A stretch of DNA of 64,000 bases, taken from positions 5,543,563 to 5,607,562 of the forward strand of contig OX638329.1 in the NCBI GenBank assembly GCA_951812755.1, read 5' to 3'. Under the pieces are notes generated by a model that was given only the letters and a program-made list of their open reading frames with translations, had not been told where the DNA came from and did not search any database. Each line of letters starts with the position of its first letter. Within the stretch, counting starts at the first letter, position 1. Of this stretch, positions 1-64,000 are shown in pieces. The DNA is from an uncultured Latescibacterota bacterium (lineage in GTDB: Bacteria; Latescibacterota; UBA2968). Both the position numbers and the translations under genes were made by a program.

Positions 1-1095
1 TGAAAGCGTGGGATATAGCCCAAAATATTCGGTCAACGCAGAAGCCACCTGCCCCTCTGGAAAACGAGAAGGACAACTCACAATCAAAGGCACTTTCACC
101 GCAGGCTCAAACAGACAAAACTTTTGATACAACCCGTGATCACCGCCCATCTCGCCGTGATCCGAAGTATAGACCACAATCGTATCATCCACCAGCCCCA
201 ACTCCTCCAGTCCATCCAGCACATGCCCGATGCAATAATCGACAAAAGATAGATTGCCCATATACCCCGCCTTATGCGCCCGAAGCCGCTTTTCACCCAT
301 TCCCTGAGTTCTATCAATCCGTTGTTGTATATGCCCTGGATATTGCGTGATATCCCCTACCTCCGCCATATCTATCGATCCCGGCGGAAACTGCTCTGCC
401 CATTCGCGAGGCGGGTAAAAAGGTGGATGGGGCTTCATAAAACTCGCCACCAGAAAAAACGGCTGATCGCGATATTCGCGCATAAACTTCACAGATTCGC
501 GCGCCACAAACATATCCAGATGATCCTCGGCATCGAGCGGCGAAGCCGTACTCGAAAAATCCCACCGCGCCACATTGCCCGCCCACGGACTTGCGTCATC
601 CCACAGCACCGACACATCGGGAAACCCACTTCCCGTATCAAAAACCGAATTGAAAAACCCCTCGCCTATCGCGTGATTGGCAATCTCATTCGCATAATGC
701 CCGACCTTCGGGCCCAAATACATCAACCAATCGTTAATCGACAAATACGACGCAAACCCGTGATTATGTGCATCGTTAAAATGCATCTTGCCGATCAAAC
801 TCGTCAAATATCCGTGATCCGCAAAATGATGTGCCACCGTGCGATACCGCCAATCCAGCCGATCACTATTGTTAATTGCCCCCGTATTGTGTGCGTACAA
901 ACCCGTCAACAGCGACATCCGCGAAGCCGTACACACCGGATAGGGACAATAAGCATTCTCAAACCGCACCCCCCGCGCAGCCACGCGATCTATCATCGGC
1001 GTAGGCACCGTATTATTGCCGGCACACGTCATCCAATCCGCGCGGTGCTGATCGGTCATTAAAATGAGAACATTGGGGCGATTATTGTGATTCAT
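1..1095 (-). CDS. Sulfatase (arylsulfatase family), C-terminus beyond the window
   Basis: Hydrolyses sulfate esters of sugars or other organics. The reading frame is open from an ATG at 1095 to base 1, giving 365 codons; family members usually run 450-500, so the C-terminal part is missing. Residues 7-18 (PNVLILMTDQHR) carry the N-terminal metal-binding Asp. The formylglycine motif is C55-T-A-S-R59, the CxAxR variant of CxPxR, followed by the usual LLTG. Later, YTSDHGEMGGDH supplies the second metal-binding Asp/His pair. GGAGAT lies just upstream of the ATG and decides the start. The next gene on the same strand, the UGA-containing rhodanese, ends 26 nt upstream, so the two may be cotranscribed; both deal with sulfur. 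No signal peptide is visible. The substrate cannot be read from the sequence. Confidence 0.93.
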   Translation of the reverse strand, partial: MNHNNRPNVLILMTDQHRADWMTCAGNNTVPTPMIDRVAARGVRFENAYCPYPVCTASRMSLLTGLYAHNTGAINNSDRLDWRYRTVAHHFADHGYLTSLIGKMHFNDAHNHGFASYLSINDWLMYLGPKVGHYANEIANHAIGEGFFNSVFDTGSGFPDVSVLWDDASPWAGNVARWDFSSTASPLDAEDHLDMFVARESVKFMREYRDQPFFLVASFMKPHPPFYPPREWAEQFPPGSIDMAEVGDITQYPGHIQQRIDRTQGMGEKRLRAHKAGYMGNLSFVDYCIGHVLDGLEELGLVDDTIVVYTSDHGEMGGDHGLYQKFCLFEPAVKVPLIVSCPSRFPEGQVASALTEYFGLYPTLS

Positions 1096-1121
1096 GAAAT
1101 GATCTCCAATCTGAAAAAAAC

Positions 1122-1946
1122 CTATTCCTCAGGCACTTCGACCGGCAAATCCAGCCGGTCACCCCACTCTTTCCACGACCCGATATAATTTCGGACCTTC
1201 TCATAACCCAGCAACCGCAATGCCAGGTACGTGTGGGAAGAGCGGTACCCACCCTGTCAGTAAGGCACGATTTCCTTATCGGGCGAAATCCCCACAGCCT
1301 CGTACATCGCCCGCAATTCATCCGCTGGCTTAAACGCCCCCGTCTCATCCAGATTGTTCACATACTCAACATGCACAGCACCTGGAATAGCACCCCCTCG
1401 CGCAGCCCGCACATTGCGCCCGAAATACTCATCGTCACCCCGCGTATCCAGAGGCACAACATCCTCGCGTCCCAAAAGACCATTTAAGACATCTGCCCCC
1501 ATGTGACGCCCCGGCACCGCGGCTGTGACAAACTCCGCAGCCTCAGCCTCCTCACAATCCGTCGTCAACTCATAGCCCTGGGCCTGCCACGCATTGCACC
1601 CCCCATCCAGCACACACACATCGCGATGGCCCAGATATTCACAAATCCACAAACCGCGCGCCGCGCGCACCCCGGAATCATCTTCATACCAGACCACCGT
1701 CTTATCCGTGCCAATACCCCGATTGCCGAATAAATAACCGAGCATCCACATAAACGCCTCAAAAGCCTGCTCGCGGGTATCGTTCAGGCTGATTGAATAA
1801 AGATCCAGATGAAGCGCACCCGGAATATGCCCTGCAACATAAGCATGTGTCGGCCGCGTATCCACAATACAGACATCGGCAGCCCTCTCATACAAATCCC
1901 GCGGCGAAATCAACAACTCGGGATTCGCATACCCTTTATCGCTCAT
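1122..1946 (-). CDS. Two-domain rhodanese (thiosulfate/mercaptopyruvate sulfurtransferase type) with UGA at the catalytic position, probable selenoprotein
   Basis: Sulfurtransferase built of two rhodanese domains. The start is the ATG at 1946 behind AAGGAGGTG. The N-terminal domain ([21 protein letters not shown]) has Asp in place of the catalytic Cys (YEDDSGVR) and is structural. The C-terminal domain reads [21 protein letters not shown]. Homologues have Cys at exactly this position, as the first residue of the active loop. Codon 230 is TGA (1259-1257), and the frame continues 44 more codons with full family similarity ([19 protein letters not shown]) to a TAG at 1122. Translating UGA as selenocysteine gives a normal-length 274-residue enzyme. 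Two hairpins follow the UGA: GUGGG/CCCAC at 1252-1233 and CCUGGCA/UGCUGGG at 1227-1207. Either might serve as SECIS, though neither is a textbook match. The alternative is a nonsense mutation or sequence error at a TGC/TGT codon. Confidence 0.85.
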
Positions 1947-1968
1947 TTTCACCTCCTTGCAAAACGCG

Positions 1969-2100
1969 AATAGACGAATAGACGGAGCGGGGTACAACTG
2001 GCCGCCTCTCAGGCCAGTTCATAGACGAATAGACGAACCCCGCTCAACCACCCAAAACCTCTGGATTGCGGCTTTAAGCATGCCGCAATGACGGCTTTCG
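1969..2100. repeat. Intergenic repeat block between rhodanese and rmlA
   Basis: The 305-bp gap from 1947 to 2251 holds no gene. Bases 1969-2035 are a fragment of the MITE-1 core (CTGGCC...GGCCAG hairpin next to GGAGCGGGGTAC). Bases 2061-2100 are a copy of the TTGCGGC...GCCGCAA hairpin repeat. The same fragment pair recurs after rmlA and after enolase. Confidence 0.8.
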
Positions 2101-2195
2101 TGTACTATTACCTACTTCATTAGATTCGTTGACTCGTCTGTTATTTTATTCTTCCTCAAAAGTTGAACCAACAACCAACTCATGTGTTCTACCAC

Positions 2196-2225
2196 TTGAC
2201 AATATCCCCTACCAGCATCCATATT
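2196..2225 (+). promoter_or_regulatory. Sigma70-type promoter candidate for rmlA
   Basis: TTGACA at 2196-2201 and CATATT at 2220-2225 with an 18-bp spacer, 26 bp before the rmlA start; an AGGAGA ribosome site follows. Confidence 0.55.
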
Positions 2226-2251
2226 AAACGCCCAAACATCAGGAGACATAT

Positions 2252-3118
2252 ATGAAAGGCATCTTACTCGCAGGTGGGGCTGGCACCCGCCTCTATCCCA
2301 TCACGCGCGTGGTCAGCAAGCAACTCCAGCCCGTTTACGACAAACCCATGATCTACTATCCCCTCTCCGTCCTCATGCTGGCCGGCATCCGAGATATATT
2401 GATCATCTCCACCCCCCACGACCTGCCTCTCTATCGGCGTTTATTCAATGACGGCTCCTATCTCGGCCTCAACATCACTTATGCCGAACAACCGCGCCCC
2501 GAAGGCGTTGCCCAGTCATTTGTGATCGGAAGCGATTTTATAGGCACCGACCCCGTCTGCTTAATCTTCGGCGACAACATCTTCTACGGCCACGGACTCG
2601 GCGAAATATTACACCGAGCAGGACAACTCACCAAAGGCGGTCTCATCTTCGGATATTCAGTAACCGACCCCGAGCGATATGGCGTCATCGAATTTGACAG
2701 CAAAGGCCGCGTCATTGGCATAGAAGAAAAACCCGAACATCCCAAATCGCGCTACGCCGTTCCCGGCCTCTATTTTTACGACAATCAGGTCGTTGACATT
2801 GCCCGTAACCTCACGCCCTCGGCGCGGGGAGAATACGAAATCACCGATGTAAACGAAGAATATCTCAAACGCAAGCAACTCGAAGTCGAATTGCTTGGCC
2901 GCGGGTATTGCTGGCTCGACACCGGCACATTTGAATCGCTTCACCAGGCATCGGGTTTTGTCCAGGCAATTCAGGAACGCCAGGGCCTCAAAATAGCGTG
3001 CATTGAAGAAATCGCCTATCGCCGGGGATACATCGACGCCGCACAACTCGAACAACTCGCACAAACAATGGCCCAAAACAGCTACGGCCAATTCCTCTTA
3101 TCTGTACTGAACGAATAG
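2252..3118 (+). CDS. rmlA: Glucose-1-phosphate thymidylyltransferase
   Basis: Joins dTTP and glucose-1-phosphate to dTDP-glucose, the first step to dTDP-L-rhamnose and other dTDP-sugars for surface polysaccharide. The 288 residues match the usual RmlA length. The N-terminus has the nucleotide-binding signature ([14 protein letters not shown]), then the short-form RmlA segments [14 protein letters not shown] and FGDNIFYG with the catalytic metal Asp, EEKP in the sugar-binding region and [13 protein letters not shown] near the C-terminus. The start is supported by AGGAGACATAT before the ATG. It stands alone: no rmlB, rmlC or rmlD lies nearby, so the rest of the pathway must be elsewhere. It is flanked on both sides by the same intergenic repeat pair. 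Confidence 0.97.
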
Positions 3119-3260
3119 ACGAACCCCGCCACCCAAAACCTCTGGATTGCGGCTAAAAACATGCCGCAATGACGGCTTTCATGTACACTACCTGCTTCAT
3201 TGATTCATTGATGAACTGGCCTGGGAAGCGGCGCAGTTGTACCCCGCTCCGCTGATTCGC
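3119..3260. repeat. Intergenic repeat block after rmlA
   Basis: Contains a TTGCGGC hairpin copy (3141-3180) followed by a MITE-1 core fragment (3211-3255: GAACTGGCCTGG then GCAGTTGTACCCCGCTCC). It lies between the convergent rmlA and amidase genes and may also act as a terminator. Confidence 0.75.
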
Positions 3261-3267
3261 GGTTCTT

Positions 3268-6072
3268 TCATACTATCGGATGCATCGCGTGCCAATCGGT
3301 AGCCTGTTCATAAGCTCGTGCAACAGCGAGAATCCTCGCTTCATCGTACAAATTGCCCAAAAAAGTCAACCCTCTCGGCGTACCCTCGGCAAACCCACAC
3401 GGCAAAATAACCGCGGGATGTCCCGTCAAATTAGTCGCAACCAAACTCGTTCTTCCACCGCGCGGCACCAGCACCGCATCCCAGTTTTGCATCACCTGCG
3501 CCACATCGCGCATCAACAGAGCACGCAAACGCTGCGCCCGCAAATACTCCACAGCCGTCACCGCGCGCGCCGCCCGAAAAGTATTGGGCCACGAACTCTT
3601 ATCCGATTCCGTCATCACATCCAGTTCTCCGCGCAGCATTGCATCGTCAAACATCGCGGAAGCCTCAACCCGCAGCACCATCGCAATCGCATCCGTCGGA
3701 TAATCCGGCAACAAAACGGGTTGTAAATCAGCGCCCAAACCGCGCATCACGTCCAGCGCAGCGGCATAAACACCAGTGGGATCTTCGCCATCTGCCTCTT
3801 TCTGAAACTCAGACGCCAGATACCCAATCCGCAACCCGGATAAATCCACATCGGGACACCAGTTAAACGGCGCATCCACCACCGAGCGATCTTTCCCATC
3901 CGGTCCACAAATCGCGTAAAACACCGCAGCACAATCCTCCACGCTGCGGCACATAGGCCCCAATTTATCCATTGTCCAGCTCAGCGCCATCGCCCCATAA
4001 CGACTCACCCGCCCATACGTCGGGCGCAACCCCACCACACCGCATGTGTGACCTGGCGAAACAATAGAACCTTGCGTTTCAGACCCGATACTAAACCCCA
4101 CCAATCCCGCCGCCGTTGCCGCGCCGGACCCGGCTGACGACCCACTCGATCCCATCTCGGTATCCCACGGATTGCGCGTCATACCCTCAAACCACGTCGG
4201 TCCCGACGCCAGCGCACCGAGCGACAACTTGGCGACCAGCACAGCACCCGCCTCTCTCAATTTTTCAACCACACTCGCATCCTCATCCGGCACCCGATCT
4301 CTAAACGGCGTGGCACCCCACGTTGTGCGAATACCCTTTGTACTCAACAAATCTTTCGCGCCCCAGGGAATACCGTGCAACGGACCTCTATAATCGCCTC
4401 TTGCAATCTCCGTCTCAGCGGCTTTTGCCTGTTCCATCGCCAGATCTTCTGTCAGCGTTACCACACACTTCAGCTTCTCCCCATAACGCGCAAGGCGATC
4501 CAGATACAACCGCGTCAACTCAACCGGAGAAATCTCTCTCTGCTCAATCAAACGCGCAAGAGCACTCGCCGGCAAAAAAGCCAACTCATCATCGGCATCT
4601 GGCCGCGCAATACTGGCGTCACTCAGCGCAAATAGCTGCTGTTCGCCCTCGGGCACATCCCCCGGCACAAACACCAGAGGTGGCTCGACATCATATCCTA
4701 CCGACACATCGCGCAAAGCAACATATTGCCGTCTCTGTTTTTCAATTTGCCCCCGTACCTTTTGCCATTGCGCCCTGGAAAATGGCAACCGGGCAACATC
4801 TGCCAATCCCGATACAGCGCGATCCACCAGTGCATTTTCGCGCTCGGCAACCTCATCCAAAAACACATGCCGAATCTCCGTATCGATATCCGGACTACAC
4901 CCCTCACCTATTTCACCGTGCGTGTACAAAAGCTGGGGAACCCCGATCTCGTTCTCGTGAGTAGCGCAACGCTCCAAACTCGGCAACCAATCCGATACCG
5001 TCTCATCTTCCGGCGAAACCCGGTATGCCCGCCAGGTCTCCCCCACATCCCGCGATACAAACAACACAATAGCATTTGTCGGATCGGCCCAATGCCCGCC
5101 GCGCTTACACACCACGCCCGCCGCGTACAGCACACCATCCTTTGACACACTCAACACACACCGGTCTGACATCGCACACCGCCCAAAAACTTTCTCAGCC
5201 AAAGGCAAAAAAGACTTGCGCTCCCACTTTCCCTTTTGCCAGCGATACAAAAACGTCTCCTCAAACTCGCCCTCTCGTCGATTCAATGTAAAAAGTACCA
5301 CATCGCCCGCACAAGCCACCACATTGCCAATGCGAATATCGAACCCATCGCTGTATTCAATCACACACGGAGAATCTGGCGTCACGGGCAAGTCCAGCAC
5401 CTCACCCGCCACAGTCTCCCATGTCTCACCCCAATCGCGCGACCGCATAATGCCAAAACCGCGGCCCTTTGTATCTCCCGGATTATCCTCATTGCTCCGC
5501 GCCAGGTGAAAAGACAAATACAGCACATCCCCTTCAATATGGATACAATTCTCGAGGTGTACATAAGCCGGCGGTCCTTGAGGATCGACCAACTTCACTG
5601 GCACAGACCAATCCCCATCCACAGACCGCTTCTGATAAAACAGACCCCAGGGCCGCTCCCGCTGATATGCCCCCCGATAACACGCGTGCAACACATCGCG
5701 CGCATCACATACCAGACTGGGATAAGTCGCATTCACACCGCCAAAAGGAGAAAGCATTCTCCACCTGGACGTATCATTGGGATATGCACTCACCGCGTGT
5801 TGCATCGGATTGTGATGCGGACCAAATGCGAGATAGAGAAACCCCTTTGAATCCATTGTCATCGCCGCACCCGCGTGATTATCAACCCCATCCGCCACAA
5901 AAACGGGATCGCTCCACGCCTTCGCCTCGTGACAATATGTTGCCACATACGTCTTGTGAATCTGATCCAGCCACACCACATGCGTCTTGCCCTCGTGCGT
6001 AATAATTTTATTGCTCATCCCATAAGCCGTGCCACGCGTCGAGCCAGTCTTTGACAAAACAGTGTATTCCAT
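3268..6072 (-). CDS. BNR/sialidase-like beta-propeller fused to amidase-signature hydrolase
   Basis: A 934-residue two-part protein. Residues 1 to ~415 look like a BNR-4-type six-bladed propeller, with repeated blades of the kind RDWGETWE and RDVGETWRAY. Residues ~490-930 are a complete amidase-signature enzyme, which hydrolyses C-N amide bonds. The catalytic Ser-cisSer-Lys set is visible: K573 in WGAKD, S645 in GSSGSSAGS and S669 in GSETQGSI. A charged stretch (~430-460) links the halves. There is no signal peptide, so it is probably cytoplasmic. Start at 6072 with AAGGA upstream. Both domains exist as separate proteins in related bacteria, so this is either a true fusion or two genes joined by loss of a stop. 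The propeller may present a sugar-linked amide substrate (inference). Confidence 0.9.
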   Translation of the reverse strand: MEYTVLSKTGSTRGTAYGMSNKIITHEGKTHVVWLDQIHKTYVATYCHEAKAWSDPVFVADGVDNHAGAAMTMDSKGFLYLAFGPHHNPMQHAVSAYPNDTSRWRMLSPFGGVNATYPSLVCDARDVLHACYRGAYQRERPWGLFYQKRSVDGDWSVPVKLVDPQGPPAYVHLENCIHIEGDVLYLSFHLARSNEDNPGDTKGRGFGIMRSRDWGETWETVAGEVLDLPVTPDSPCVIEYSDGFDIRIGNVVACAGDVVLFTLNRREGEFEETFLYRWQKGKWERKSFLPLAEKVFGRCAMSDRCVLSVSKDGVLYAAGVVCKRGGHWADPTNAIVLFVSRDVGETWRAYRVSPEDETVSDWLPSLERCATHENEIGVPQLLYTHGEIGEGCSPDIDTEIRHVFLDEVAERENALVDRAVSGLADVARLPFSRAQWQKVRGQIEKQRRQYVALRDVSVGYDVEPPLVFVPGDVPEGEQQLFALSDASIARPDADDELAFLPASALARLIEQREISPVELTRLYLDRLARYGEKLKCVVTLTEDLAMEQAKAAETEIARGDYRGPLHGIPWGAKDLLSTKGIRTTWGATPFRDRVPDEDASVVEKLREAGAVLVAKLSLGALASGPTWFEGMTRNPWDTEMGSSGSSAGSGAATAAGLVGFSIGSETQGSIVSPGHTCGVVGLRPTYGRVSRYGAMALSWTMDKLGPMCRSVEDCAAVFYAICGPDGKDRSVVDAPFNWCPDVDLSGLRIGYLASEFQKEADGEDPTGVYAAALDVMRGLGADLQPVLLPDYPTDAIAMVLRVEASAMFDDAMLRGELDVMTESDKSSWPNTFRAARAVTAVEYLRAQRLRALLMRDVAQVMQNWDAVLVPRGGRTSLVATNLTGHPAVILPCGFAEGTPRGLTFLGNLYDEARILAVARAYEQATDWHAMHPIV

Positions 6073-6125
6073 AAAGATTCCTTTTTGACGGACACGCAGG
6101 GGACACTGCCCCTACTTCTGATTTT

Positions 6126-6154
6126 CATCTGCGCCCATCTGCGCCATCTGCGGA
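6126..6154. repeat. ATCTGCG-type dispersed repeat
   Basis: Three head-to-tail CATCTGCG units upstream of the SDR gene. The same repeat recurs at 7071-7120, inside the double CoA-transferase (13261-13293) and inside the TAXI gene (18637-18668). Confidence 0.75.
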
Positions 6155-6168
6155 TACTTTCGGTCTTG

Positions 6169-6197
6169 TTGCGTTCTTCCCCAAGGCTTGTTATAAT
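6169..6197 (+). promoter_or_regulatory. Promoter candidate for the SDR at 6230
   Basis: TTGCGT at 6169-6174, 17-bp spacer, perfect TATAAT at 6192-6197; the gene's ATG follows 32 bp later behind AAAGGAAGG. Confidence 0.6.
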
Positions 6198-6229
6198 AGA
6201 CATCATCAACTTCATCTGAAAGGAAGGAT

Positions 6230-7057
6230 ATGTCCAATCTCAAAAACAAAGTCGCCCTGATAACCGGTGCGGGTGGCGAACACGGTATCGGACGCGCAAT
6301 TGCGCTGCGCTTTGCGCGAGAAGGCACCGATATCGCAATCTGTGATCTGAATGCAAATGCCCGCGGCGACTGGGCTGGATTGCCCGCGGTTGCCGAAGAA
6401 ATCGAAGCAATGGGACGACGGGTTCTCGCAACAGAAGCCGATGTCACCAGCGCAGAGCAAGTCGAACAAATGGTACAAGCAGCACTCGCGCGCTTTGGCA
6501 AAATCGACATCCTCGTCAACAACGCGGGTGCCCCTGCCGGACCAGACCGCGTACCCGTTGCCGAATTAGAAGAAGACGTCTTTGACCACGTTCAGCGCGT
6601 AAATGTCAAAGGCACCTTCTTGTGTTCCCGCGCCGTTGTCCGCCACCTCATCAAACGGAACAACGGGGGCAAAATTATCAACATCTCATCAACCTCGGGA
6701 CTGCGCGGAATCGCCAGATTCGCGGCCTATTGCTCTTCAAAATTTGCCGTCATCGGATTCACGCAATGCCTCGCCCAGGAAATGGGACCCTACGGCATCC
6801 AGGTCAACGCAATTTGCCCCGGCCTGATTGAAACCGAACGCCTGCACGGCATAGCCAGCGGACTAAAGCCCAGCGGGACATCAATCGAAGACTTCAGAGC
6901 GCGAATGGTCGAACGCTCCTCTCAGAACAACCCACTCGGACGCATTGGACAGCCAGAAGATGTTGCAAACGTAGCTGCATTTTTGGCTTCATCCGATGGC
7001 GATTACATGACCGGACAGGCAATCAGCATATCGGGCGGAGCGACCATGGTGCATTAG
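6230..7057 (+). CDS. SDR-family NAD(P)-dependent oxidoreductase
   Basis: Classical short-chain dehydrogenase of 275 residues that oxidises or reduces an alcohol/ketone or sugar. The cofactor site is TGAGGEHGIGRA near residue 12, a slightly enlarged TGxxxGxG. NNAG follows at about residue 93, the catalytic Ser in ISSTSG and the YCSSK (YxxxK) pair. The C-terminus has the family's PEDVANVAAFLAS...TGQAISISGG. A good promoter and AAAGGAAGG precede the ATG. It is transcribed away from the amidase fusion and converges on the acetoacetate-decarboxylase-like gene. The substrate is unknown. Confidence 0.93.
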   Translation: MSNLKNKVALITGAGGEHGIGRAIALRFAREGTDIAICDLNANARGDWAGLPAVAEEIEAMGRRVLATEADVTSAEQVEQMVQAALARFGKIDILVNNAGAPAGPDRVPVAELEEDVFDHVQRVNVKGTFLCSRAVVRHLIKRNNGGKIINISSTSGLRGIARFAAYCSSKFAVIGFTQCLAQEMGPYGIQVNAICPGLIETERLHGIASGLKPSGTSIEDFRARMVERSSQNNPLGRIGQPEDVANVAAFLASSDGDYMTGQAISISGGATMVH

Positions 7058-7070
7058 CCCCAGCAATCAG

Positions 7071-7120
7071 TCCATCTGCGCCCATCTGCATTTATCTGCG
7101 TCCATCTGCGTCCATCTGCG
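7071..7120. repeat. ATCTGCG-type dispersed repeat
   Basis: Five imperfect units of YATCTGCG fill almost the whole gap between the convergent SDR and acetoacetate-decarboxylase-like genes. Confidence 0.75.
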
Positions 7121-7122
7121 GA

Positions 7123-7959
7123 TTAACACAGAATGCGCTGATCGCTCAAATCCTTGCCACCAACCGTGCGCGTAAGCGACCCGCCCAAATACTCCACAAC
7201 CTCCAGATCAGCCAGCGCATTGACAATATTGTACATCGTAGGCAAATCTTCCCAACGCGCGCGGTTCCACGTAATACACCCATCGCCGATCAGGTGTTCC
7301 TCAACTTTTCGGTGCCCCCCCTGTGCAGGCGTAATAACCGGATACGCAATATCCTCCGTACCCCATTCCCCCGTCCGGGGCATATATTTGTAGTGAAGCG
7401 TCCCATCGACTTTCGCACCACCGCCTTTTGCAGGCGTCGAATTTTCGGATTTTGGCCTCAGATTAGCCACCGAAATATCCAGAAAATTGAACCCCAACCA
7501 CCCCGCAACAGCTTGCGCTTCACTGCTCGTAATACGCGGCTCGGGCATCTCGCAATAGATCTTCGAAAACCCGAGTTCCTCGCGCCCGGTAATAATCGGG
7601 TCACACAGATTTTCCCAGAGCACAGAAAGAAAAGGCCCGCGAACATGGTCTCTCGCCCCCTTAAACACCGCCGGAAAAGAAACACCCAGAATATTGTAAC
7701 CGCGCCCTGCCAGCCATTCAATTTCCTTCATATAATTGGCATACACCGACACCACAGGCTCCCCACCGAGTTCAAAACACTCGGGCAAAAGCGCTTTAAG
7801 CTGCTCCGCATTTGAAAGAAAAGACACCGAAACCGAAGTATTCTTCGGATTATCCACACATTCAAATTTGCGACCATCTGGCCCCTGCCGGGGTCCCATA
7901 AGCGGACCGAAATGCGTGGGCATGCGATACATCTTGCCGGGTTGAAATTTATAAGCCAT
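7123..7959 (-). CDS. Acetoacetate decarboxylase (ADC)-like protein
   Basis: A 278-residue protein of the acetoacetate decarboxylase fold, which decarboxylates beta-keto acids or acts as a related Schiff-base enzyme through a buried Lys. Visible are the N-terminal beta-cone strands (VSVSFLSNAEQLKALLPECFELGG), the typical YNILGVSFP stretch and the active-site strand TGREELGFSKIYCEMPEP, where the Lys aligns with the catalytic Lys region. I place the start at 7959 (MAYKFQPGKM) because AAGGAG lies 5 nt before it. The frame stays open upstream to 8079, but that part overlaps the next gene and looks non-coding. It is the last gene of a minus-strand run from 11804, although a 109-nt gap separates it from the SDR. 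Confidence 0.88.
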   Translation of the reverse strand: MAYKFQPGKMYRMPTHFGPLMGPRQGPDGRKFECVDNPKNTSVSVSFLSNAEQLKALLPECFELGGEPVVSVYANYMKEIEWLAGRGYNILGVSFPAVFKGARDHVRGPFLSVLWENLCDPIITGREELGFSKIYCEMPEPRITSSEAQAVAGWLGFNFLDISVANLRPKSENSTPAKGGGAKVDGTLHYKYMPRTGEWGTEDIAYPVITPAQGGHRKVEEHLIGDGCITWNRARWEDLPTMYNIVNALADLEVVEYLGGSLTRTVGGKDLSDQRILC

Positions 7960-8068
7960 AAGAACTCCTTTTTTGTGATCGCGGCAGGGATGCCGCTCCA
8001 ACAACAGGCATGTCGTAGGAGGGAAATCCTTTTCCCGACCTCCTGCGAAAAAATTCCGCGTTGTAGTA

Positions 8069-8881
8069 CTATTCTTCATTCAAATTGTCATACATCGACA
8101 GCGGCGACCCCGCGAAAAGCCCGGCATCCACGGGCAAAACCACCCCCGATATCCAGCGCGACTCGTCGCTACCCAAAAACACCGCTGCCCAAGCAATATC
8201 CCACGCATTGCCCTCTGTGCCCAGCGGCGCAATTTTGCGGCGGCGTTCTCGTATCTCCTCGGAAATATGACGCACAAAAGTCGTGTGAAGATGCCCGGGC
8301 GCAATGCTATTCACGCGCACATTTTCGCGCCCGTGGTGAACCGCCGCATGCCGCGTCAGCGCGATAATCCCCCCCTTGGTAATCCCGTATGGAACATTGC
8401 GCGAATTGCCAGCGCGCATACCGTCAATAGACGAAATATTAATAACAGAACCGCCGCCAGATGCCGCCATCTCGGGAATCGCGTACTTACACAAAAAAAC
8501 CATACTCTTAAGCCCCACGTCCATCACGCGATGCCAGTTCTCTTCTTCGACTTCTGTCACCCTGCCAGGCCCGTAACTCCCCACATTATTAAACAGAATA
8601 TCCAATTTCCCATAGTGTTCAATCGCCGCATCCACAATCGCCCGACATTCATCCGTCTTTGAAACATCGGCCAAAACAATCTCTGCCTCTCCACCCTCTG
8701 CCCGAATCTCCGCCCGGGTCCTCTCCGCATTTTCCTCATCAATATCCGCCAGAATTACCCTCGCCCCTTCGCGGGCAAAAAGCACCGCAGTCGCACTCCC
8801 CACGCCTCTCAACTTCTCATCCTCAACCTCGCGCGTCCCCGCACCAGTAACAATAGCGACCTTATCTTTCAAACGATCCAT
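8069..8881 (-). CDS. SDR-family oxidoreductase
   Basis: A 270-residue short-chain dehydrogenase. TGAGTREVEDEKLRGVGSA is an expanded nucleotide-binding loop in place of TGxxxGxG, then ADIDEENA (favouring NAD), NNVGSYG, the catalytic Ser in NISSIDG and YGITK (YxxxK). It ends with WISGVVLPVDAG. It starts 9 nt after the stop of the upstream sulfatase (8891), so it belongs to the operon sulfatase-SDR within the larger cluster 11804-7123. A role in oxidising a desulfated product is plausible from context only. Confidence 0.92.
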   Translation of the reverse strand: MDRLKDKVAIVTGAGTREVEDEKLRGVGSATAVLFAREGARVILADIDEENAERTRAEIRAEGGEAEIVLADVSKTDECRAIVDAAIEHYGKLDILFNNVGSYGPGRVTEVEEENWHRVMDVGLKSMVFLCKYAIPEMAASGGGSVINISSIDGMRAGNSRNVPYGITKGGIIALTRHAAVHHGRENVRVNSIAPGHLHTTFVRHISEEIRERRRKIAPLGTEGNAWDIAWAAVFLGSDESRWISGVVLPVDAGLFAGSPLSMYDNLNEE

Positions 8882-8890
8882 AAAAACTCC

Positions 8891-10336
8891 TCATTTCCTC
8901 AAATTTACCCAGCGCTGATATTTATCGTGATCAAAGCGGTCGCGCAGTGGACCAATATGCGTCTCGATCAAATCCTGACAAACGGATTCAAGCGCCGCAT
9001 CTTTCACCCGATTATTCAACTCCTCCGGATCAGCCTCCACATCATACAGTTCAACAGGCCTCTCCGAAACAGATTCCACCCCGAGCTTATATCGCCCATC
9101 AAAAACCATCGTATGACCTAACACCTCACTAATAACAGCACCCTTCCCCCTCTGCGCACCCCCTGCATCGGCACCCGCTTGAACCTGTGGAACAAAGGAC
9201 CGCCCATCGGTCTGCAAAGGTTCTGCATTGGCAATATCAACAATAGAAGCAACCACATCAATCACATCCGTCAACGCCCCGGTTTGCCAACCCCCCGTAC
9301 CTCCCGGCGGACGCACAATCAGGGGAACGCGAACAGACGCATCGTAAAAAACGATCTTATTATACAACATATGATCGCCCAGCATCTCGCCGTGGTCAGA
9401 ATTGTAAATAACCCATGTATTATCCGCCAGACCGGTCGCCTCAAGCGCGTCGAGCATCTCGCCAATATAGTGATCGATAAGCGTAATCTTCGCAAAATAA
9501 TTCACCATCATAATCTGCTTTTGCTCAACCGTCATACCCGACAGATTATTGCTCCTCTGCATACGTCGAACATTTAGCGGAACGGGATCACCCGGCGCAT
9601 CCATAATACCAGCCGGCATATCCCCGGGATCGTACATATCCCGGTACTCCTGCGGAGAATCAAATGGATCGTGAGGACCGGGACAAAGAACCTGCAAATA
9701 AAAAGGCTTATCGCCCTTGTAATCGCGAATCCAATTCGCCGCCGTGCGCCCCGTATAACTATCTAAATGCGCCTCGGTAGGCAATGGACAGGGAGCTTCC
9801 TCCCAGGGCTTAAGCGTCCCACTTTGCCAGGGAATGCGATAATCATTGATAAATTTTCGATGCGTCTCCAACAGACCCTGTTCATCGAGATAATCGGTAT
9901 AAGGCGAACTGTGTCTTCCCGAAGCAATCGGACCGTGAAGCTCATGCGGATCCTCAAAACCCCACGCATTGAGCACATGAACGCGATCTCTGCTATGCGA
10001 AGCCGGCACCCCACCGTGAAGATAGAGATGTGACTTCCCGATCAAAGCCGTGTGATAACCCGCATCGCGCACCTGGCGCACATGACTGGGACCCTCATAA
10101 TCGGCATCCTGATCATTTGCCCACAACCCGTGTTCGCGCGGATACAGACCGCTCATCATAGACGCGCGAGACGGCATACACAGCGGACAATTGGTATAGC
10201 ACTGCGTATAAGTAACGCTCTCAGACGCGAGACGATCCAGATTCGGCGTCTTAACCGCCGGATGCCCAACACACCCCATCGCATCACCCCGATGCTGGTC
10301 GGAAAAGATATAGAGAATATTGGGTTGCTCAGCCAT
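8891..10336 (-). CDS. Sulfatase (arylsulfatase A/choline-sulfatase-like)
   Basis: A 481-residue sulfatase, complete. N-terminal ILYIFSDQHRGD holds metal Asp13. The formylglycine site is C53-M-P-S-R57 followed by ASMMSGLYPREHG, the classical CxPxR. YNSDHGEMLGDH gives the second metal pair. The late MVFDGRYKLGVES...YDVEADPEELNN segment is the usual C-terminal domain. There is no obvious signal peptide. It needs a formylglycine-generating enzyme or anSME to become active; none that looks competent is in this window. It lies 9 nt from the Gfo/Idh gene upstream and 9 nt from the SDR downstream, which makes an operon. Confidence 0.96.
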   Translation of the reverse strand: MAEQPNILYIFSDQHRGDAMGCVGHPAVKTPNLDRLASESVTYTQCYTNCPLCMPSRASMMSGLYPREHGLWANDQDADYEGPSHVRQVRDAGYHTALIGKSHLYLHGGVPASHSRDRVHVLNAWGFEDPHELHGPIASGRHSSPYTDYLDEQGLLETHRKFINDYRIPWQSGTLKPWEEAPCPLPTEAHLDSYTGRTAANWIRDYKGDKPFYLQVLCPGPHDPFDSPQEYRDMYDPGDMPAGIMDAPGDPVPLNVRRMQRSNNLSGMTVEQKQIMMVNYFAKITLIDHYIGEMLDALEATGLADNTWVIYNSDHGEMLGDHMLYNKIVFYDASVRVPLIVRPPGGTGGWQTGALTDVIDVVASIVDIANAEPLQTDGRSFVPQVQAGADAGGAQRGKGAVISEVLGHTMVFDGRYKLGVESVSERPVELYDVEADPEELNNRVKDAALESVCQDLIETHIGPLRDRFDHDKYQRWVNLRK

Positions 10337-10345
10337 AAACTCTCC

Positions 10346-11383
10346 TTATTTCGGAATCGCGACCCTGCGCCCTCTCGACATCAGCGCCGCCTCATAAACC
10401 TTCATAACAGACAGCGCGAACGCCAGGGACCCGACCTCTGCCATCCTATCTTCCAGAACACAATCGCAAAAATAGCGCATCTCATTGTAAAAGCCCTGCG
10501 TGAAAAGAGCCTTATTCTCAAGAGTCCCCAGCGTGTCTTGAGGCTCCCATGAGACCGCACCAGAATCCAAACCCGGGGGAATATAACTTCTCGTACTTGA
10601 ATAATTAAAAGGAATACCGCGTTCCAGAGTCACGCGAAGATCTTTATCAATCGCCACATGCTGCTTCCCCCAAAATGCATACCGCTCGCATCCCCGGCGC
10701 GCGGAAACCAGATTGAAAGACCCCACCACACCGCTCGCAAATTCGAGAATACACACACCACCACCCTGATCGCTTCTGTGCATAGTAACAGCCGAAACAT
10801 CTCCTCCAACAGCGAGCAACAGCGAAAGCGGATGGCAGCCATTCTTCAGCCAGTTGGGCGCTTCGCGCGATCTGAGCACCTGCTCTCCATCCTCGGGAAT
10901 CGTCATCGGATATTCTGCGGAAAGTCCGCTGAGCGGACCGCAATCCTCTGTCCCCATCAACTCAATCACCTTCCGGGTCGCCGGCATAAATGCCTTCTTG
11001 AATCCAACAACGACCACGCGATCCCCACGATGCTGCATCATCGTTTCCACTTCAGAAGCGAGCGTAGCGGGCGGCTTCTCCATCCACACATGCAGCCCGG
11101 CATCCAACGCCTCGCACGCCAGGTCTGGGTGTGCTTCTGGAGACACGCAGATAAAAACGCAATCCAGGTCTTCACCCGCATACATATCCGCAGTACTGGC
11201 ATAGCAAGCCCCAACGCCGTATTCCTCCGCAGTCGCCTCCGCGAGATCCAATCTCAAATCGCAAAAAGCCTTAAGCCTCACCGGAAGATAATGCATCGCA
11301 GGCAGAACATTCCTGTAGCAATGTGACCCCACGCCAACAACGCCGACATTCAGCCGACTCTCGAACTCCCTCTGGTAACTCAT
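10346..11383 (-). CDS. Gfo/Idh/MocA-family oxidoreductase
   Basis: NAD(P)-dependent dehydrogenase of sugars or cyclitols, 345 residues. The Rossmann motif [16 protein letters not shown] opens the protein. [31 protein letters not shown] carries the family's EKP signature. I chose the ATG at 11383 (MSYQREF) because GGAAGGGG sits just before it; an upstream ATG at 11449 would overlap the SnoaL-like gene. It is flanked at 9-16 nt by the sulfatase and the SnoaL-like gene in one operon. Confidence 0.92.
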
Positions 11384-11399
11384 AATTGCACCCCTTCCT

Positions 11400-11804
11400 C
11401 TATCTGGCAAAACTGGAGCGCATTTTAATACCCCATCTGCCATCTTCATACGTCAAAACATAAAGCGAATCGTGAGCGGCAATCACCGAACCGTCTTCGC
11501 GGTAGCGGGTAAATTGCGTATCAACGTGAATCTTCTCGTCCGAACAATGGACGATCTCGCGCCGGGTCCACACACTATAGTGCCAACCAATATTGCCCAA
11601 ACTGGTCCTCACGCGCGCGATAAACTCACCATCCATATCCGAGTCTTCCCATCGGTGCATGATTCCCGAAGCCAGGCGAAAATGTGGAAAATGCATCGTC
11701 GCTTTCCACGCCTGCAAATCCAGCGCATTAAAACCAGCCATCCACGCATCCAGCACGGGAATCGCCCGTTCTCTCGCCTGTGCAACTGCTTCTTCTGATG
11801 GCAT
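11400..11804 (-). CDS. SnoaL/DUF4440-like NTF2-fold protein
   Basis: A 134-residue protein with the pattern of the NTF2 superfamily: an N-terminal helix with a [23 protein letters not shown] stretch, and a C-terminal sheet ([37 protein letters not shown]). Members are small isomerases, hydrolases or ligand-binding proteins; the function cannot be told here. It is the first gene of the minus-strand operon that goes on to Gfo/Idh, sulfatase and SDR. AGAGAT precedes the ATG. Confidence 0.85.
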
Positions 11805-11824
11805 ATAATCTCTCCAATTCCTAA

Positions 11825-12013
11825 TTGATGTTACGCATGTCTGATGCTTCTGTCATGCTGAGGAAGCCATTGGGCTGACGAAGCATCTTTACCCCTGGAG
11901 TAATAGGTGATAGAAGATGAACTGGCCTGAGAGGCGGCCAGTTGTACCCCGCTCTTTCGACTTCGCTGCGCTCCGCTCAGAATGACAGGCGCATTATATT
12001 GTACCTGTGCGTT
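11825..12013. mobile_element. MITE-1 copy, right end decayed
   Basis: Non-coding element. The left terminal repeat TTGATGTTACGCA (11825-11837) differs in one base from the family repeat. The interior matches the copies at 22677 and 46368: GTCATGCTGAG, the GAACTGGCC...GGCCAGTTGTACC hairpin and CTCAGAATGACAGGCGC. The right end is TGTGCGTTGATTCG rather than TGCGTAACATCAG, so that terminus has been lost. It fills the gap between the SnoaL-like and CoA-transferase genes. Confidence 0.8.
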
Positions 12014-12020
12014 GATTCGC

Positions 12021-14480
12021 TTAATGTGGCAAATAATATTCGTGCAGATGCTCCTTCGCCACGCCCTTTGCGATCAGACCGTCAACATAATCTTCATCAT
12101 AACCCAATTCACCGAGAATCTCCCTCGTATGCGCACCCTGTTTGGGACAAGCGTAAAGCAATTGAACAGGCGCGTTCTTCAAACGCACATAAGCGGGTGG
12201 CGCGAGATCGACAGCACTGCCAGCCGGATGATCTGTAAAACGAACAATAGAAATGGAGCGCCCATCATCCCATGCATCCAAATTCTCGTCACACACCTCG
12301 TGCAAAAACATCTCGCGAATATCTTCCAGCGAATCAATGCGATGCCCGGCCAGCCCCACTGCGTTAAATGCTTTGACCCAATAGGCGACATCGCGTTTTT
12401 TGATCTCACCTTCTAAAAATTCGCCAGCATCTTCATCGGGTGTATTCTCCAACCCCGCAATACATCTCAACTTACCCATCTCATGCGCCAACCCACCCAG
12501 GAAAACCCAGCCATCTCGTGCGCGATACATGCGGTGAAGCGCGTGTTCACCAACAGCATCCTGTCCCGCTGGCTCATCGCCCGAGCGCCCGGCTTCGCAA
12601 GCAAACATAAAAGGCGCCTGCACGAGTTGCCCCCCCTGCGCGAGCGAAGTCGTCACAAAATCGCCGCCGTCGGGAACACCACTGCGCCTGCGCTTGAGCA
12701 ACGCCAGCACCGCGCCATAAGTAGCCGAATATCCCGTAATATAATCGATACACGACGCCCAGCCGTGCAAGATCGGTCTATTGCCCTCACCGCCATAGCG
12801 CATTTGTATCCCAGTCGATCCCTGAAGCAGAGGATCAAAACCCGGGCGGTTCATCCACGGACCCGGCCGCGGACCATTAAAAGCCGTCAAATTGAGATAC
12901 ACAATATCGGGTTTGCACTTTTTAACAGCATCGTAGTCAATACCCAAACTTTGAGCAACGCCGGGCCGGAAATTGTGAACAATAACATCGGCTGTTTCAA
13001 CCAACTTCATAAAAGCTACCCTGCCAGCCTCGTCTTTCAAGTTCAAAATCACGCTGCGCTTGCCAGGGCTGACCTCCAGGGGAAACCAACTGGAAATGCG
13101 CGGACCAAAATAGGGTTCTGGCGGGTCAATTTTAATAACCTCCGCACCGTATTCCGCCAGCGTGCGCGCACTGGCTGGCCCGGCGAGCACATTGGACAAA
13201 TCCAGAACACGAATACCCTCCAAAATCGGTTTTGCCGGCGAAGTAGCCTCTATGGGTTTGGATTCATCTGCGTTTATCTGCGTCATCTGCGGATACGCTT
13301 CTAACGGTCTCAACGGCCTGGGAATCGCGCATTCATCGGGCGTTTTGGCAAGCCACGTCTGCACGCCGAGTTGCCGCATCGGACCGTAATCGGGATCATC
13401 AACCACAACAGTCAAAGCCGCTTCCTCAGTCTCGGATTTGTGCAACCACTCCTGCGCCGTGCGCTGAATCGTACACGGCACCCCGGCAGCGGTCAAAACA
13501 TCAACCCAATGTTGTGCGGGTTCACTCGCCAGCACACTTTCAATTTTCTCTCGCGCTTTGAGATTCCATTCACTGGACAAATGGGATGAATCGGGAATAT
13601 TATTCGTCAAATGGAGATTCTCATACACGGGCACATCGACCATACCCTCGGCAATCAAATCATCGTACACTTCCAGCGCTTTGACCAGTGACCGACTATT
13701 CCGGGAGTGCCCGGCCGCAATAATATAAAGCCATTGTCCATCTCCCGCGCGAAACGTACCACTAAACGGAGACCCCGCGCTACTGCGTTGTCTCTGACGA
13801 CCAGCATTAGCCGACGTGCCATATCGCGCGGGCTTATCTGCCACATCCAGCATAATAACCGCCATAGCAGACATCGCCGCGCCAACCAGAGAAACCTCAA
13901 TCACATCGCCACACCCGCTCTCTTCACGCGCATAAAGAGCAAGCACAACAGCGATAGCACCGTGAATTGCACCATAAGTCGAACCCAATGGCATCGGCGT
14001 ATAAACAGGCGGCAGATCAGCCCTTCTACTTTGAAGATCTGTATATTGACCTATTGCCGCACTGATAATACCTTCATAAGCGCGAATGGACGCTCTTTCA
14101 TCCGTCGAAGCAAAACCCGGCAAAGAGAGATACACCAGCCCTGGATTCAACGCAGTCATCTCTTCCGCCCCCAAACCCAATCGCTGCATAACACCGGGAC
14201 GAAAATTTTCAATAACCACATCCGCTGAACGGATCAACTTCACCGCCATCGCCAGATCGTCAGCATTTTTCAGATCGAGAGTAATGCGCTGCTTGCCCCG
14301 ATTAAAAACGCCATTTGCCGGCGTATCGTAATCCGGCTTACCCGGCCGATCCACCTTAATCACCTCAGCACCCTGATCCGCGAGCAACATCCCCGTCAAC
14401 GGCCCGGCAATATAATGACCGAAATCGATAACGCGGATCCCGGTCAATGGTGCTTGTCTATCGCGTTCTGGATTCATCAT
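12021..14480 (-). CDS. CoA-transferase family III, tandem two-domain fusion
   Basis: An 819-residue protein of two complete CaiB/BaiF-type units, residues ~10-385 and ~415-819. Such enzymes move CoA between carboxylic acids. Unit 1 begins LTGIRVIDFGHYIAGPL, with ADQGAEVIKVDRP and ENFRPGVMQRLGL; unit 2 begins LEGIRVLDLSNVLAGPA, with AEYGAEVIKIDPP and HNFRPGVAQSLGI. Unit 2 keeps the catalytic Asp in RPGFDPLLQG. The equivalent site in unit 1 reads RAYEGIISA, with Glu instead, so unit 1 may have altered activity. Family III enzymes normally act as interlocked dimers, so a fusion may form the pair within one chain. The linker (~393-406) is the translation of an ATCTGCG repeat. Confidence 0.93.
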   Translation of the reverse strand: MMNPERDRQAPLTGIRVIDFGHYIAGPLTGMLLADQGAEVIKVDRPGKPDYDTPANGVFNRGKQRITLDLKNADDLAMAVKLIRSADVVIENFRPGVMQRLGLGAEEMTALNPGLVYLSLPGFASTDERASIRAYEGIISAAIGQYTDLQSRRADLPPVYTPMPLGSTYGAIHGAIAVVLALYAREESGCGDVIEVSLVGAAMSAMAVIMLDVADKPARYGTSANAGRQRQRSSAGSPFSGTFRAGDGQWLYIIAAGHSRNSRSLVKALEVYDDLIAEGMVDVPVYENLHLTNNIPDSSHLSSEWNLKAREKIESVLASEPAQHWVDVLTAAGVPCTIQRTAQEWLHKSETEEAALTVVVDDPDYGPMRQLGVQTWLAKTPDECAIPRPLRPLEAYPQMTQINADESKPIEATSPAKPILEGIRVLDLSNVLAGPASARTLAEYGAEVIKIDPPEPYFGPRISSWFPLEVSPGKRSVILNLKDEAGRVAFMKLVETADVIVHNFRPGVAQSLGIDYDAVKKCKPDIVYLNLTAFNGPRPGPWMNRPGFDPLLQGSTGIQMRYGGEGNRPILHGWASCIDYITGYSATYGAVLALLKRRRSGVPDGGDFVTTSLAQGGQLVQAPFMFACEAGRSGDEPAGQDAVGEHALHRMYRARDGWVFLGGLAHEMGKLRCIAGLENTPDEDAGEFLEGEIKKRDVAYWVKAFNAVGLAGHRIDSLEDIREMFLHEVCDENLDAWDDGRSISIVRFTDHPAGSAVDLAPPAYVRLKNAPVQLLYACPKQGAHTREILGELGYDEDYVDGLIAKGVAKEHLHEYYLPH
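13261..13293. repeat. ATCTGCG-type repeat within coding sequence
   Basis: The CATCTGCGTTTATCTGCGTC unit is read in frame on the minus strand as PQMTQINADES in the interdomain linker of the CoA-transferase fusion. Confidence 0.85.
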
Positions 14481-14557
14481 CTTTCTCCTTTTGAAGTTCT
14501 CACTAAAATAATAATTTTGTATTGCGGTAGTTAGCCAAAAGAGTCGTGGAGGAACAA

Positions 14558-15736
14558 ATGTCTAAAAACAAATCCCTCGAACAACGAATCGCTACAATTT
14601 TAGAGACCTATGACCAGCAGGGCATCCACCGAACCGGAACAACAGGAGATACGGAAAATGCACACTATTTGGCCGAACAAATAAAAGCAGCGGGACAAAA
14701 ACCTCTATTGACAAAATTTCGGCATTTGCGCATTGACCCAATACTATCCGAGCTTCAAATCGGCAACCACACAATCCAGGGCATACCCTTTTTTGACGGC
14801 ACATTTACAGACAAAAATGGCATAAGGGGACGGATAGGTGGTCCAGAAGATAACGCACCCATCACAGTGGGACACCACTTGACCAATCGGGGTTGGGATA
14901 AACCACAACTTGCCCACGCGCGGCAGCAGGGCAAAATCAAAGCCATGATCGCGATAGGCAAACGAACCCACCCCGATGACGTCCGCGGATTGACACCGAC
15001 CAATGCAGAAAATTTTACAACACCTTTTGGACCGCCCGTATTACAGGTGCCGGACAGTGCCGAAGAACGCATCGCAGGAGCCATATCTTCCAACAAAGAA
15101 GCGCACGTAATAGCCCATGTAGCGCGCACAGAAGTCCAGGCAATGAACGTCGAGACGCGAATACAGGGCAAAAATTCATCCCTGCCCCCGCTCGTAATCA
15201 TCACGCCGCGAAGTGGCTGGTGGCAATGTGTGTCGGAACGCGGAGGCGGAATAGCATGCTGGCTCGAAATGATACGCGCCCTCTCTGAACATCAGCCACA
15301 GCGAGATGTGTGGTTTGTCGCAAGCACGGGACACGAATTGGGGCATCTGGGATTGGATTTCTTCCTCTCGCACCATCGTCCTTTGATCAAAACGGCTCAT
15401 GTCTGGATTCATCTGGGCGCGAATTTTGCGGCAGCAAATTGTCCCATAAAACTTCAAGCATCGCGCGAGGAATTGGCGCAATTGGCCCGTCGGACCATTG
15501 CTGAAACTAGTGTTTCTACAATTGACTTTACACCTGTTGGCACGCGCCCTGGCGGCGAAGCGCGGAATATCTACGACAGCGGCGGGCAATATATTTCTAT
15601 CACAGGTCGCAATCGCCTCTTCCATCATCCTGCCGACCGCTGGCCCCGTGCAATCGACCTACAAAAAATTGTACGCCTCACCCATGCGTTGACCAAATTG
15701 ACAGTACAACTGGCCGACTCAGGCGATCTTATGTAG
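14558..15736 (+). CDS. M28-peptidase-like protein, probably non-catalytic
   Basis: A 392-residue protein with the layout of an M28 aminopeptidase carrying a PA-like insert: N-terminal GIHRTGTTGDTENAHYLAEQIKAAG, an insert with GGPEDNAP and a C-terminal domain. The metal-binding HxD of the family is replaced by TPRSGWWQ. The usual Glu-Glu reads STGHELGHLG, while a late FHHPADRW remains. Loss of the first metal ligands suggests a binding rather than a peptidase role, or a different metal set (inference). Start at 14558 with GGAGG five bases upstream. It converges with the TRAP permease, overlapping it by 8 nt. No signal peptide is visible. Confidence 0.7.
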   Translation: MSKNKSLEQRIATILETYDQQGIHRTGTTGDTENAHYLAEQIKAAGQKPLLTKFRHLRIDPILSELQIGNHTIQGIPFFDGTFTDKNGIRGRIGGPEDNAPITVGHHLTNRGWDKPQLAHARQQGKIKAMIAIGKRTHPDDVRGLTPTNAENFTTPFGPPVLQVPDSAEERIAGAISSNKEAHVIAHVARTEVQAMNVETRIQGKNSSLPPLVIITPRSGWWQCVSERGGGIACWLEMIRALSEHQPQRDVWFVASTGHELGHLGLDFFLSHHRPLIKTAHVWIHLGANFAAANCPIKLQASREELAQLARRTIAETSVSTIDFTPVGTRPGGEARNIYDSGGQYISITGRNRLFHHPADRWPRAIDLQKIVRLTHALTKLTVQLADSGDLM

Positions 15737-17630
15737 CGACACGTTTTTGCAACAAAATCAGAACGAGAAAAATCGCCACCCCAACAGCGTGGCATATCAG
15801 CAAAGGCCACAGCATCAAAACCGCGACCACAAGGAATAAGACGCGGTATATCACACCCAGCGACACCATGTGAAATCCCTCAGAAGCCGCCGCAAAAGCC
15901 AGCAGACCCAGAAGCATAGCAATCGCTGTCTCAATAACGTGCCAGGTCTCCCCCTCAAAAAGGATGGGCGTATAACAAAAAAGCAAAGGAATAAAATAAA
16001 TACCCTTGGCGATACGCCACGACTCAAAACCCGTACGCAGTGGATTTGCCCCCGCAATACCCGCAGCGGAATACGCAGCCAGACAAACCGGCGGCGTGAC
16101 ATTGGCATCCTGTGAATACCAGAAAATCAGCAAATGCGCCGCAATCAAACTCACCCCCAGATTGGTCAGCGCAGGCGCAGCCAGCACCGCGAGCACGATA
16201 TAAGATGCCGTCACAGGCAAGCCCATGCCCAGAATCAGAGACGCAATAGCAATGAGCACAACCGTAATGAGCACACTGCTTCCGGCAATTGCTGAAATGA
16301 ACAAGGAAAATTTGATCCCAACGCCCACCATCAGCACCACACCGACAATAATACCAGCGCACAAAAGAATAATGCCAGTAGTAATCATATTGCGAGCACC
16401 CAGCGCAAGTGCATCGACAATATCACCGATGTGCATGCGCGTGTTCTTATTCAACCAACTCGCAACAACAATACTCGCGGTTCCTATTGCCGCTGCAAAT
16501 GTGGGTGTAAAACCGTAGATAAGAGTACCCACAAGTACAGCAATAGGAATCGCAAAATGCCAGCCTTCGCGGACAGTCTCACGCATATTTGGAAGTTCTG
16601 AGGCAGACAAGGGCGCAATACCCCTTTTTCGCGCGCGAAAATGAATAAAAAACGTAACACTCAAAAAATAGATCAGCGCGGGAATAAAGGACACGGCGAC
16701 AATAGTCAGATAGGGGATTTGCGTCCACTGACTCATAATAAACGCGCCCGCACCCATAATCGGTGGCATGAGTTGACCACCCGTGGATGCCGCCGCCTCG
16801 ACCGCACCTGAAAACGTAGGCGAAAAACCCGTGCGTTTCATCATCGGAATCGTGAGCGAACCCGACCCCACCGTATTCGCCACAGCACTCCCCGAAATTG
16901 AACCGAGCATACCGCTGGCAAAAACCGCCATCTTTGCCGGCCCGCCCACTGTGCGCCCGAGCAACGCGAGCGACAGACGAATCATAAAATCGCCCGCACC
17001 CGAACGCAGGAGAAACGCACCAAAAAGCACAAAAAGCGCGACAAAAGTAGATGAAATAGTCGCAATAGTTCCAAAAATACCATCGGGCGCGAAGTACATG
17101 CGGTAGAGCAACCGCGGAAATGACACCCCTGGAAACGCCCATATACCGGAAAGATATTGCCCCCAAAAAAGCGCGTAAGTAAGAAATACAAGCGCGAGCA
17201 GCGGAATAAAAAAACCAGTCGTACGACGGGTAACCTCGAGCAAAAGGAGAATCGCGATACCCGCAAAAATGAGATCCGCCGTATTCGGAACTTCGTTGCG
17301 GGCGTGCAGCGCATCCTCAAAAAACACGAGATAAAAGGCGACAACGAGAGAGAGAATGGCGAGAAAATAATCGAGAACCAGCGTGCGCGATGAATAGCGC
17401 GAAGAGACGGGATAAAGCAAATATCCCAAAAAAAGAATGAAGGCATAATGGACGGCATTGCGCTGCAATTCGGGCAAAACACCCAGCGTATTGCTCCACA
17501 GGTGAAACAGAGACAGGCAAACCCCCACAATGAGGACAAGCACATGATGCCTGCCTGTAAGCACGCGATGCGGTGTACTCACTTCGCCGCCGCGGTCCTG
17601 ATTAAATATGGTTCTATGAGATTCTGGCAT
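15729..17630 (-). CDS. TRAP transporter fused permease (4TM + 12TM type)
   Basis: A 633-residue, strongly hydrophobic inner-membrane protein, the fused small/large permease of a TAXI-type TRAP transporter, which imports organic acids using an ion gradient. The N-terminal ~130 residues hold the short-subunit helices. The DctM part follows, with the family's GSISGSAVANTVGSGSLTIPMMKR and EAAASTGGQLMPPIMGAGAFIM stretches and GMGLPVTASYIVLAVLAAPAL. It starts 23 nt after the stop of its receptor gene, forming the standard receptor-permease operon. The substrate is unknown; nearby CoA-transferase and sugar-acid genes suggest a carboxylate. Confidence 0.95.
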   Translation of the reverse strand: MPESHRTIFNQDRGGEVSTPHRVLTGRHHVLVLIVGVCLSLFHLWSNTLGVLPELQRNAVHYAFILFLGYLLYPVSSRYSSRTLVLDYFLAILSLVVAFYLVFFEDALHARNEVPNTADLIFAGIAILLLLEVTRRTTGFFIPLLALVFLTYALFWGQYLSGIWAFPGVSFPRLLYRMYFAPDGIFGTIATISSTFVALFVLFGAFLLRSGAGDFMIRLSLALLGRTVGGPAKMAVFASGMLGSISGSAVANTVGSGSLTIPMMKRTGFSPTFSGAVEAAASTGGQLMPPIMGAGAFIMSQWTQIPYLTIVAVSFIPALIYFLSVTFFIHFRARKRGIAPLSASELPNMRETVREGWHFAIPIAVLVGTLIYGFTPTFAAAIGTASIVVASWLNKNTRMHIGDIVDALALGARNMITTGIILLCAGIIVGVVLMVGVGIKFSLFISAIAGSSVLITVVLIAIASLILGMGLPVTASYIVLAVLAAPALTNLGVSLIAAHLLIFWYSQDANVTPPVCLAAYSAAGIAGANPLRTGFESWRIAKGIYFIPLLFCYTPILFEGETWHVIETAIAMLLGLLAFAAASEGFHMVSLGVIYRVLFLVVAVLMLWPLLICHAVGVAIFLVLILLQKRVAT

Positions 17631-17653
17631 ATTTGGTAAATCGGAATTCTAAC

Positions 17654-18706
17654 TCATTCCCCCATAAGAGACGGCGAAATATCGATACCCTTCTCGCCAT
17701 AGTAGCGCGCAGCACCCGCATGCAGGGGAACAGCCAGGCCCATCGTGGCTTTCTCGATAGACATTGCGAGCGTGGCTTTGTGGATATTTTGAATTTCCGT
17801 TAAATTTTCATAGATTGTTCTGGTAATCTCATAGACCACATCCTCGGGCACATCTGCTCTGCACGCCAAAAAATTGGGTTGTGCAATCGTCTCAATCGCT
17901 TCGGACTGCCCGGGATACGTATTCGCCGGAATAATATAGCGCGTCCACACGGGAAACGCATTTTGTATCGCCGCGAGATGATCATCGCTAAAAGCAAGCA
18001 CAGAAACCCCGTCCGCACCGAGTTGGGCAAAAGCCTGCGTCACAGCAGCCACGGGCGGACCAGCCGAAAGCGTCGCCCCTGCAATGCGTCCATCAATCAT
18101 CGCCTGAGCAGACGGGCTATAACCCAGATATTCAGACGTGAAATCCTCATCCGGAGAAATATTGAGCGCTGCGAGAATGGCTCGGGTCGCGCCTTCTGTG
18201 CCACTGCCGCGTTTGCCAATGACGTATTTGCGGTCGAGTGCTCTCAAGTCCTCAATCGTACCTGTTTTGGCATCCGATGCGCGAAGCAGAAAATGCTCGA
18301 CATTTTCCCAGAGCAGGGTAATGGATCGGAGTTCTCTAACCGCTTGCCCCTGATAGGTACCCTCTCCGCGATAAGCCATAGCACCGTACAAACCCTGCAA
18401 AATCGCCAGATGTGCCTCTCGGTTGACCAGCATCTGAATATTCTCGCCCGACCCCGCAGAATTAATGGCCGCCGCCACAATTTTGGGTTGTAGCTTCTGT
18501 GTAATCGTCGTACTCAGCGCAACACCTACCGGATAATACGTGCCGCCGGGCGTGGCTGTTGCAATCATCAAATTTTGCGTCTGCATACCCTCCTGAGGTC
18601 CCCCGCAAGAGATGCAGAGTATAAAGGCGAAAAGCAACCACAGATGAACACGGATAAACACAGATGAAAGGGAAGATACAAGAAGCACAAAGAAAGAGCG
18701 CGACAT
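17654..18706 (-). CDS. TAXI-family TRAP solute-binding lipoprotein
   Basis: Periplasmic receptor for the adjacent permease, 350 residues. I use the ATG at 18706 (MSRSFFVLLV), preceded by GAGG; the frame is open further upstream. A hydrophobic signal segment ends at ILCISC34, a likely lipid-modified Cys. The mature part has MIATATPGGTYYPVGVALSTTI and INSAGSGENIQMLV, diagnostic of the TAXI family, then YVIGKRGSGTEGATRAIL. Residues 13-23 of the signal peptide (SSVFIRVHLWL) are the translation of an ATCTG(T/C)G dispersed repeat, so part of the export signal was supplied by a repeat element. Confidence 0.92.
   Translation of the reverse strand: MSRSFFVLLVSSLSSVFIRVHLWLLFAFILCISCGGPQEGMQTQNLMIATATPGGTYYPVGVALSTTITQKLQPKIVAAAINSAGSGENIQMLVNREAHLAILQGLYGAMAYRGEGTYQGQAVRELRSITLLWENVEHFLLRASDAKTGTIEDLRALDRKYVIGKRGSGTEGATRAILAALNISPDEDFTSEYLGYSPSAQAMIDGRIAGATLSAGPPVAAVTQAFAQLGADGVSVLAFSDDHLAAIQNAFPVWTRYIIPANTYPGQSEAIETIAQPNFLACRADVPEDVVYEITRTIYENLTEIQNIHKATLAMSIEKATMGLAVPLHAGAARYYGEKGIDISPSLMGE
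18637..18668. repeat. ATCTGTG-type repeat within the TAXI signal peptide
   Basis: Read on the plus strand as CCACAGATGAACACGGATAA continuing ACACAGATG; on the minus strand it is in frame within the signal peptide. Confidence 0.8.
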
Positions 18707-18796
18707 GAAAAACCTCAAAAAAGAAAGTGAACAAATATTTGTTTGCCTAATTATACCCCCCCGCCTATATGCGTCAAGAGAAAACACCTTTGCGCC

Positions 18797-18825
18797 TTGA
18801 CAACCCCCGTTGCGATTTCTATACT
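18797..18825 (+). promoter_or_regulatory. Strong sigma70-type promoter of the TPR lipoprotein gene
   Basis: TTGACA (18797-18802), exactly 17 bp, TATACT (18820-18825), then 19 bp to the ATG at 18845 with GAGGAA between. It is the best promoter match in the window. Confidence 0.75.
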
Positions 18826-18844
18826 TCCATTGAGGAATAGATCT

Positions 18845-19828
18845 ATGGACAACACGCGCACAATTCTCTTTTGCTTACTCGCATCCGTCTCGCTCTTGTC
18901 TGGCTGTGCTGAGTATCGGGCGTATCGCCATTTAGACCGCGCAGTTGCTCTTGAGGCCAATGGCGATCGCGAAACAGCGCTGGCGATATTTCAGACTGCT
19001 GTGGATATTTGCCCAGAAGACGCGGTTTTGCGGCGGTGGTTGGGTAGGGCATATTTAAGACGCAGCCAATACGACGCAGCGCGAGTCGAATTTGAGACGG
19101 CGCTCGGATTGGCCCCTGATTATATGCGCTTGTACCGCGACCTCGCAATCGTCAATGAAGCACTCGAGAGACCGGAAGTAGCTATCGCGTGGCTGGAAAA
19201 AGCCGTATCTCAGGTACCCGCGCATCGGGAATCTTACCGCGATCTCGTCAGCCTCTATCTATCTCACGACCGATTGAGCGAAGCGCAAACCCTTTTGGAA
19301 ACAGTTGTCGAACAGTGGCCGAAAACCCTGTGGGCACATTTTCAACTGGGCGGCCTTTACATGGTATTAAAATGGCCCGAGCGCGCCGAAGAAGCTTATG
19401 TACAGGTGCTGAATATCGAGCCAAAAAATGACGATGAATCGGCAATACATGCCCGCACTCACGGCGAATTGGGCAATGTCTATTACGAGCGCAAAAACTA
19501 TGAGCGCGCTGAGGAATTTTACAAAAAAGCACTGATGCTCAATCCCCTTGATGACAGCAGCCTGAACAACCTCGCCTGGATATACGCCATTCAGGGAATT
19601 CACCTGCGCGAAGGCATTCGCCTGTCGCAGCGGTCTTTGCGCCTGCGCCCACACACGCCTTCCTACCTGGACACACTGGCCGAATTGTATTACCAGATGG
19701 GCAATACCGAGCGCGCCATTTTCTTTATTCGCCAGGCCATTGCATTGAATCCGGATAACCCAGAGGTACGCGCCCATCTACATCGGCAACTCGCCAAATT
19801 TATTTCCGGCGGAAGGGGAAAGGTATAA
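18845..19828 (+). CDS. TPR-repeat lipoprotein
   Basis: A 327-residue protein with a lipoprotein signal (LLASVSLLSGC, Cys about residue 19) and a solenoid of tetratricopeptide repeats, e.g. AVALEANGDRETALAIFQTAV, YYERKNYERAEEFYKKALMLNP and YYQMGNTERAIFFIRQAIALNPDNPE. It is anchored to a membrane and probably scaffolds an envelope complex; no enzymatic domain is seen. I choose the ATG at 18845 over one 102 nt earlier because the promoter and GAGGAA lie directly before it. The cNMP-binding protein and enolase follow on the same strand. Confidence 0.9.
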   Translation: MDNTRTILFCLLASVSLLSGCAEYRAYRHLDRAVALEANGDRETALAIFQTAVDICPEDAVLRRWLGRAYLRRSQYDAARVEFETALGLAPDYMRLYRDLAIVNEALERPEVAIAWLEKAVSQVPAHRESYRDLVSLYLSHDRLSEAQTLLETVVEQWPKTLWAHFQLGGLYMVLKWPERAEEAYVQVLNIEPKNDDESAIHARTHGELGNVYYERKNYERAEEFYKKALMLNPLDDSSLNNLAWIYAIQGIHLREGIRLSQRSLRLRPHTPSYLDTLAELYYQMGNTERAIFFIRQAIALNPDNPEVRAHLHRQLAKFISGGRGKV

Positions 19829-19943
19829 TTGAATTAAAAATTAAAAATTAAAAATTGGGAGCAGGACCTGTCCGTGCGGAAAATCTGCACGCAGACAGGC
19901 AGACTGACCACTAACTACCAACCACTAACTACTGAGCTGACTT
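19829..19943. repeat. AT-rich and simple repeats between TPR and cNMP genes
   Basis: Four AATTAAAA(A) units (19832-19857), a small hairpin (TGTCCGTGCGG...GCACGCAGACA) and two CACTAACTAC copies. No gene. Confidence 0.5.
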
Positions 19944-21781
<1,838 letters not shown>

Positions 21782-21786
21782 AAGGC

Positions 21787-21925
21787 GCGAATAGACGGAG
21801 CGGGGTACAACTGGCCGCTTCACAGGCCAGTTCATAGACGAACCCCGCCCTACCACCCAAAACCTCTGGATTGCGGCTAAAACCATGCCGCAATGACGGC
21901 TTTCATGTACATTACCTATTTCATT
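21787..21925. repeat. Intergenic repeat block after enolase
   Basis: MITE-1 core fragment (21793-21838) followed by a TTGCGGC hairpin copy (21864-21900), in the same order as at 1969-2100. Confidence 0.8.
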
Positions 21926-21947
21926 GATTCGCTGAAAGGCACAAAAA

Positions 21948-22676
21948 GTGAGTGACTCTTTATTGCAAATCGCATCGCCAATTTTACCCGAAAATATGCG
22001 AACGCGCTTAAACGCAGTGTACGCACAGGTTCCCGCTGTATCGTGTGCAGGTTGCGATGCACCGGGAAGCTGTTGCGAACTGACAGATGCCGAATACAAT
22101 GACGATTTTGCAACCATGTATCCGCTTTACGCCGTCGAATACATCAATATCATAGATTATGTGCGCTCACACTTTGACCCCAAAAAACAGCGTGAACTGC
22201 TGAACACAGTCGATGAACGCCCGCGCCGTTGTCCATTTTTGACATCCGAAGGCGGCTGCTCAATTCACCCTGCGCGCCCCCTGACCTGTCGCACCTACGG
22301 TATTTTGAACCAGATATCACAGGTCAATGCCACGGCTGAATCCGCACACGGCAAAGTACCCTATCAATGGATATCTTCTTTCTTATCCTCAGAGCGATAC
22401 ACAGTATGTCCAAAAACCCAACTAAAAGAAGCCGACAAAGTCGATGCACACATGCGGGCGATGGTATCCCTAAAATACGAGCGCGAATTGATAGACATGT
22501 CTGACACACTCAACTGGTTGGACGCAGACCGCCGAGAACTATTTCAACAAATAACAAAAAAAAGCCACCCCACGCGGTGGACGTGGGGTGGCTTTAACGC
22601 ACTCGCCCAAAAACCATTAAAATGGGTAAAACACCATTTTGCAAATCTCTGGAAAGCATCTTTTTTGGGGGAATAA
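21948..22676 (+). CDS. YkgJ-type cysteine-cluster protein
   Basis: A 242-residue protein of the YkgJ family, predicted to bind Zn or an Fe-S cluster through conserved Cys: VSCAGCDAPGSCCEL, then RRCPFLTSEGGCSIHPARPLTCRTYG. The molecular role is unknown in the family. The start is GTG at 21948 with AAAGG upstream. The last ~40 codons run across a strong terminator-type hairpin (22561-22595) that works on the opposite strand, so the C-terminal tail HPTRWTWGGFN is partly hairpin sequence. A MITE-1 copy begins at the base after the stop codon. Confidence 0.88.
   Translation: MSDSLLQIASPILPENMRTRLNAVYAQVPAVSCAGCDAPGSCCELTDAEYNDDFATMYPLYAVEYINIIDYVRSHFDPKKQRELLNTVDERPRRCPFLTSEGGCSIHPARPLTCRTYGILNQISQVNATAESAHGKVPYQWISSFLSSERYTVCPKTQLKEADKVDAHMRAMVSLKYERELIDMSDTLNWLDADRRELFQQITKKSHPTRWTWGGFNALAQKPLKWVKHHFANLWKASFLGE
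22557..22595 (-). terminator. Intrinsic terminator inside the 3' end of the YkgJ-type gene
   Basis: A 14-bp perfect stem AAAGCCACCCCACG / CGTGGGGTGGCTTT, 7-nt loop, followed on the minus strand by eight T. It would end transcripts from the D-2-hydroxyacid dehydrogenase gene, now separated from it by a MITE. Confidence 0.85.
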
Positions 22677-22865
22677 CTGATGTTACGCATGTCTGGTTTT
22701 TTGTCATGCTGAGCGAAGTGGAACGAAGCCGAAGCATCCCTTCCACCTGCGTTGGTAGTAGATGAACTGGCCTGAGAGGCGGCCAGTTGTACCCCGCTCC
22801 TTCGACTCCGCTGCGCTCCGCTCAGAATGACAGGCGCATTATAGTGTGCTTGTGCGTAACATCAG
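22677..22865. mobile_element. MITE-1 element, complete
   Basis: A 189-bp non-coding element bounded by perfect 13-bp inverted repeats CTGATGTTACGCA (22677-22689) and TGCGTAACATCAG (22853-22865). Inside are a subterminal pair GTCATGCTGAG / CTCAGAATGACA and the CTGGCC...GGCCAG hairpin. The flanks GGAATAA and TGAGTAA agree at 5 of 7 bases, consistent with a decayed 7-bp target duplication. Confidence 0.9.
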
Positions 22866-22895
22866 TGAGTAAGTAGTATTTGCAATCCCCGCCCC

Positions 22896-23837
22896 CTAAT
22901 ACCCCTTCTCCTTATCCACCACATTCTGCAGCGCCTCACCCCTCACATACCTGTGCAAATTATCCACAAACCGCACCATAGCACGCCTCCGAATATGTTG
23001 TGAAGACCCCGCACTGTGCGATGTCAAAATCACATTGGGTTCGGTCCACAGCGGACTATCTTCCGGACATGGTTCTGTATAGGTCACGTCCAGCCCAATA
23101 CCCGCCAGTTTGCCCGACCGCAACGCTGCAATCATAGCCTCCTCATCCACCACCTTTCCTCGACTCACATTGACGAGAAAACTACCCTCTGCCAACCGGT
23201 CAAACATTTCACCAGATAGCATCTTATGTGTTTCAGCCGTGCTGGGACAACACACCATAACCACATTGGCCTGCGACATAAGTTCAGGTAAATAATCCAT
23301 CTTTTCCAACAAATCCACAGAATCGGGACAATCCATATCTTCAGGATCCACGGCAATAATCCGAAATTCAAACGCTTTTGCGCGATCTGCAATCGCCTGC
23401 CCAATACCCCCCAATCCAATAATACCCATCGTCATACCCGCCAGTTCCAAACACGGCACCCGCTCCCAGTGCTTGCGCTTCATAAACTCCAACTGCGTGT
23501 GAATCTGTCGCGTCAACGCCAACAAAAGGGCAAACGCATGTTCTGCAATTTGCGGACCGAACAATCCCCCCGCATTGGTCAAAACCATATCGCTATTCTT
23601 AAATTTCTCATACAAATGTCCTTCGGCCCCTGCATGGGGCTGCTGAACCCACTTCAACGCATCTGCACGGTCAAATTCGGATTCGGCAAGCCGACCAAAA
23701 AGCACTTCCACACCCGATAAATAATCGGCCTGCTTTTCACCCTCTGGCAAAAAAATCACCTCAACTTCAGAAGGCGCACCTTTTAACAGCGCCTCAACAT
23801 CCTCTGAATACCGACTGCCAATCAATACGCGAACCAT
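22896..23837 (-). CDS. D-2-hydroxyacid dehydrogenase
   Basis: A 313-residue NAD-dependent 2-hydroxyacid dehydrogenase (glyoxylate/hydroxypyruvate reductase or phosphoglycerate dehydrogenase type). The NAD site is GMTMGIIGLGGIGQAIADRAKAF. The catalytic Arg is in VNVSRGKVVDEEAM, Glu in DVTYTEPCPEDSPLW and His in LTSHSAGSS. The start ATG has AAAAGGAG before it. It is monocistronic: a terminator hairpin lies upstream (23901-23935) and another downstream inside the neighbour. Confidence 0.95.
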   Translation of the reverse strand: MVRVLIGSRYSEDVEALLKGAPSEVEVIFLPEGEKQADYLSGVEVLFGRLAESEFDRADALKWVQQPHAGAEGHLYEKFKNSDMVLTNAGGLFGPQIAEHAFALLLALTRQIHTQLEFMKRKHWERVPCLELAGMTMGIIGLGGIGQAIADRAKAFEFRIIAVDPEDMDCPDSVDLLEKMDYLPELMSQANVVMVCCPSTAETHKMLSGEMFDRLAEGSFLVNVSRGKVVDEEAMIAALRSGKLAGIGLDVTYTEPCPEDSPLWTEPNVILTSHSAGSSQHIRRRAMVRFVDNLHRYVRGEALQNVVDKEKGY

Positions 23838-23900
23838 GCTCTATCTCCTTTTAGTCTTACCGATGGCTAAGTCACCTCTGGCTTTTCATGGTACAAAAAG

Positions 23901-23935
23901 AAAACGCCATCGCAAAGCATTTCCGATGGCGTTTT
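23901..23935 (-). terminator. Terminator of the ankyrin/FtsX/AKR operon
   Basis: Stem AAAACGCCATCG / CGATGGCGTTTT with an 11-nt loop, 16 bp after the ankyrin gene's stop; T-tract on the minus strand. Confidence 0.8.
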
Positions 23936-23950
23936 AGATGATATCCATAT

Positions 23951-25642
23951 TCAAAGATACCGTTTGATAAGATCGGCAATATCCTCATACCCTTTTTTCT
24001 CTGCCCAGGCGAGTGGCGTTGCCCAATCAGCACCCGCCAGCGTGGGATCGGCACCGCGCTCGAGATAGAGACGTGCGAGATCGTATTTACCCCATCGTAC
24101 GGCCCAGCCCAGCGGTGAAGATTGCAAGAGATCATCAACCACATTGAGATCGGCGCCATAGTCGAGCAGAATTGTGGCAAAGGCGACGCGCTCAGCTTCA
24201 GTCATAATCACCTCTCCCCATACAACACCGCATGCCGCCATATCATGGGCGAGGCGATACCCGAAACGCCCAACCAGATTGGGACTGACGCCATGATCGA
24301 GAATCATGCGAAAAATTTCGGGATAAACCGTGCGGTCAAAATCTCGGAATTTGCGATGGGGGTGGGTGCGCCACAGGCGAAGCGGTTGCTCCAGCAAGCC
24401 AAACCAGCGACTGTCATCAGGGGCCCACTCGAGTTGACGCAAGCACATCCCCACAATATTTGGATCGCCCCCGCAACCCGCAGCCCACAAAAGCCTTTCC
24501 GCAAGCGAAGGGTCATTCTGAAGCGCAACCGCAGCAGCAGAAGTCTCACCTTCAAGACCAGCAGTGATATGATCCAAAACCCCACCGTATCTAAACAGCA
24601 AACCCTTCATCTTATCGTCGCGATTATTATACGCAGCCGCTATGGGATTGCCACTCGCGTAAATGCTGGCATTGGGATCAGCACCGCGCTCGAGCAAAAG
24701 TTCAGCAATCTCATACTGAGAGTGACCCGCCGCATGAGCCAGCGGCTGGCCCCATGAATAGGGCTTAGACTCATAGTGGTGCAGTTGATATTTGTCATCG
24801 GGATCGAGACCCAGGTCCAGCAACAAACGCACCATATCGAGATTGTCATTTTGTACAGCGATCTGTAAAAGGCCGTCTCGCTCGCTATCATTGGATTGAA
24901 AGCGTTCGGGATGTCGTCGTGCTGCATACTCTTGAACAAAACCCAAATCCCCAAGCGCGACAGCAGACTCAAGCGATTGCTCGCAACCGGCCTGAAGCAG
25001 AATACCCGCACAAATCAAACACCCCTCATTGAGCGGCCTGTTGCGACCGCGAATATTGTGAACAGCACCGTCCAGAGGCGATTGACCTTCGGGCGTGAGA
25101 TGGGTGATATCCGCACCTTCCTTGAGCAGATATTGAACAAGCTGATAATTTCCAAGAGATGCAGCAGTGTGAATCACACTACCGCCATTGCGATGGCAAG
25201 CGTTGAGCAAATCGGGATTCCGATAGAGAATATGCACTGTCTCCATCATCCGCCCCTCTCGAATAGCCTCAAAAAGCGCGTCATTCTCCTCCGTAATAGT
25301 AATATTCTCGCAAGCCGCGAGTTTGCGTTTCTCGTCTTCCTCTCGCAAAATCTGAACAATATCATCCAGACCGCGTTCATCCGCCATGGTAAGCGCGTCC
25401 GTAGCATCGCGATGGGGATAAATACCCGACGTGTGATCTGCACCCGCCTCCATAAGAACGCGTACCGCATCCGCATGCTGATTCATAACCGCATAGTGAA
25501 TGGCGAGGTGTTCGTCATTTTCGGCCAGATGAACATTGACCAGATCGGGTTGCACATCGAGAATCTGACGAATTTTGGCGACATCGCCCTCGCTTGCCGC
25601 TTCGCACAAGTCGGCAACCTGATAAGTTCCATTTGTATCCAT
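23951..25642 (-). CDS. Ankyrin-repeat protein
   Basis: A 563-residue protein made almost wholly of ankyrin repeats. Examples are LAIHYAVMNQHADAVRVLMEAGAD, VIHTAASLGNYQLVQYLLKEGAD, PLAHAAGHSQYEIAELLLERGADPN and PLGWAVRWGKYDLARLYLERGADP. It has no signal peptide, membrane segment or attached enzyme, so a protein-binding scaffold in the cytoplasm is likely. It is the last gene of a three-gene run (AKR, FtsX permease, ankyrin) with 6- and 20-nt gaps. Confidence 0.93.
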   Translation of the reverse strand: MDTNGTYQVADLCEAASEGDVAKIRQILDVQPDLVNVHLAENDEHLAIHYAVMNQHADAVRVLMEAGADHTSGIYPHRDATDALTMADERGLDDIVQILREEDEKRKLAACENITITEENDALFEAIREGRMMETVHILYRNPDLLNACHRNGGSVIHTAASLGNYQLVQYLLKEGADITHLTPEGQSPLDGAVHNIRGRNRPLNEGCLICAGILLQAGCEQSLESAVALGDLGFVQEYAARRHPERFQSNDSERDGLLQIAVQNDNLDMVRLLLDLGLDPDDKYQLHHYESKPYSWGQPLAHAAGHSQYEIAELLLERGADPNASIYASGNPIAAAYNNRDDKMKGLLFRYGGVLDHITAGLEGETSAAAVALQNDPSLAERLLWAAGCGGDPNIVGMCLRQLEWAPDDSRWFGLLEQPLRLWRTHPHRKFRDFDRTVYPEIFRMILDHGVSPNLVGRFGYRLAHDMAACGVVWGEVIMTEAERVAFATILLDYGADLNVVDDLLQSSPLGWAVRWGKYDLARLYLERGADPTLAGADWATPLAWAEKKGYEDIADLIKRYL

Positions 25643-25662
25643 GTGAATTCCTTTCTCTGTAT

Positions 25663-27723
25663 TTACTCCCGGCGCAATACTTCTGCGGGATTTGCACTGG
25701 CGGCTTTATAGACTTGATATCCAACGACGAGAATTGTTGCAACAACAACACCCAGAACACTAACAACAAAGGGGAAAAAGCCCAGATCTACGCGATAGGC
25801 AAAATTCTGCAACCAATCCCGCATCAAAAAATATCCAACCGGACACGCAATTGTGCTCGCGAACACGGCGAGCCTGGCAAAATCTCGAATAATCAAAACG
25901 ACGAGATGGGATGCCGGAGCACCCAGCACCTTGCGAATACTAATTTCGCGGGTACGCTGTTCAGCAGCAAAAGCCGCCAAACCAGCCAAACCCAGACAGG
26001 CCAGCACAATGGCGACAATTGCAGATCGCGTAAAAATATGCCCCTGGCGTTGTTCCCGTCGGTATTTTGAATCGATATAATCGTCAATAAAAAAGTATTC
26101 AAAAGGCCGCGTCGGGATAAAATGTGTCCAGGTCTCTTCAACAAAAGCCATCGTTTCCCGAATACGGTCAGATTTAATCTTGAGATGCAAGTATTTCAAG
26201 TCCGTACCCGCCGCAGACAAAACCACAGGTCCCAGTCCGGGCAAATCCAAACTCGTACCTGCCGCGACAATATTGGGATGCTGGAGAAATCGCTGTTTGA
26301 CCGCGTTATACTGACCATTCAAGTGAATCTGCTCCGCATCGGGACCAAAAATTTTCACCACGACAATCTGATCGCGATCAAACCCCAAATATTTGCCATG
26401 CACCAGACCCATCTGCTGATAGACCACGAGCGTAGATGCAATGAGAATCGCAGACACAGCAAATTGCACCACCACGAGTCCTTTGCGCAGCCAGAGATCT
26501 CCTGGAAACCTGTTGCGCAGCCCCTTCAGCGCATCGACGGGCTGCTGCGCCGAAAGATAAAAAGCGGGATAACTTCCCGAGACAAGGGCAGTTATCAGCG
26601 CAATACACACAATCCACAAAACATGATCAGAAATAGTAAAAACAAGCGGTTGCCCCATCAAACCTGAAAATTGAGGCAGGAGCAACATGGTCAATCCAAA
26701 AGACAAGGGCAACGCAACCCCGGTAAACAACACAGACTCGCACAAAAATTGCCCCATAATATGCTGCCGACGCGCCCCCACAACCTTGCGCAAACCAATT
26801 TCGCGGGCGCGAATAGCCGACCGCGCAGTAGCCAGATTCATAAAATTGATACAGGCAATGAGCAAAATACCCAGACCCAGAACAGACAGAGGGTAGAGAT
26901 CGCGGATATCCCCATACAGCATCCCTGAATCACCAGTAAAACCCTCCAAATCAATCCTGGAATACAGATGAATGCGCGGCAGAGCCTGGAGATGATAAGT
27001 CGCATCCTGAGACTTAGAGGGAAAGCGAGCGGCAAGCGCGCGCTCGAGAGCCGCAACATCGGCATTGGGACGCAAACGGACATAGATAGGAGCAGAGCGT
27101 ATAGCCCAGTTATCGGACTTAAAATAGGTAACACTATCAAGTTCCAATCGCGTATTGGTCGGGCGATCTTTCATAATGGCAACAACTGTGAAGGACAAAA
27201 TGCGGGTCTCGCGTTGCACCTCAACTGTGCGACCAATGGGGTCTGTATTGCCGTAGAGTTTTTTGGCACCGCTTTGCGTCAAAACAATGGACGCATCTCG
27301 ACGGTTGAGCGCGGCAGCATCGCCTCGAATAATGCCGAGACCAAAGAAATCGACGACATCTCCGTCAACCTGACAAAGGCGCTGTTGAAACAATCTGCCT
27401 TCAGTGCGGAACCAGGACGTGATACGGCGATATTGAACAACAGCCTCAACTTCGGGGTATTCATGGCGCAAATGCGCGGCCATCTCTACCGGGAGTGCGT
27501 TACGCCATTCGACTTGTCCGCGTGCGTTTACATCCCTCTTCATAATTCGATAAACGCGATTAGCATGGGGACGAAAGGCGTCGTAACTCATCTCATAACG
27601 GATAGAAAGCATAATGAGCACAGCACACGTCAATCCAATGGCCAGACTGCTCAGACTAATAATCGCATAGAACTTGTGACGCATCGCGTTGCGAATCGCA
27701 ACTGTCAGAAAATTGTAGAACAT
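25663..27723 (-). CDS. FtsX/MacB-type ABC transporter permease
   Basis: A 686-residue inner-membrane protein with an N-terminal anchor (FYAIISLSSLAIGLTCAVLIML), a large periplasmic MacB_PCD domain, three helices including ARSAIRAREIGLRKVVGARRQHIMGQFL, then a second partial PCD and FtsX domain ending VYKAASANPAEVLRRE. The double FtsX layout is typical of FCB-group proteins. It lacks an ATPase domain, and no ATPase gene is adjacent, so its partner is encoded elsewhere. It could drive lipoprotein, peptide or drug export. It is followed 20 nt later by the ankyrin gene and preceded 6 nt earlier by an AKR. Confidence 0.93.
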   Translation of the reverse strand: MFYNFLTVAIRNAMRHKFYAIISLSSLAIGLTCAVLIMLSIRYEMSYDAFRPHANRVYRIMKRDVNARGQVEWRNALPVEMAAHLRHEYPEVEAVVQYRRITSWFRTEGRLFQQRLCQVDGDVVDFFGLGIIRGDAAALNRRDASIVLTQSGAKKLYGNTDPIGRTVEVQRETRILSFTVVAIMKDRPTNTRLELDSVTYFKSDNWAIRSAPIYVRLRPNADVAALERALAARFPSKSQDATYHLQALPRIHLYSRIDLEGFTGDSGMLYGDIRDLYPLSVLGLGILLIACINFMNLATARSAIRAREIGLRKVVGARRQHIMGQFLCESVLFTGVALPLSFGLTMLLLPQFSGLMGQPLVFTISDHVLWIVCIALITALVSGSYPAFYLSAQQPVDALKGLRNRFPGDLWLRKGLVVVQFAVSAILIASTLVVYQQMGLVHGKYLGFDRDQIVVVKIFGPDAEQIHLNGQYNAVKQRFLQHPNIVAAGTSLDLPGLGPVVLSAAGTDLKYLHLKIKSDRIRETMAFVEETWTHFIPTRPFEYFFIDDYIDSKYRREQRQGHIFTRSAIVAIVLACLGLAGLAAFAAEQRTREISIRKVLGAPASHLVVLIIRDFARLAVFASTIACPVGYFLMRDWLQNFAYRVDLGFFPFVVSVLGVVVATILVVGYQVYKAASANPAEVLRRE

Positions 27724-27729
27724 GGAGAC

Positions 27730-28578
27730 TCAGGGAAAGCGACCAGCGTGTTGATACACGCGATCTCCGTGTGCCATAAGCATCTCATTTTCTTCAGGCG
27801 TGGGCGCTCGCCAATCATCCAACAAAGAAAAATCGTGCTCAAGTTCCGCGCGATCATTAGGCGCTGCAATGGCAATGGCGACAGAAGAATTAGCCAGTGC
27901 AAAGCGGTACCACTCCCTTGCGGGTGGCGGTATAAAATTGGCCGGATCATCCGGGGTAGGCTTCATCAGGGCACCCCAACGCAGACAGGTATAAACAACC
28001 ACCGGAATATTGCGCGGATCGGTCAACGGGAACACATCCTCTTCTGCCCCCCGATGGGCAGCATTGTAGCGAAGCATAAGCATATCCAGAGGGCGGGACT
28101 CGACCTGTTCAGGTGCGTGAAGTTCGCCAGTAGCAATACGAGCCGCCATATTGCGCTGGTGGCTGGTAAGGCCCAGAAAACGCACCTTACCCTGCTCGCG
28201 GGCGCGAGACATAGCTCCGTACGCGCCGTCTTTGGACGCGATATCGCGCCATTCCCCCTCGCTCTCCACATAGTAAAAAGTCACAACATCTATATAATCG
28301 GTATTCAGTTCTCTCAACGCATCTTCAAGCTCCTGTTCCGCACCTGAAGCAGTACGGGACTTGAGCTGCCATGCCAGCACAATTTTTTCCCGTTCCGAAC
28401 CCATCCCCACAACAGCACTACTCAAACCATCGGGACGACCACACCAGTTGAGATAATTGACACCGCGCTCAACCGCATAACGGACATCGGCGGGGGACAA
28501 GTGGGTATTGCCCCTCGTGGCCAGCCCCAGGCGACAAAGAGGAGGCGTGTTGTCGTCAAATTGAAAGGTACGTCGCAT
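27730..28578 (-). CDS. Aldo/keto-reductase-fold protein, altered active site
   Basis: A 282-residue AKR-like barrel. GLATRGNTHLSPADVRYAVERGVNYLNW matches the start of the fold, then ELNTDYIDVVTFYYVES, KVRFLGLTSHQRN and a C-terminal VAIAIAAPNDRAELEHDF. In active AKRs the strand after RGINFFD carries Asp-Tyr, and the LYLLH strand carries His. Here these read NYLNWCG and TFYYVE, so the catalytic Asp and His appear to be missing and reductase activity is doubtful. It is the first gene of the operon with the FtsX permease and ankyrin protein. Confidence 0.8.
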   Translation of the reverse strand: MRRTFQFDDNTPPLCRLGLATRGNTHLSPADVRYAVERGVNYLNWCGRPDGLSSAVVGMGSEREKIVLAWQLKSRTASGAEQELEDALRELNTDYIDVVTFYYVESEGEWRDIASKDGAYGAMSRAREQGKVRFLGLTSHQRNMAARIATGELHAPEQVESRPLDMLMLRYNAAHRGAEEDVFPLTDPRNIPVVVYTCLRWGALMKPTPDDPANFIPPPAREWYRFALANSSVAIAIAAPNDRAELEHDFSLLDDWRAPTPEENEMLMAHGDRVYQHAGRFP

Positions 28579-28613
28579 GTATTACTCCCGAGATTGTTTA
28601 ACGCGATTTCTTA

Positions 28614-28800
28614 AGAAGCTGTTTTAAAACGCATTTTGCCCCTTTCCCGTCTATGCTCTATTGCCCTGTCATTCTGAGCGTAGCGTAGCGGAGTCGAAGA
28701 ATCTCTTACCAACTCAGGTGGAAAAGATGCTTCGGCTACGCTCAGCATGACAAAACGCCTGACATGCGTAACATCAGTTATTAATTTTAAAACAGCTTCT
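28614..28800. mobile_element. MITE-like element with 16-bp terminal repeats
   Basis: A 187-bp segment bounded by perfect inverted repeats AGAAGCTGTTTTAAAA (28614-28629) and TTTTAAAACAGCTTCT (28785-28800). The interior holds MITE-1 sequence in reverse (GTCATTCTGAGCG ... CTCAGCATGACA) and one MITE-1 terminus TGCGTAACATCAG (28765-28777), so it is a composite or nested element. It lies in the 359-bp gap 28579-28937, which has no gene. Confidence 0.75.
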
Positions 28801-28874
28801 AAAAAATACTGAACGCATGTATAGTTTTTGTTTGGAAAAATGTCAAGCACAAACACATCGCTTTTAACGATGTT

Positions 28875-28902
28875 TTGACATCGGACGTAAGTTAGCTATA
28901 CT
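28875..28902 (+). promoter_or_regulatory. Promoter candidate for the DUF2442/MFS pair
   Basis: TTGACA (28875-28880), 16 bp, TATACT (28897-28902), 36 bp before the ATG. Confidence 0.65.
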
Positions 28903-28937
28903 TGAGAATGGCAGCGCACGCAGGCAAGGAGATGATC

Positions 28938-29264
28938 ATGTCTGATTCTGACGAAATCATTCGCGTCGGTCAAGAGATTCCCGAGGTCGCTTCTGTAAAA
29001 ACGCGAATGCCTTATACACTAATTGTAACCTTTGGGGATGGCACTTGTCGGGAAACCCTGTTAAATCCCGCTGATATGGTTGGCCTCATGGCCTCCTTAA
29101 AAGATCCAGATTACTTTGCTCGGGCATTTGTAGATACGCGCACCAGGACCGTTGCCTGGCCCAATGGGGTCGATTTAGACCCTTGTGTCCTTTATGAGCC
29201 ATCCTTGCGTACAAAAGACCCGCATTTAAAACGGAATCATATTGACAAAACACAATCCCTATGA
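28938..29264 (+). CDS. DUF2442-like protein
   Basis: A 108-residue protein of DUF2442 type: VASVKTRMPYTLIVTFGDGTCRETLLNPADM, then ARAFVDTRTRTVAWPNGVDLDPCVLYE, the usual end of the domain (IVWPNGADLDPD in relatives). The function of the family is unsettled; members are often linked to toxin-antitoxin-like genes. I start at 28938 behind AAGGAG. Its last 23 nt overlap the start of the MFS gene. Confidence 0.82.
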   Translation: MSDSDEIIRVGQEIPEVASVKTRMPYTLIVTFGDGTCRETLLNPADMVGLMASLKDPDYFARAFVDTRTRTVAWPNGVDLDPCVLYEPSLRTKDPHLKRNHIDKTQSL

Positions 29265-30477
29265 AGCATTTCGCATCAGGGAATTTCGGTTATACGCGCT
29301 GGGCTGGTTTGCCGCACTGGTCGGCACGCAAATTCAGAGTGCAGCCATAGGATGGGAAATGTATGCGCGCACCGGGCAAGCACTCGCACTCGGCCTGGTG
29401 GGCCTGGCAATCGCATTGCCCACAATGATCTTGGCACTCCCCGCAGGTTATCTCGCCGACCGCTTTAACCGACGCACAGTCATGATGTTGAGCTTAACGG
29501 GCACGACATTAACCTCTCTGGGCCTTGCCGCAGTATCCTGGAAACAGGGACCGATTGCCCTGATGTATGCCCTGCTCGTAGTCGATGCCGCAATAACCGT
29601 ACTCGGCGCACCTGCACGGCGGGCAATTGTACCCCAACTGGTACCGCGCGGAATATTTCCCAATGCCGTGGCATGGAGCATGAGCTTAATGCAAATGGCG
29701 TGGGTAGTAGGACCTATGATCGGAGGCCTGATTGCCGCAGTTTATGTACCTGCGGCGTACCTGGCAAGTGCCGGATGTACAGGGTGGTTTTTACTGGTCT
29801 TATCCCGATTGCGCGTACCGCCCATAAAACGCGATAAAAACGCAGCGCAGGTTTCACCACTGCAAAATCTGATGGGTGGACTGGTATTTTTGAAGAACAA
29901 TCACTTGCTATTGTCGCTCATGGCACTGGACATGTTTGCCGTGCTATTGGGTGGTGCCGTGTATTTATTGCCGATATACGCGCAGGACATCTTAAATGTA
30001 GGATCCGAGGGATTTGGAATATTGCGCTCAGCACCCGCGGTGGGTGCCCTGATAATGGCACTCACACTGGCACACCTGCCCCCGATGAAAAAAGCTGGCA
30101 GAAATCTGCTCCTCACCGTAGCTGGATTTGGCATCGCAACCATAGTATTTGGAATATCGGAAAACTTCTGGTTATCATTTGCAATGCTCGTCTTGACCGG
30201 GGCATTTGACAACGTGAGCATGGTCATTCGTCACACACTCGTACAGTTAATCACGCCCGATGCGATGCGCGGCAGGGTATCGGCTGTAAACGGCGTATTT
30301 GTGAGCGCGTCAAATGAACTGGGCGGCCTCGAATCTGGAGGCGTAGCGGAATTGTATGGACCTGTATTCTCAGTCGTAAGCGGCGGCATCGGAACGCTTC
30401 TGGTCACAGGCATAACAGCAATAGCTTCCCCTCGGCTGAGAAAAGTAGGTGCATTGGATGAGGTAGAAGAGGGATAG
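29242..30477 (+). CDS. Major facilitator superfamily transporter (MFS_3/EntS-like)
   Basis: A 411-residue membrane protein with 12 predicted helices: FRLYALGWFAALVGTQIQSAAIGWEMYARTG, ALGLVGLAIALPTMILALPAGYLADRFNRR (the MFS motif-A loop), and later TPDAMRGRVSAVNGVFVSASNELGGLESG. This is the export-type subfamily that includes EntS. The start is a TTG at 29242 that overlaps the preceding gene and implies translational coupling; the ribosome site is weak. The substrate is unknown. Confidence 0.9.
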   Translation: MTKHNPYEAFRIREFRLYALGWFAALVGTQIQSAAIGWEMYARTGQALALGLVGLAIALPTMILALPAGYLADRFNRRTVMMLSLTGTTLTSLGLAAVSWKQGPIALMYALLVVDAAITVLGAPARRAIVPQLVPRGIFPNAVAWSMSLMQMAWVVGPMIGGLIAAVYVPAAYLASAGCTGWFLLVLSRLRVPPIKRDKNAAQVSPLQNLMGGLVFLKNNHLLLSLMALDMFAVLLGGAVYLLPIYAQDILNVGSEGFGILRSAPAVGALIMALTLAHLPPMKKAGRNLLLTVAGFGIATIVFGISENFWLSFAMLVLTGAFDNVSMVIRHTLVQLITPDAMRGRVSAVNGVFVSASNELGGLESGGVAELYGPVFSVVSGGIGTLLVTGITAIASPRLRKVGALDEVEEG

Positions 30478-30519
30478 TGCTACAGGAGAGAGGCCTATTA
30501 GACCTCGATTACTGTGCGT

Positions 30520-30625
30520 GGCGGCTAAAGCATGCCCTACATGGTTTAAACAGGAGACATGCTGCGATGATAACCAAAGTCTTCTGGATTGCGGCTAAAA
30601 TCATGCCGCAATGACAACCAAAACC
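30520..30625. repeat. Two TTGCGGC hairpin repeats
   Basis: A clear copy at 30581-30625 (GATTGCGGC...GCCGCAATGAC) and a decayed copy at 30520-30580, between the convergent MFS and phosphatase genes. Confidence 0.75.
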
Positions 30626-30655
30626 TTGTTAATAAACAAACTTATTTAAAACCCT

Positions 30656-31609
30656 TCAATGCCGCTTAATCACAACATAACTGATATCATCATCGGGTGC
30701 ATTGAAAGCGATGAGGTCTTCTTTGATAGCGTGGAAAATTTCTTTGGCAGTCAGGTCTTCGATCTCGCGGAGTTTTTGTTCGAGATAATGCGGCGCGTAA
30801 AACTCGCCATTGCGGTGGTGTTCAACCAGACCATCCGTATAAAGAATAAAAATATCGCCCGCGCCCATTAAATCCCATTCGTTAAGTTCGTATTCTTCCT
30901 TAAAACCGAGCACACTCTCATTGATATTGCGATCAATATCGCGTTGCGAAGGAAGCGTACCAATAGGCGGGGAGGCAATCATCCTATCTTCGGGCACTTC
31001 GACAATACCTTTGTACCTGCGAGAATACACCAGCGGCATGGGATGTCCTGCCGACAGAAACTGGAAATGTCCCTCCTGAGATATCTCACCGTAAATCATC
31101 GTAATAAATTTGCTGAGACTCGACGAATTGTAAAACCGCGTATTGAGATTTTCAAACAACTTGGCCGTGATATTGCCGTAATAATCCATTTCGTAAATCG
31201 CACCCATCAAAAAAGCCTGATGGAGCATCGCGGCGAGAAGCGCGTCCGTAATCTGGTGTCCCGAAACATCGGCCACAGCCACACCGGCCTTAAAGCGACA
31301 TTCCTCCAGCTTTTTGACAACATCATCCTGCCCGCGGTCGCGGGCTTTTTTTATGCGAGCATCGAGATCATAGCGCTTCTTAAAATCGACATAGATAATA
31401 TGATCACCACCCACAATGCCATTGAGCGGAATGGTCTCGCCGTAAATATCAATACCATCGAGCGCGGGTATTTCCCCCGGCAATGGTTTGACGTAGCCTG
31501 CGATATCCTGGAAATTATTCAACTCCCCCAGAAGCATCTTCATGGAGTCATTCACTTGCTGGAGACCCGTTTCGTCTATTTCATCAAAAGCCATAGAATT
31601 TTTAGACAT
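30656..31609 (-). CDS. SpoIIE/RsbU-type PP2C serine phosphatase
   Basis: A 317-residue protein with a C-terminal PP2C-like phosphatase domain: GVAVADVSGHQITDALLAAMLHQAFL holds the metal Asp and Gly, HFQFLSAGHPMPLVY the middle motif, and GDIFILYTDGLVEHHRNGEFY with PDDDISYVVIKRH the C-terminal metal Asp. The N-terminal ~70 residues are short and lack a recognisable PAS, GAF or receiver domain. Such phosphatases dephosphorylate anti-anti-sigma factors in partner-switching circuits. No STAS or anti-sigma partner is adjacent. Confidence 0.92.
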   Translation of the reverse strand: MSKNSMAFDEIDETGLQQVNDSMKMLLGELNNFQDIAGYVKPLPGEIPALDGIDIYGETIPLNGIVGGDHIIYVDFKKRYDLDARIKKARDRGQDDVVKKLEECRFKAGVAVADVSGHQITDALLAAMLHQAFLMGAIYEMDYYGNITAKLFENLNTRFYNSSSLSKFITMIYGEISQEGHFQFLSAGHPMPLVYSRRYKGIVEVPEDRMIASPPIGTLPSQRDIDRNINESVLGFKEEYELNEWDLMGAGDIFILYTDGLVEHHRNGEFYAPHYLEQKLREIEDLTAKEIFHAIKEDLIAFNAPDDDISYVVIKRH

Positions 31610-31663
31610 AGTTTATTACCTGTATGAAGTTGGGATCAAAAGTAACCATTTGTCAGCCTCAAA

Positions 31664-33859
31664 TCAAGTCAGGCAATTCTCATCCGACAAAATCTTGTAC
31701 GAAGACATAAACGGAACATAAAAAGAAGCAAATGATTTGGGACCTGAGCCATCGAAAAGCACAGTATCTCCAGCGAGATCTTTGACAATGCGCTTGCCAC
31801 TACGGCTGCCACCGGGTCGCGTGGATTTCATCATGCGCTCCGCCTGTTCCAAAAAGCGTTTATCGCCCGAGTGTTCATAAGCATGGCACAGAGCTTCCAT
31901 TTCTCGAGGACCACCCGCCCGCCGCTGAAGACTGGGCAATTCTTTGTAAAAAAAGCGTCCATCGGGCATCACACAGTGATCGAGCAAATCGCCCATTTCC
32001 TCCACAATAAGTGACGGAATCCGATCATCTCCCGTCGCGGTATAATACCGGTGCAGCGCATTAATCGCTATAGAAATCATAAAAGGAACACGCACCAGCG
32101 TATGCGCGGTATAAGGCGCGAGAAAAGCACCCCATTTTTCTTTCCACTCGATAAATTGCTCGGCAATTCTGCGGCATGCATCGAGATATTTTTCTTCCCT
32201 TGTCTCGATATACACAGCAATCAGACCGCGCATTGCCCAGCCAGTCTCGCGGGCTTGCTGCCCCCCGGCGCGAGAAAATTTGGGCGATTCGAGATGGCGG
32301 ATCATATTATCCGCAATGGAAATAGCCTTTTCGCGAGCCTCCCGTTTACCTGTCATGTGATAATAATCCAGCAACCCCTCGGTCCACTCGTGCGAAGGCG
32401 TTACACCGCCCGTCACATGCCCCGCCGTGTGAATGGGTTGCCCACCCATCTTAAGTGGATCGTCGCTGTAATGGCAAAAATCCACATCAATCCAGTGTTG
32501 TGCAGCCACACACGCGACATCTCTAAACCGTCGCTCGCCCGTCTTCGCGTAGAGCAAAAACATCGCGTGTGGAAAATCGTATTCATTATTGGTCCACACC
32601 AATTCCCCCTTGCCGCGCCCCTGCTGCGTGTACCCGTGATCGGGGCCATCGCCCCAATGCATCATCCCAAGACCCTGATTGCGCCCATCCGCCATATTGA
32701 TAATACTGGCTTCAATATCCCAATTTTTATTCGTGGGAAAAAGATTTTCCCAAACACTGGCTTCGCGATACCACGACTCGGGCAGAATACCGATATCCGG
32801 GTATTGAAATTGGAGCGATTGCACAACAACATCGTCCAGAGACATGGCAGAGGTATGAAAATAAAATTGCATGCGATGGGTCTTAGCCGCGCCCTGCAAA
32901 ACCTTGACTGGCTCCTGACTCGCGGGATAAATGTCAAAGTCAATACCATCTTCGCCAACTGCAATACCTTTGGGAAAATTTTGATGCGCTTGAAAAGGCG
33001 TAAAACAAACGCCCTTTTCAGCATCGCACCAATCCGCCCAAAAATCGCCATAAAACGTTTCAAGAACGTGTTCAACAGACTGAAAAACAATCGTCTCAGC
33101 ATCCAGAAGACGCGCATTCGCACCCTCTGTGATATCAGTGCGATAATAACCCTCTCCAGTAGCACAGCGCACATCGCCCGCACCCGATGCGACGAACTTC
33201 AGCGCAATCTCTGCCACATCAACACTCGCTACCTCCTCCCGATTGATAAACTGATAATCCAGGCGAATAAAGGGTTTTCCCGCCCATGCTTCGATAAGAA
33301 CGCGCACATCAAACAATGTACCCGCATCGCCAACGTGTTTACCCGCACATTCAACAAGACTCCGCACGGGACCTGACTCCAGAATAGTAATCTCGTCGAT
33401 ATGAGCGAGATACGATCCACCTTCTGCATCAGTTATACCAAAAGAAGAATTGGCACCAAACCATTCAATATCATTTACGCAAATCGCCTTGAACAGATCT
33501 GTACCGCATCCAACATCAACAGAAAGAACACCCGTATCAATGGTATAAAGATCTCCCCGTTGCGTCACCGTAGTCCTCTGATCGGGCACAGGCGTAGAAA
33601 TACTGCCATCAGTGGCAAAAGTAAGATCATGTGCCGCATTGCCCGGAAGATCGGCCAGAAAATGCGCCATAAGCCACTTGATCGACCCGTCGTCCCAGCG
33701 CGCTGTAACATCGGTCTGAACCGCAATATCTGTTCCATCATTACAAATACCAAATTGCCCAGAGTCGATGAGTCGCCCCTGGGCAAATGGAATACCGAGC
33801 GAAACGGGTTCGCCAACGCGATTGTACATCGAAAGTTTATCAAAATGAATTGTAGCCAC
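31664..33859 (-). CDS. PcRGLX/YetA-like carbohydrate-active protein (exo-rhamnogalacturonan-lyase-like)
   Basis: A 731-residue protein. Residues 1-~90 resemble the N-terminal RIFT-barrel domain of the PcRGLX/YetA family (VGEPVSLGIPFAQGRLIDSGQFG..., then WDDGSIKWLMAHFLADL). A beta-sandwich and an (alpha/alpha) toroid follow (HAMFLLYAKTGERRFRDVACVAAQHWIDVDF, EWTEGLLDYYHMTGKREAREKAISIADNMIRHL). Family relatives include polysaccharide lyases acting on pectin-like chains. No signal peptide is seen, so action on internalised oligosaccharides is likely. It is divergent from the peroxiredoxin gene. Confidence 0.78.
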   Translation of the reverse strand: MATIHFDKLSMYNRVGEPVSLGIPFAQGRLIDSGQFGICNDGTDIAVQTDVTARWDDGSIKWLMAHFLADLPGNAAHDLTFATDGSISTPVPDQRTTVTQRGDLYTIDTGVLSVDVGCGTDLFKAICVNDIEWFGANSSFGITDAEGGSYLAHIDEITILESGPVRSLVECAGKHVGDAGTLFDVRVLIEAWAGKPFIRLDYQFINREEVASVDVAEIALKFVASGAGDVRCATGEGYYRTDITEGANARLLDAETIVFQSVEHVLETFYGDFWADWCDAEKGVCFTPFQAHQNFPKGIAVGEDGIDFDIYPASQEPVKVLQGAAKTHRMQFYFHTSAMSLDDVVVQSLQFQYPDIGILPESWYREASVWENLFPTNKNWDIEASIINMADGRNQGLGMMHWGDGPDHGYTQQGRGKGELVWTNNEYDFPHAMFLLYAKTGERRFRDVACVAAQHWIDVDFCHYSDDPLKMGGQPIHTAGHVTGGVTPSHEWTEGLLDYYHMTGKREAREKAISIADNMIRHLESPKFSRAGGQQARETGWAMRGLIAVYIETREEKYLDACRRIAEQFIEWKEKWGAFLAPYTAHTLVRVPFMISIAINALHRYYTATGDDRIPSLIVEEMGDLLDHCVMPDGRFFYKELPSLQRRAGGPREMEALCHAYEHSGDKRFLEQAERMMKSTRPGGSRSGKRIVKDLAGDTVLFDGSGPKSFASFYVPFMSSYKILSDENCLT

Positions 33860-33957
33860 AAGTTCCTCCCTTGAGTTCCTGCATCACATCAAACCAACTT
33901 TCCACCGAATATATTTCAACACCACGCTTCATGCAACAACGCTATAAACTTGACAAC

Positions 33958-33985
33958 TTGACGCTATGTGGTTTTGTCTTATATT
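33958..33985 (+). promoter_or_regulatory. Promoter candidate for the peroxiredoxin gene
   Basis: TTGACG (33958-33963), 16 bp, TATATT (33980-33985), in the 188-bp divergent gap; a second TTGACA starts 9 bp upstream. Confidence 0.5.
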
Positions 33986-34047
33986 ATCGCCACGCAGCTG
34001 GATTCTCGCTTTTTTCTCCTCCACAATCCAATAGAAAGGATTATACT

Positions 34048-34680
34048 ATGTCATTGCAATTAGGCGATGTTGCCCCCGACTTTACGGCAGAAACCACAGA
34101 AGGTACCGTCAATTTTCACGAATGGTTGGGCGATGGCTGGGGCATTCTGTTTTCCCATCCCGCCGACTTTACGCCGGTATGCACCACCGAATTGGGCGCC
34201 ATGGCGAATATTAAGGACGAATTTGACAAGCGCGGCGTCAAAGTTTTAGCCATCAGCGTTGACCCCCTCGAATCCCATAAAGGCTGGATTAGCGATATAA
34301 ACGAAACGCAAAATGCAACCGTAAATTATCCGATGATCGCCGACCCTGACCGCCAGGTAGCTGACCTCTACGAGATGATCCACCCCAATGCAGATAACAC
34401 GCTAACCGTGCGCTCGGTATTTGTAATTGGCCCCGACAAGACAATCAAACTGATGCTCACCTACCCGGCATCTACGGGCCGCAACTTCGACGAAATTTTG
34501 CGCGTAGTCGATTCCCTACAACTGACAGCCAGGCACAGTTTGGCCACGCCAGTGAACTGGCGACCCGGCGAAGACGTGATTATTTCACCCACGGTTACAG
34601 ACGAAGAAGCCGCCGAACGCTTCCCCGGATACACCGCTGTAAAACCCTATTTGCGCGTCATACAGCAACCCGCCGAGTAA
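34048..34680 (+). CDS. 1-Cys peroxiredoxin (Prx6 type)
   Basis: Reduces peroxides with an external thiol donor. 210 residues: APDFTAETTEGTVNFHEWLGDGWGILFSHPADFTPVCTTE holds the peroxidatic Cys in the PxxxTxxC motif, with the conserved Arg later in DNTLTVRSVFVIGPDKTIKL. The extended C-terminal Prx6 domain is present (TPVNWRPGEDVIISPTVTDEEA). No separate resolving Cys is visible, consistent with the 1-Cys class. The ATG at 34048 follows AAAGGA. The catalytic codon is an ordinary Cys, unlike the rhodanese. Confidence 0.95.
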   Translation: MSLQLGDVAPDFTAETTEGTVNFHEWLGDGWGILFSHPADFTPVCTTELGAMANIKDEFDKRGVKVLAISVDPLESHKGWISDINETQNATVNYPMIADPDRQVADLYEMIHPNADNTLTVRSVFVIGPDKTIKLMLTYPASTGRNFDEILRVVDSLQLTARHSLATPVNWRPGEDVIISPTVTDEEAAERFPGYTAVKPYLRVIQQPAE

Positions 34681-34700
34681 CCGGACCATTGGTAAAAAGC

Positions 34701-34736
34701 AAAAGGTCTGTGACAAATGTCACAGACCTTTTTTAT
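34701..34736. terminator. Bidirectional intrinsic terminator
   Basis: AAAAGGTCTGTGACA / TGTCACAGACCTTTTTT with a 2-nt loop, between the convergent peroxiredoxin and HigA-like genes. Confidence 0.9.
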
Positions 34737-35089
34737 TCTGAACAGATCAAATCGGGTAATGGCTCAAGTTCTGCAATTTTCTCTGCTTGTTCAGTTCTCA
34801 TCGCATGCCACAAATTCCAATCTGATTGTAGATCAAGCCAAAAATCTGCTGGCATACCAAGCACTTGTGCCAAACGCAAGGCAGTATCTGGTGTGACACA
34901 TCGCTTGCCGTTTATAACTTCATTCAAACGCGGAAATGAAACGCCTAATCTCACGGCAAAGGCCGATTGACTGATACCCAGAGGCTTGAGAAATTCTTCC
35001 AGTAACATTTCGCCCGGGTGCGTTGGCGGTCGGTCAGTTGGAAGCCGTCGCCCTTTCAATTTAGTGATAGTCTGTAATTTCGATTTCAT
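34733..35089 (-). CDS. HigA-type antitoxin / XRE regulator, orphan
   Basis: A 118-residue DNA-binding protein. THPGEMLLEEFLKPLGISQSAFAVRLGVSFPRLNEVINGKRCVTPDTALRLAQVLG is the HigA/VapI helix-turn-helix, followed by PADFWLDLQSDWNLWHAM. HigA normally follows a HigB toxin gene, but the 69 bp between this start and the FtsX gene hold none. It is therefore an orphan antitoxin or a stand-alone regulator. An N-terminal extension of ~20 residues (LQTITKLKGRRLPTDRP) is longer than usual. Start at 35089 with AAGG upstream. Confidence 0.88.
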   Translation of the reverse strand: MKSKLQTITKLKGRRLPTDRPPTHPGEMLLEEFLKPLGISQSAFAVRLGVSFPRLNEVINGKRCVTPDTALRLAQVLGMPADFWLDLQSDWNLWHAMRTEQAEKIAELEPLPDLICSE

Positions 35090-35157
35090 AAGCGTCACCT
35101 TCTTCCCAATATTATTTTACTTGTCAATCATTGACGTCTGTTTCCGATTATCCCAAT

Positions 35158-37599
35158 CTATTCATGCCGCAACGCTTCCACTGGATTGGACAGTGCTGCG
35201 CGAAGCGCGTGGAAACTCACAGTAAACAACGCGATCGCCAATGCAACCGCGCCACTCAAAACAAATATCCACCACGAAAGATCCGTGCGGTAGGCAAAGC
35301 CATCCAACCAACTTTGCATCGCAAAATACGCAACCGGCCATGCAAACAGATTCGCAATCAAAACCATAAACGCAAATGTCCTGGAAATTAGCATCACAAT
35401 ATTTGACACACTCGCACCCAAAACCTTTCGCACCCCAATCTCTTTCACGCGCTGCTCAACCGTAAAAGCCGCAAGGCCAAACAGCCCCATACACGCGAGC
35501 AAAATCGCCATCCCCGAAGAGAGCAATGTAAGCACCTGCGCCCGCTGTTCTGCATAGTACATGAATTCAAACTGCTGATCCCACATCAGATAGTCAAAAG
35601 GCTGATCTGCGGGAACAAATTGCTTCCATGCCTTCTCAAAAAAAGCGAGCGTCTCTTCCAGACCTTCTGCTTTGACGCGTGCGCCCAGATTGTAAAACTG
35701 CTGGTGCCGAAGCGTCAGGGCAACAGGGCCAATTTTTTCGTGCAACGGACTATAGTGAAAATCCTGCACAACGCCAATCACCGTTCCCTTCCGATTTCTC
35801 TCTCGATCAACCCACTCAAAAGACATGCCAATGGGATCAACCCAACCGAGCCGAGCCACCGCTGTTTGATTAATAATAAAAGCTTTCGACGTATCTGTGG
35901 GAAATGCAATCGGATCAAATTTTCGTCCTTCTACCAACCCGATTTGAAACACATCGAGATAATCTTCATCGACCTCCAGAAGGGGCATGCGCCAGTCCGT
36001 GTCCTCGTGTCCCTCTGCCCGGATGGTTCGGGTAATACCTCCGCCCCATCCAACCCACCAGCGATACGCCGTTACTTCAAGCACGTTCGGATGGGCGCGA
36101 AAAGCCTCTTTCACCGTGGCATAACGGGCGGCGAGCTTTTGCCCCGGGTCTGATTTTGTCTCCTGATCGAGAACAAATATGGGTATGAGCACCATCTGCT
36201 CTATATTAAAACCCAGGTTCTTGTTTTTCATATAGTCGAGTTGCAAATAGATCACCCCCGTACTCGCGATCAGAATAATTGAAATCGCAAATTGCACCAC
36301 CACCAACCCCTTCCGAATCCACTGCCCCCGCGAACCCGCGCGAAATGCCCCTTTTAGCGTTTCTGTAGGTTCATACGCAGAAAGAAAAAATGCGGGATAA
36401 ACACCGGCAAATATCCCGACGAGTATGGCAATACCAACCAAAGAAATAGCGAGCAAGGGATCGCTCAACAAATCCAACTCGATCTGCTTAAAGAAAAAGG
36501 CATTAAACTCGGGAAGCACGAGTTTGACGGCAACAAGCGCGAGCACAAGCGCGACCAATGAAGTGAGAATAGACTCGCCCAAAAACTGCCCCATCAGTTG
36601 TGAACGATACGCACCCGACACCTTTCGCAAACCCACCTCGCGCGCCCGGCGAGCCGATTGCGCCGTGGTCAAATTCGTAAAATTGATACATCCAATCGCA
36701 AGCACCAGAAATGCAATCGCACCAAATTGATAAACGCGATCAATATCACCAAAATACCACTCCAGATTGTAGTCCTGCCTCGAATAGAGATAAATGCGGT
36801 TGAGAGGCTGAAGATGATACGTATTTGTGCGCGCGATCTCCGCACCCATATAGCGATCGATCAATTCGGGGAATTTTGTGGTCAGTGCCTTTGGATCCGC
36901 CCCTTCTCGCAGCAAGAAATACGTATTGACAGGACGCCAGCCATCGGTTGGTATCCAATCTACCCAGGCGTATTTCGCGCCTGGGGACGTAAATCCACCT
37001 GTTGAAACATAATCGAATTGCAGTGTAGAATTTCGAGGCACATCTTTTAATACCGCTGTGATGGTGCGCTCGCCGCCGTGGTGATTGCTCTCAGCGGTGA
37101 TGGTCTTGCCAATCGGATCTTCTTCTCCAAACAACCGCTTTGCCGCCGATTCTGTTATCGCGATCGCATTGGGATTGGGAAATGCAGTTTCGAGATTGCC
37201 GCGCACAAATGGGAAGTCGAAAATTTCAAACAGCTCGGGATCGGCAACACAGACACCCATCTCAAACTTTTTTTCATCCAAACGCACATCTACGGACGAC
37301 CACGTTATCACGCGCACGGTTTTTTCTACTTCGGGAAAGTCCCGCTCAAGTGCCCGCGCCAGCGCACCCGACGTAAATGGCAAATAATCCGACTGTCCCC
37401 CAGATCGGGTCTCCCGGATAACCCGATAGATCCGATCTCCTTTTGCATGCCAACTGTCAAAACTCAACTCGTCCTGAATATAGAGCACGATCAAAAAACA
37501 CGTGCCCAGACCAATGGCAAGCCCCAAAATATTAATCGCACTAAAGGTCTTTTGCCGATTGAGATTTCTCAGCGCGATAACCAGATAATTTCTAAACAC
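35158..37599 (-). CDS. FtsX/MacB-type ABC transporter permease
   Basis: An 813-residue second permease of the same double-FtsX kind as the one at 25663. It has an N-terminal anchor (KTFSAINILGLAIGLGTCFLIVLYI), a periplasmic MacB_PCD domain with SAAKRLFGEEDPIGKTI, the first FtsX block (ARRAREVGLRKVSGAYRSQLMGQFLGESIL), a second PCD with AVARLGWVDPIGMSF, and a final block QRVKEIGVRKVLGASVSNIVMLISR...ALSNPVEALRHE. No ATPase gene is adjacent. It is likely paralogous to the gene at 25663. Confidence 0.93.
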   Translation of the reverse strand: MFRNYLVIALRNLNRQKTFSAINILGLAIGLGTCFLIVLYIQDELSFDSWHAKGDRIYRVIRETRSGGQSDYLPFTSGALARALERDFPEVEKTVRVITWSSVDVRLDEKKFEMGVCVADPELFEIFDFPFVRGNLETAFPNPNAIAITESAAKRLFGEEDPIGKTITAESNHHGGERTITAVLKDVPRNSTLQFDYVSTGGFTSPGAKYAWVDWIPTDGWRPVNTYFLLREGADPKALTTKFPELIDRYMGAEIARTNTYHLQPLNRIYLYSRQDYNLEWYFGDIDRVYQFGAIAFLVLAIGCINFTNLTTAQSARRAREVGLRKVSGAYRSQLMGQFLGESILTSLVALVLALVAVKLVLPEFNAFFFKQIELDLLSDPLLAISLVGIAILVGIFAGVYPAFFLSAYEPTETLKGAFRAGSRGQWIRKGLVVVQFAISIILIASTGVIYLQLDYMKNKNLGFNIEQMVLIPIFVLDQETKSDPGQKLAARYATVKEAFRAHPNVLEVTAYRWWVGWGGGITRTIRAEGHEDTDWRMPLLEVDEDYLDVFQIGLVEGRKFDPIAFPTDTSKAFIINQTAVARLGWVDPIGMSFEWVDRERNRKGTVIGVVQDFHYSPLHEKIGPVALTLRHQQFYNLGARVKAEGLEETLAFFEKAWKQFVPADQPFDYLMWDQQFEFMYYAEQRAQVLTLLSSGMAILLACMGLFGLAAFTVEQRVKEIGVRKVLGASVSNIVMLISRTFAFMVLIANLFAWPVAYFAMQSWLDGFAYRTDLSWWIFVLSGAVALAIALFTVSFHALRAALSNPVEALRHE

Positions 37600-37813
37600 A
37601 ACAACCCGCCTCCGTTACAAATAAAAACTAAAATCGTCACTTACGAGTGTAGCTACGATCTGCAGAACCGTCAAGGTTTAGCAGATAATTCCCAATTAAA
37701 AACCATCACCCATTGGACACAGCTTGATCGCAGATGGTTTCTCTTTTCACATAGATACATTATATTGACCGAGTTGTATTTCCATTTCCCACACACGCTC
37801 TACCCGGTCCACT

Positions 37814-38659
37814 ATGAAGACCATCACCCGTACAACCCTCTATCTCATCATCCTCTCTACCTCCTTGCCCGGATGCAAAGACAAGCCCACTGCACCGCCG
37901 GAAGATCCAGAGCAGCCACCACCCGTTGTATCGCAGACACAAACAGGTATCCAGATCACAACCCATGTGGAAACGACACATACCCTCATCTTAATACCCG
38001 AAGGACCGTTCGAAATGGGTGCCAACAACGGCATACGCAACGAAGGCCCAGAACACACCGTCCATCTCAAAGCCTATTACATAGACCACACAGAAGTCAC
38101 CAATGCCCAATGGAACCCTTATGCCATTGCCGAGCGTCAACTGCCCAACTTCGACCCGCCCGAACATCCCGTTGTCAATATCAACTGGTTTCAAGCCGGC
38201 GAATACTGTGAATGGCTCGGCGGACGTTTGCCCACTGAAGCCGAATGGGAAAAAGCAGCGCGCGGAACCGACGGACGCATCTATCCATGGGGCGCTGCTC
38301 CGGATCCCAACCGCGCTAACTACCTCAATAGCGGCGACCCCTTTGACAACGGCACAGCACCTGTTGCATATTATCGGGAAGGCAATCGCGACGGGCGCAG
38401 CCCTTATGGCGTATTGGACATGGCCGGCAATGTTTGGGAATGGACACAAGACGAATACGACAGCGCGTACTATCAACGCAGCCCACGCGATAACCCCGTC
38501 AACTATGAACTCAGAACCCACTTCTTGCACCTCGAACGCGTTGTGCGAGGTGGATCCTGGTTCAGCACGGCCTTCCTCATTCGCACAACAGCACGCGCCG
38601 CTCGAACATCCAACCTTCAAACCGATACGCTTGGATTCAGGTGTGTGGTGGATCGGTAA
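37814..38659 (+). CDS. FGE-sulfatase-fold (SUMF1-like) lipoprotein without the catalytic cysteines
   Basis: A 281-residue exported protein. The signal peptide ends in the lipobox LPGC, followed by a Pro-rich linker. The SUMF1/FGE fold covers residues ~55-281: IPEGPFEMGANNG, YIDHTEVTNAQW, HPVVNINWFQAGEYCEWLGGRLPTEAEWEKAARG, YPWG, GVLDMAGNVWEWTQDEY and VVRGGSW. In true formylglycine-generating enzymes a Cys pair sits in the RCAAR(x)xxCxxDS-like segment near the end. Here that segment is IRTTARAARTSNLQTDTLGFRC, with Thr and Ala. It therefore should not activate the sulfatases of this window and is probably a binding protein or another SUMF1-type enzyme. Confidence 0.9.
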   Translation: MKTITRTTLYLIILSTSLPGCKDKPTAPPEDPEQPPPVVSQTQTGIQITTHVETTHTLILIPEGPFEMGANNGIRNEGPEHTVHLKAYYIDHTEVTNAQWNPYAIAERQLPNFDPPEHPVVNINWFQAGEYCEWLGGRLPTEAEWEKAARGTDGRIYPWGAAPDPNRANYLNSGDPFDNGTAPVAYYREGNRDGRSPYGVLDMAGNVWEWTQDEYDSAYYQRSPRDNPVNYELRTHFLHLERVVRGGSWFSTAFLIRTTARAARTSNLQTDTLGFRCVVDR

Positions 38660-38720
38660 CTAACTTTGGTCTGCGCTACATTTGGGCATCGCACAGGTAA
38701 CTTTCTTTTTCATCTAAGTA

Positions 38721-38740
38721 TGCGAATAAAGAGTTAAGAG
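38721..38740. repeat. Solo terminus of the IS982-like element
   Basis: GCGAATAAAGAGTTAAGAGC (38721-38740) matches the inverted-repeat ends of the IS at 41307-42287 (GCGAATAAAGAGTTGAAAAC and GCGAATTAAGAGTTAAAAGC). No transposase sequence is attached. Confidence 0.6.
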
Positions 38741-38751
38741 CAACCTCTCCA

Positions 38752-38840
38752 GCCTGGACACCTGCTTAAGGCATGCAGGCGTGACGATAGGAATAGCAAT
38801 GTCATTGCGGCATGTTTTTAGCCGCAATCCAGAGGTTTTG
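38752..38840. repeat. TTGCGGC hairpin repeats after the FGE-like gene
   Basis: A reverse-oriented copy at 38801-38840 (GTCATTGCGGC...GCCGCAATCC) and a variant hairpin at 38752-38790 (CCTGCTTAAGGCATGCAGG). They lie in the 481-bp gap 38660-39140, which has no gene. Confidence 0.75.
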
Positions 38841-38881
38841 CTTGTTGTACCTTCGGTGTGGTACCATGATTTCAACCCTTA

Positions 38882-39063
38882 ACGTCATGTGTGACTTTGA
38901 AATAATGGCGAAGAAAACAAGCAATCAGTGGTCAGCAGTCAGAAAAACAAGGATTTTAGAGCTGTCATTGCGGCAGGGTGTTAGCCGCAATCCAGTGGTT
39001 TTGACTTTCTTATATCTGTTTATCGGTATTACTCTGTGGCGGTTTTGAAGTCACACATCACGT
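38882..39063. mobile_element. MITE-2 element with 8-bp target duplication
   Basis: A 182-bp non-coding element with terminal repeats ACGTCATGTGTGACTT (38882-38897) and AAGTCACACATCACGT (39048-39063), 15 of 16 complementary. It is flanked on both sides by AACCCTTA (38874-38881 and 39064-39071), a perfect target-site duplication. A TTGCGGC hairpin repeat is nested inside at 38962-39000. Confidence 0.9.
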
Positions 39064-39080
39064 AACCCTTAATTGGCATT

Positions 39081-39129
39081 AAGTAAAAAGGACACATACC
39101 CATATATCGAGCGCATGTCCTTTTTACTT
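39081..39129 (-). terminator. Terminator of the RloAB-like operon
   Basis: A 14-bp stem AAGTAAAAAGGACA / TGTCCTTTTTACTT with a 21-nt loop, 12 bp beyond the stop of the RloB-like gene. Confidence 0.75.
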
Positions 39130-39140
39130 TTCGATAAAAA

Positions 39141-39680
39141 TCAAAGACCGAGGATTTCGAGAAGCCTTTTCAATCCGTCGTCATATTGGGCGGCCCGCTG
39201 TAAGTCAGATAAGGCGAAACGCTGTTTCAATTGATCCGCCGTCAGTTGTTTGCTGTACTGGGGCCAAACTTTCCGAAGTTCTGCCTCCGCATTGTTTACA
39301 ATTCTTCGTCTCTCGTGTCCTTCATGCAACCTGAGCAGCAACCCTTCCAGGTTCGGATGTAGAAAAATGAGCTTCAAATTCTTCTTAGACGCCACACTTT
39401 GCGCGTCGCGTCCGGCCTGTTTGTCTTGTTCAATGCGATCCGAATCTAACAACACCAGCTTATCGCTAATGTCCCGCCTTTCGAAATGTCTATTCAGGTA
39501 GCGAGCGGCTTCCTCGACAACAACTACTGAATCGCCGCCGTATCCCAACCCAACGTTCAGGTGCAGATGCAAGCCCTTCTCGTCGCAACAGTTTTGGAGA
39601 AATCTGACGAAGGTCCGATCACTCGGTCCCTCAACCCCAATGAATATGACTCGCCTGAGTGGAACCTTGTAGCGACGCAT
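39141..39680 (-). CDS. RloB/TOPRIM-like protein, partner of the AAA ATPase
   Basis: A 179-residue protein. FIGVEGPSDRTFVRFL (residues 13-28) holds a TOPRIM-type Glu (E17), and KLVLLDSDR (D79, D81) the Asp-x-Asp motif. FLHPNLEGLLLRLHEG (106-121) resembles the SNPCFELWLLLHF segment of RloB proteins. It is thus a predicted metal-dependent nuclease or nucleotidyl-type effector. It starts 6 nt after the stop of the ATPase gene, so the two form an operon. ATPase + RloB pairs are known from type I restriction loci (restriction-linked ORFs) and from AbiL-like abortive infection; here too hsd gene pieces lie directly upstream. Confidence 0.8.
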   Translation of the reverse strand: MRRYKVPLRRVIFIGVEGPSDRTFVRFLQNCCDEKGLHLHLNVGLGYGGDSVVVVEEAARYLNRHFERRDISDKLVLLDSDRIEQDKQAGRDAQSVASKKNLKLIFLHPNLEGLLLRLHEGHERRRIVNNAEAELRKVWPQYSKQLTADQLKQRFALSDLQRAAQYDDGLKRLLEILGL

Positions 39681-39686
39681 TCCTTT

Positions 39687-40892
39687 TTAGCCAATCTTTG
39701 GAATACCACCGAGCATCCCCGCCCGATATTTGGGATAGAGACGCGTATCTCGGCGGAGACCCTGCACATCTTGTGCTCCATGCACACGAGTCGCGCCACT
39801 GCTGTCCTTCTCGACGATAAAAATCTCCTCCTTTTCCAGATGGTCGAGCAGGCCGACATTGTGAGAGGAGACAAAAAGCTGTGCGCCTGAAGGATTGGTC
39901 TCCTGGGAACGGAACCAGCTAAGAATTTCGCCAGCGATATCCACATGAAGATCGCCATCTATCTCGTCAAGGACAACAGGAACCCCGTTGCGGAGCGCGC
40001 CAGCGATCTGAGGCAACAGATGGAATAGGCGTTTTGTCCCACTGGATTCAAGACCTAAAGGGATCGGCGCATCAAGCCCGTGATGGTCAAAGAACACTTC
40101 CATTTTCCCAGATTGGTCAGAAATCGTTATGTCTTGAATCCCCAAATCACTGCATCGAATATGATTTCTAATCCAGGATTCCATATCGGGATCGTGCTCG
40201 AATATATTCATCACCCTTTGGGTCAAAGATACCCGTCCCTCACTAAGCATGATATTGGATGAGCAAAGAAAATCTTCCATCCATTTTGCAATACGCATCG
40301 CCAGGGGCACATTGAGCATGGCGAGCGTGGCGATCACCGATGTATCTGCCCTAACCGCCTGGAGGCGATCATCCCCGGGCTTAAGACCAAATTCGTTAGA
40401 AACGTATATAGATTTTTCCGGAGCACCGCGCTCGAAAAGGCGCCGGGGACGGCCCTTCGGGAAGTGGGACAAAGCTTCGTAAGCGAAAAAAGAACCATCG
40501 GAGTTAGTAGCACCGCATACCACCGCCAGTTCATATCGGAACAACTGACGGACTTCGCCCTGCCAATTCATTTCGAACTCCATACAAAACCGCGTCGGTT
40601 CGTTTCTAGTTTCCTTGGCCAAAAAGGGTAAAAAGGCCTTGATCGGGCTGGCCCTCTCAGTGGATGATGCGAATGAGGCAGCGCAGGCTGTAGCGACCAG
40701 CGCACTGAGCAACGTTGTCTTACCCGACCCGTTGGGACCTATGAGCACGACGACAGAAGGAAGCCGAATATCCGGCTTTGCTGTGCTATCTCGGAACCTC
40801 GGCAGGTCGGGAGCAGTGCCCGGAATACGCAAGTCAAGAACGACTTCTTCGCGGACCGAATGGAAGTTAGATATGGAAAATTTGTGTATCAT
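39687..40892 (-). CDS. AAA/ABC-type ATPase (RloA / AAA_15-21 family)
   Basis: A 401-residue SMC/ABC-like ATPase. Walker A is LIGPNGSGKTTLL (50-62) after an N-terminal MIHKFSISNFHSVREEVVLDLR. Walker B is NGVPVVLDEIDGDLH, followed by the H-loop QLFVSSHNVGLLD. The signature-like PIPLGLESSGTKRLFHLLPQIAGAL is the ABC helix region. It is the first gene of a two-gene defence-type operon with the RloB-like protein. By analogy with RloAB/AbiL it would sense infection and control the partner's activity (inference). It lies directly beyond the hsdR remnant. Confidence 0.88.
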   Translation of the reverse strand: MIHKFSISNFHSVREEVVLDLRIPGTAPDLPRFRDSTAKPDIRLPSVVVLIGPNGSGKTTLLSALVATACAASFASSTERASPIKAFLPFLAKETRNEPTRFCMEFEMNWQGEVRQLFRYELAVVCGATNSDGSFFAYEALSHFPKGRPRRLFERGAPEKSIYVSNEFGLKPGDDRLQAVRADTSVIATLAMLNVPLAMRIAKWMEDFLCSSNIMLSEGRVSLTQRVMNIFEHDPDMESWIRNHIRCSDLGIQDITISDQSGKMEVFFDHHGLDAPIPLGLESSGTKRLFHLLPQIAGALRNGVPVVLDEIDGDLHVDIAGEILSWFRSQETNPSGAQLFVSSHNVGLLDHLEKEEIFIVEKDSSGATRVHGAQDVQGLRRDTRLYPKYRAGMLGGIPKIG

Positions 40893-40944
40893 ATCGCAAT
40901 AATAACAATTTTTTGTCGAGATAGCAATATAATAGTCAAAAAAT

Positions 40945-40988
40945 AACGGGACAACCAGTACCCACTCTTGTGGACTGATTGCCCCGTT
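40945..40988 (-). terminator. Terminator after the hsdR remnant
   Basis: AACGGGACAA / TTGCCCCGTT with one mismatch, followed by an A/T-rich run on the minus strand, 24 bp beyond the hsdR stop. Confidence 0.55.
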
Positions 40989-41012
40989 CTGTGTGTAAAA
41001 TTTCTTACATTC

Positions 41013-41306
41013 TCAAACTCGGGCAGTGTGATAGACCTCCTTGAGCAATGCGTCCATGATGAAATCGCGCAGTGCTCTATCAGACATAAAATCATTAACG
41101 ATCTTCTGATTTCTGCCCTGCCGTTGAACAAATGCCTTCATCACTTCGGGTTCAAAAACCTGCTTAAACTGATCAATTGAATTGGCCTGAGCCTGTTCCG
41201 CGAGACGTGAATTACGCGCCATATCGCCTGAAATCTGATCAAACAGCAACTTATCCTCATCTGTCCAACTGGTGCCAAACCGCTCGTTGATCACTTCAAT
41301 AATAAT
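41013..41306 (-). pseudogene. hsdR: hsdR remnant: C-terminal end of a type I restriction endonuclease subunit
   Basis: About 97 codons remain of a gene that normally encodes ~1000 residues. IIIEVINERFGTSWTDEDKLLFDQISGDM ... ANSIDQFKQVFEPEVMKAF ... FMSDRALRDFIMDALLKEVY matches the extreme C-terminal helical domain of HsdR, which contacts the methylase core. The frame is cut exactly at the end of the IS (41307). The ATPase and nuclease domains are absent from the window. Restriction by this system is therefore lost. Confidence 0.82.
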
Positions 41307-42287
41307 GCGAATAAAGAGTTGAAAACATCGCGCTCTTGCCTATGATTGAGGTGTCAAATAATCCTCAATCCTCAAAAATAGGAGCAAGAACGCGATGGAC
41401 TGGCAAGAGCGACTAATCGGTTTGTATCTGTATATTTGTGATCATTACGAGACCCATCTGTGGGTGCATGCCCAACGCTTGAGCAATAACGATGATCCCA
41501 AATTTAGCGATGAAGAAGTCCTGACCCTCTACATATTCGGCATCATGCAAAAATACACGACGATTAAAGCCATTTACACTTATACCCAAGACCATCTCCA
41601 CGACTGGTTTCCAACCTTGCCGACGTATGAGGGCTATGTGCAGCGGTTGAACCGTCTGGCGACAACCTTTTCCCCGCTCGTCGAACAAATCGTGACGGAT
41701 TGTCCCTCCTGTGAGTGCTTTTGGCACAGTCACTTAGTCGATTCCTTCCCCTGTGTCATGGCCAATGCCAAACGCAGTGGCAAGGCGTGTGTCGCCGCGC
41801 ACTTAGTCAACAAGGGCTTTTGCGCCTCCAAAGGGATGTGGTATTATGGCGTCAAGCTCCATATCGTCGCAAAACGGTCAGACAAAGGACTCTCCAAACC
41901 CGATTATATCAGTCTCACAGGCGCAGCGGACCATGATCTTTCTGCCCTTTGACCCCTCTTGCCCTATTTGCACAACGGACAACTCTATGGGGACAAAATC
42001 TACTCTGATCAGACCCTAAAAGACACCCTTTATGCAAAGCAGAACCTCGCATTTTATACACCCGTGAAAAAAAAGAAGGGGCAAGACATCCTGCCAGCGG
42101 CCGATTAAGTCCTGTCTCGGACGGTTAGTCGAATACGGCAGCCCATTGAATCCTTGTTTCATTGGATTGATGAAAAAACCGGCATCTCAATGGCATCTAA
42201 GGTGCGCTCCTATAACGGCTTACTCGTTCATGTCTTTGGCCGTTTGGCCGCCGCTTGCTTCTTACTCGCTTTTAACTCTTAATTCGC
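41307..42287 (+). mobile_element. IS982-like insertion sequence, degenerate
   Basis: A 981-bp element. The terminal repeats start GCGAATAAAGAGTTGAAA (left) and GCGAATTAAGAGTTAAAA (right, on the other strand), 16 of 18 matching. The single transposase gene is interrupted by two stops. I see no target duplication, in line with the flanks coming from two different genes (hsdR and a putAbiC-like gene), meaning a deletion next to the element. Confidence 0.8.
41395..42282 (+). pseudogene. IS982-family transposase, interrupted by TGA and TAA
   Basis: A 296-codon frame. LSNNDDPKFSDEEVLTLYIFGIMQKY and LPTYEGYVQRLNRL are the N-terminal part. VDSFPCVMANAKRSGKACVAAHLVNKGFCASKGMWYYGVKLHIV carries the first catalytic Asp. 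After TGA at 41950 the same frame continues GQLYGDKIYSDQTLKDTL (second Asp), then TAA at 42106, then RQPIESLFHWIDEKTGISMASKVRS (catalytic Glu). With two different stops the protein is dead; the first ~185 residues could still be made. GGAGCAAG precedes the ATG. Confidence 0.85.
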
Positions 42288-43012
42288 GTTAATATCACGA
42301 TTGAATTGACAATCTCGCTGTGCATACCAAGAAGTTGAAAAAAGGAACTCTCAAAATTCTGCTTCTGAAGTGTTTCCTTTTGTCCCTTGATTTCAGCCCT
42401 TGTGTCCTCTAATTCCTTCCGTTGAAGCTCGAGTTCCTCCCTTTGAAGCTTAAGTTCCCTTTGTTGAAGCAGTATTGCATAAATGACACCAGCAAAAGCC
42501 AATCCAGCAAATAGCGCATTAAGTGCCCCAAAAGTATCCCCAAATTCTCCTTTTTTTTCTTCAAGAGGCCAATTAGAGATCCAGATAATAGACAAATACA
42601 CTGCCCAAAGAATAATTACTCCTATAAACCAGGGCCACCAGCGGACTCTCTCAGAGTCATCGGCAGTCTTGCTCATACTACTTAATAGCCCGGTAGCTAT
42701 CGCGCCTTTACCGTTTTCAAAACAGGGTGTGATTTTTGCAATAATGACATCATTCTCTGCAAGATAGGTATAACCAGCAGACACAACTTCTGATAGTGGT
42801 TTATTATTTCGAATATCCAATCTACCTGTCTCACCTATAGATTCCATTGGAAGAAAAGTCACGGGTGTATCAAGTGGTATTGTCTTTAGCTCTGATTTAG
42901 ATGGGTTGATTTGCGCTACATATTTAATTTGAGTTATCACCCAATGTTCCGGCACCGCCCCCAACCACTCAACTCCACTCTCCTTATATTCCGCATACTT
43001 CCGAAAGCTCAT
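42272..43012 (-). pseudogene. Chimera: hsdS N-terminus joined in frame to the N-terminal half of a putAbiC-type membrane protein
   Basis: A 246-codon open frame. Residues 1-~115 are the start of a type I specificity subunit (YKESGVEWLGAVPEHW ... VTFLPMESIGETG ... YTYLAENDVIIAKITPCFENGKGAIATGL), cut inside the first target-recognition domain. At the next Met begins MSKTADDSERVRWWPWFIGVIILW, two membrane helices (second GDTFGALNALFAGLAFAGVIYAILL), a coiled coil of QRELxLQREEL repeats and FESSFFQLLGMHSEIVNSI. This is the N-terminal pattern of putative phage abortive-infection proteins (putAbiC). It is truncated by the IS at 42288. The ATG at 43012 follows GAGGAG, so the hybrid could still be translated. 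Confidence 0.82.
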
Positions 43013-43057
43013 GTGTCGTTCTCCTCGGCGGCCTCGCATTGCAAATAAAACCGAATT

Positions 43058-43082
43058 GGGGCGAAAGATTTTTCGCCCCTAC
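43058..43082. repeat. REP hairpin linked to the RAYT gene
   Basis: GGGGCGAAA...TTTCGCCCC palindrome followed by TAC, downstream side of the RAYT gene. Confidence 0.85.
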
Positions 43083-43193
43083 ATTTGCATCATTCGCGCC
43101 AACATTATCCAATTCGCATTGTTCGCCCTTACCATACGCACCATGAGGTCTATGTTGTGAATCATTGAATATCCTTTACCGTATTGCGAATCG

Positions 43194-43213
43194 GGCGACG
43201 CATGTGTCGCCCC
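43194..43213. repeat. Variant REP hairpin
   Basis: GGGCGAC / GTCGCCC with a 6-nt loop, again followed by CCTACC; a divergent member of the same family. Confidence 0.7.
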
Positions 43214-43289
43214 TACCTTTTTCATCGTCCCGATAGGTTGTGTAAAATTGCCGCAGCCGAAACAAATTTTGGCGTGTAAATCTACGCAC

Positions 43290-43314
43290 GGGGCGAAAGG
43301 TTTTTCGCCCCTAC
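43290..43314. repeat. REP hairpin linked to the RAYT gene
   Basis: GGGGCGAAAGG then TTTTTCGCCCC followed by TAC, 20 bp beyond the RAYT stop codon. Confidence 0.85.
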
Positions 43315-43333
43315 GGCGGTCTGATGGTATGAA

Positions 43334-43954
43334 TCATGATGTATGTCCTTTGCTGTGATGGATGGGGTTTTCCTGGTCCTCCTCCCAACGTGCCGGATTG
43401 TCTGTAATATATTGTCTAAGGCGGTTCAGGGCGGTGTCATTCCGGATGATGTGTTCGTAATAATTGCGTTGCCAAACGGTGTAGAAATTTTTGTTTGTCC
43501 GCACCCATTTGGTAACGCCGATTTTGAAACCGCGCACAATGGAACCAACCGTTTTCGATGGCGACCGAAATGCCGATGCGTCCCGTTGGGATGATCGGGG
43601 TGGGGGCGGCGGTAGGGGCGAAAGATTTTTCGCCCCTACATTATCCGATATCCCCACATTTTTCGCCCCTACATTCGCCCTATTTGCCAGCCCTATCCAA
43701 ATGATACCATGCACATGATTCGGCATAATCACAAAGGCATCTAATACAACCTTCGGAAAATGTTCGGGAATAGCCCGCCAACATGTATCGGCGACCTCAC
43801 CCACATCGTTCAACTGCATCTGTCCGTTCACAATTTCACCGAACAGACACGCCTGATTTTGGATGCAAATCGTTACGAAATACGCGCCTTCTCGAGTGTA
43901 ATCGAACCCCTTCAAACGGATTGAACGGCGATGGTGCTTGGGATCATATCGCAT
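43334..43954 (-). CDS. REP-associated tyrosine transposase (RAYT, Y1 HUH family)
   Basis: A 206-residue single-strand transposase that processes REP hairpins. HHRRSIRLKGFDYTREGAYFVTICIQNQACLFGEIV opens the domain. VVLDAFVIMPNHVHGIIWI holds the HUH metal motif (H-V-H). YTVWQRNYYEHIIRND carries the C-terminal Tyr-containing YYEHIIRN segment. Four REP-type hairpins lie outside the gene on its two sides, and 1.5 more are inside it (43612-43672), read in frame as VGAKN units between residues ~95 and 115. The insert enlarges the usual loop before the Pro-rich PLPPPPPRSS. The flanking repeats suggest a recently active element inserted between hsdM and hsdS. Confidence 0.92.
   Translation of the reverse strand: MRYDPKHHRRSIRLKGFDYTREGAYFVTICIQNQACLFGEIVNGQMQLNDVGEVADTCWRAIPEHFPKVVLDAFVIMPNHVHGIIWIGLANRANVGAKNVGISDNVGAKNLSPLPPPPPRSSQRDASAFRSPSKTVGSIVRGFKIGVTKWVRTNKNFYTVWQRNYYEHIIRNDTALNRLRQYITDNPARWEEDQENPIHHSKGHTS
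43612..43672. repeat. REP hairpins inside the RAYT coding sequence
   Basis: A full palindrome GTAGGGGCGAAA...TTTCGCCCCTAC (43612-43639) followed by a half copy (43651-43672). Confidence 0.88.
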
Positions 43955-44041
43955 GTTCTGGCCTCCATATCCTCAACCCTATCCGTGCGGGCGAGGCATA
44001 CCCCTACAATGCTTCTGGATGTAATTGCTAAATCCACACAT

Positions 44042-44066
44042 GGGGCGAAAGGTTTTTCGCCCCTAC
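44042..44066. repeat. REP hairpin linked to the RAYT gene
   Basis: GGGGCGAAAGG then TTTTTCGCCCC followed by TAC, between the hsdM stop and the RAYT start. Confidence 0.85.
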
Positions 44067-44080
44067 AGTGAATCATATCT

Positions 44081-46102
44081 TTATCCATTCAAAATCCCTC
44101 CAACCGTTTCAACAATCCCATCCGTCACATCTTCAATCATCTCGACAATACCATCCGTCACACCTATCAAATCCGTACCAATCTCATCTAACGCGCGGGG
44201 CGGTTTGAACACATAGAAATACCGATTAAAGGGAATTTCGTAACCCACTTTTGTCTTGCTGTAATCAATCCACGCATCGGGCACATGGGGCTGAACTTCG
44301 CGTTCAAAATACGCATCGATATCCTCGCGCAACGGCACATTCTCATAATCGCGCAAATTGGGATCTGGTTCTGGTTCTCCCTTGCGATTGGTACAAACAT
44401 CCGCGGTCTCGTCATACTCGCTTAAGGATTGATAAATCAACTTCAACTGAGCCGCAGTAATATTCACCTGCGCCCCTGTAAAAGCATCCGTAAGAATGCC
44501 AATGAACTCATCGCGGTTTTTGTATTTGCAATCACCCTCAAGCGTCGCTAGAACCTCGAGAATGCGCTGTTGCTGTTCTTGCGGCAAACGGGCAAAACTC
44601 CTCGCCGATTTGAGAATCTTAATACGGTCTTCACACACTTGAAAATTGCGCTTGAGCGGGCGTTCAATGGTAATGCGCTGATACCCGAAATCAACATTGT
44701 CAAAAATCTTCACGCGACCCTTCACATCCTCAAAATCGCCAAACAATTGCGTAATCTCCTCAATCTGTCCATCGGAAATCTGCTTGCGCTTGCTACCAAG
44801 GCTCTGGATCATCGCAACGTGAAAATCTGTGGCATTGATCAATTGCACTTTACCCTTGCGCTGCGGCGTCTTCTGATTCGTAATAATCCAGATATACGTC
44901 GCAATACCCGTATTGTAAAACATATCCGTAGGCAGGGCTATAATCGCTTCCAAATAATCATTCTCAATAATCCAGCGGCGGATCTCGCTCTCCCCACTGC
45001 CTGCACTGCCCGTAAAAAGGGGCGACCCATTGAGCACAACAGCCAGACGGGACAAATCGCCATTCTGATTAAACTTTGAAATCATGTGCTGCACAAAAAG
45101 CAGCGAACCATCGCTAACACGCGGAAGCCCCGCGCCAAATCGCCCCCTATAACCGAGGTGATTGGCTTCGTCCTTAATCTCGGATGCGACCTTCTTCCAA
45201 TCGACCCCAAACGGTGGATTGGACAACATATAGTCGAACTGCTCATCGGGAAGGCCATCCTCTGTAAAACTATTGCCGGGATGGATATTTTTGGCATCTT
45301 GCCCCTTGATCATCATATCTGATTTACAAGTCGCATAACTCTCATCATTCAACTCCTGCCCGTACACAATCAAACTGGCTTCTGGATTGAGTTCCCTGAG
45401 ATAATCCTCCGCAATAGAAAGCATTCCCCCCGTACCACAGGCCGGATCGTACAACTTGCGAATAATACCCCGTTGGGTCAGCGCGGCCTCATCCTCTAAA
45501 AAAAGAAGATTAACCATCAACCGGATAACTTCACGAGGCGTAAAATGCTCCCCAGCCGTCTCATTGCTCTGCTCGGAAAACCTGCGGATGAGTTCTTCAA
45601 AAATATATCCCATCTGCAAATTCGAAACGCGATCCGGATGCAAATCCGCCTGTGCAAAGCGGCTGACAATCAGATAGAGCAAATTATCCCGGTCGAGACG
45701 CACAACCTGCTCTGGCAGATTAAAACGATCAATAAAAATATCACGCGCATCATACGAAAACCCGTTAATCATATTGTTCAAATTCGCAGCGATATTGTCA
45801 GGATCGTCCAGCAACCTCTCAAAAGTAAACGGACTTGTATTGTGAAAACTGTGCCCACTCGCCATATTGAGCATTGTCTCGCGCATCGTCTCGTCAATAT
45901 TCTCAGGCAGATTTTCCAACTGCGCCTGCACAGCGTCTTTCGTCGGCACCAACACGCAATCGAGCCGTCGCAAAACCGTGAACGGCAGCACCACCTTCCC
46001 ATACTCCGACTGCTTGTAATCACCCCGCAGAAGTTCCGCAATGGACCAGATAAAACCGATATGTTCACCAAAATCCGCACGAGCACTCGAACTATTTGTC
46101 AT
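44081..46102 (-). CDS. hsdM: Type I restriction-modification methylase subunit
   Basis: N6-adenine methylase subunit, 673 residues, complete. The N-terminal helical domain (IAELLRGDYKQSEYGKVVLPFTVLRRLDCVL) and FEELIRRFSEQSNETAGEHFTPREVIRLMV are canonical. SAM motif I is DPACGTGG (219-226), the catalytic motif IV NPPFG (295-299). IALPTDMFYNTGIATYIWIITNQK is the usual later segment. The C-terminus ends in an imperfect duplication (VTDGIVEMIEDVTDGIVETV). Without intact hsdS it lacks sequence specificity and without hsdR cannot restrict; it may be a decaying leftover or work with another specificity subunit. Confidence 0.97.
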   Translation of the reverse strand: MTNSSSARADFGEHIGFIWSIAELLRGDYKQSEYGKVVLPFTVLRRLDCVLVPTKDAVQAQLENLPENIDETMRETMLNMASGHSFHNTSPFTFERLLDDPDNIAANLNNMINGFSYDARDIFIDRFNLPEQVVRLDRDNLLYLIVSRFAQADLHPDRVSNLQMGYIFEELIRRFSEQSNETAGEHFTPREVIRLMVNLLFLEDEAALTQRGIIRKLYDPACGTGGMLSIAEDYLRELNPEASLIVYGQELNDESYATCKSDMMIKGQDAKNIHPGNSFTEDGLPDEQFDYMLSNPPFGVDWKKVASEIKDEANHLGYRGRFGAGLPRVSDGSLLFVQHMISKFNQNGDLSRLAVVLNGSPLFTGSAGSGESEIRRWIIENDYLEAIIALPTDMFYNTGIATYIWIITNQKTPQRKGKVQLINATDFHVAMIQSLGSKRKQISDGQIEEITQLFGDFEDVKGRVKIFDNVDFGYQRITIERPLKRNFQVCEDRIKILKSARSFARLPQEQQQRILEVLATLEGDCKYKNRDEFIGILTDAFTGAQVNITAAQLKLIYQSLSEYDETADVCTNRKGEPEPDPNLRDYENVPLREDIDAYFEREVQPHVPDAWIDYSKTKVGYEIPFNRYFYVFKPPRALDEIGTDLIGVTDGIVEMIEDVTDGIVETVGGILNG

Positions 46103-46140
46103 GGATACCCCTTGTATTTGATATTACAGACGACTTAAAA

Positions 46141-46293
46141 CCACTCCGCAATGACAACCAAAATCACTGGATTACTGGCGTTGTGGTGTGGCTTCGCCAT
46201 GCCTTCGGCGTGCGCGTGGCGGCTAAAACCATGCCGCAATGACAACCAAAACCTTCTGGATCGCGGCTGAAACCCTGCCGCGATGACGGCGGC
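46141..46293. repeat. TTGCGGC hairpin repeats upstream of hsdM
   Basis: Two good copies at 46214-46250 and 46251-46290 and a decayed one at 46141-46185, in the 513-bp gap 46103-46615 that holds only repeats and a MITE. Confidence 0.75.
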
Positions 46294-46367
46294 TCGTCCC
46301 TATCAACCAATATAAAAAACGCTATACTTCTTTATCCCACAATATTAAAATGGTTCTATAATATTAA

Positions 46368-46591
46368 CTGACGTTACGCATGTCTGGCGTTTCTGTCATG
46401 CTGAGGCGGGCGCAATGAATCTCCTGCGCCCAACACCCGACAGGCTGACGAAGCATCTTTTACCCATGTATATCGTTCAAGCAGCAGATGAACTGGCCTG
46501 AAAAGCGGCCAGTTGTACCCCGCTCCTTCGACTCCGCTGCGCTCCGCTCAGAATGACAGGCGCATTATAGTGTGCCTATGCGTAACATCAG
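46368..46591. mobile_element. MITE-1 element with 7-bp target duplication
   Basis: A 224-bp element with termini CTGACGTTACGCA (46368-46380) and TGCGTAACATCAG (46579-46591), 12 of 13 complementary. The direct repeat ATATTAA lies on both flanks (46361-46367 and 46592-46598). The interior closely matches the copy at 22677 and carries ~35 extra bases (GGGCGCAATGAATCTCCTGC). Confidence 0.92.
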
Positions 46592-46615
46592 ATATTAAAA
46601 TCAGGAGACAATCTC

Positions 46616-48019
46616 ATGGCATCAGACATAAATTACGCAAGCTGGCCCCGACATGTGGCGCGTCATATTGATGTGGGCGATCAGAAGCAACTCTTTTTGG
46701 ACGACGGGTTTCTGGTAGAACGCGCCGAAGGGATTCGCTATGTCATGCACCAGCCGGTAAAACACCCGTGCAACCCGCTACTCGTACCCGACACGCCCTG
46801 GGAATTGCAGGTACAACTCTACGGATCCGTCCTGTGGGATGAAGAAGACCAAATCTACAAAATGTGGTACACAAATCGAACTTACAAATACGGCAAAGAC
46901 AGCGCAGTACTCATGGCTTATGCCACCTCGGAAGACGGGATCAACTGGACAAAGCCCACCCTCAACATCCTGCCCCATGAGGGATCCGCAAAAAACAATT
47001 TGCTACTGGACCCCGGACCCGGCGGCAGTGGCGGCGTATGCGTCTTAAAAACACCTGATGAACAGAACAAAAAATACAAAATGCTCTACAAAACCATCGA
47101 AGAAGGCGGCGGCCTAAAAATCGCTTTCTCGCCAGACGGAATCAACTGGACAAAACACCCCAAAACCGTCTTACCCGGCGTCTTTGACACATTCAACGTC
47201 GCAGTACAGGACAACGACAAATACGTCGCGTACATACGCATAAACCAGAGACCCCGAAAGCGACACCGCGCATTGGGACGCATCGAATCCGCAGACTTCA
47301 TCCACTGGAACACACCCACAATCGTCCTGAAACCAGATGAACGCGACCCAGAAGACACAGATATCTACACATCCGCTGCATTTAAGTACCCACAAGCGGA
47401 TTACGCCTATTTTATGATGCCCAGCCTTTTTGATTGGCGAACCGGAAAACTTCAGGTACAATTAGCCACGAGTCGGGACAATGCAAATTGGAATCGGGCG
47501 GGAAATCGCGACGTATTCATACCACTGGGAGAACCAAATAGTTATGAATCAGCAGAAATCATGGTCGGTGCGCCGTCAGTCGTAAAAGATCAGATCCACA
47601 TCTACTACCACGGCAGCAACCGGCCACACTGGAATGGAATGGGACGTCCGTTTGAAGAAAAAAGCGGCATTGGTCTGGCAACACTGCGCCTGGATGGATT
47701 CATCTCGATTGACGCTGGCGAAAAACCGAGCGGCGGCACAATCACAACCGTACCCATACAATTCTCGGGCAATCACCTGGAGATAAACGCAGATGCAACC
47801 TGGGGAGAAATTCGCGTCGAAATTTTAAACGACGAAAATGAAGTAATCGAAGGATTTGATCGCCAATCGTGCCAGCCTGTAATCGGCGACTCCGTGCGCC
47901 ATCGCGTCTCCTGGTCGGGCGGCGATGTACGCACCCTGATCGGAACAACCGTAAAACTGCGATTTCATATCTTCTGCGCCCGGCTTTACGCATTCCAATT
48001 CAGCACAAAGCACCCCTAA
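46616..48019 (+). CDS. Five-bladed beta-propeller glycoside-hydrolase-like protein
   Basis: A 467-residue protein resembling the GH43/GH32-type propeller families: QKQLFLDDGFLVE at the start, SVLWDEEDQIYKMWYTNRTY, ATSEDGINWTKPTLN, FSPDGINWTKHP and DTDIYTSAAFKYP, the repeated (S/T)xDGxNW blade motif. A C-terminal beta-sandwich follows (GNHLEINADATWGEIRVEILNDENEVIEGF). No signal peptide. It probably handles a sugar substrate; catalytic acids cannot be assigned with confidence. AGGAGA lies before the ATG. The metallophosphoesterase gene follows 14 nt later in the same operon. Confidence 0.8.
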   Translation: MASDINYASWPRHVARHIDVGDQKQLFLDDGFLVERAEGIRYVMHQPVKHPCNPLLVPDTPWELQVQLYGSVLWDEEDQIYKMWYTNRTYKYGKDSAVLMAYATSEDGINWTKPTLNILPHEGSAKNNLLLDPGPGGSGGVCVLKTPDEQNKKYKMLYKTIEEGGGLKIAFSPDGINWTKHPKTVLPGVFDTFNVAVQDNDKYVAYIRINQRPRKRHRALGRIESADFIHWNTPTIVLKPDERDPEDTDIYTSAAFKYPQADYAYFMMPSLFDWRTGKLQVQLATSRDNANWNRAGNRDVFIPLGEPNSYESAEIMVGAPSVVKDQIHIYYHGSNRPHWNGMGRPFEEKSGIGLATLRLDGFISIDAGEKPSGGTITTVPIQFSGNHLEINADATWGEIRVEILNDENEVIEGFDRQSCQPVIGDSVRHRVSWSGGDVRTLIGTTVKLRFHIFCARLYAFQFSTKHP

Positions 48020-48033
48020 CCCAAGGAGACCCC

Positions 48034-48939
48034 ATGCCTTCACACTTTGTCTTTGTCACAGACAGCCATCACCACGCCGCTGCCGAAAAAGACTTCGGCG
48101 CGCCCAAAATGCTGACGCGCAGCCATGAAATACACCGTGCAATGGTACCGGCCATCAACGCCTGCAAAGCGGACTTCATCGTACACGGCGGCGATGTGGT
48201 CTGCGGCGGTGGGTCATTTGAAATGCCCTTTGATATTTACTTACAAACCATAGACGAAGCCAAAAACGCATTTGACGGCCTTCACGCGCCCACATACTAT
48301 GTCCCGGGCAATCACGATTGCGATGCCCAGGAAGGGAGCTTTGAAGCTTTTGCCAGACAATTTCCAATCCCCGAAACCCTGGACATCGTCGAAGCCGCGC
48401 CGCGCCTGCGCCTTGCACTCGCCAACGTGTACCCAGTCAGCCCACTAAAAGACAGTTTGGGCACATGGACAGAAGCGCACGACCGCATCTTGCGCGAAGC
48501 CGCTGCAAAAGCTTACGATGACCGCTGCGCCCTCATCTTGTTCATTCACCCCTGGGTCTTCCCCCAATACGAAGCACAAGCCGACTTTGTGCCGGGCGGC
48601 ATTGTCAGCAACGCCGAACAACTCATGGAAACCGTAAAAGACCAGCCCGCTGTCATCGCCATCTTCACCGGACACAGACACATTAATCGCATCCGCACAT
48701 ATCGCGACTTCCTCATCATTGACACCGCCTGCCTGATCGGTTTCCCATTGGGCTTCCGCGAAGTCTGGCTCACAGAAGACGGCTATTTCAAAACGCGCTT
48801 CCGCACACTGGACCTGCCCGACCTGATGCAGGCTTCTTTTGATCGCTCACCCATACAAACAAATCAGATGTGGCAAGGAGAAGTCCACGACCGCGACACA
48901 GAAATTTTGATCCCACGGCTAAAAGCACTCTGGAGATAA
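48034..48939 (+). CDS. Calcineurin-like metallophosphoesterase
   Basis: A 301-residue metal-dependent phosphoesterase. FVTDSHHHA gives the first metal Asp and His, FIVHGGDVV the second Asp, YVPGNHDCD the GNHD motif, LILFIHPW and FTGHRHINR the last His ligands. The start at 48034 follows AAGGAG at the ideal distance; the open frame upstream lies inside the preceding gene. Substrates in this family range from nucleotides to phosphodiesters. It is cotranscribed with the propeller protein and converges on the enoyl-CoA hydratase gene with a 1-nt gap. Confidence 0.93.
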   Translation: MPSHFVFVTDSHHHAAAEKDFGAPKMLTRSHEIHRAMVPAINACKADFIVHGGDVVCGGGSFEMPFDIYLQTIDEAKNAFDGLHAPTYYVPGNHDCDAQEGSFEAFARQFPIPETLDIVEAAPRLRLALANVYPVSPLKDSLGTWTEAHDRILREAAAKAYDDRCALILFIHPWVFPQYEAQADFVPGGIVSNAEQLMETVKDQPAVIAIFTGHRHINRIRTYRDFLIIDTACLIGFPLGFREVWLTEDGYFKTRFRTLDLPDLMQASFDRSPIQTNQMWQGEVHDRDTEILIPRLKALWR

Positions 48940-48940
48940 A

Positions 48941-49726
48941 CTATCGCCCCTGAAAATTCGGCTTGCGCTTCTCCATAAATGCCGCGCGGCCCTCTTTGTA
49001 ATCCTCACTCCCAAAACAGGTATCAATAACCCGCTGGCACAAATCGAGATCGCGCTCATCTGCATCCTTGCCAATCTCTGCAATAATCTGCTTACTCGCG
49101 CTAATCGTAAGCGGCGCATTACCCGCAATAGTCTCCGCATAATCATCCACATAATCATCCAGCGCATCCCGCGACAAAACCCGGTTAATCAGACCCATGT
49201 GGTATGCCTCAGAAGCATTGAACCGCCGAGCCGTAAACAAAATCTCGCACGCATTGGCCGGACCCACCAGCCCCACGAGCGGTTTGAGCGCACCGTACCC
49301 ATACCCCAGGCCCAGCTTCGCTGCAGGAATAGCAAAAGACGAATCATCGGACGCAATCCGCAAATCACAACACAGCGCAGTTGCAAGCCCCCCGCCAATA
49401 CAATACCCCGCAATTTTTGCAATCGTGGGCTTGAGCACCTGCGCGAGCTTCTCATAAGCGCGCCCCATAGTCGCGTTATACACCTCTACCGCATCTGCCG
49501 TCCCGCGTTGCTCTTCAAACTGCGAAATATCCGCCCCCGCAGAAAACGCCCTGCCACCCTCGCCCGAAAGCACAATAACGCGAACCGCATCGTCCGATTC
49601 AAAATCGTCAATAGCCCGCGCCATACCCTGCCACATATCATAAGAAATGGCATTGAGTTTCTCAGGCTGATTCAGGCGAATATGCCCAACGCCGCCATCT
49701 TTCTGCACAATAATTTTATCTGTCAT
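48941..49726 (-). CDS. Enoyl-CoA hydratase/isomerase (crotonase family)
   Basis: A 261-residue crotonase. GGVGHIRLNQPEKLNAISYDMW, then SGEGGRAFSAGADISQFEEQRG (first oxyanion-hole loop) and IAGYCIGGGLATALCCDLRIASDDSSFAIPAAKLGLGYGYGA (second loop). The catalytic Glu of hydratases would sit in the LGLGYGYG segment, where Gly/Tyr is seen, so the reaction may be isomerisation or another crotonase chemistry. I start at 49726 (MTDKIIVQ) behind GAGG. It is the last gene of the operon PhyH - CoA-transferase - crotonase. Confidence 0.92.
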   Translation of the reverse strand: MTDKIIVQKDGGVGHIRLNQPEKLNAISYDMWQGMARAIDDFESDDAVRVIVLSGEGGRAFSAGADISQFEEQRGTADAVEVYNATMGRAYEKLAQVLKPTIAKIAGYCIGGGLATALCCDLRIASDDSSFAIPAAKLGLGYGYGALKPLVGLVGPANACEILFTARRFNASEAYHMGLINRVLSRDALDDYVDDYAETIAGNAPLTISASKQIIAEIGKDADERDLDLCQRVIDTCFGSEDYKEGRAAFMEKRKPNFQGR

Positions 49727-49746
49727 TGAATACCTCACAGAGAATA

Positions 49747-50934
49747 TCAAACGATATCCTCCTCTTTCATAGTCGCAATTTCATCTTCCGAAAACCCAAA
49801 CTCTCTCAAAATCTCATCCGTATGCTCACCCCGTTCGGGTGACGCCCTGTAGGGCAGATCTCGTGCGTTACTCAAATTCGTCGCATTTCTCACCACATCG
49901 TAATCCCCCATAACACTGTGATTCACAGAACGCGACATCTTCAAATGCGTAACTTGTGGATCGGACCACATCTCATCCATCTGATAAATCGGCCCACACG
50001 GCACACCCGCTGCATTCAGCGCATCAATCCAATGGGCACTATCTCGCGTCGCAAAATACTCTTGCAAACTCTCATTCAGCACATCCCGATTCTTCAATCG
50101 CGCTTCGCCATTGCCGAACCTCTGATCCCTGTGCAAATCCCCAGCACCCAGCACATCGCACAAACGCTGCCACATAAGCTCCCCGCTACAGGCAATATTG
50201 ATATACCCATCGCGGGTTTGAAACACCCCCGTCGGAATACTGGTGGGATGATTATTACCCGCCTGCTCGGGCACCTCATTTGCAATCAACCACCGCGCCG
50301 CCTGAAAATCCAGCATAGCAATTTGCGCTTCCAGCAACGACGTATGCACCCACTGCCCCTCCCCGGTCTCCTCGCGCTGAAGTAACGCAGTGAGAATACC
50401 AATAGCAGTGTACAAACCAGAAGCAAGATCGGCAATCGGCACCCCAACGCGCACCGGACCCTGCCCCGGCAAACCCGTAATCCACATCAACCCCCCCATA
50501 CCCTGTGCAATCTGATCAAAACCCGGTCGCAATCTATATGGTCCCTCCTGTCCAAAACCCGAAATACTCGCGTACACAATACCCGAATTTTCCCTCTTGC
50601 ACCTCTCATACCCAATATCAAGTCGATCTTTAACATCGGGCCGAAAATTCTCCACAACCACATCCGCGCGCCTGACCATGCGGAAAAACGCTTCCCGCCC
50701 CGCATCGGCTTTGAGATTCAAAGTCATCCCGCGTTTGTTCCTGTGCAAATTCTGAAAATCCGGCCCGTGCCGCGGACCACCCATGCTCTTGGCAGCATCA
50801 ATATCTTCAGGCGGCTCAATCTTGATAATATTCGCACCCCAATCCGCGAGTTGACGCACCGCAGTGGGACCCGCACGCACGCGGGTCAAATCGAGCACAG
50901 TAAAACGGGCGAGAGGCCCTTGTACATTGTTCAT
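49747..50934 (-). CDS. CoA-transferase family III (CaiB/BaiF)
   Basis: A 395-residue single-unit CoA-transferase. FTVLDLTRVRAGPTAVRQLADWGANIIKIEPP starts the fold, VVENFRPDVKDRLDIGYE follows, and GPYRLRPGFDQIAQGMGGLMWITG keeps the catalytic Asp. TGVFQTRDGYINIACSGELMWQRLCDVLG is the usual second-domain start, and GEHTDEILREFGFSEDEIATMKE the end. It lies between PhyH (10 nt) and the crotonase (20 nt). It probably activates an acid as its CoA ester for the crotonase. Confidence 0.95.
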   Translation of the reverse strand: MNNVQGPLARFTVLDLTRVRAGPTAVRQLADWGANIIKIEPPEDIDAAKSMGGPRHGPDFQNLHRNKRGMTLNLKADAGREAFFRMVRRADVVVENFRPDVKDRLDIGYERCKRENSGIVYASISGFGQEGPYRLRPGFDQIAQGMGGLMWITGLPGQGPVRVGVPIADLASGLYTAIGILTALLQREETGEGQWVHTSLLEAQIAMLDFQAARWLIANEVPEQAGNNHPTSIPTGVFQTRDGYINIACSGELMWQRLCDVLGAGDLHRDQRFGNGEARLKNRDVLNESLQEYFATRDSAHWIDALNAAGVPCGPIYQMDEMWSDPQVTHLKMSRSVNHSVMGDYDVVRNATNLSNARDLPYRASPERGEHTDEILREFGFSEDEIATMKEEDIV

Positions 50935-50944
50935 AATGCACTCC

Positions 50945-51751
50945 TCAATAACTCACACACTGCACACCCGGCGGCATTTTAGGCGGCAGAGGCTGAATAA
51001 TTTTGCGCCGCTCGGACGGCAAACGCGCAATCAACTCGGGCGACGGCTGATAGCCATATCGGTCATTGCCCCAGTGGGGACCATAGCGAATAATAGCAAC
51101 GCGTCGTTCACCGGGGCGCGTGCGCTCTGACGAACCGTGCGCCATACAATCCACAAAAAAAATAGCATCACCCGCATCGAGCTGAATCTGAACAGCCGCT
51201 TCAACGCAGTCTAGCGAACGCCCGCTACCCGTACCTTTGGGATCCTCAAACGCGGGATGAAGCAAATTGGACTTATGCGAACCGGGAATCGCCATCGTCG
51301 CCCCATCGCCATCGCCAATATCGTTAAGCGCCAGCAAAATATTGATCTGCCCACAGCGAAACTCATTATTGTGAAAGCGAAACTGCGTGCGGATACGCCG
51401 CTTATGCGCGCCCGAATGCATGCGCGTCGCACCGCCCCGAGACCGAATATCGATAAATGACTCATCTATAAAAAGACCATCATCCCCACCGACAAAGCGC
51501 CTCATGTGATGAATCCACGAAGGATGATCAATCAAGCGTTCAAAAGGCTCGCCCATCTCAAAAATATTGTGCAAATGTCGTGCGCCCCCGCTCCGATGAA
51601 CCCATCCCCGCCATCCATCGGGTTCGAGATCGTTATACGTATCGATAATCGCATTGAGTTCGACGAGATGCTCGGCATCCACGGCATTTTTCAGCACAAT
51701 ATACCCGCGCAAATCAAAAAGATACTCTTCCATTTCAGTCGGCTGCATCAT
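50945..51751 (-). CDS. Phytanoyl-CoA dioxygenase (PhyH) family protein
   Basis: A 268-residue Fe(II)/2-oxoglutarate oxygenase-like protein. It starts MMQPTEMEEYLFDLRGYIVLKNAV behind GGAGAG. The metal site region is TRMHSGAHKRR...GQINILLALNDIGDGDGATMAIPGSHKSN and FFVDCMAHGSSERTRPGERR (distal His and 2OG Arg). The canonical HxD is HSG here, so one carboxylate ligand is missing at that position. HxG is common in some PhyH subfamilies and is also the hallmark of halogenases. It is the first gene of the operon with the CoA-transferase and crotonase. The substrate is unknown. Confidence 0.9.
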   Translation of the reverse strand: MMQPTEMEEYLFDLRGYIVLKNAVDAEHLVELNAIIDTYNDLEPDGWRGWVHRSGGARHLHNIFEMGEPFERLIDHPSWIHHMRRFVGGDDGLFIDESFIDIRSRGGATRMHSGAHKRRIRTQFRFHNNEFRCGQINILLALNDIGDGDGATMAIPGSHKSNLLHPAFEDPKGTGSGRSLDCVEAAVQIQLDAGDAIFFVDCMAHGSSERTRPGERRVAIIRYGPHWGNDRYGYQPSPELIARLPSERRKIIQPLPPKMPPGVQCVSY

Positions 51752-51756
51752 TTCTC
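51721..51756. repeat. Repeat A, copy 1 (5' end of the phyH gene)
   Basis: 36 bp covering the phyH start, repeated in the same orientation at 56151-56186 with 33 of 36 bases identical. The two copies bracket the heparinase-like gene. Confidence 0.8.
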
Positions 51757-51840
51757 TCCAGGAAAATTTTTTATGTGTAATCCTGTGTTGTGTCTCCCTG
51801 TGCATTCCACCCCTCTGTAAAACCACATCCTCCATCAATG

Positions 51841-51921
51841 AGAATACATTGAGAATCGGAATTTATCAAGACCGATTTTGCTTGTGGCTCTCTATTCTCA
51901 TGCTCGAAGACAAATCTACTG
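51841..51921. repeat. Repeat B, copy 1
   Basis: An 81-bp block (AGAATACATTGAGAATCGGA at the left end, CAAATCTACTG at the right) upstream of phyH; copy 2 at 57651-57731 lies upstream of the epimerase gene. About 90 percent identical by eye. Confidence 0.85.
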
Positions 51922-51937
51922 GATATGGCAAAATCTG

Positions 51938-52218
51938 ACGTCATGTGTGACTTCAAGATCAGAGGTCATAAGAGCACTGTCATTCTGAGCGGAGCGCAGC
52001 GGAGTCGAAGGAGCGGGGTACAACTGGCCGGTGAACGAGCCTGAAAAGCGGCTCGTTGTACACCATCCTCAGGACAGTTCATCTACTGCTTCAACGGTGT
52101 GCATGGGTAACAGATGCTTCGTCAGCCTATCGGGTGTTGGGCGCAGAAGATTCATTGCGCCCGCCTCAGCATGACAATGGTGTAGTAGCATATTTACTTT
52201 TAAAGTCACACATCACGT
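51938..52218. mobile_element. MITE-2 element carrying MITE-1 core sequence
   Basis: A 281-bp segment with the MITE-2 termini ACGTCATGTGTGACTT (51938-51953) and AAGTCACACATCACGT (52203-52218). Inside is the MITE-1 core in reverse (CTGTCATTCTGAGCGGAGCG ... CCTCAGCATGACA). No matching target duplication is visible. It occupies the 608-bp gene-free gap between phyH and the heparinase-like gene. Confidence 0.85.
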
Positions 52219-52359
52219 TGTTGTTATGAGTATTTTTTCTTTGCAAACGATTGCCTTATATTGTATCATAATGATAGTCTCCGGTCTTTTTTCTTCTAAA
52301 CGTTTTAACATCATATTGTGTTTTAAGGTTTCGGTCTCTGAAAGAAGTTGGACATCATC

Positions 52360-55300
52360 ATGAAATCAATTGCGGCAATAATCGTCCTCGTGCTGAGTCT
52401 CCAGACGCATACAGAAGCATTCACATCCCCAAATCGGGATCGGATTCTGACGACCCTGAAACCCGGGCACCCGCGTCTGATGATGGATGCAAATATCCTC
52501 GCACGCATTGAGAACCAGATCGCTCGAGATCCGGTTGCCGCCGAAATCTACCGCGGGATCAAGCGAGAAGCCCAGGAGATTCTCGCCCAGGAAACATCGG
52601 AATACAGCATCCTGGATGGAATACGCCTGCTCGCCACCAGCCGTCGCGTAAAAGAGCGCGTGCGCCTGCTCGCCTTTGTCTATCTCATGGAAGGAGACCA
52701 ACGCCATTTGGAACGCGCCTGGGCTGAACTCGAAGCCGCAGCGCAATTTAAAGACTGGAATCCCGATCACTTTCTCGACACCGCAGAAATGACCTATGCC
52801 TTTGCCGTTGGATACGACTGGTTGTACAACTATTGGACAGAGGACCAGCGTCTCGTGCTTCGCAACGCCATTGTTGAAAAGGGCCTCATACCCGGTCGGG
52901 ATGCCTATCGCGAAAACGCCAAGCGGCCGTGGATGAATTTGTGGACGAGCAGTAACAGCAACTTGAATCAGGTCGGCAATAGTGGGTTTGGCATAGGCGC
53001 GCTCGCCATTGCCGATGAAGAACCAGAACTCGCCAGTGAAATTCTCTACGAGGGCATCAAAAACATTTCGGTGGCGATGAATTTTTACGCCCCAGATGGC
53101 GCGGGTATCGAAGGCGTGACCTATTGGGATTATGGTGCGCGTTACAACGTGCTCTTTTTGTCCAGCCTGTTCAGCGCACTCGGCACGGATTTTGATCTCT
53201 CATCCATTTCCGGATTCAGAGAAAGCGGGGATTATCAGATTTACATTTCGGGTGCAGATCGCTACAGTTTTGACTTTGCCGATTGCGGGTTGCAGCGCGT
53301 GAGTTCTCCCATGCATTTCTGGATGGGCAAGCATTACGGCATACAACGCTACAGTTGGTTTCGCTACGATATGCTCAGGCAATACGGCAGGGGAACAGTG
53401 CTCGACTTGCTGTGGTTCGACGACAGCGCAAAAGACTTTGATCCCAGCATCCTGCCCCTTGACAAACGCTTTCGCAAAGCCGATGTCACCACTCTGCGTT
53501 CTTCCTGGACCGACCCCAATGCCCTCGTGCTGGGTATTCAAGCTGGCGGCAATTACAACCTTCGCATGCACCGGCACCTCGATCAGGGCACATTTATCCT
53601 CGAAGCACTCGGTGAGCGATGGGCTATCGACTCGGGCACAGAACGCGAAACCTATCAGACCCATCTCAACAAACGCCAACGGTGGGAATTTTATCGCATC
53701 CGAGCCGAAGGGCACAACACCCTTGTCTTCAACCCCGGCAATGGTCCAGATCAAAATCCCAAAGCCGAATGCCCCATCACCACCTTCAACGCTGCTCCCA
53801 ATCACGCGACTACTATTCTCGACCTGACTGACGTTTATACTGATGATGTGACGCGCGCACAGCGCACTTTTGAGATGATTGACCAGAATCATGTCGTAAT
53901 TACCGACTACATTGAAGCCAGAGCACCGTCTGAACTCTGGTGGTTTATGCACACGACAGCCGGTATCGAACTCTACGGACAAACCGCTCTTTTAATGCAG
54001 GAGGGCAAACATCTCAAAGCGGAAATTTTATCGCCGTCCAACGCGATATTTACAGTCCTCGACGCAACGCCTCTGCCCACCTCCCCCAATCCCGAACAGG
54101 CCGATAACACAGGCCGCAGAAAACTGGCGATCCACTTCACAGATGTCACAACCTTGAAAATCAGAATAAGACTCATACCGGGAAACGTCGTACCTTTGCC
54201 CTTGCCGGAGGTCTCGATTCGTGCGGTCTCGGCCTCTGTGGTAGAGGGCGAGGACGCGGTCTTCACGCTGACGCGCACAGGTGCTGTCACAGAGGCCCTA
54301 ACGGTGATGGTCGCTGTCGAAGAGAGTGAGGTCATGCTGGATGCCCCGGTTCCCGAGCGCGCGTCGTTCGCGGCTGGCGCACAGGAGGCGCAGGTCAGGG
54401 TTCCAACCCTCGTCGACGATGTGTACGAAGCCGACAGCGAGGTGACGGCGCGCATCCAATACGGGTCTGGCTACCATATAGATGAAGGTGCCATATCGGC
54501 GTCGATGACGGTACTCGATGACGATGAGGTTATTCTGTGGTCGGCTGATATGGCGGTAATCGATTACGGAACGGGTGCTATTGGGGCCGGTAACTCAGAA
54601 CCGTTCTCGAACGAAATCAGCAGCGCGAATCTTCAGGCGAAGTGGCTCTGGTACTATACCCCGAGTCGGCAACTGCATCTGGCGTTCTCGCAAGTGCTTG
54701 ACGTCGGCGATAACCTGGTGCTGTATCTGGGCGATGTGGCGCTGGCCTTTCCGGCGAGAAGTGGCGAAAGCGCGAGCTTTACATGGAAGAACGTCGATCT
54801 CGCCTGGACAGACGGTCAGACGCTCCAGGTGCGCGTCGTCAAGACACCGGCGACGGTCCCTCCAGCCAACAGTCCGGCTACTACCGAGCTTCCGGTGATT
54901 TCGGTCGTCGCCGTGGCGAGTCCCGTGTCCGAGGGAGAGAAGGCGGAGTTCACCGTGTCGCGCACGGGACCGACGACAGAGCCACTGACCGTGCAGATGA
55001 ATTGGGCGCTTAGCGACCGCTCAACGATCCAGGAGACTCGCGTGCTATTCCAAGCTGGCAAGAGCAATAAGACATCCTACTTGAAAAAAGATGACGACCA
55101 GGTGGTGCGAGAGGACCTGACCGTCACTGTAATACTGGTGGATGGCGAGGGCTACAAGGTGTCGGAGAAGGCGACTTCGGCAGAGGTGGTTATGGAGGAC
55201 AACGACGCGGTGGAGTTCGTGCTGTCGATGGATCCTGCTAAGGTCGCAGAGGGCGATTCCACGACGGTGCAGGTCGAGATCAGTAACGGCGTCACGTTCG

Positions 55301-56145
55301 CGGCGGACCAGGCAATCGCGCTCGATTTCGCAGGGAGCGCGGCGACGAAGGGCACGGACTTCACGGTATCTCCTGAGTCGCTGACACTGCGCGCAGGAGC
55401 AAGTTCGGTGACGGCGACGGTGACGGCGTTGGTTGATACCGACGAGGAAGGCGATGAGACCGTCGCGATTGCGGCCACGCATGGCGAGAAGGTGATCGGC
55501 ACGGGAGCAGTCACGATCACGGACAGCGAGGAAAAGCCGACGCTAACGGCGAGCTTCACCAGCGTGCCCGCGTCGCACGATGGCTCGACCATCTTCACCT
55601 TCAACCTCTCGTTCAACGAACCAGTGGCTGTCAGCTACAAGGTCCTGCGCGACCAGGCCCTCAGCGCCAGCAATGGCACTGTCCGCCGCTGCCACCGCGT
55701 GAACGGACGCAACGACTTGTGGAAAGTCCACATCGAACCCACCTCCAACGCCGACATAACCGTCAGCCTGTCGGCTACTACAGACTGCACCGCTGCAGAC
55801 GCGGTCTGCACAGCAGACGACATGCCGCTGTCAAATAGTCTCTCAGAGACAGTGTCCGGTCCTCCGCTGAACTTCGGTCTAGATGCGAACTATCCCAACC
55901 CATTTAACCCCGAAACGCGGATTACCTATACCCTATCCGAAGTCGGTCCGGTAGAATTGGCGATCTACAATATCATGGGGCAGCGGGTGCGAACGCTCGT
56001 GCAAGGAGTACAGGCCCCTGATCGATACCAGGTCATCTGGGATGGGCGCAACGACAATGGTGTTTCGATTGCCAGTGGGGTATATCTGTATCGGCTTTCC
56101 AGCGCACAGGGGGTGCAGATGCGGCGGATGTTGCTGCTGAAATAG
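52360..56145 (+). CDS. Secreted heparinase-like protein with Calx-beta repeats and FlgD-like C-terminal sorting domain
   Basis: A 1261-residue exported modular protein. A signal peptide (MKSIAAIIVLVLSLQTHTEAF) leads into an alpha/alpha toroid and heparinase II/III-like sandwich up to ~residue 610 (TAEMTYAFAVGYDWLYNYWTEDQRLVLRNAI; NLRMHRHLDQGTFILEALGERWAIDSGTE; EGHNTLVFNPG), a polysaccharide-lyase architecture. Then come a Calx-beta repeat (VSASVVEGEDAVFTLTRTG), a beta-sandwich of ~100 residues, and two more Calx-beta repeats (PVSEGEKAEFTVSRTG; AKVAEGDSTTVQVEI). The end is NYPNPFNPETRITYTL...GVYLYRLSS, the FlgD-Ig/T9SS-like sorting tail common in the FCB group. Base use changes sharply near 54,190: the Calx part has many G/C-ending codons, unlike the lyase part, which suggests separate origins. 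Confidence 0.88.
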   Translation: MKSIAAIIVLVLSLQTHTEAFTSPNRDRILTTLKPGHPRLMMDANILARIENQIARDPVAAEIYRGIKREAQEILAQETSEYSILDGIRLLATSRRVKERVRLLAFVYLMEGDQRHLERAWAELEAAAQFKDWNPDHFLDTAEMTYAFAVGYDWLYNYWTEDQRLVLRNAIVEKGLIPGRDAYRENAKRPWMNLWTSSNSNLNQVGNSGFGIGALAIADEEPELASEILYEGIKNISVAMNFYAPDGAGIEGVTYWDYGARYNVLFLSSLFSALGTDFDLSSISGFRESGDYQIYISGADRYSFDFADCGLQRVSSPMHFWMGKHYGIQRYSWFRYDMLRQYGRGTVLDLLWFDDSAKDFDPSILPLDKRFRKADVTTLRSSWTDPNALVLGIQAGGNYNLRMHRHLDQGTFILEALGERWAIDSGTERETYQTHLNKRQRWEFYRIRAEGHNTLVFNPGNGPDQNPKAECPITTFNAAPNHATTILDLTDVYTDDVTRAQRTFEMIDQNHVVITDYIEARAPSELWWFMHTTAGIELYGQTALLMQEGKHLKAEILSPSNAIFTVLDATPLPTSPNPEQADNTGRRKLAIHFTDVTTLKIRIRLIPGNVVPLPLPEVSIRAVSASVVEGEDAVFTLTRTGAVTEALTVMVAVEESEVMLDAPVPERASFAAGAQEAQVRVPTLVDDVYEADSEVTARIQYGSGYHIDEGAISASMTVLDDDEVILWSADMAVIDYGTGAIGAGNSEPFSNEISSANLQAKWLWYYTPSRQLHLAFSQVLDVGDNLVLYLGDVALAFPARSGESASFTWKNVDLAWTDGQTLQVRVVKTPATVPPANSPATTELPVISVVAVASPVSEGEKAEFTVSRTGPTTEPLTVQMNWALSDRSTIQETRVLFQAGKSNKTSYLKKDDDQVVREDLTVTVILVDGEGYKVSEKATSAEVVMEDNDAVEFVLSMDPAKVAEGDSTTVQVEISNGVTFAADQAIALDFAGSAATKGTDFTVSPESLTLRAGASSVTATVTALVDTDEEGDETVAIAATHGEKVIGTGAVTITDSEEKPTLTASFTSVPASHDGSTIFTFNLSFNEPVAVSYKVLRDQALSASNGTVRRCHRVNGRNDLWKVHIEPTSNADITVSLSATTDCTAADAVCTADDMPLSNSLSETVSGPPLNFGLDANYPNPFNPETRITYTLSEVGPVELAIYNIMGQRVRTLVQGVQAPDRYQVIWDGRNDNGVSIASGVYLYRLSSAQGVQMRRMLLLK

Positions 56146-56150
56146 CGAAA

Positions 56151-56186
56151 GATATTCCTCCATTTCAGTCGGCTACATCATTTCTC
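56151..56186. repeat. Repeat A, copy 2 (phyH 5'-end duplicate)
   Basis: On the minus strand it reads ATGATGTAGCCGACTGAAAT, matching the phyH start but with a stop at the third codon. It overlaps the C-terminus of the HAD gene. Confidence 0.8.
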
Positions 56187-56855
56187 CGCAAGAATATTGC
56201 ACAACTCCGACAAACTGCTAATCTCATAATCAGGCTCCGGAATACCATCTCGCCGCACAGCCCCATCCCGGTTGAGCCATGCAATGGAAATGCCCGCCCG
56301 TCTTGCACCCACAATATCGTCCTCCTGAGAATCGCCGACATACAGAGTCTGATCGGGATCGGCACCGAGAGCCTCAAAAGCACAAAAGAAAATATCGGGA
56401 TTCGGCTTATAACACCGCGCAGATTCCGAACTAATCACAACCGGAAAACTCAGATTATTGTTCTTCAAAGCCAAAATGAGATGCCCGTGGTCCGCATTGG
56501 AAATAACCCCGGTTTTTACATCGGACAATGCATCAAGAGCCGGTTTCACATCACAAAACAAGGGCACACGACCAAAAGCGTCAAAAAGGTGTAGCATATA
56601 AGACTCGGGATTCGCCCGCACATTCAAATCCGCAAACGTCTTCTCCAGACCGATAATATGCGCGTCCCAAAACGAAATAAAATCCCCCTCTCTCAGCAGA
56701 GGAAAAAAATAGCGGTCCCAGTGATCGAGAAACCCTTCCTTACTCATATCGATCTGCAAATCATCGACAATAATCTGACACGTCTCGTACAGCGCATCAA
56801 ACGCCTTGTCAAAAAGCGTCCCATACCCATCAAAAAAAATCGTGGTATAATTCAC
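56178..56855 (-). CDS. HAD-superfamily hydrolase
   Basis: A 225-residue haloacid-dehalogenase-like hydrolase, probably a phosphatase. Motif I is FFDGYGTLFD (nucleophile Asp; the DxYGT form of the subfamily), motif II TGVISNADHG, motif III Lys in ESARCYKPNPDIF, motif IV LYVGDSQEDDIVGARRAGI. The cap region is helical (residues ~15-90). Its ATG overlaps the epimerase stop by 4 nt, so the two are translationally coupled. The 3' end runs into a duplicated piece of phyH, so the last codons may be new. Confidence 0.93.
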   Translation of the reverse strand: MNYTTIFFDGYGTLFDKAFDALYETCQIIVDDLQIDMSKEGFLDHWDRYFFPLLREGDFISFWDAHIIGLEKTFADLNVRANPESYMLHLFDAFGRVPLFCDVKPALDALSDVKTGVISNADHGHLILALKNNNLSFPVVISSESARCYKPNPDIFFCAFEALGADPDQTLYVGDSQEDDIVGARRAGISIAWLNRDGAVRRDGIPEPDYEISSLSELCNILAEK

Positions 56856-57598
56856 CGATAATCCTCCGCATCCCCCTCGGGTTCAAAACCGAGCACATCG
56901 CGCGCATGCGTCATATCCCGATAGCTGTATTTGTTATTCGAGACAACATAGAAAATATCAAATTTGAGATCATCGGACACCTCAATACACGACTCAACCA
57001 TGCCAGCAATCGTACTTTGACTGCACCACACAGAATAACCGCGCGTACCATTGGGCCGATCCTCGGCATTCACCGCACCAATGCGAAGACAAATAACAGA
57101 CAGATCCGTACTATCGGCATAATGCCGCGCCAAAGCCTCGCCCCAGACTTTTGTACAACCGTAAATCCCGCGCGGGCGCGTGGGCGTCTCGTGGGAAAAC
57201 TTATCCCAACTCTCGGGCACCTCATCGTATCGCCCCGCCACAATCGCACCATACGGCGAATCATTCTCCCAACCCGCTGTCACCGACCCGCTACTGGCAA
57301 AAATAACGCGCTTGACCCCGGCGCGAAGTGCCGCTTCAAAAACATTATAAGTCCCCACGATATTGTGCGCGACAAATCCCTCGAAATCGCTTCTGATCGC
57401 AGCAGCCAGATGCACAACCGTATCAACCCCCTCAAACGCCGGGCAAATCGCGTCAAAATCCGAAATATCAGCACGCCGACAATCCACGCCAGCCACATCG
57501 CGACGATTGAGCGCGCGAAGTTCATACTTGCCCTCAAGCTGCTCGCGAACAGCCCCGCCAATAAGTCCGCTCATACCTGTAATGAGAATTTTCTTCAT
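56852..57598 (-). CDS. NAD-dependent epimerase/dehydratase (extended SDR)
   Basis: A 248-residue extended SDR acting on a sugar or sugar nucleotide. ILITGMSGLIGGAVREQL is the cofactor motif, VDTVVHLAAAIRSDF the next strand, IFASSGSVTAGW the catalytic Ser region, and RGIYGCTKVWGEALARHYA the YxxxK pair. I start at 57598 (MKKILITG) behind AAGGAA. The open frame continues upstream through repeat B but that part is not conserved protein. It heads a two-gene operon with the HAD hydrolase. Confidence 0.93.
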   Translation of the reverse strand: MKKILITGMSGLIGGAVREQLEGKYELRALNRRDVAGVDCRRADISDFDAICPAFEGVDTVVHLAAAIRSDFEGFVAHNIVGTYNVFEAALRAGVKRVIFASSGSVTAGWENDSPYGAIVAGRYDEVPESWDKFSHETPTRPRGIYGCTKVWGEALARHYADSTDLSVICLRIGAVNAEDRPNGTRGYSVWCSQSTIAGMVESCIEVSDDLKFDIFYVVSNNKYSYRDMTHARDVLGFEPEGDAEDYR

Positions 57599-57650
57599 GT
57601 GTATTCCTTTGTTATATGTCTCTGTGCCGTCCCTTATCGCATCCTCAATC

Positions 57651-57731
57651 AGAATACATTGAGAATCGGAATTTATCAAGACCGATTTTGATTGTGGTTC
57701 TCTCTTCTTATGCCCGGAGACAAATCTACTG
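57651..57731. repeat. Repeat B, copy 2
   Basis: Same 81-bp block as at 51841, again just upstream of a minus-strand operon start. Confidence 0.85.
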
Positions 57732-57798
57732 AAGCCATCAGTGAAGCCCCAATAGAAAAAGCCCAACGGTTTGAAGAGGCCGTTGGGCTTCAAAAAAA
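57731..57798. terminator. Repeat C with terminator hairpin, copy 1
   Basis: Stem AAGCCCAACGG / CCGTTGGGCTT (57759-57790) followed by CAAAAAAAC, with a conserved leader GAAGCCATCAGTGAAGCCCC. Nearly the same 65-bp block recurs at 59579-59641. Confidence 0.8.
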
Positions 57799-57830
57799 CA
57801 AGGTTCAATCACACCTTCGCGACACCCTAA

Positions 57831-58098
57831 TTACAGACGCCTGAGTAACTGGTCATAGGCCGCATGCGTCCCTATCCAATAAAAAAATATCATCAAGAGG
57901 CACCGTATCACCCGCAGCAATTTCCTTTCTTACTCCATCAGCCAAACGATCCCACTGCTCATCAGTTGTGGCCTCAAAACGTTCTGTCCAGGCATGATCA
58001 TCTTTTAGATCAGTTAGAATACGTGCGGCAATGGCATCCCGCTGGTCTTGTGGCAGTTTTTGAATCTCTGTGACTACCTGTTGAAGTAAATCAGCCAT
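57831..58098 (-). pseudogene. Antitoxin-like gene fused to a toxin C-terminus, frameshifted
   Basis: The open frame (58098-57853, 81 residues) starts MADLLQQVVTEIQKLPQDQRDAIAARILTDL, a form seen in small type II antitoxins, and ends irregularly (FLLDRDACGL). Removing one T from the seven-T run at 57880-57886 gives DDIF-YWIGTHAAYDQLLRRL and a stop at 57831. WIGTHxxYD is the typical end of RelE/HigB-type toxins. It therefore looks like an antitoxin start joined to a toxin end by deletion and later shifted. A good ribosome site (AAGGAA) precedes the ATG. Alternatively it is a short intact antitoxin with an unusual tail. Confidence 0.6.
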
Positions 58099-58129
58099 TT
58101 CTGTGGTTCCTTATATAAATGCTCTGCAT

Positions 58130-58165
58130 TACTAAAAATATAACTCCAAATAACAATTTTTAGTA
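58130..58165. promoter_or_regulatory. Inverted repeat, operator candidate between divergent TA-like genes
   Basis: TACTAAAAAT (58130-58139) and ATTTTTAGTA (58156-58165), perfect 10-bp arms 16 bp apart, midway between the antitoxin-like gene and the PIN gene. Confidence 0.55.
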
Positions 58166-58190
58166 TATTTGTAATAAACAGGAGAATCGT

Positions 58191-58640
58191 TTGGCACTTA
58201 AGATATATTTGGATACTTCGGTTGTCAGTGCCTATTTTGATGATCGATATCCCGAAAGACAAAAAGACACAGTTGCATTCTGGAAACTATCGGTCGAGCA
58301 CGAGTTCAGCATCTCCGAACTCACAAAAACAGAGATCCAGAACACCCAGGATGAAACCCGCAAAAACCAGATGCTAAACCACATTGGCAATTTAATTCTT
58401 GTCCCAATTGACGATTCGGTCGAGCATCTTACAAACCTTTATCTGGAAAACGGTATTTTTTCTCCCGCTACTTTGAACGATGCACTTCATGTTGCTACCG
58501 CTACAATTTCTCGCCAAGATATTCTGGTAAGCTGGAATTTCAGGCATCTGGTCAACCGCCGCCGTCGGGCAAGGGTCAATGAAGTCAACACTTTTAACGG
58601 ATACCCCACGATAGAAATTATTGCACCACCCGAGGTTTGA
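58191..58640 (+). CDS. PIN-domain protein (VapC-like putative RNase)
   Basis: A 149-residue PIN domain, a predicted metal-dependent ribonuclease. IYLDTSVVSAYFDD holds the first acidic residue (Asp8), ELTKTEIQNT the conserved Glu, and ATLNDALHVATATISRQDILVSWNFRHLVN the third acidic cluster and the W-N-F-R-H segment of the family. The start is TTG at 58191 with AGGAG 7 nt upstream. A small downstream gene starts 12 nt after its stop, and an inverted repeat lies upstream. The PIN-first order with a small partner is unusual for vapBC but fits other PIN modules. Confidence 0.9.
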   Translation: MALKIYLDTSVVSAYFDDRYPERQKDTVAFWKLSVEHEFSISELTKTEIQNTQDETRKNQMLNHIGNLILVPIDDSVEHLTNLYLENGIFSPATLNDALHVATATISRQDILVSWNFRHLVNRRRRARVNEVNTFNGYPTIEIIAPPEV

Positions 58641-58651
58641 GGATTTCAATT

Positions 58652-58861
58652 ATGATGTTTGATTATCACAGTGCTGCACGTCGAACCGGCATCAAAAATG
58701 AGCATCTGGATCAAATATGCTATCAAGTCAGAACTGAATTTCCTGACGATGAGATGATGTTTGAACTGCACGTTCTAAGAGCCGTTCTGGCCATTGAATC
58801 GGGTCGGGTTTCACTTGACCAGGTGTTGAAAGAGCCGGAAATGCAACCTCCGACGACTTGA
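58652..58861 (+). CDS. Small protein downstream of the PIN gene, possible antitoxin
   Basis: A 69-residue protein (MMFDYHSAARRTGIKNEHLDQICYQVRTEFPDDEMMFELHVLRAVLAIESGRVSLDQVLKEPE). It is acidic and helical, with no recognised domain. GAGG sits 9 nt before the ATG; a TTG 15 nt earlier is possible. The tight spacing suggests it is the partner of the PIN protein. I do not recognise a family. Confidence 0.7.
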   Translation: MMFDYHSAARRTGIKNEHLDQICYQVRTEFPDDEMMFELHVLRAVLAIESGRVSLDQVLKEPEMQPPTT

Positions 58862-58953
58862 GCTATCGTTCAAACTGATTGTGTCCATTTCAGGTTAGCT
58901 GAAGCGATAGAATCTCCTATCTTGAGTATCTCCAAAAGACGAAGGAGATATCC

Positions 58954-59142
58954 ATGCTTCCTCTGGAAAGTATCATAACGATAGGTCTTTGCGCCACTGT
59001 TTTCTGAACAGGTTTGACATCAAGTGTTAATGATCAATGCCCAGGTAAACGCACTGTCACCGCCATCCTTTCAGTGATATGCCTGCGCCGCGCCAGCATC
59101 AATGACCACATTAAAGAAAGCCCGTTGATCGGCTGTGATTAA
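58954..59142 (+). other. Small open frame with in-frame TGA behind a strong ribosome site
   Basis: The ATG at 58954 follows a near-perfect GAAGGAGATATCC and encodes MLPLESIITIGLCATVF, then TGA (59005-59007); the same frame stays open for 44 more codons (TGLTSSVNDQCPGKRTVTAIL...) to a TAA at 59142. A hairpin TATCTCC / GGAGATA (58927-58950) would cover the ribosome site. No family is recognised; it may be a relic of a mobile element. It occupies the 322-bp gap 58862-59183, which otherwise holds only a terminator. Confidence 0.35.
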
Positions 59143-59149
59143 CGGGCTT
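59118..59149. terminator. Intrinsic terminator hairpin
   Basis: AAGCCCGTT / AACGGGCTT with a 14-nt loop, flanked by A-rich (left) and T-containing (right) sequence, between the PIN pair and the HigA gene. Confidence 0.75.
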
Positions 59150-59183
59150 GTTGTGTTGTAATTGAGATGAGCAACATCGCACC

Positions 59184-59498
59184 CTACCGGGCGTCTGTCA
59201 ACACCTGACGCTCTAAAACTCGCACCTCAGCCTCCAATCGCTCACCGAGGCGATCTTTCTCCAACTCTAAATTGTAGCGTGTCTGCAGATTGAGCCAGAA
59301 CCGATCTGTGGTTCCAAAGTAGCGCGCCAGCCGAAGCGCAGTGTCTGCCGAAATAGCACGCTTGCCGTGAACAATCTCGTTAATCCGGCGAGGTGGCACT
59401 GAAATATCCTTTGCCAGGCGATACTGACTAATCTTCAGAGGTTCGAGAAACTCCTCAAACAGAATTTCTCCCGGATGAATTGGGGGCATTGTAGGCAT
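59184..59498 (-). CDS. higA: HigA-type antitoxin
   Basis: A 104-residue helix-turn-helix antitoxin: PPIHPGEILFEEFLEPLKISQYRLAKDISVPPRRINEIVHGKRAISADTALRLARYFGTTDRFWLNLQTRYNLEL, the canonical HigA/VapI sequence. Start at 59498 with GGAGGTGTCT directly before it. The HigB gene that should precede it has been reduced to its last codons (59508-59543), so the antitoxin is now without its own toxin. It could still neutralise HigB proteins encoded elsewhere. Confidence 0.93.
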   Translation of the reverse strand: MPTMPPIHPGEILFEEFLEPLKISQYRLAKDISVPPRRINEIVHGKRAISADTALRLARYFGTTDRFWLNLQTRYNLELEKDRLGERLEAEVRVLERQVLTDAR

Positions 59499-59507
59499 AG
59501 ACACCTC

Positions 59508-59543
59508 CTAATGGTAATCGACGATCTCCGTTAAAGAAAGCCC
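59508..59543 (-). pseudogene. higB: higB relic (last codons of the toxin gene)
   Basis: Read on the minus strand as GLSLTEIVDYH-stop, ending 9 nt before the higA start. (D)EIxDYH is the usual end of HigB. Upstream of this the sequence is repeat C, so the toxin body has been removed. Confidence 0.5.
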
Positions 59544-59578
59544 ATCAGTCAATTATGAGCAACACTAAAAGCACTTGT

Positions 59579-59641
59579 GAAGCCGCCAGTAAGACTCCAA
59601 TAAAAAAGCCCAACGGTTTGGAAGACACCGTTGGACTTCAA
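59579..59641. terminator. Repeat C with terminator hairpin, copy 2
   Basis: Stem AAGCCCAACGGT / ACCGTTGGACTT (59606-59617 and 59627-59638), one G-T type mismatch, with the same leader GAAGCCGCCAGTAAGACTCC as copy 1. It lies 25 bp beyond the HipS-like stop and should end that transcript. Confidence 0.75.
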
Positions 59642-59665
59642 GTAGCTTGAAGGAGGTCAGAAGGA

Positions 59666-60082
59666 TCAATCTTCAGGTTCGGCGGAGCTGTCTTTGGAGA
59701 CCAAGATAAATGGATTGGCGATCGTGGTTTTGCCAAAACGTTTGAGCAGTTGTGCCTCATTGCTGGGGTCAAGATTTTCCTCGCGGATCACGCGCTGGAC
59801 AGCCGGTTGTCCTAAGCCGGGAATGCGAATCACGAAAAACGGCCACAACACATCAGATTCGTAGTGTTTGTCGAGATGCGGGAAGTCGATGATCGGGCAG
59901 ATGTCTTTCTTTCCCCGGAAACTATCCGTGTACTCGAAATGCCACTTTCCGCCTCGAAGAGAGAGATGCCCCACATCCAGATTGCGGTGTCGCACCAAAA
60001 ATTCAGCTGTCTCATCCTGGGGAGTGCGAAGGTGCTTCAGCCCGCCCTGGTGGAACAAAATTTTCTTCAGGGTCGATATCAT
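59666..60082 (-). CDS. HipA N-terminal-subdomain protein (HipS-like), no kinase partner
   Basis: A 138-residue protein matching only the N-terminal subdomain of HipA: FLVRHRNLDVGHLSLRGGKWHFEYTDSF, then CPIIDFPHLDKHYESDVLWPFFVIRIPG and EAQLLKRFGKTTIANPFILVS. In HipBST systems this piece is a separate protein, HipS, encoded between the HTH protein HipB and the kinase HipT. Here an HTH gene lies 74 nt upstream, but downstream come a terminator hairpin and higA, not a HipT kinase. It is either an orphan HipS or a fragment of a lost hipA. The ribosome site is weak. Confidence 0.72.
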   Translation of the reverse strand: MISTLKKILFHQGGLKHLRTPQDETAEFLVRHRNLDVGHLSLRGGKWHFEYTDSFRGKKDICPIIDFPHLDKHYESDVLWPFFVIRIPGLGQPAVQRVIREENLDPSNEAQLLKRFGKTTIANPFILVSKDSSAEPED

Positions 60083-60156
60083 AACTCAATTCAAGTCTGT
60101 TTGCGTAATGCGTTCATTCTTTCGATTTCCATACAGATTTAACGCCGTAGTCAATA

Positions 60157-60477
60157 TCAAATTAACGCCACATCAATAGACTTCTCTGTTTTGTAGCTTA
60201 ATTTTGGACGCACTCGGATTTCGATATGGTGATCCAGTTTTCCCAGCAGAGAGAACAGACAGTCGATGGTAAAACCCTTTAATCGACCATTCCTCAGTTC
60301 CGTCATCTTGGATCGACTCATCTCCAAAAAATCCGCAGCTTTCTTTTGACTCATTCCCTGATCGGCGATCAAGCGATTGATCTTATATGCCAGCTTCGCT
60401 TTTGCCAATCTTTCATCGGAGGAGGGAAGCCCCAAATCCTTAAAAACATTTCCCGAACTGCGGGTATGGTCTGTCAT
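60157..60477 (-). CDS. XRE-family antitoxin (HigA2-like)
   Basis: A 106-residue DNA-binding protein: LGLPSSDERLAKAKLAYKINRLIADQGMSQKKAADFLEMSRSKMTELRNGRLKGFTIDCLFSLLGKLDHHIEIRV. This is the HigA2/XRE form that pairs with Gp49-like toxins. It begins 3 nt after the toxin stop, the toxin-first order usual for this class. It probably binds its own promoter and neutralises the toxin. It is also placed where HipB would be relative to the HipS-like gene. Confidence 0.92.
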   Translation of the reverse strand: MTDHTRSSGNVFKDLGLPSSDERLAKAKLAYKINRLIADQGMSQKKAADFLEMSRSKMTELRNGRLKGFTIDCLFSLLGKLDHHIEIRVRPKLSYKTEKSIDVALI

Positions 60478-60480
60478 GAT

Positions 60481-60846
60481 TTATCCTCCTTGTGCTAACT
60501 CTTGCGCTCTCTGCAATCGACGTCTGATGAGAGCGATTTCTTGTCTCGGTGTTCCAATGCCTCTTTTGGATTTCTTTTGAAAAGCGTGTAGCACATAAAT
60601 TACATCACCGATTTTGGTAGTGTACACCGCTCGATAGGTATTACTTGCGTAATTACTTCGGATTTCCATGACACCTGAAAATCCCTTTAACGGTTTGGCT
60701 TTCGGGTGTTTATCCCCAATCTGTGCGATATAAAGTGCGTACCCCATTTCATCTTGAACATCTGCAGGAAATTTCTTCAGATCATTGTGTGATGAACGAA
60801 TCCAAACTATAGGTCTTATCCCGTGTTCTTGTTCGATCTCTCTCAT
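60481..60846 (-). CDS. Gp49/HigB2-like toxin (RelE superfamily)
   Basis: A 121-residue mRNA-interferase-like toxin. RPIVWIRSSHNDLKKFPADVQDEMGYALYIAQIGDKHPKAKPLKGFSGVMEIRSNYASNTYRAVYTTKIGDVIYVLHAFQKKSKRGIGTPRQEIALIRRRL carries the family's VLHAFQKKS(x)KTP signature. It forms a complete toxin-antitoxin pair with the following XRE gene; this is the only intact TA pair in the cluster. The start is the ATG at 60846. Confidence 0.94.
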   Translation of the reverse strand: MREIEQEHGIRPIVWIRSSHNDLKKFPADVQDEMGYALYIAQIGDKHPKAKPLKGFSGVMEIRSNYASNTYRAVYTTKIGDVIYVLHAFQKKSKRGIGTPRQEIALIRRRLQRAQELAQGG

Positions 60847-60955
60847 CCCGAATCCTGTGCTTAAAACCCCTTTATCTTAATTTAAGTTGTGACCTGACTA
60901 TAGATAATTAAAAAATATAAAAAATGCCTGGCGATCAAAGAGAAAAATTCCACAA

Positions 60956-63900
60956 CTATAGTTGGATTTGTATTTCCTTCAGTTTCTGCTTCTGTTCCGG
61001 TGAGATGTCTTGTTTAAGAAGTTTATCTATGAGTTCCTTCAGGCCTGAAAACCATATAGAGTTCCGCAAATTACATTCCCACAAATAAATCACCAATTTC
61101 GCTACCTCATCTGGATAACGCTGCCATAGATCGCTTTCATTTATTTCGTATATAACCCGGCAATTTTGTAACGGGATATCCAGGGGCATCTGGATTGCTA
61201 AATCAACGGCTTCGGGAAGTACCGCGGCCAAGTGCGGTAGCCAGTTAAGCATATTTTCGAGTTCGCCAGACTCAAGAGCCGGCGGTGGCACTGAGTCTAA
61301 ACGATTCTGCCAATAGTGCTTGAGCCAATGTTGCCATAATTCCTGTTGTGCGGTTTCACTCATATCCTGCAAACGATAACCCAGATTTAACGCAAAATTT
61401 TGTCTGGCCTCTTGACCTCCATATTGAAAAAGCTTAGGAATCCATTTATCCAGAGGGTCCTCAACGAAATGTGTGAGCATGTCGGTGTAATATTTAACAA
61501 ACTCATCGCGTTGATCAGCGAGGTCGCTGTCGATCCGCTCAACAGCTTTGAGGAACAGGTCAGCCATAACCTCAGCCATAGCAGGATTAAGACGTACCCA
61601 CGCAAGAAAACCGTCCCAAGCTATTTGGAAATCATTATTGTCCGGGTCAAAAAGCGGTAATAGATTTTCTCGAGTCCATTCTTCATCAACGGCTAAGAGA
61701 AATGTAAATTGACTTGCAAGAACCGTCCGCCCAAACCTGCCCGGTAGCTTCTGGTCCCGCACCATATCCGACAGTACCTGGCGATACTCAGGGCTAAGAG
61801 TTGTTGGCTCGGGGTCTTGTTGCTTGCGCCAGAGCGAAAACCCCGACAGCCAAAATTGGGCAAGGATCCCCGCAGGATGATTGATAGCCAGTTGTAGCCA
61901 GTCGTCCTTTTCCTCAGTCATTTCTTTCCGATCAAGACTACGCCACAAAGCAGTAGCGATCTTATTAGCCTGTGGAAGCAAGTTCAAAGCATAAGAGGTA
62001 CCACCATCCTTTATTAGCATGTAAAGTGTATTGGCAATTATACGGCTATATTCGGGGTACAACTCGGTCTTGCCGAGCCAATGGAGTATTTTACTGTGTT
62101 TGTCTTCATCCAACTCCATTTCTGACCAAGATCGTATCAAGACAGACCAGAGATCAACATCCCACTCTCCAGACCTGGCCAATGCATCTGCCAATTCAAG
62201 ACCCCAGTCAAAATCCTGCTTTACTGCTTCTGCGACATTCTCCAGGAGTCCTCTACGACTGGGGCCATCCCATTCCGAGCCTTGGAATGACAACAAATCG
62301 TCAAGCCAATCTGCGGCTGGCTTTGCCAGCAATTCTTCAATAGTCCAGGGACTTTGCGATTCTACTGGACCTGACTCAATCCAACGTGTCAGGTCTGGAT
62401 GTTCGCTTGGCTCGAATTGTGGGTACTCCTCTAATACTTTATCCAAAGCTTGCTCGACTAAGCCACAATTAGGATCTGATTTATGAAGCCAATCAAACCA
62501 GTCAAAATGTTGCCTTGCAGTATGCTCTGCACTTTTGGGGTCTTCATCGTTCGGCCAACGATAATCCCATACAGCATTAATGAGGAATTCCCGGTGATTC
62601 GAGTTGATCTTGGAATAGACTCTCCTTACTGCCACAAATATTTCGTGACGAACACGCAAATCGTGAAGTCCTATATGTGTTAGCAGCCAATCAATTTTGT
62701 TGTCTGCGGTCATGTCTTGGCGTTTGGACACCCCATGCACTGCCAAGCGGCGCAACAGTGGTGCATCTGAATCCACGAGTCGATCACACCACCACGCCGC
62801 CGTTTCTACTTGTTTTGAAGCCAGCCTTTCGAGGCAGTCGCGAGCTATATTAATCAACATGTCAATCGGGTGGGGATACTTGTCCTGCTTGTGCGGCTCA
62901 ATGGCAGATCGCCTATAGCTCGTACGTTCATACTCGCGCGTTGCCTTTTGCCAAGCATGCGATGTGTGATACTGTTCTTTTAGACGCCTGATAACCAGAT
63001 CAAGTAAAGGTTCGGCTATTTGAGATAGTTGTGGCTTCAATCCTCCCTTCCACAGTCTTTCCAGTTGAGAGTAGTTACCTATTAGTGGTAATTCCATATC
63101 AACAGGTGGACTCTCACTATCCTCCCTGTCCCAAAAGATACTCTCCTTGATCAATAAGCGGCTACTCGCCATAGTATCGAAAACCTGTAATAGACTGTCT
63201 AATATCTCGTGCTTAATGCAACATTTTCCGATATGATACAGTAGATCGTTAGTGCTTTCATGCATCGGAGTGGTGTCAAGCAAAAGAGAAATCCAGCGGG
63301 ATAAAATGTTCTTATCCTGCGAAGCTTCCTCCCTTCCAATGGTCCTACCCAGAGCATCCCAGAAATACGGATTCAGACGCATATTGTGCTTGCCAATCAG
63401 CAGGAATAGCTTGTCCGCCTGACCGTATGCGAAACGATCAATCAGCCACCAGGACAAATCTCGATCCCGCTCGCTAAGCGTACCATCCCCAAACAGTGCA
63501 TTTAGAATCCCGCGCTGGTCAAGCCAATCAATCCATTTGGGATCAGAAGCTGCTTTTGTAAAGAACCGAGTCTTTATTTTATCCTCAAGCGCATACTCAA
63601 TGATATCTAAGCTTTTCTCGTCAAGGGGTGGCGGCTTTTCCGCGATCGCGGTAATCTCACGTTGCCAGCCAAGGACATCGCGCCTGACATGTTCAGCCAT
63701 ACGGAGAACGCCCTCGTATAGTGCGCTGTAATCGTTTTCGTCTGCTTGTGGATAGCTGATCGGTTCGATTCCGAGTAAACGCCAACGATCTGCGTCATTA
63801 TCCGTTTCACCGATTAAAACAAAACGCTGGTCGGCCTCGCCTACTGGCAGAGCACGCGCCAGATAATTCATAATTGTATCATCGTGGCTATAGCCGACGA

Positions 63901-64000
63901 AAAGCACCGTGAAAGAACGAAATAAATCGACGAGAAAACGTCGCGCCCAGCCCTCTGAGAGATAGGCGCGACCAAAATCTGCATCTGTAATCACCATCTC
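60956..64000 (-). CDS. SIR2-DUF4020 protein (defence-associated sirtuin type), N-terminus beyond the window
   Basis: The open frame runs off the right edge; 1013+ residues are visible. The first ~85 visible residues are the end of a SIR2-like NAD-binding domain (VITDADFGRAYLSEGWARRFLVDLFRSFTVLFVGYSHDDTIMNYLARAL, then RFVLIGETDNDADRWRLLGIEPISY). The rest is a long helical region with the Trp-rich repeats of DUF4020. Proteins with this layout are among the defence-associated sirtuins, which deplete NAD on phage infection. Catalytic residues of the SIR2 domain lie outside the window and cannot be checked. Terminal stop at 60956; no gene lies in the 109 bp between it and the TA toxin. Confidence 0.85.
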   Translation of the reverse strand, partial: EMVITDADFGRAYLSEGWARRFLVDLFRSFTVLFVGYSHDDTIMNYLARALPVGEADQRFVLIGETDNDADRWRLLGIEPISYPQADENDYSALYEGVLRMAEHVRRDVLGWQREITAIAEKPPPLDEKSLDIIEYALEDKIKTRFFTKAASDPKWIDWLDQRGILNALFGDGTLSERDRDLSWWLIDRFAYGQADKLFLLIGKHNMRLNPYFWDALGRTIGREEASQDKNILSRWISLLLDTTPMHESTNDLLYHIGKCCIKHEILDSLLQVFDTMASSRLLIKESIFWDREDSESPPVDMELPLIGNYSQLERLWKGGLKPQLSQIAEPLLDLVIRRLKEQYHTSHAWQKATREYERTSYRRSAIEPHKQDKYPHPIDMLINIARDCLERLASKQVETAAWWCDRLVDSDAPLLRRLAVHGVSKRQDMTADNKIDWLLTHIGLHDLRVRHEIFVAVRRVYSKINSNHREFLINAVWDYRWPNDEDPKSAEHTARQHFDWFDWLHKSDPNCGLVEQALDKVLEEYPQFEPSEHPDLTRWIESGPVESQSPWTIEELLAKPAADWLDDLLSFQGSEWDGPSRRGLLENVAEAVKQDFDWGLELADALARSGEWDVDLWSVLIRSWSEMELDEDKHSKILHWLGKTELYPEYSRIIANTLYMLIKDGGTSYALNLLPQANKIATALWRSLDRKEMTEEKDDWLQLAINHPAGILAQFWLSGFSLWRKQQDPEPTTLSPEYRQVLSDMVRDQKLPGRFGRTVLASQFTFLLAVDEEWTRENLLPLFDPDNNDFQIAWDGFLAWVRLNPAMAEVMADLFLKAVERIDSDLADQRDEFVKYYTDMLTHFVEDPLDKWIPKLFQYGGQEARQNFALNLGYRLQDMSETAQQELWQHWLKHYWQNRLDSVPPPALESGELENMLNWLPHLAAVLPEAVDLAIQMPLDIPLQNCRVIYEINESDLWQRYPDEVAKLVIYLWECNLRNSIWFSGLKELIDKLLKQDISPEQKQKLKEIQIQL

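Follow-up and report, generated by a model that had tools for sequence, protein, structure and literature searches.

An in-frame REP hairpin within a RAYT transposase gene of an uncultured Latescibacterota bacterium

A RAYT transposase gene lying between the hsdM and hsdS-like genes of an uncultured Latescibacterota bacterium is surrounded by REP hairpins and holds further copies of the same hairpin within its own reading frame. The locus raises the question of whether such an internal hairpin is a passenger that the gene tolerates and that copies elsewhere in the genome renew, or a part kept by selection. We analyzed the locus within a 64,000-nt stretch of genomic DNA, hereafter referred to as the window. 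We consider it very probable that the locus is a REPtron, in which the genome's one RAYT, of the TnpAREP subclass 2.4/RAYT group 4 type, is surrounded by its own GTAG REPs and carries 1.5 of them in frame, presumably as a passenger renewed from genomic REPs; the placement in subclass 2.4 rests on features (internal REP, double foot, short C-terminus) rather than on a tree with reference sequences.

The RAYT gene, its hairpins and their setting

The RAYT gene is an intact minus-strand ORF encoding 206 residues (Table 1), and it is the only RAYT copy in the window genome. The catalytic residues, HuH (H80/H82) and Tyr182, are present; H80, H82, W161 and Y182 are invariant across 74 aligned homologues. 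Scores against curated families fall below their cut-offs, both for NCBIfam NF047646 (REP_Tyr_transpos; E 1.5e-13, 50.9 bits, cut-off 80) and for Pfam PF01797 (Y1_Tnp; a marginal match, 17.3, cut-off 23). Pfam run on the window RAYT alone remained below threshold, and a PHROGs search returned no match. We note that a curated cut-off is a database convention and not a biological defining feature. Since 52 of the 74 aligned homologues match PF01797 at E ≤ 0.001, the low scores of the window protein probably reflect a limit of sensitivity, with the loop insert splitting the match.

The family assignment therefore rests on profile, fold and residues. A profile built from the 74 homologues matched, at E 2.2e-7, PDB 4ER8, the structure of the E. 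coli RAYT in complex with a REP hairpin. Foldseek with an AlphaFold model of the window protein (mean pLDDT 81.8) also returned 4ER8 as the best match (E 3.3e-7), followed by the IS608 and ISDra2 transposases. The protein thus combines HuH and a single catalytic Tyr in a Y1 fold.

Table 1. Features of the RAYT locus (positions in the window)
Feature	Position	Strand	Basis or remark
hsdS-like ORF, truncated, chimaeric, beyond the REP cluster	42272..43039	-	blastn identity to relatives; C-terminal part weak DUF6082, below cut-off
REP directly before hsdS	43058..43082	-	hairpin scan, fold
Variant REP GTAGGGGCGACACATGCGTCGCCC	43193..43216	-	hairpin scan, fold
yhcG (DUF1016/PDDEXK) remnant, 72 bp, between two REPs	43217..43288	-	blastn, 86% to L148
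REP, 19 bases past the RAYT stop codon	43290..43314	-	hairpin scan, fold
RAYT/TnpAREP CDS	43334..43954	-	206 aa; HuH residues 80-82, Tyr182; ORF, NCBIfam, Foldseek, residue conservation
Full REP within RAYT, double foot GTAG...CTAC, GTAGGGGCGAAAAATCTTTCGCCCCTAC	43612..43639	.	coding strand VGAKNLSPL
Left half of second REP, GTAGGGGCGAAAAAT, within RAYT	43658..43672	-	VGAKN, residues 95-99; no hairpin fold
Degenerate REP GTAGGGGTATGCCTCGCCC, GAGGCATGCCTC family, RAYT-upstream	43989..44007	-	family copies genome-wide
REP between hsdM and RAYT, RAYT-upstream	44042..44066	-	DNA fold -11 kcal/mol, z -6.0
hsdM, type I restriction-modification methylase, gene before RAYT	44081..46102	-	Pfam N6_Mtase + HsdM_N

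GTAG-tagged GGGGCGAAA hairpins lie on both sides of the gene, with four tagged hairpins less than 1 kb outside it, and one full and one half copy are internal and in frame. In both internal copies, GTA GGG GCG AAA AAT encodes VGAKN, at residues 106-110 in the full copy, which spans residues 106-114, and at residues 95-99 in the half copy. When folded as single-stranded DNA, the full internal REP reached -14 kcal/mol (z = -6.9); the half copy yielded no fold in the same calculation. Only 24 of 2000 dinucleotide shuffles of the window RAYT gene contained any tagged hairpin, and the same hairpin occurs elsewhere in the genome; the internal hairpin is therefore not a product of chance. An Rfam search of positions 42900-44200 returned nothing at E ≤ 0.1.

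A first-pass annotation, made by a model from the letters of the sequence, had identified the Y1 transposase as a RAYT with palindromes on both sides of its gene and 1.5 in-frame internal copies coding VGAKN. The 4ER8 fold match, the REP_Tyr_transpos profile and the conserved residues bear out the RAYT assignment. Palindromes do lie on both sides of the gene, directly before hsdS and between hsdM and RAYT, with more copies besides, and the full and half internal copies are likewise confirmed. This anatomy, together with the intact catalytic residues and the fold, directly supports the REPtron reading.

The interval between hsdM and hsdS holds a RAYT in the window genome (G000) and in G005, and none in G003 and G006. 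G003 (L148) has an intact yhcG there, an ORF with DUF1016_N and YhcG_C domains; the G006 interval measures 249 bp, with a short remnant. Around the start of the hsdS-like ORF, positions 43047-42940 are 85% identical in G006 and positions 43051-42960 are 93% identical in G003. No clean empty site for a REP-RAYT-REP unit was found among the compared relatives. The interval (43058-44066 in the window; L148; L146) is variable in the genus, containing an intact yhcG, a short remnant, or RAYT with REPs and yhcG scraps. The hsdS-like ORF itself is a cut-short hsdS fused in frame to a membrane/coiled-coil segment, and a region resembling a transposase lies beside it (41395-42290). The type I restriction system at this locus may be broken.

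Internal hairpins among RAYT homologues

Homologues were collected from a cross-phylum scan and from genomes of the same phylum, with one phylum search using the N-terminal 87 residues (the core) only, and were reduced to 93 distinct genes from many phyla, each with HuH and Tyr motifs. A hairpin was scored where GT[A/G]G preceded a stem of 8 or more pairs that had no more than 1 mismatch. Such a hairpin lies between HuH and Tyr in 74/93 genes, or about 80%, a share that excludes genes with a decayed internal REP because rule-based detection misses degenerated copies; dinucleotide shuffles lead one to expect 0.35 in total. In the 240 bp preceding HuH in the same genes, used as a control, a hairpin occurs in 1/93. 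The cross-phylum share may be inflated, as the query contained the insert and one of the six seed peptides (SDNVGAKN) was derived from it; no seed peptides entered the phylum searches, which gave a similar share (16/20 phylum-set genes).

The remaining 19 of the 93 homologues lack a hairpin by this criterion, some of them having decayed copies, and an internal REP is thus not obligatory. The nearest homologue, from Chloroflexi (L039), lacks a hairpin, and its HuH and Tyr are 80 residues apart compared to 103 in the window protein. On a 74-gene tree made with the loop left out, presence or absence of the internal REP changes at least 13 times, compared to a mean of 14.5 with shuffled labels. 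We read this as internal REPs being gained and lost readily, with those present being of their own transposase's REP type.

On the coding strand, GTAG falls in frame 0 in 59 internal hairpins, in frame 1 in 13 and in frame 2 in none. Frame 2 through GTAG reads TAG, a stop codon. The two frames in use produce unrelated peptides (VGAKNLSP-like and RGGSRTAP-like), which points to DNA, and not a peptide motif, as what the internal hairpins share. In the AlphaFold model of the window RAYT, pLDDT drops below 50 for three or more consecutive residues solely at 97-113, the REP-coded stretch; this loop is predicted to be disordered and hence tolerant of the insert.

Inner and flanking hairpins resemble each other in their stems, with a mean similarity of 0.71 at the same locus and 0.29 between loci (36 loci; 0/10000 permutations). 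Inner stem similarity also tracks the identity of the transposase core (Mantel r 0.53, 0/2000 permutations, 58 genes), a correlation that can come from shared descent alone. Copying from genomic REPs suffices to explain the stem matching, and a contribution of selection is possible. The occurrence of hairpins in this same loop across homologues, the frame bias and the stem matching are further direct support for a REPtron.

Age of the insert and REP movement in the genus

The syntenic RAYT of a sister species (G005; Latescibacterota record JAJEAX010000262) matches the window at 95% DNA identity along the 540 bp that run from hsdM to the internal REP, and its own REP sits at the same insertion point as that of the window RAYT. 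Judging from this shared position, which counts directly in favor of our reading, the full internal insert is older than the split from the sister species. Of these two genes, only the window RAYT has the half copy, and either state could be ancestral. The REP nearest hsdM is also shared, as G004 and G005 both have this REP at the corresponding hsdM-proximal position.

At the far end of the internal REP in G005 (L010/L054/L180, contig 329), homology to the window stops exactly and is followed by CATTCGCATCAAGTTAAG; the contig ends about 130 bp past this junction. The CATTCGCATCAAGTTAAG sequence recurs elsewhere in G004, G005 and G006, with several copies adjoining REPs or terminator-like hairpins, and in G004 a related IS-like end abuts the REP after hsdM. 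We considered an assembly chimaera at the G005 REP; because the contig name k141 suggests assembly words longer than the 25-bp REP and because the same end is found at the other G004, G005 and G006 sites, we think that the junction is real. Most likely, a putative IS that inserts at hairpin feet truncated the G005 RAYT at its own internal REP. REPs have been described as IS targets (Tobes and Pareja 2006, PMC1525189), and the IS-like end abutting the internal REP of the sister species resembles those insertions. It differs from them in that the hairpin struck lies inside the RAYT gene and in that the IS-like end is known by its end sequence alone. An IS-like truncation exactly at the internal REP would be a concrete cost of carrying a hairpin in the gene.

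Using a strict pattern, we found the window hairpin at about 13-14 places in the window genome, a figure that misses REPs without the last C of the right arm. A looser tag-plus-stem pattern, which gives the better count, produced 132 strand-specific matches compared to 14 for a control. Eleven double-foot REPs are each counted twice among the 132, leaving about 120 tagged hairpins as the answer to the genome-wide count that the first-pass annotation had proposed. At genome position 743010 (G000:C1), a REP is present in some relatives and absent in others, with another REP family in G002; at position 6107197, the REP is in the window genome only among the genomes aligned across the site. The presence and absence of copies at these two sites support the view that REP families have moved within the genus.

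The first-pass annotation had also taken the insert as a sign of recent activity and had proposed a comparison of orthologues, with an insert shared by all of them marking an old, fixed feature. The REP common to the sister species comes near that outcome and argues against recency of the insert, the half copy being specific to the window; the mobility of REPs in the genus is supported independently, at the two other sites. We observed separately that species of the genus differ at the syntenic intergenic site G000:C1:743010 (compared across L203-L212), where some lack a REP and others have one of the GAAA type or of the GAGGCATGCCTC type.

Explanations and related systems

For a REPtron, we infer REP binding, cleavage, and the way in which copies enter and stay homogeneous as follows. 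The RAYT would bind the GTAG foot and hairpin as single-stranded DNA and cleave beside the hairpin via Tyr182, thereby spreading REPs through the genome. A REP may then land in the loop that joins the HuH strand to the following helix, where it would be tolerated because the loop is predicted to be disordered and because GTAG and the palindrome can be read without a stop in two of three frames. The internal copy would persist, matched to the current REP type, through further insertions of genomic REPs or gene conversion by them, and selection may add to its upkeep.

The internal REP could instead be a selected functional part, such as a site at which the RAYT would attach to its own gene or mRNA and so keep its expression down, or an internal end used in mobilizing part of the element. 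We regard this as rather unlikely. Its presence at one place in ~80% of homologues across phyla, a palindrome that stays good across about 56 sequence variants and the greater frequency of the double-foot form inside genes than in flanks (48/88 compared to 24/81; Fisher p 0.001 in an unplanned test on non-independent loci) favor selection, but the number of changes on the tree, close to that for shuffled labels, suggests that the internal REP is easily gained and lost, and the matching needs no selection if REPs are copied in from the genome. It also seems unlikely that the internal REP is kept because the RAYT recognizes, as single-stranded DNA or RNA, the hairpin that its gene carries, making transposase and substrate a self-matching, perhaps self-limiting unit. 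If true, such a unit would pay for it, as the RAYT gene becomes a target for hairpin-seeking IS elements.

A jump of REP-RAYT-REP into the interval between hsdM and hsdS as one composite transposon would fit the patchy occurrence of RAYT at this interval among G000, G003, G005 and G006, but we consider it improbable: there is no precise empty site, the outer REPs have the same orientation, and the genome has one RAYT copy. Moreover, G003 has yhcG where the window has yhcG scraps between REPs, and these scraps led us to reject the unit as the main explanation. A recent, lineage-specific self-invasion, in which the RAYT put REPs into its own gene after the species arose, is very improbable. Species differ in their REPs at other sites and the extra half copy is confined to the window RAYT, as this scenario would have it, but the REP at the same position in the sister species largely refutes it for the full copy, and most homologues have a REP in the same loop. 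Hardly credible is the idea that VGAKN is conserved as a peptide motif, with the palindrome incidental; the family consensus often has VGA together with a proline, but the idea is contradicted by the same hairpins being read in a second frame into unrelated peptides, and the stems vary with both arms matching while identical hairpins occur in non-coding flanks.

The REPtron reading places the locus among systems already described. RAYT group 4 of Bertels et al. in 2017 is reportedly equated with TnpAREP subclass 2.4. A REP inside the gene is a hallmark of that subclass (Quentin et al. 2018, PMC6006769), and the window RAYT with its internal REP is thus known in kind since 2018, with quantitative support here that exceeds the published description. 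The window RAYT resembles the subclass in its HuH-Tyr core, in the variable loop that follows HuH and leads to the next helix, in its short C-terminus (19 residues beyond NP187, without a conserved C-terminal extension after the core), in REPs that flank the gene and are inserted between HuH and Tyr without a frame break, and in double-foot REPs, both in the gene and in the genome. Its origin in Latescibacterota and its 1.5 copies are differences that do not contradict the class. The insert had been called unusual in the first-pass annotation, a description that does not survive the 74/93 homologues with a hairpin at this place and the hallmark status given to it in PMC6006769. An in-frame copy of the transposase's own presumed substrate is the rule in the subclass and no sign of a fresh accident, which corrects an attractive reading. 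The 80% share, the open-frame rule, the stems that follow lineage and the matching of flanks turn the published remark into a testable question.

The E. coli TnpAREP (RAYT group 2, PDB 4ER8) is similar in fold, in HuH/Tyr residues and in the type of substrate, GTAG foot plus hairpin, which is putative for the window RAYT; E. coli REPs are longer and have a stem bulge, and an internal REP is not reported as typical of that subclass. The IS200/IS605 TnpA proteins (IS608, ISDra2) share the Y1 HuH fold and, putatively, the recognition of single-stranded hairpins. In contrast to an autonomous multicopy IS with defined ends, the locus has one copy, no clean boundaries or empty site, and GTAG-tagged REPs instead of IS ends. 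REPs found inside other genes and Rickettsia palindromic elements (PMC3733652) are likewise short palindromes in frame in protein genes, although here the host gene is the presumed mobilizing transposase itself.

Two arrangements of REPs elsewhere in the window genome were also observed. Four REPs (GTAGGGGCGAAAGATTTTTCGCCC) with a regular 65-bp spacing lie at G000:C1:741013-741231, in a 130-kb stretch (697-825 kb) that is unusually rich in REPs of several families. At G000:C1:6246500-6246660 (L187), a half REP, a spacer and a full REP (GTAGGGGCGAAAAATATGTGGTCGCCCGTTGGTAGGGGCG...) follow one another, resembling the 1.5-copy layout inside the RAYT.
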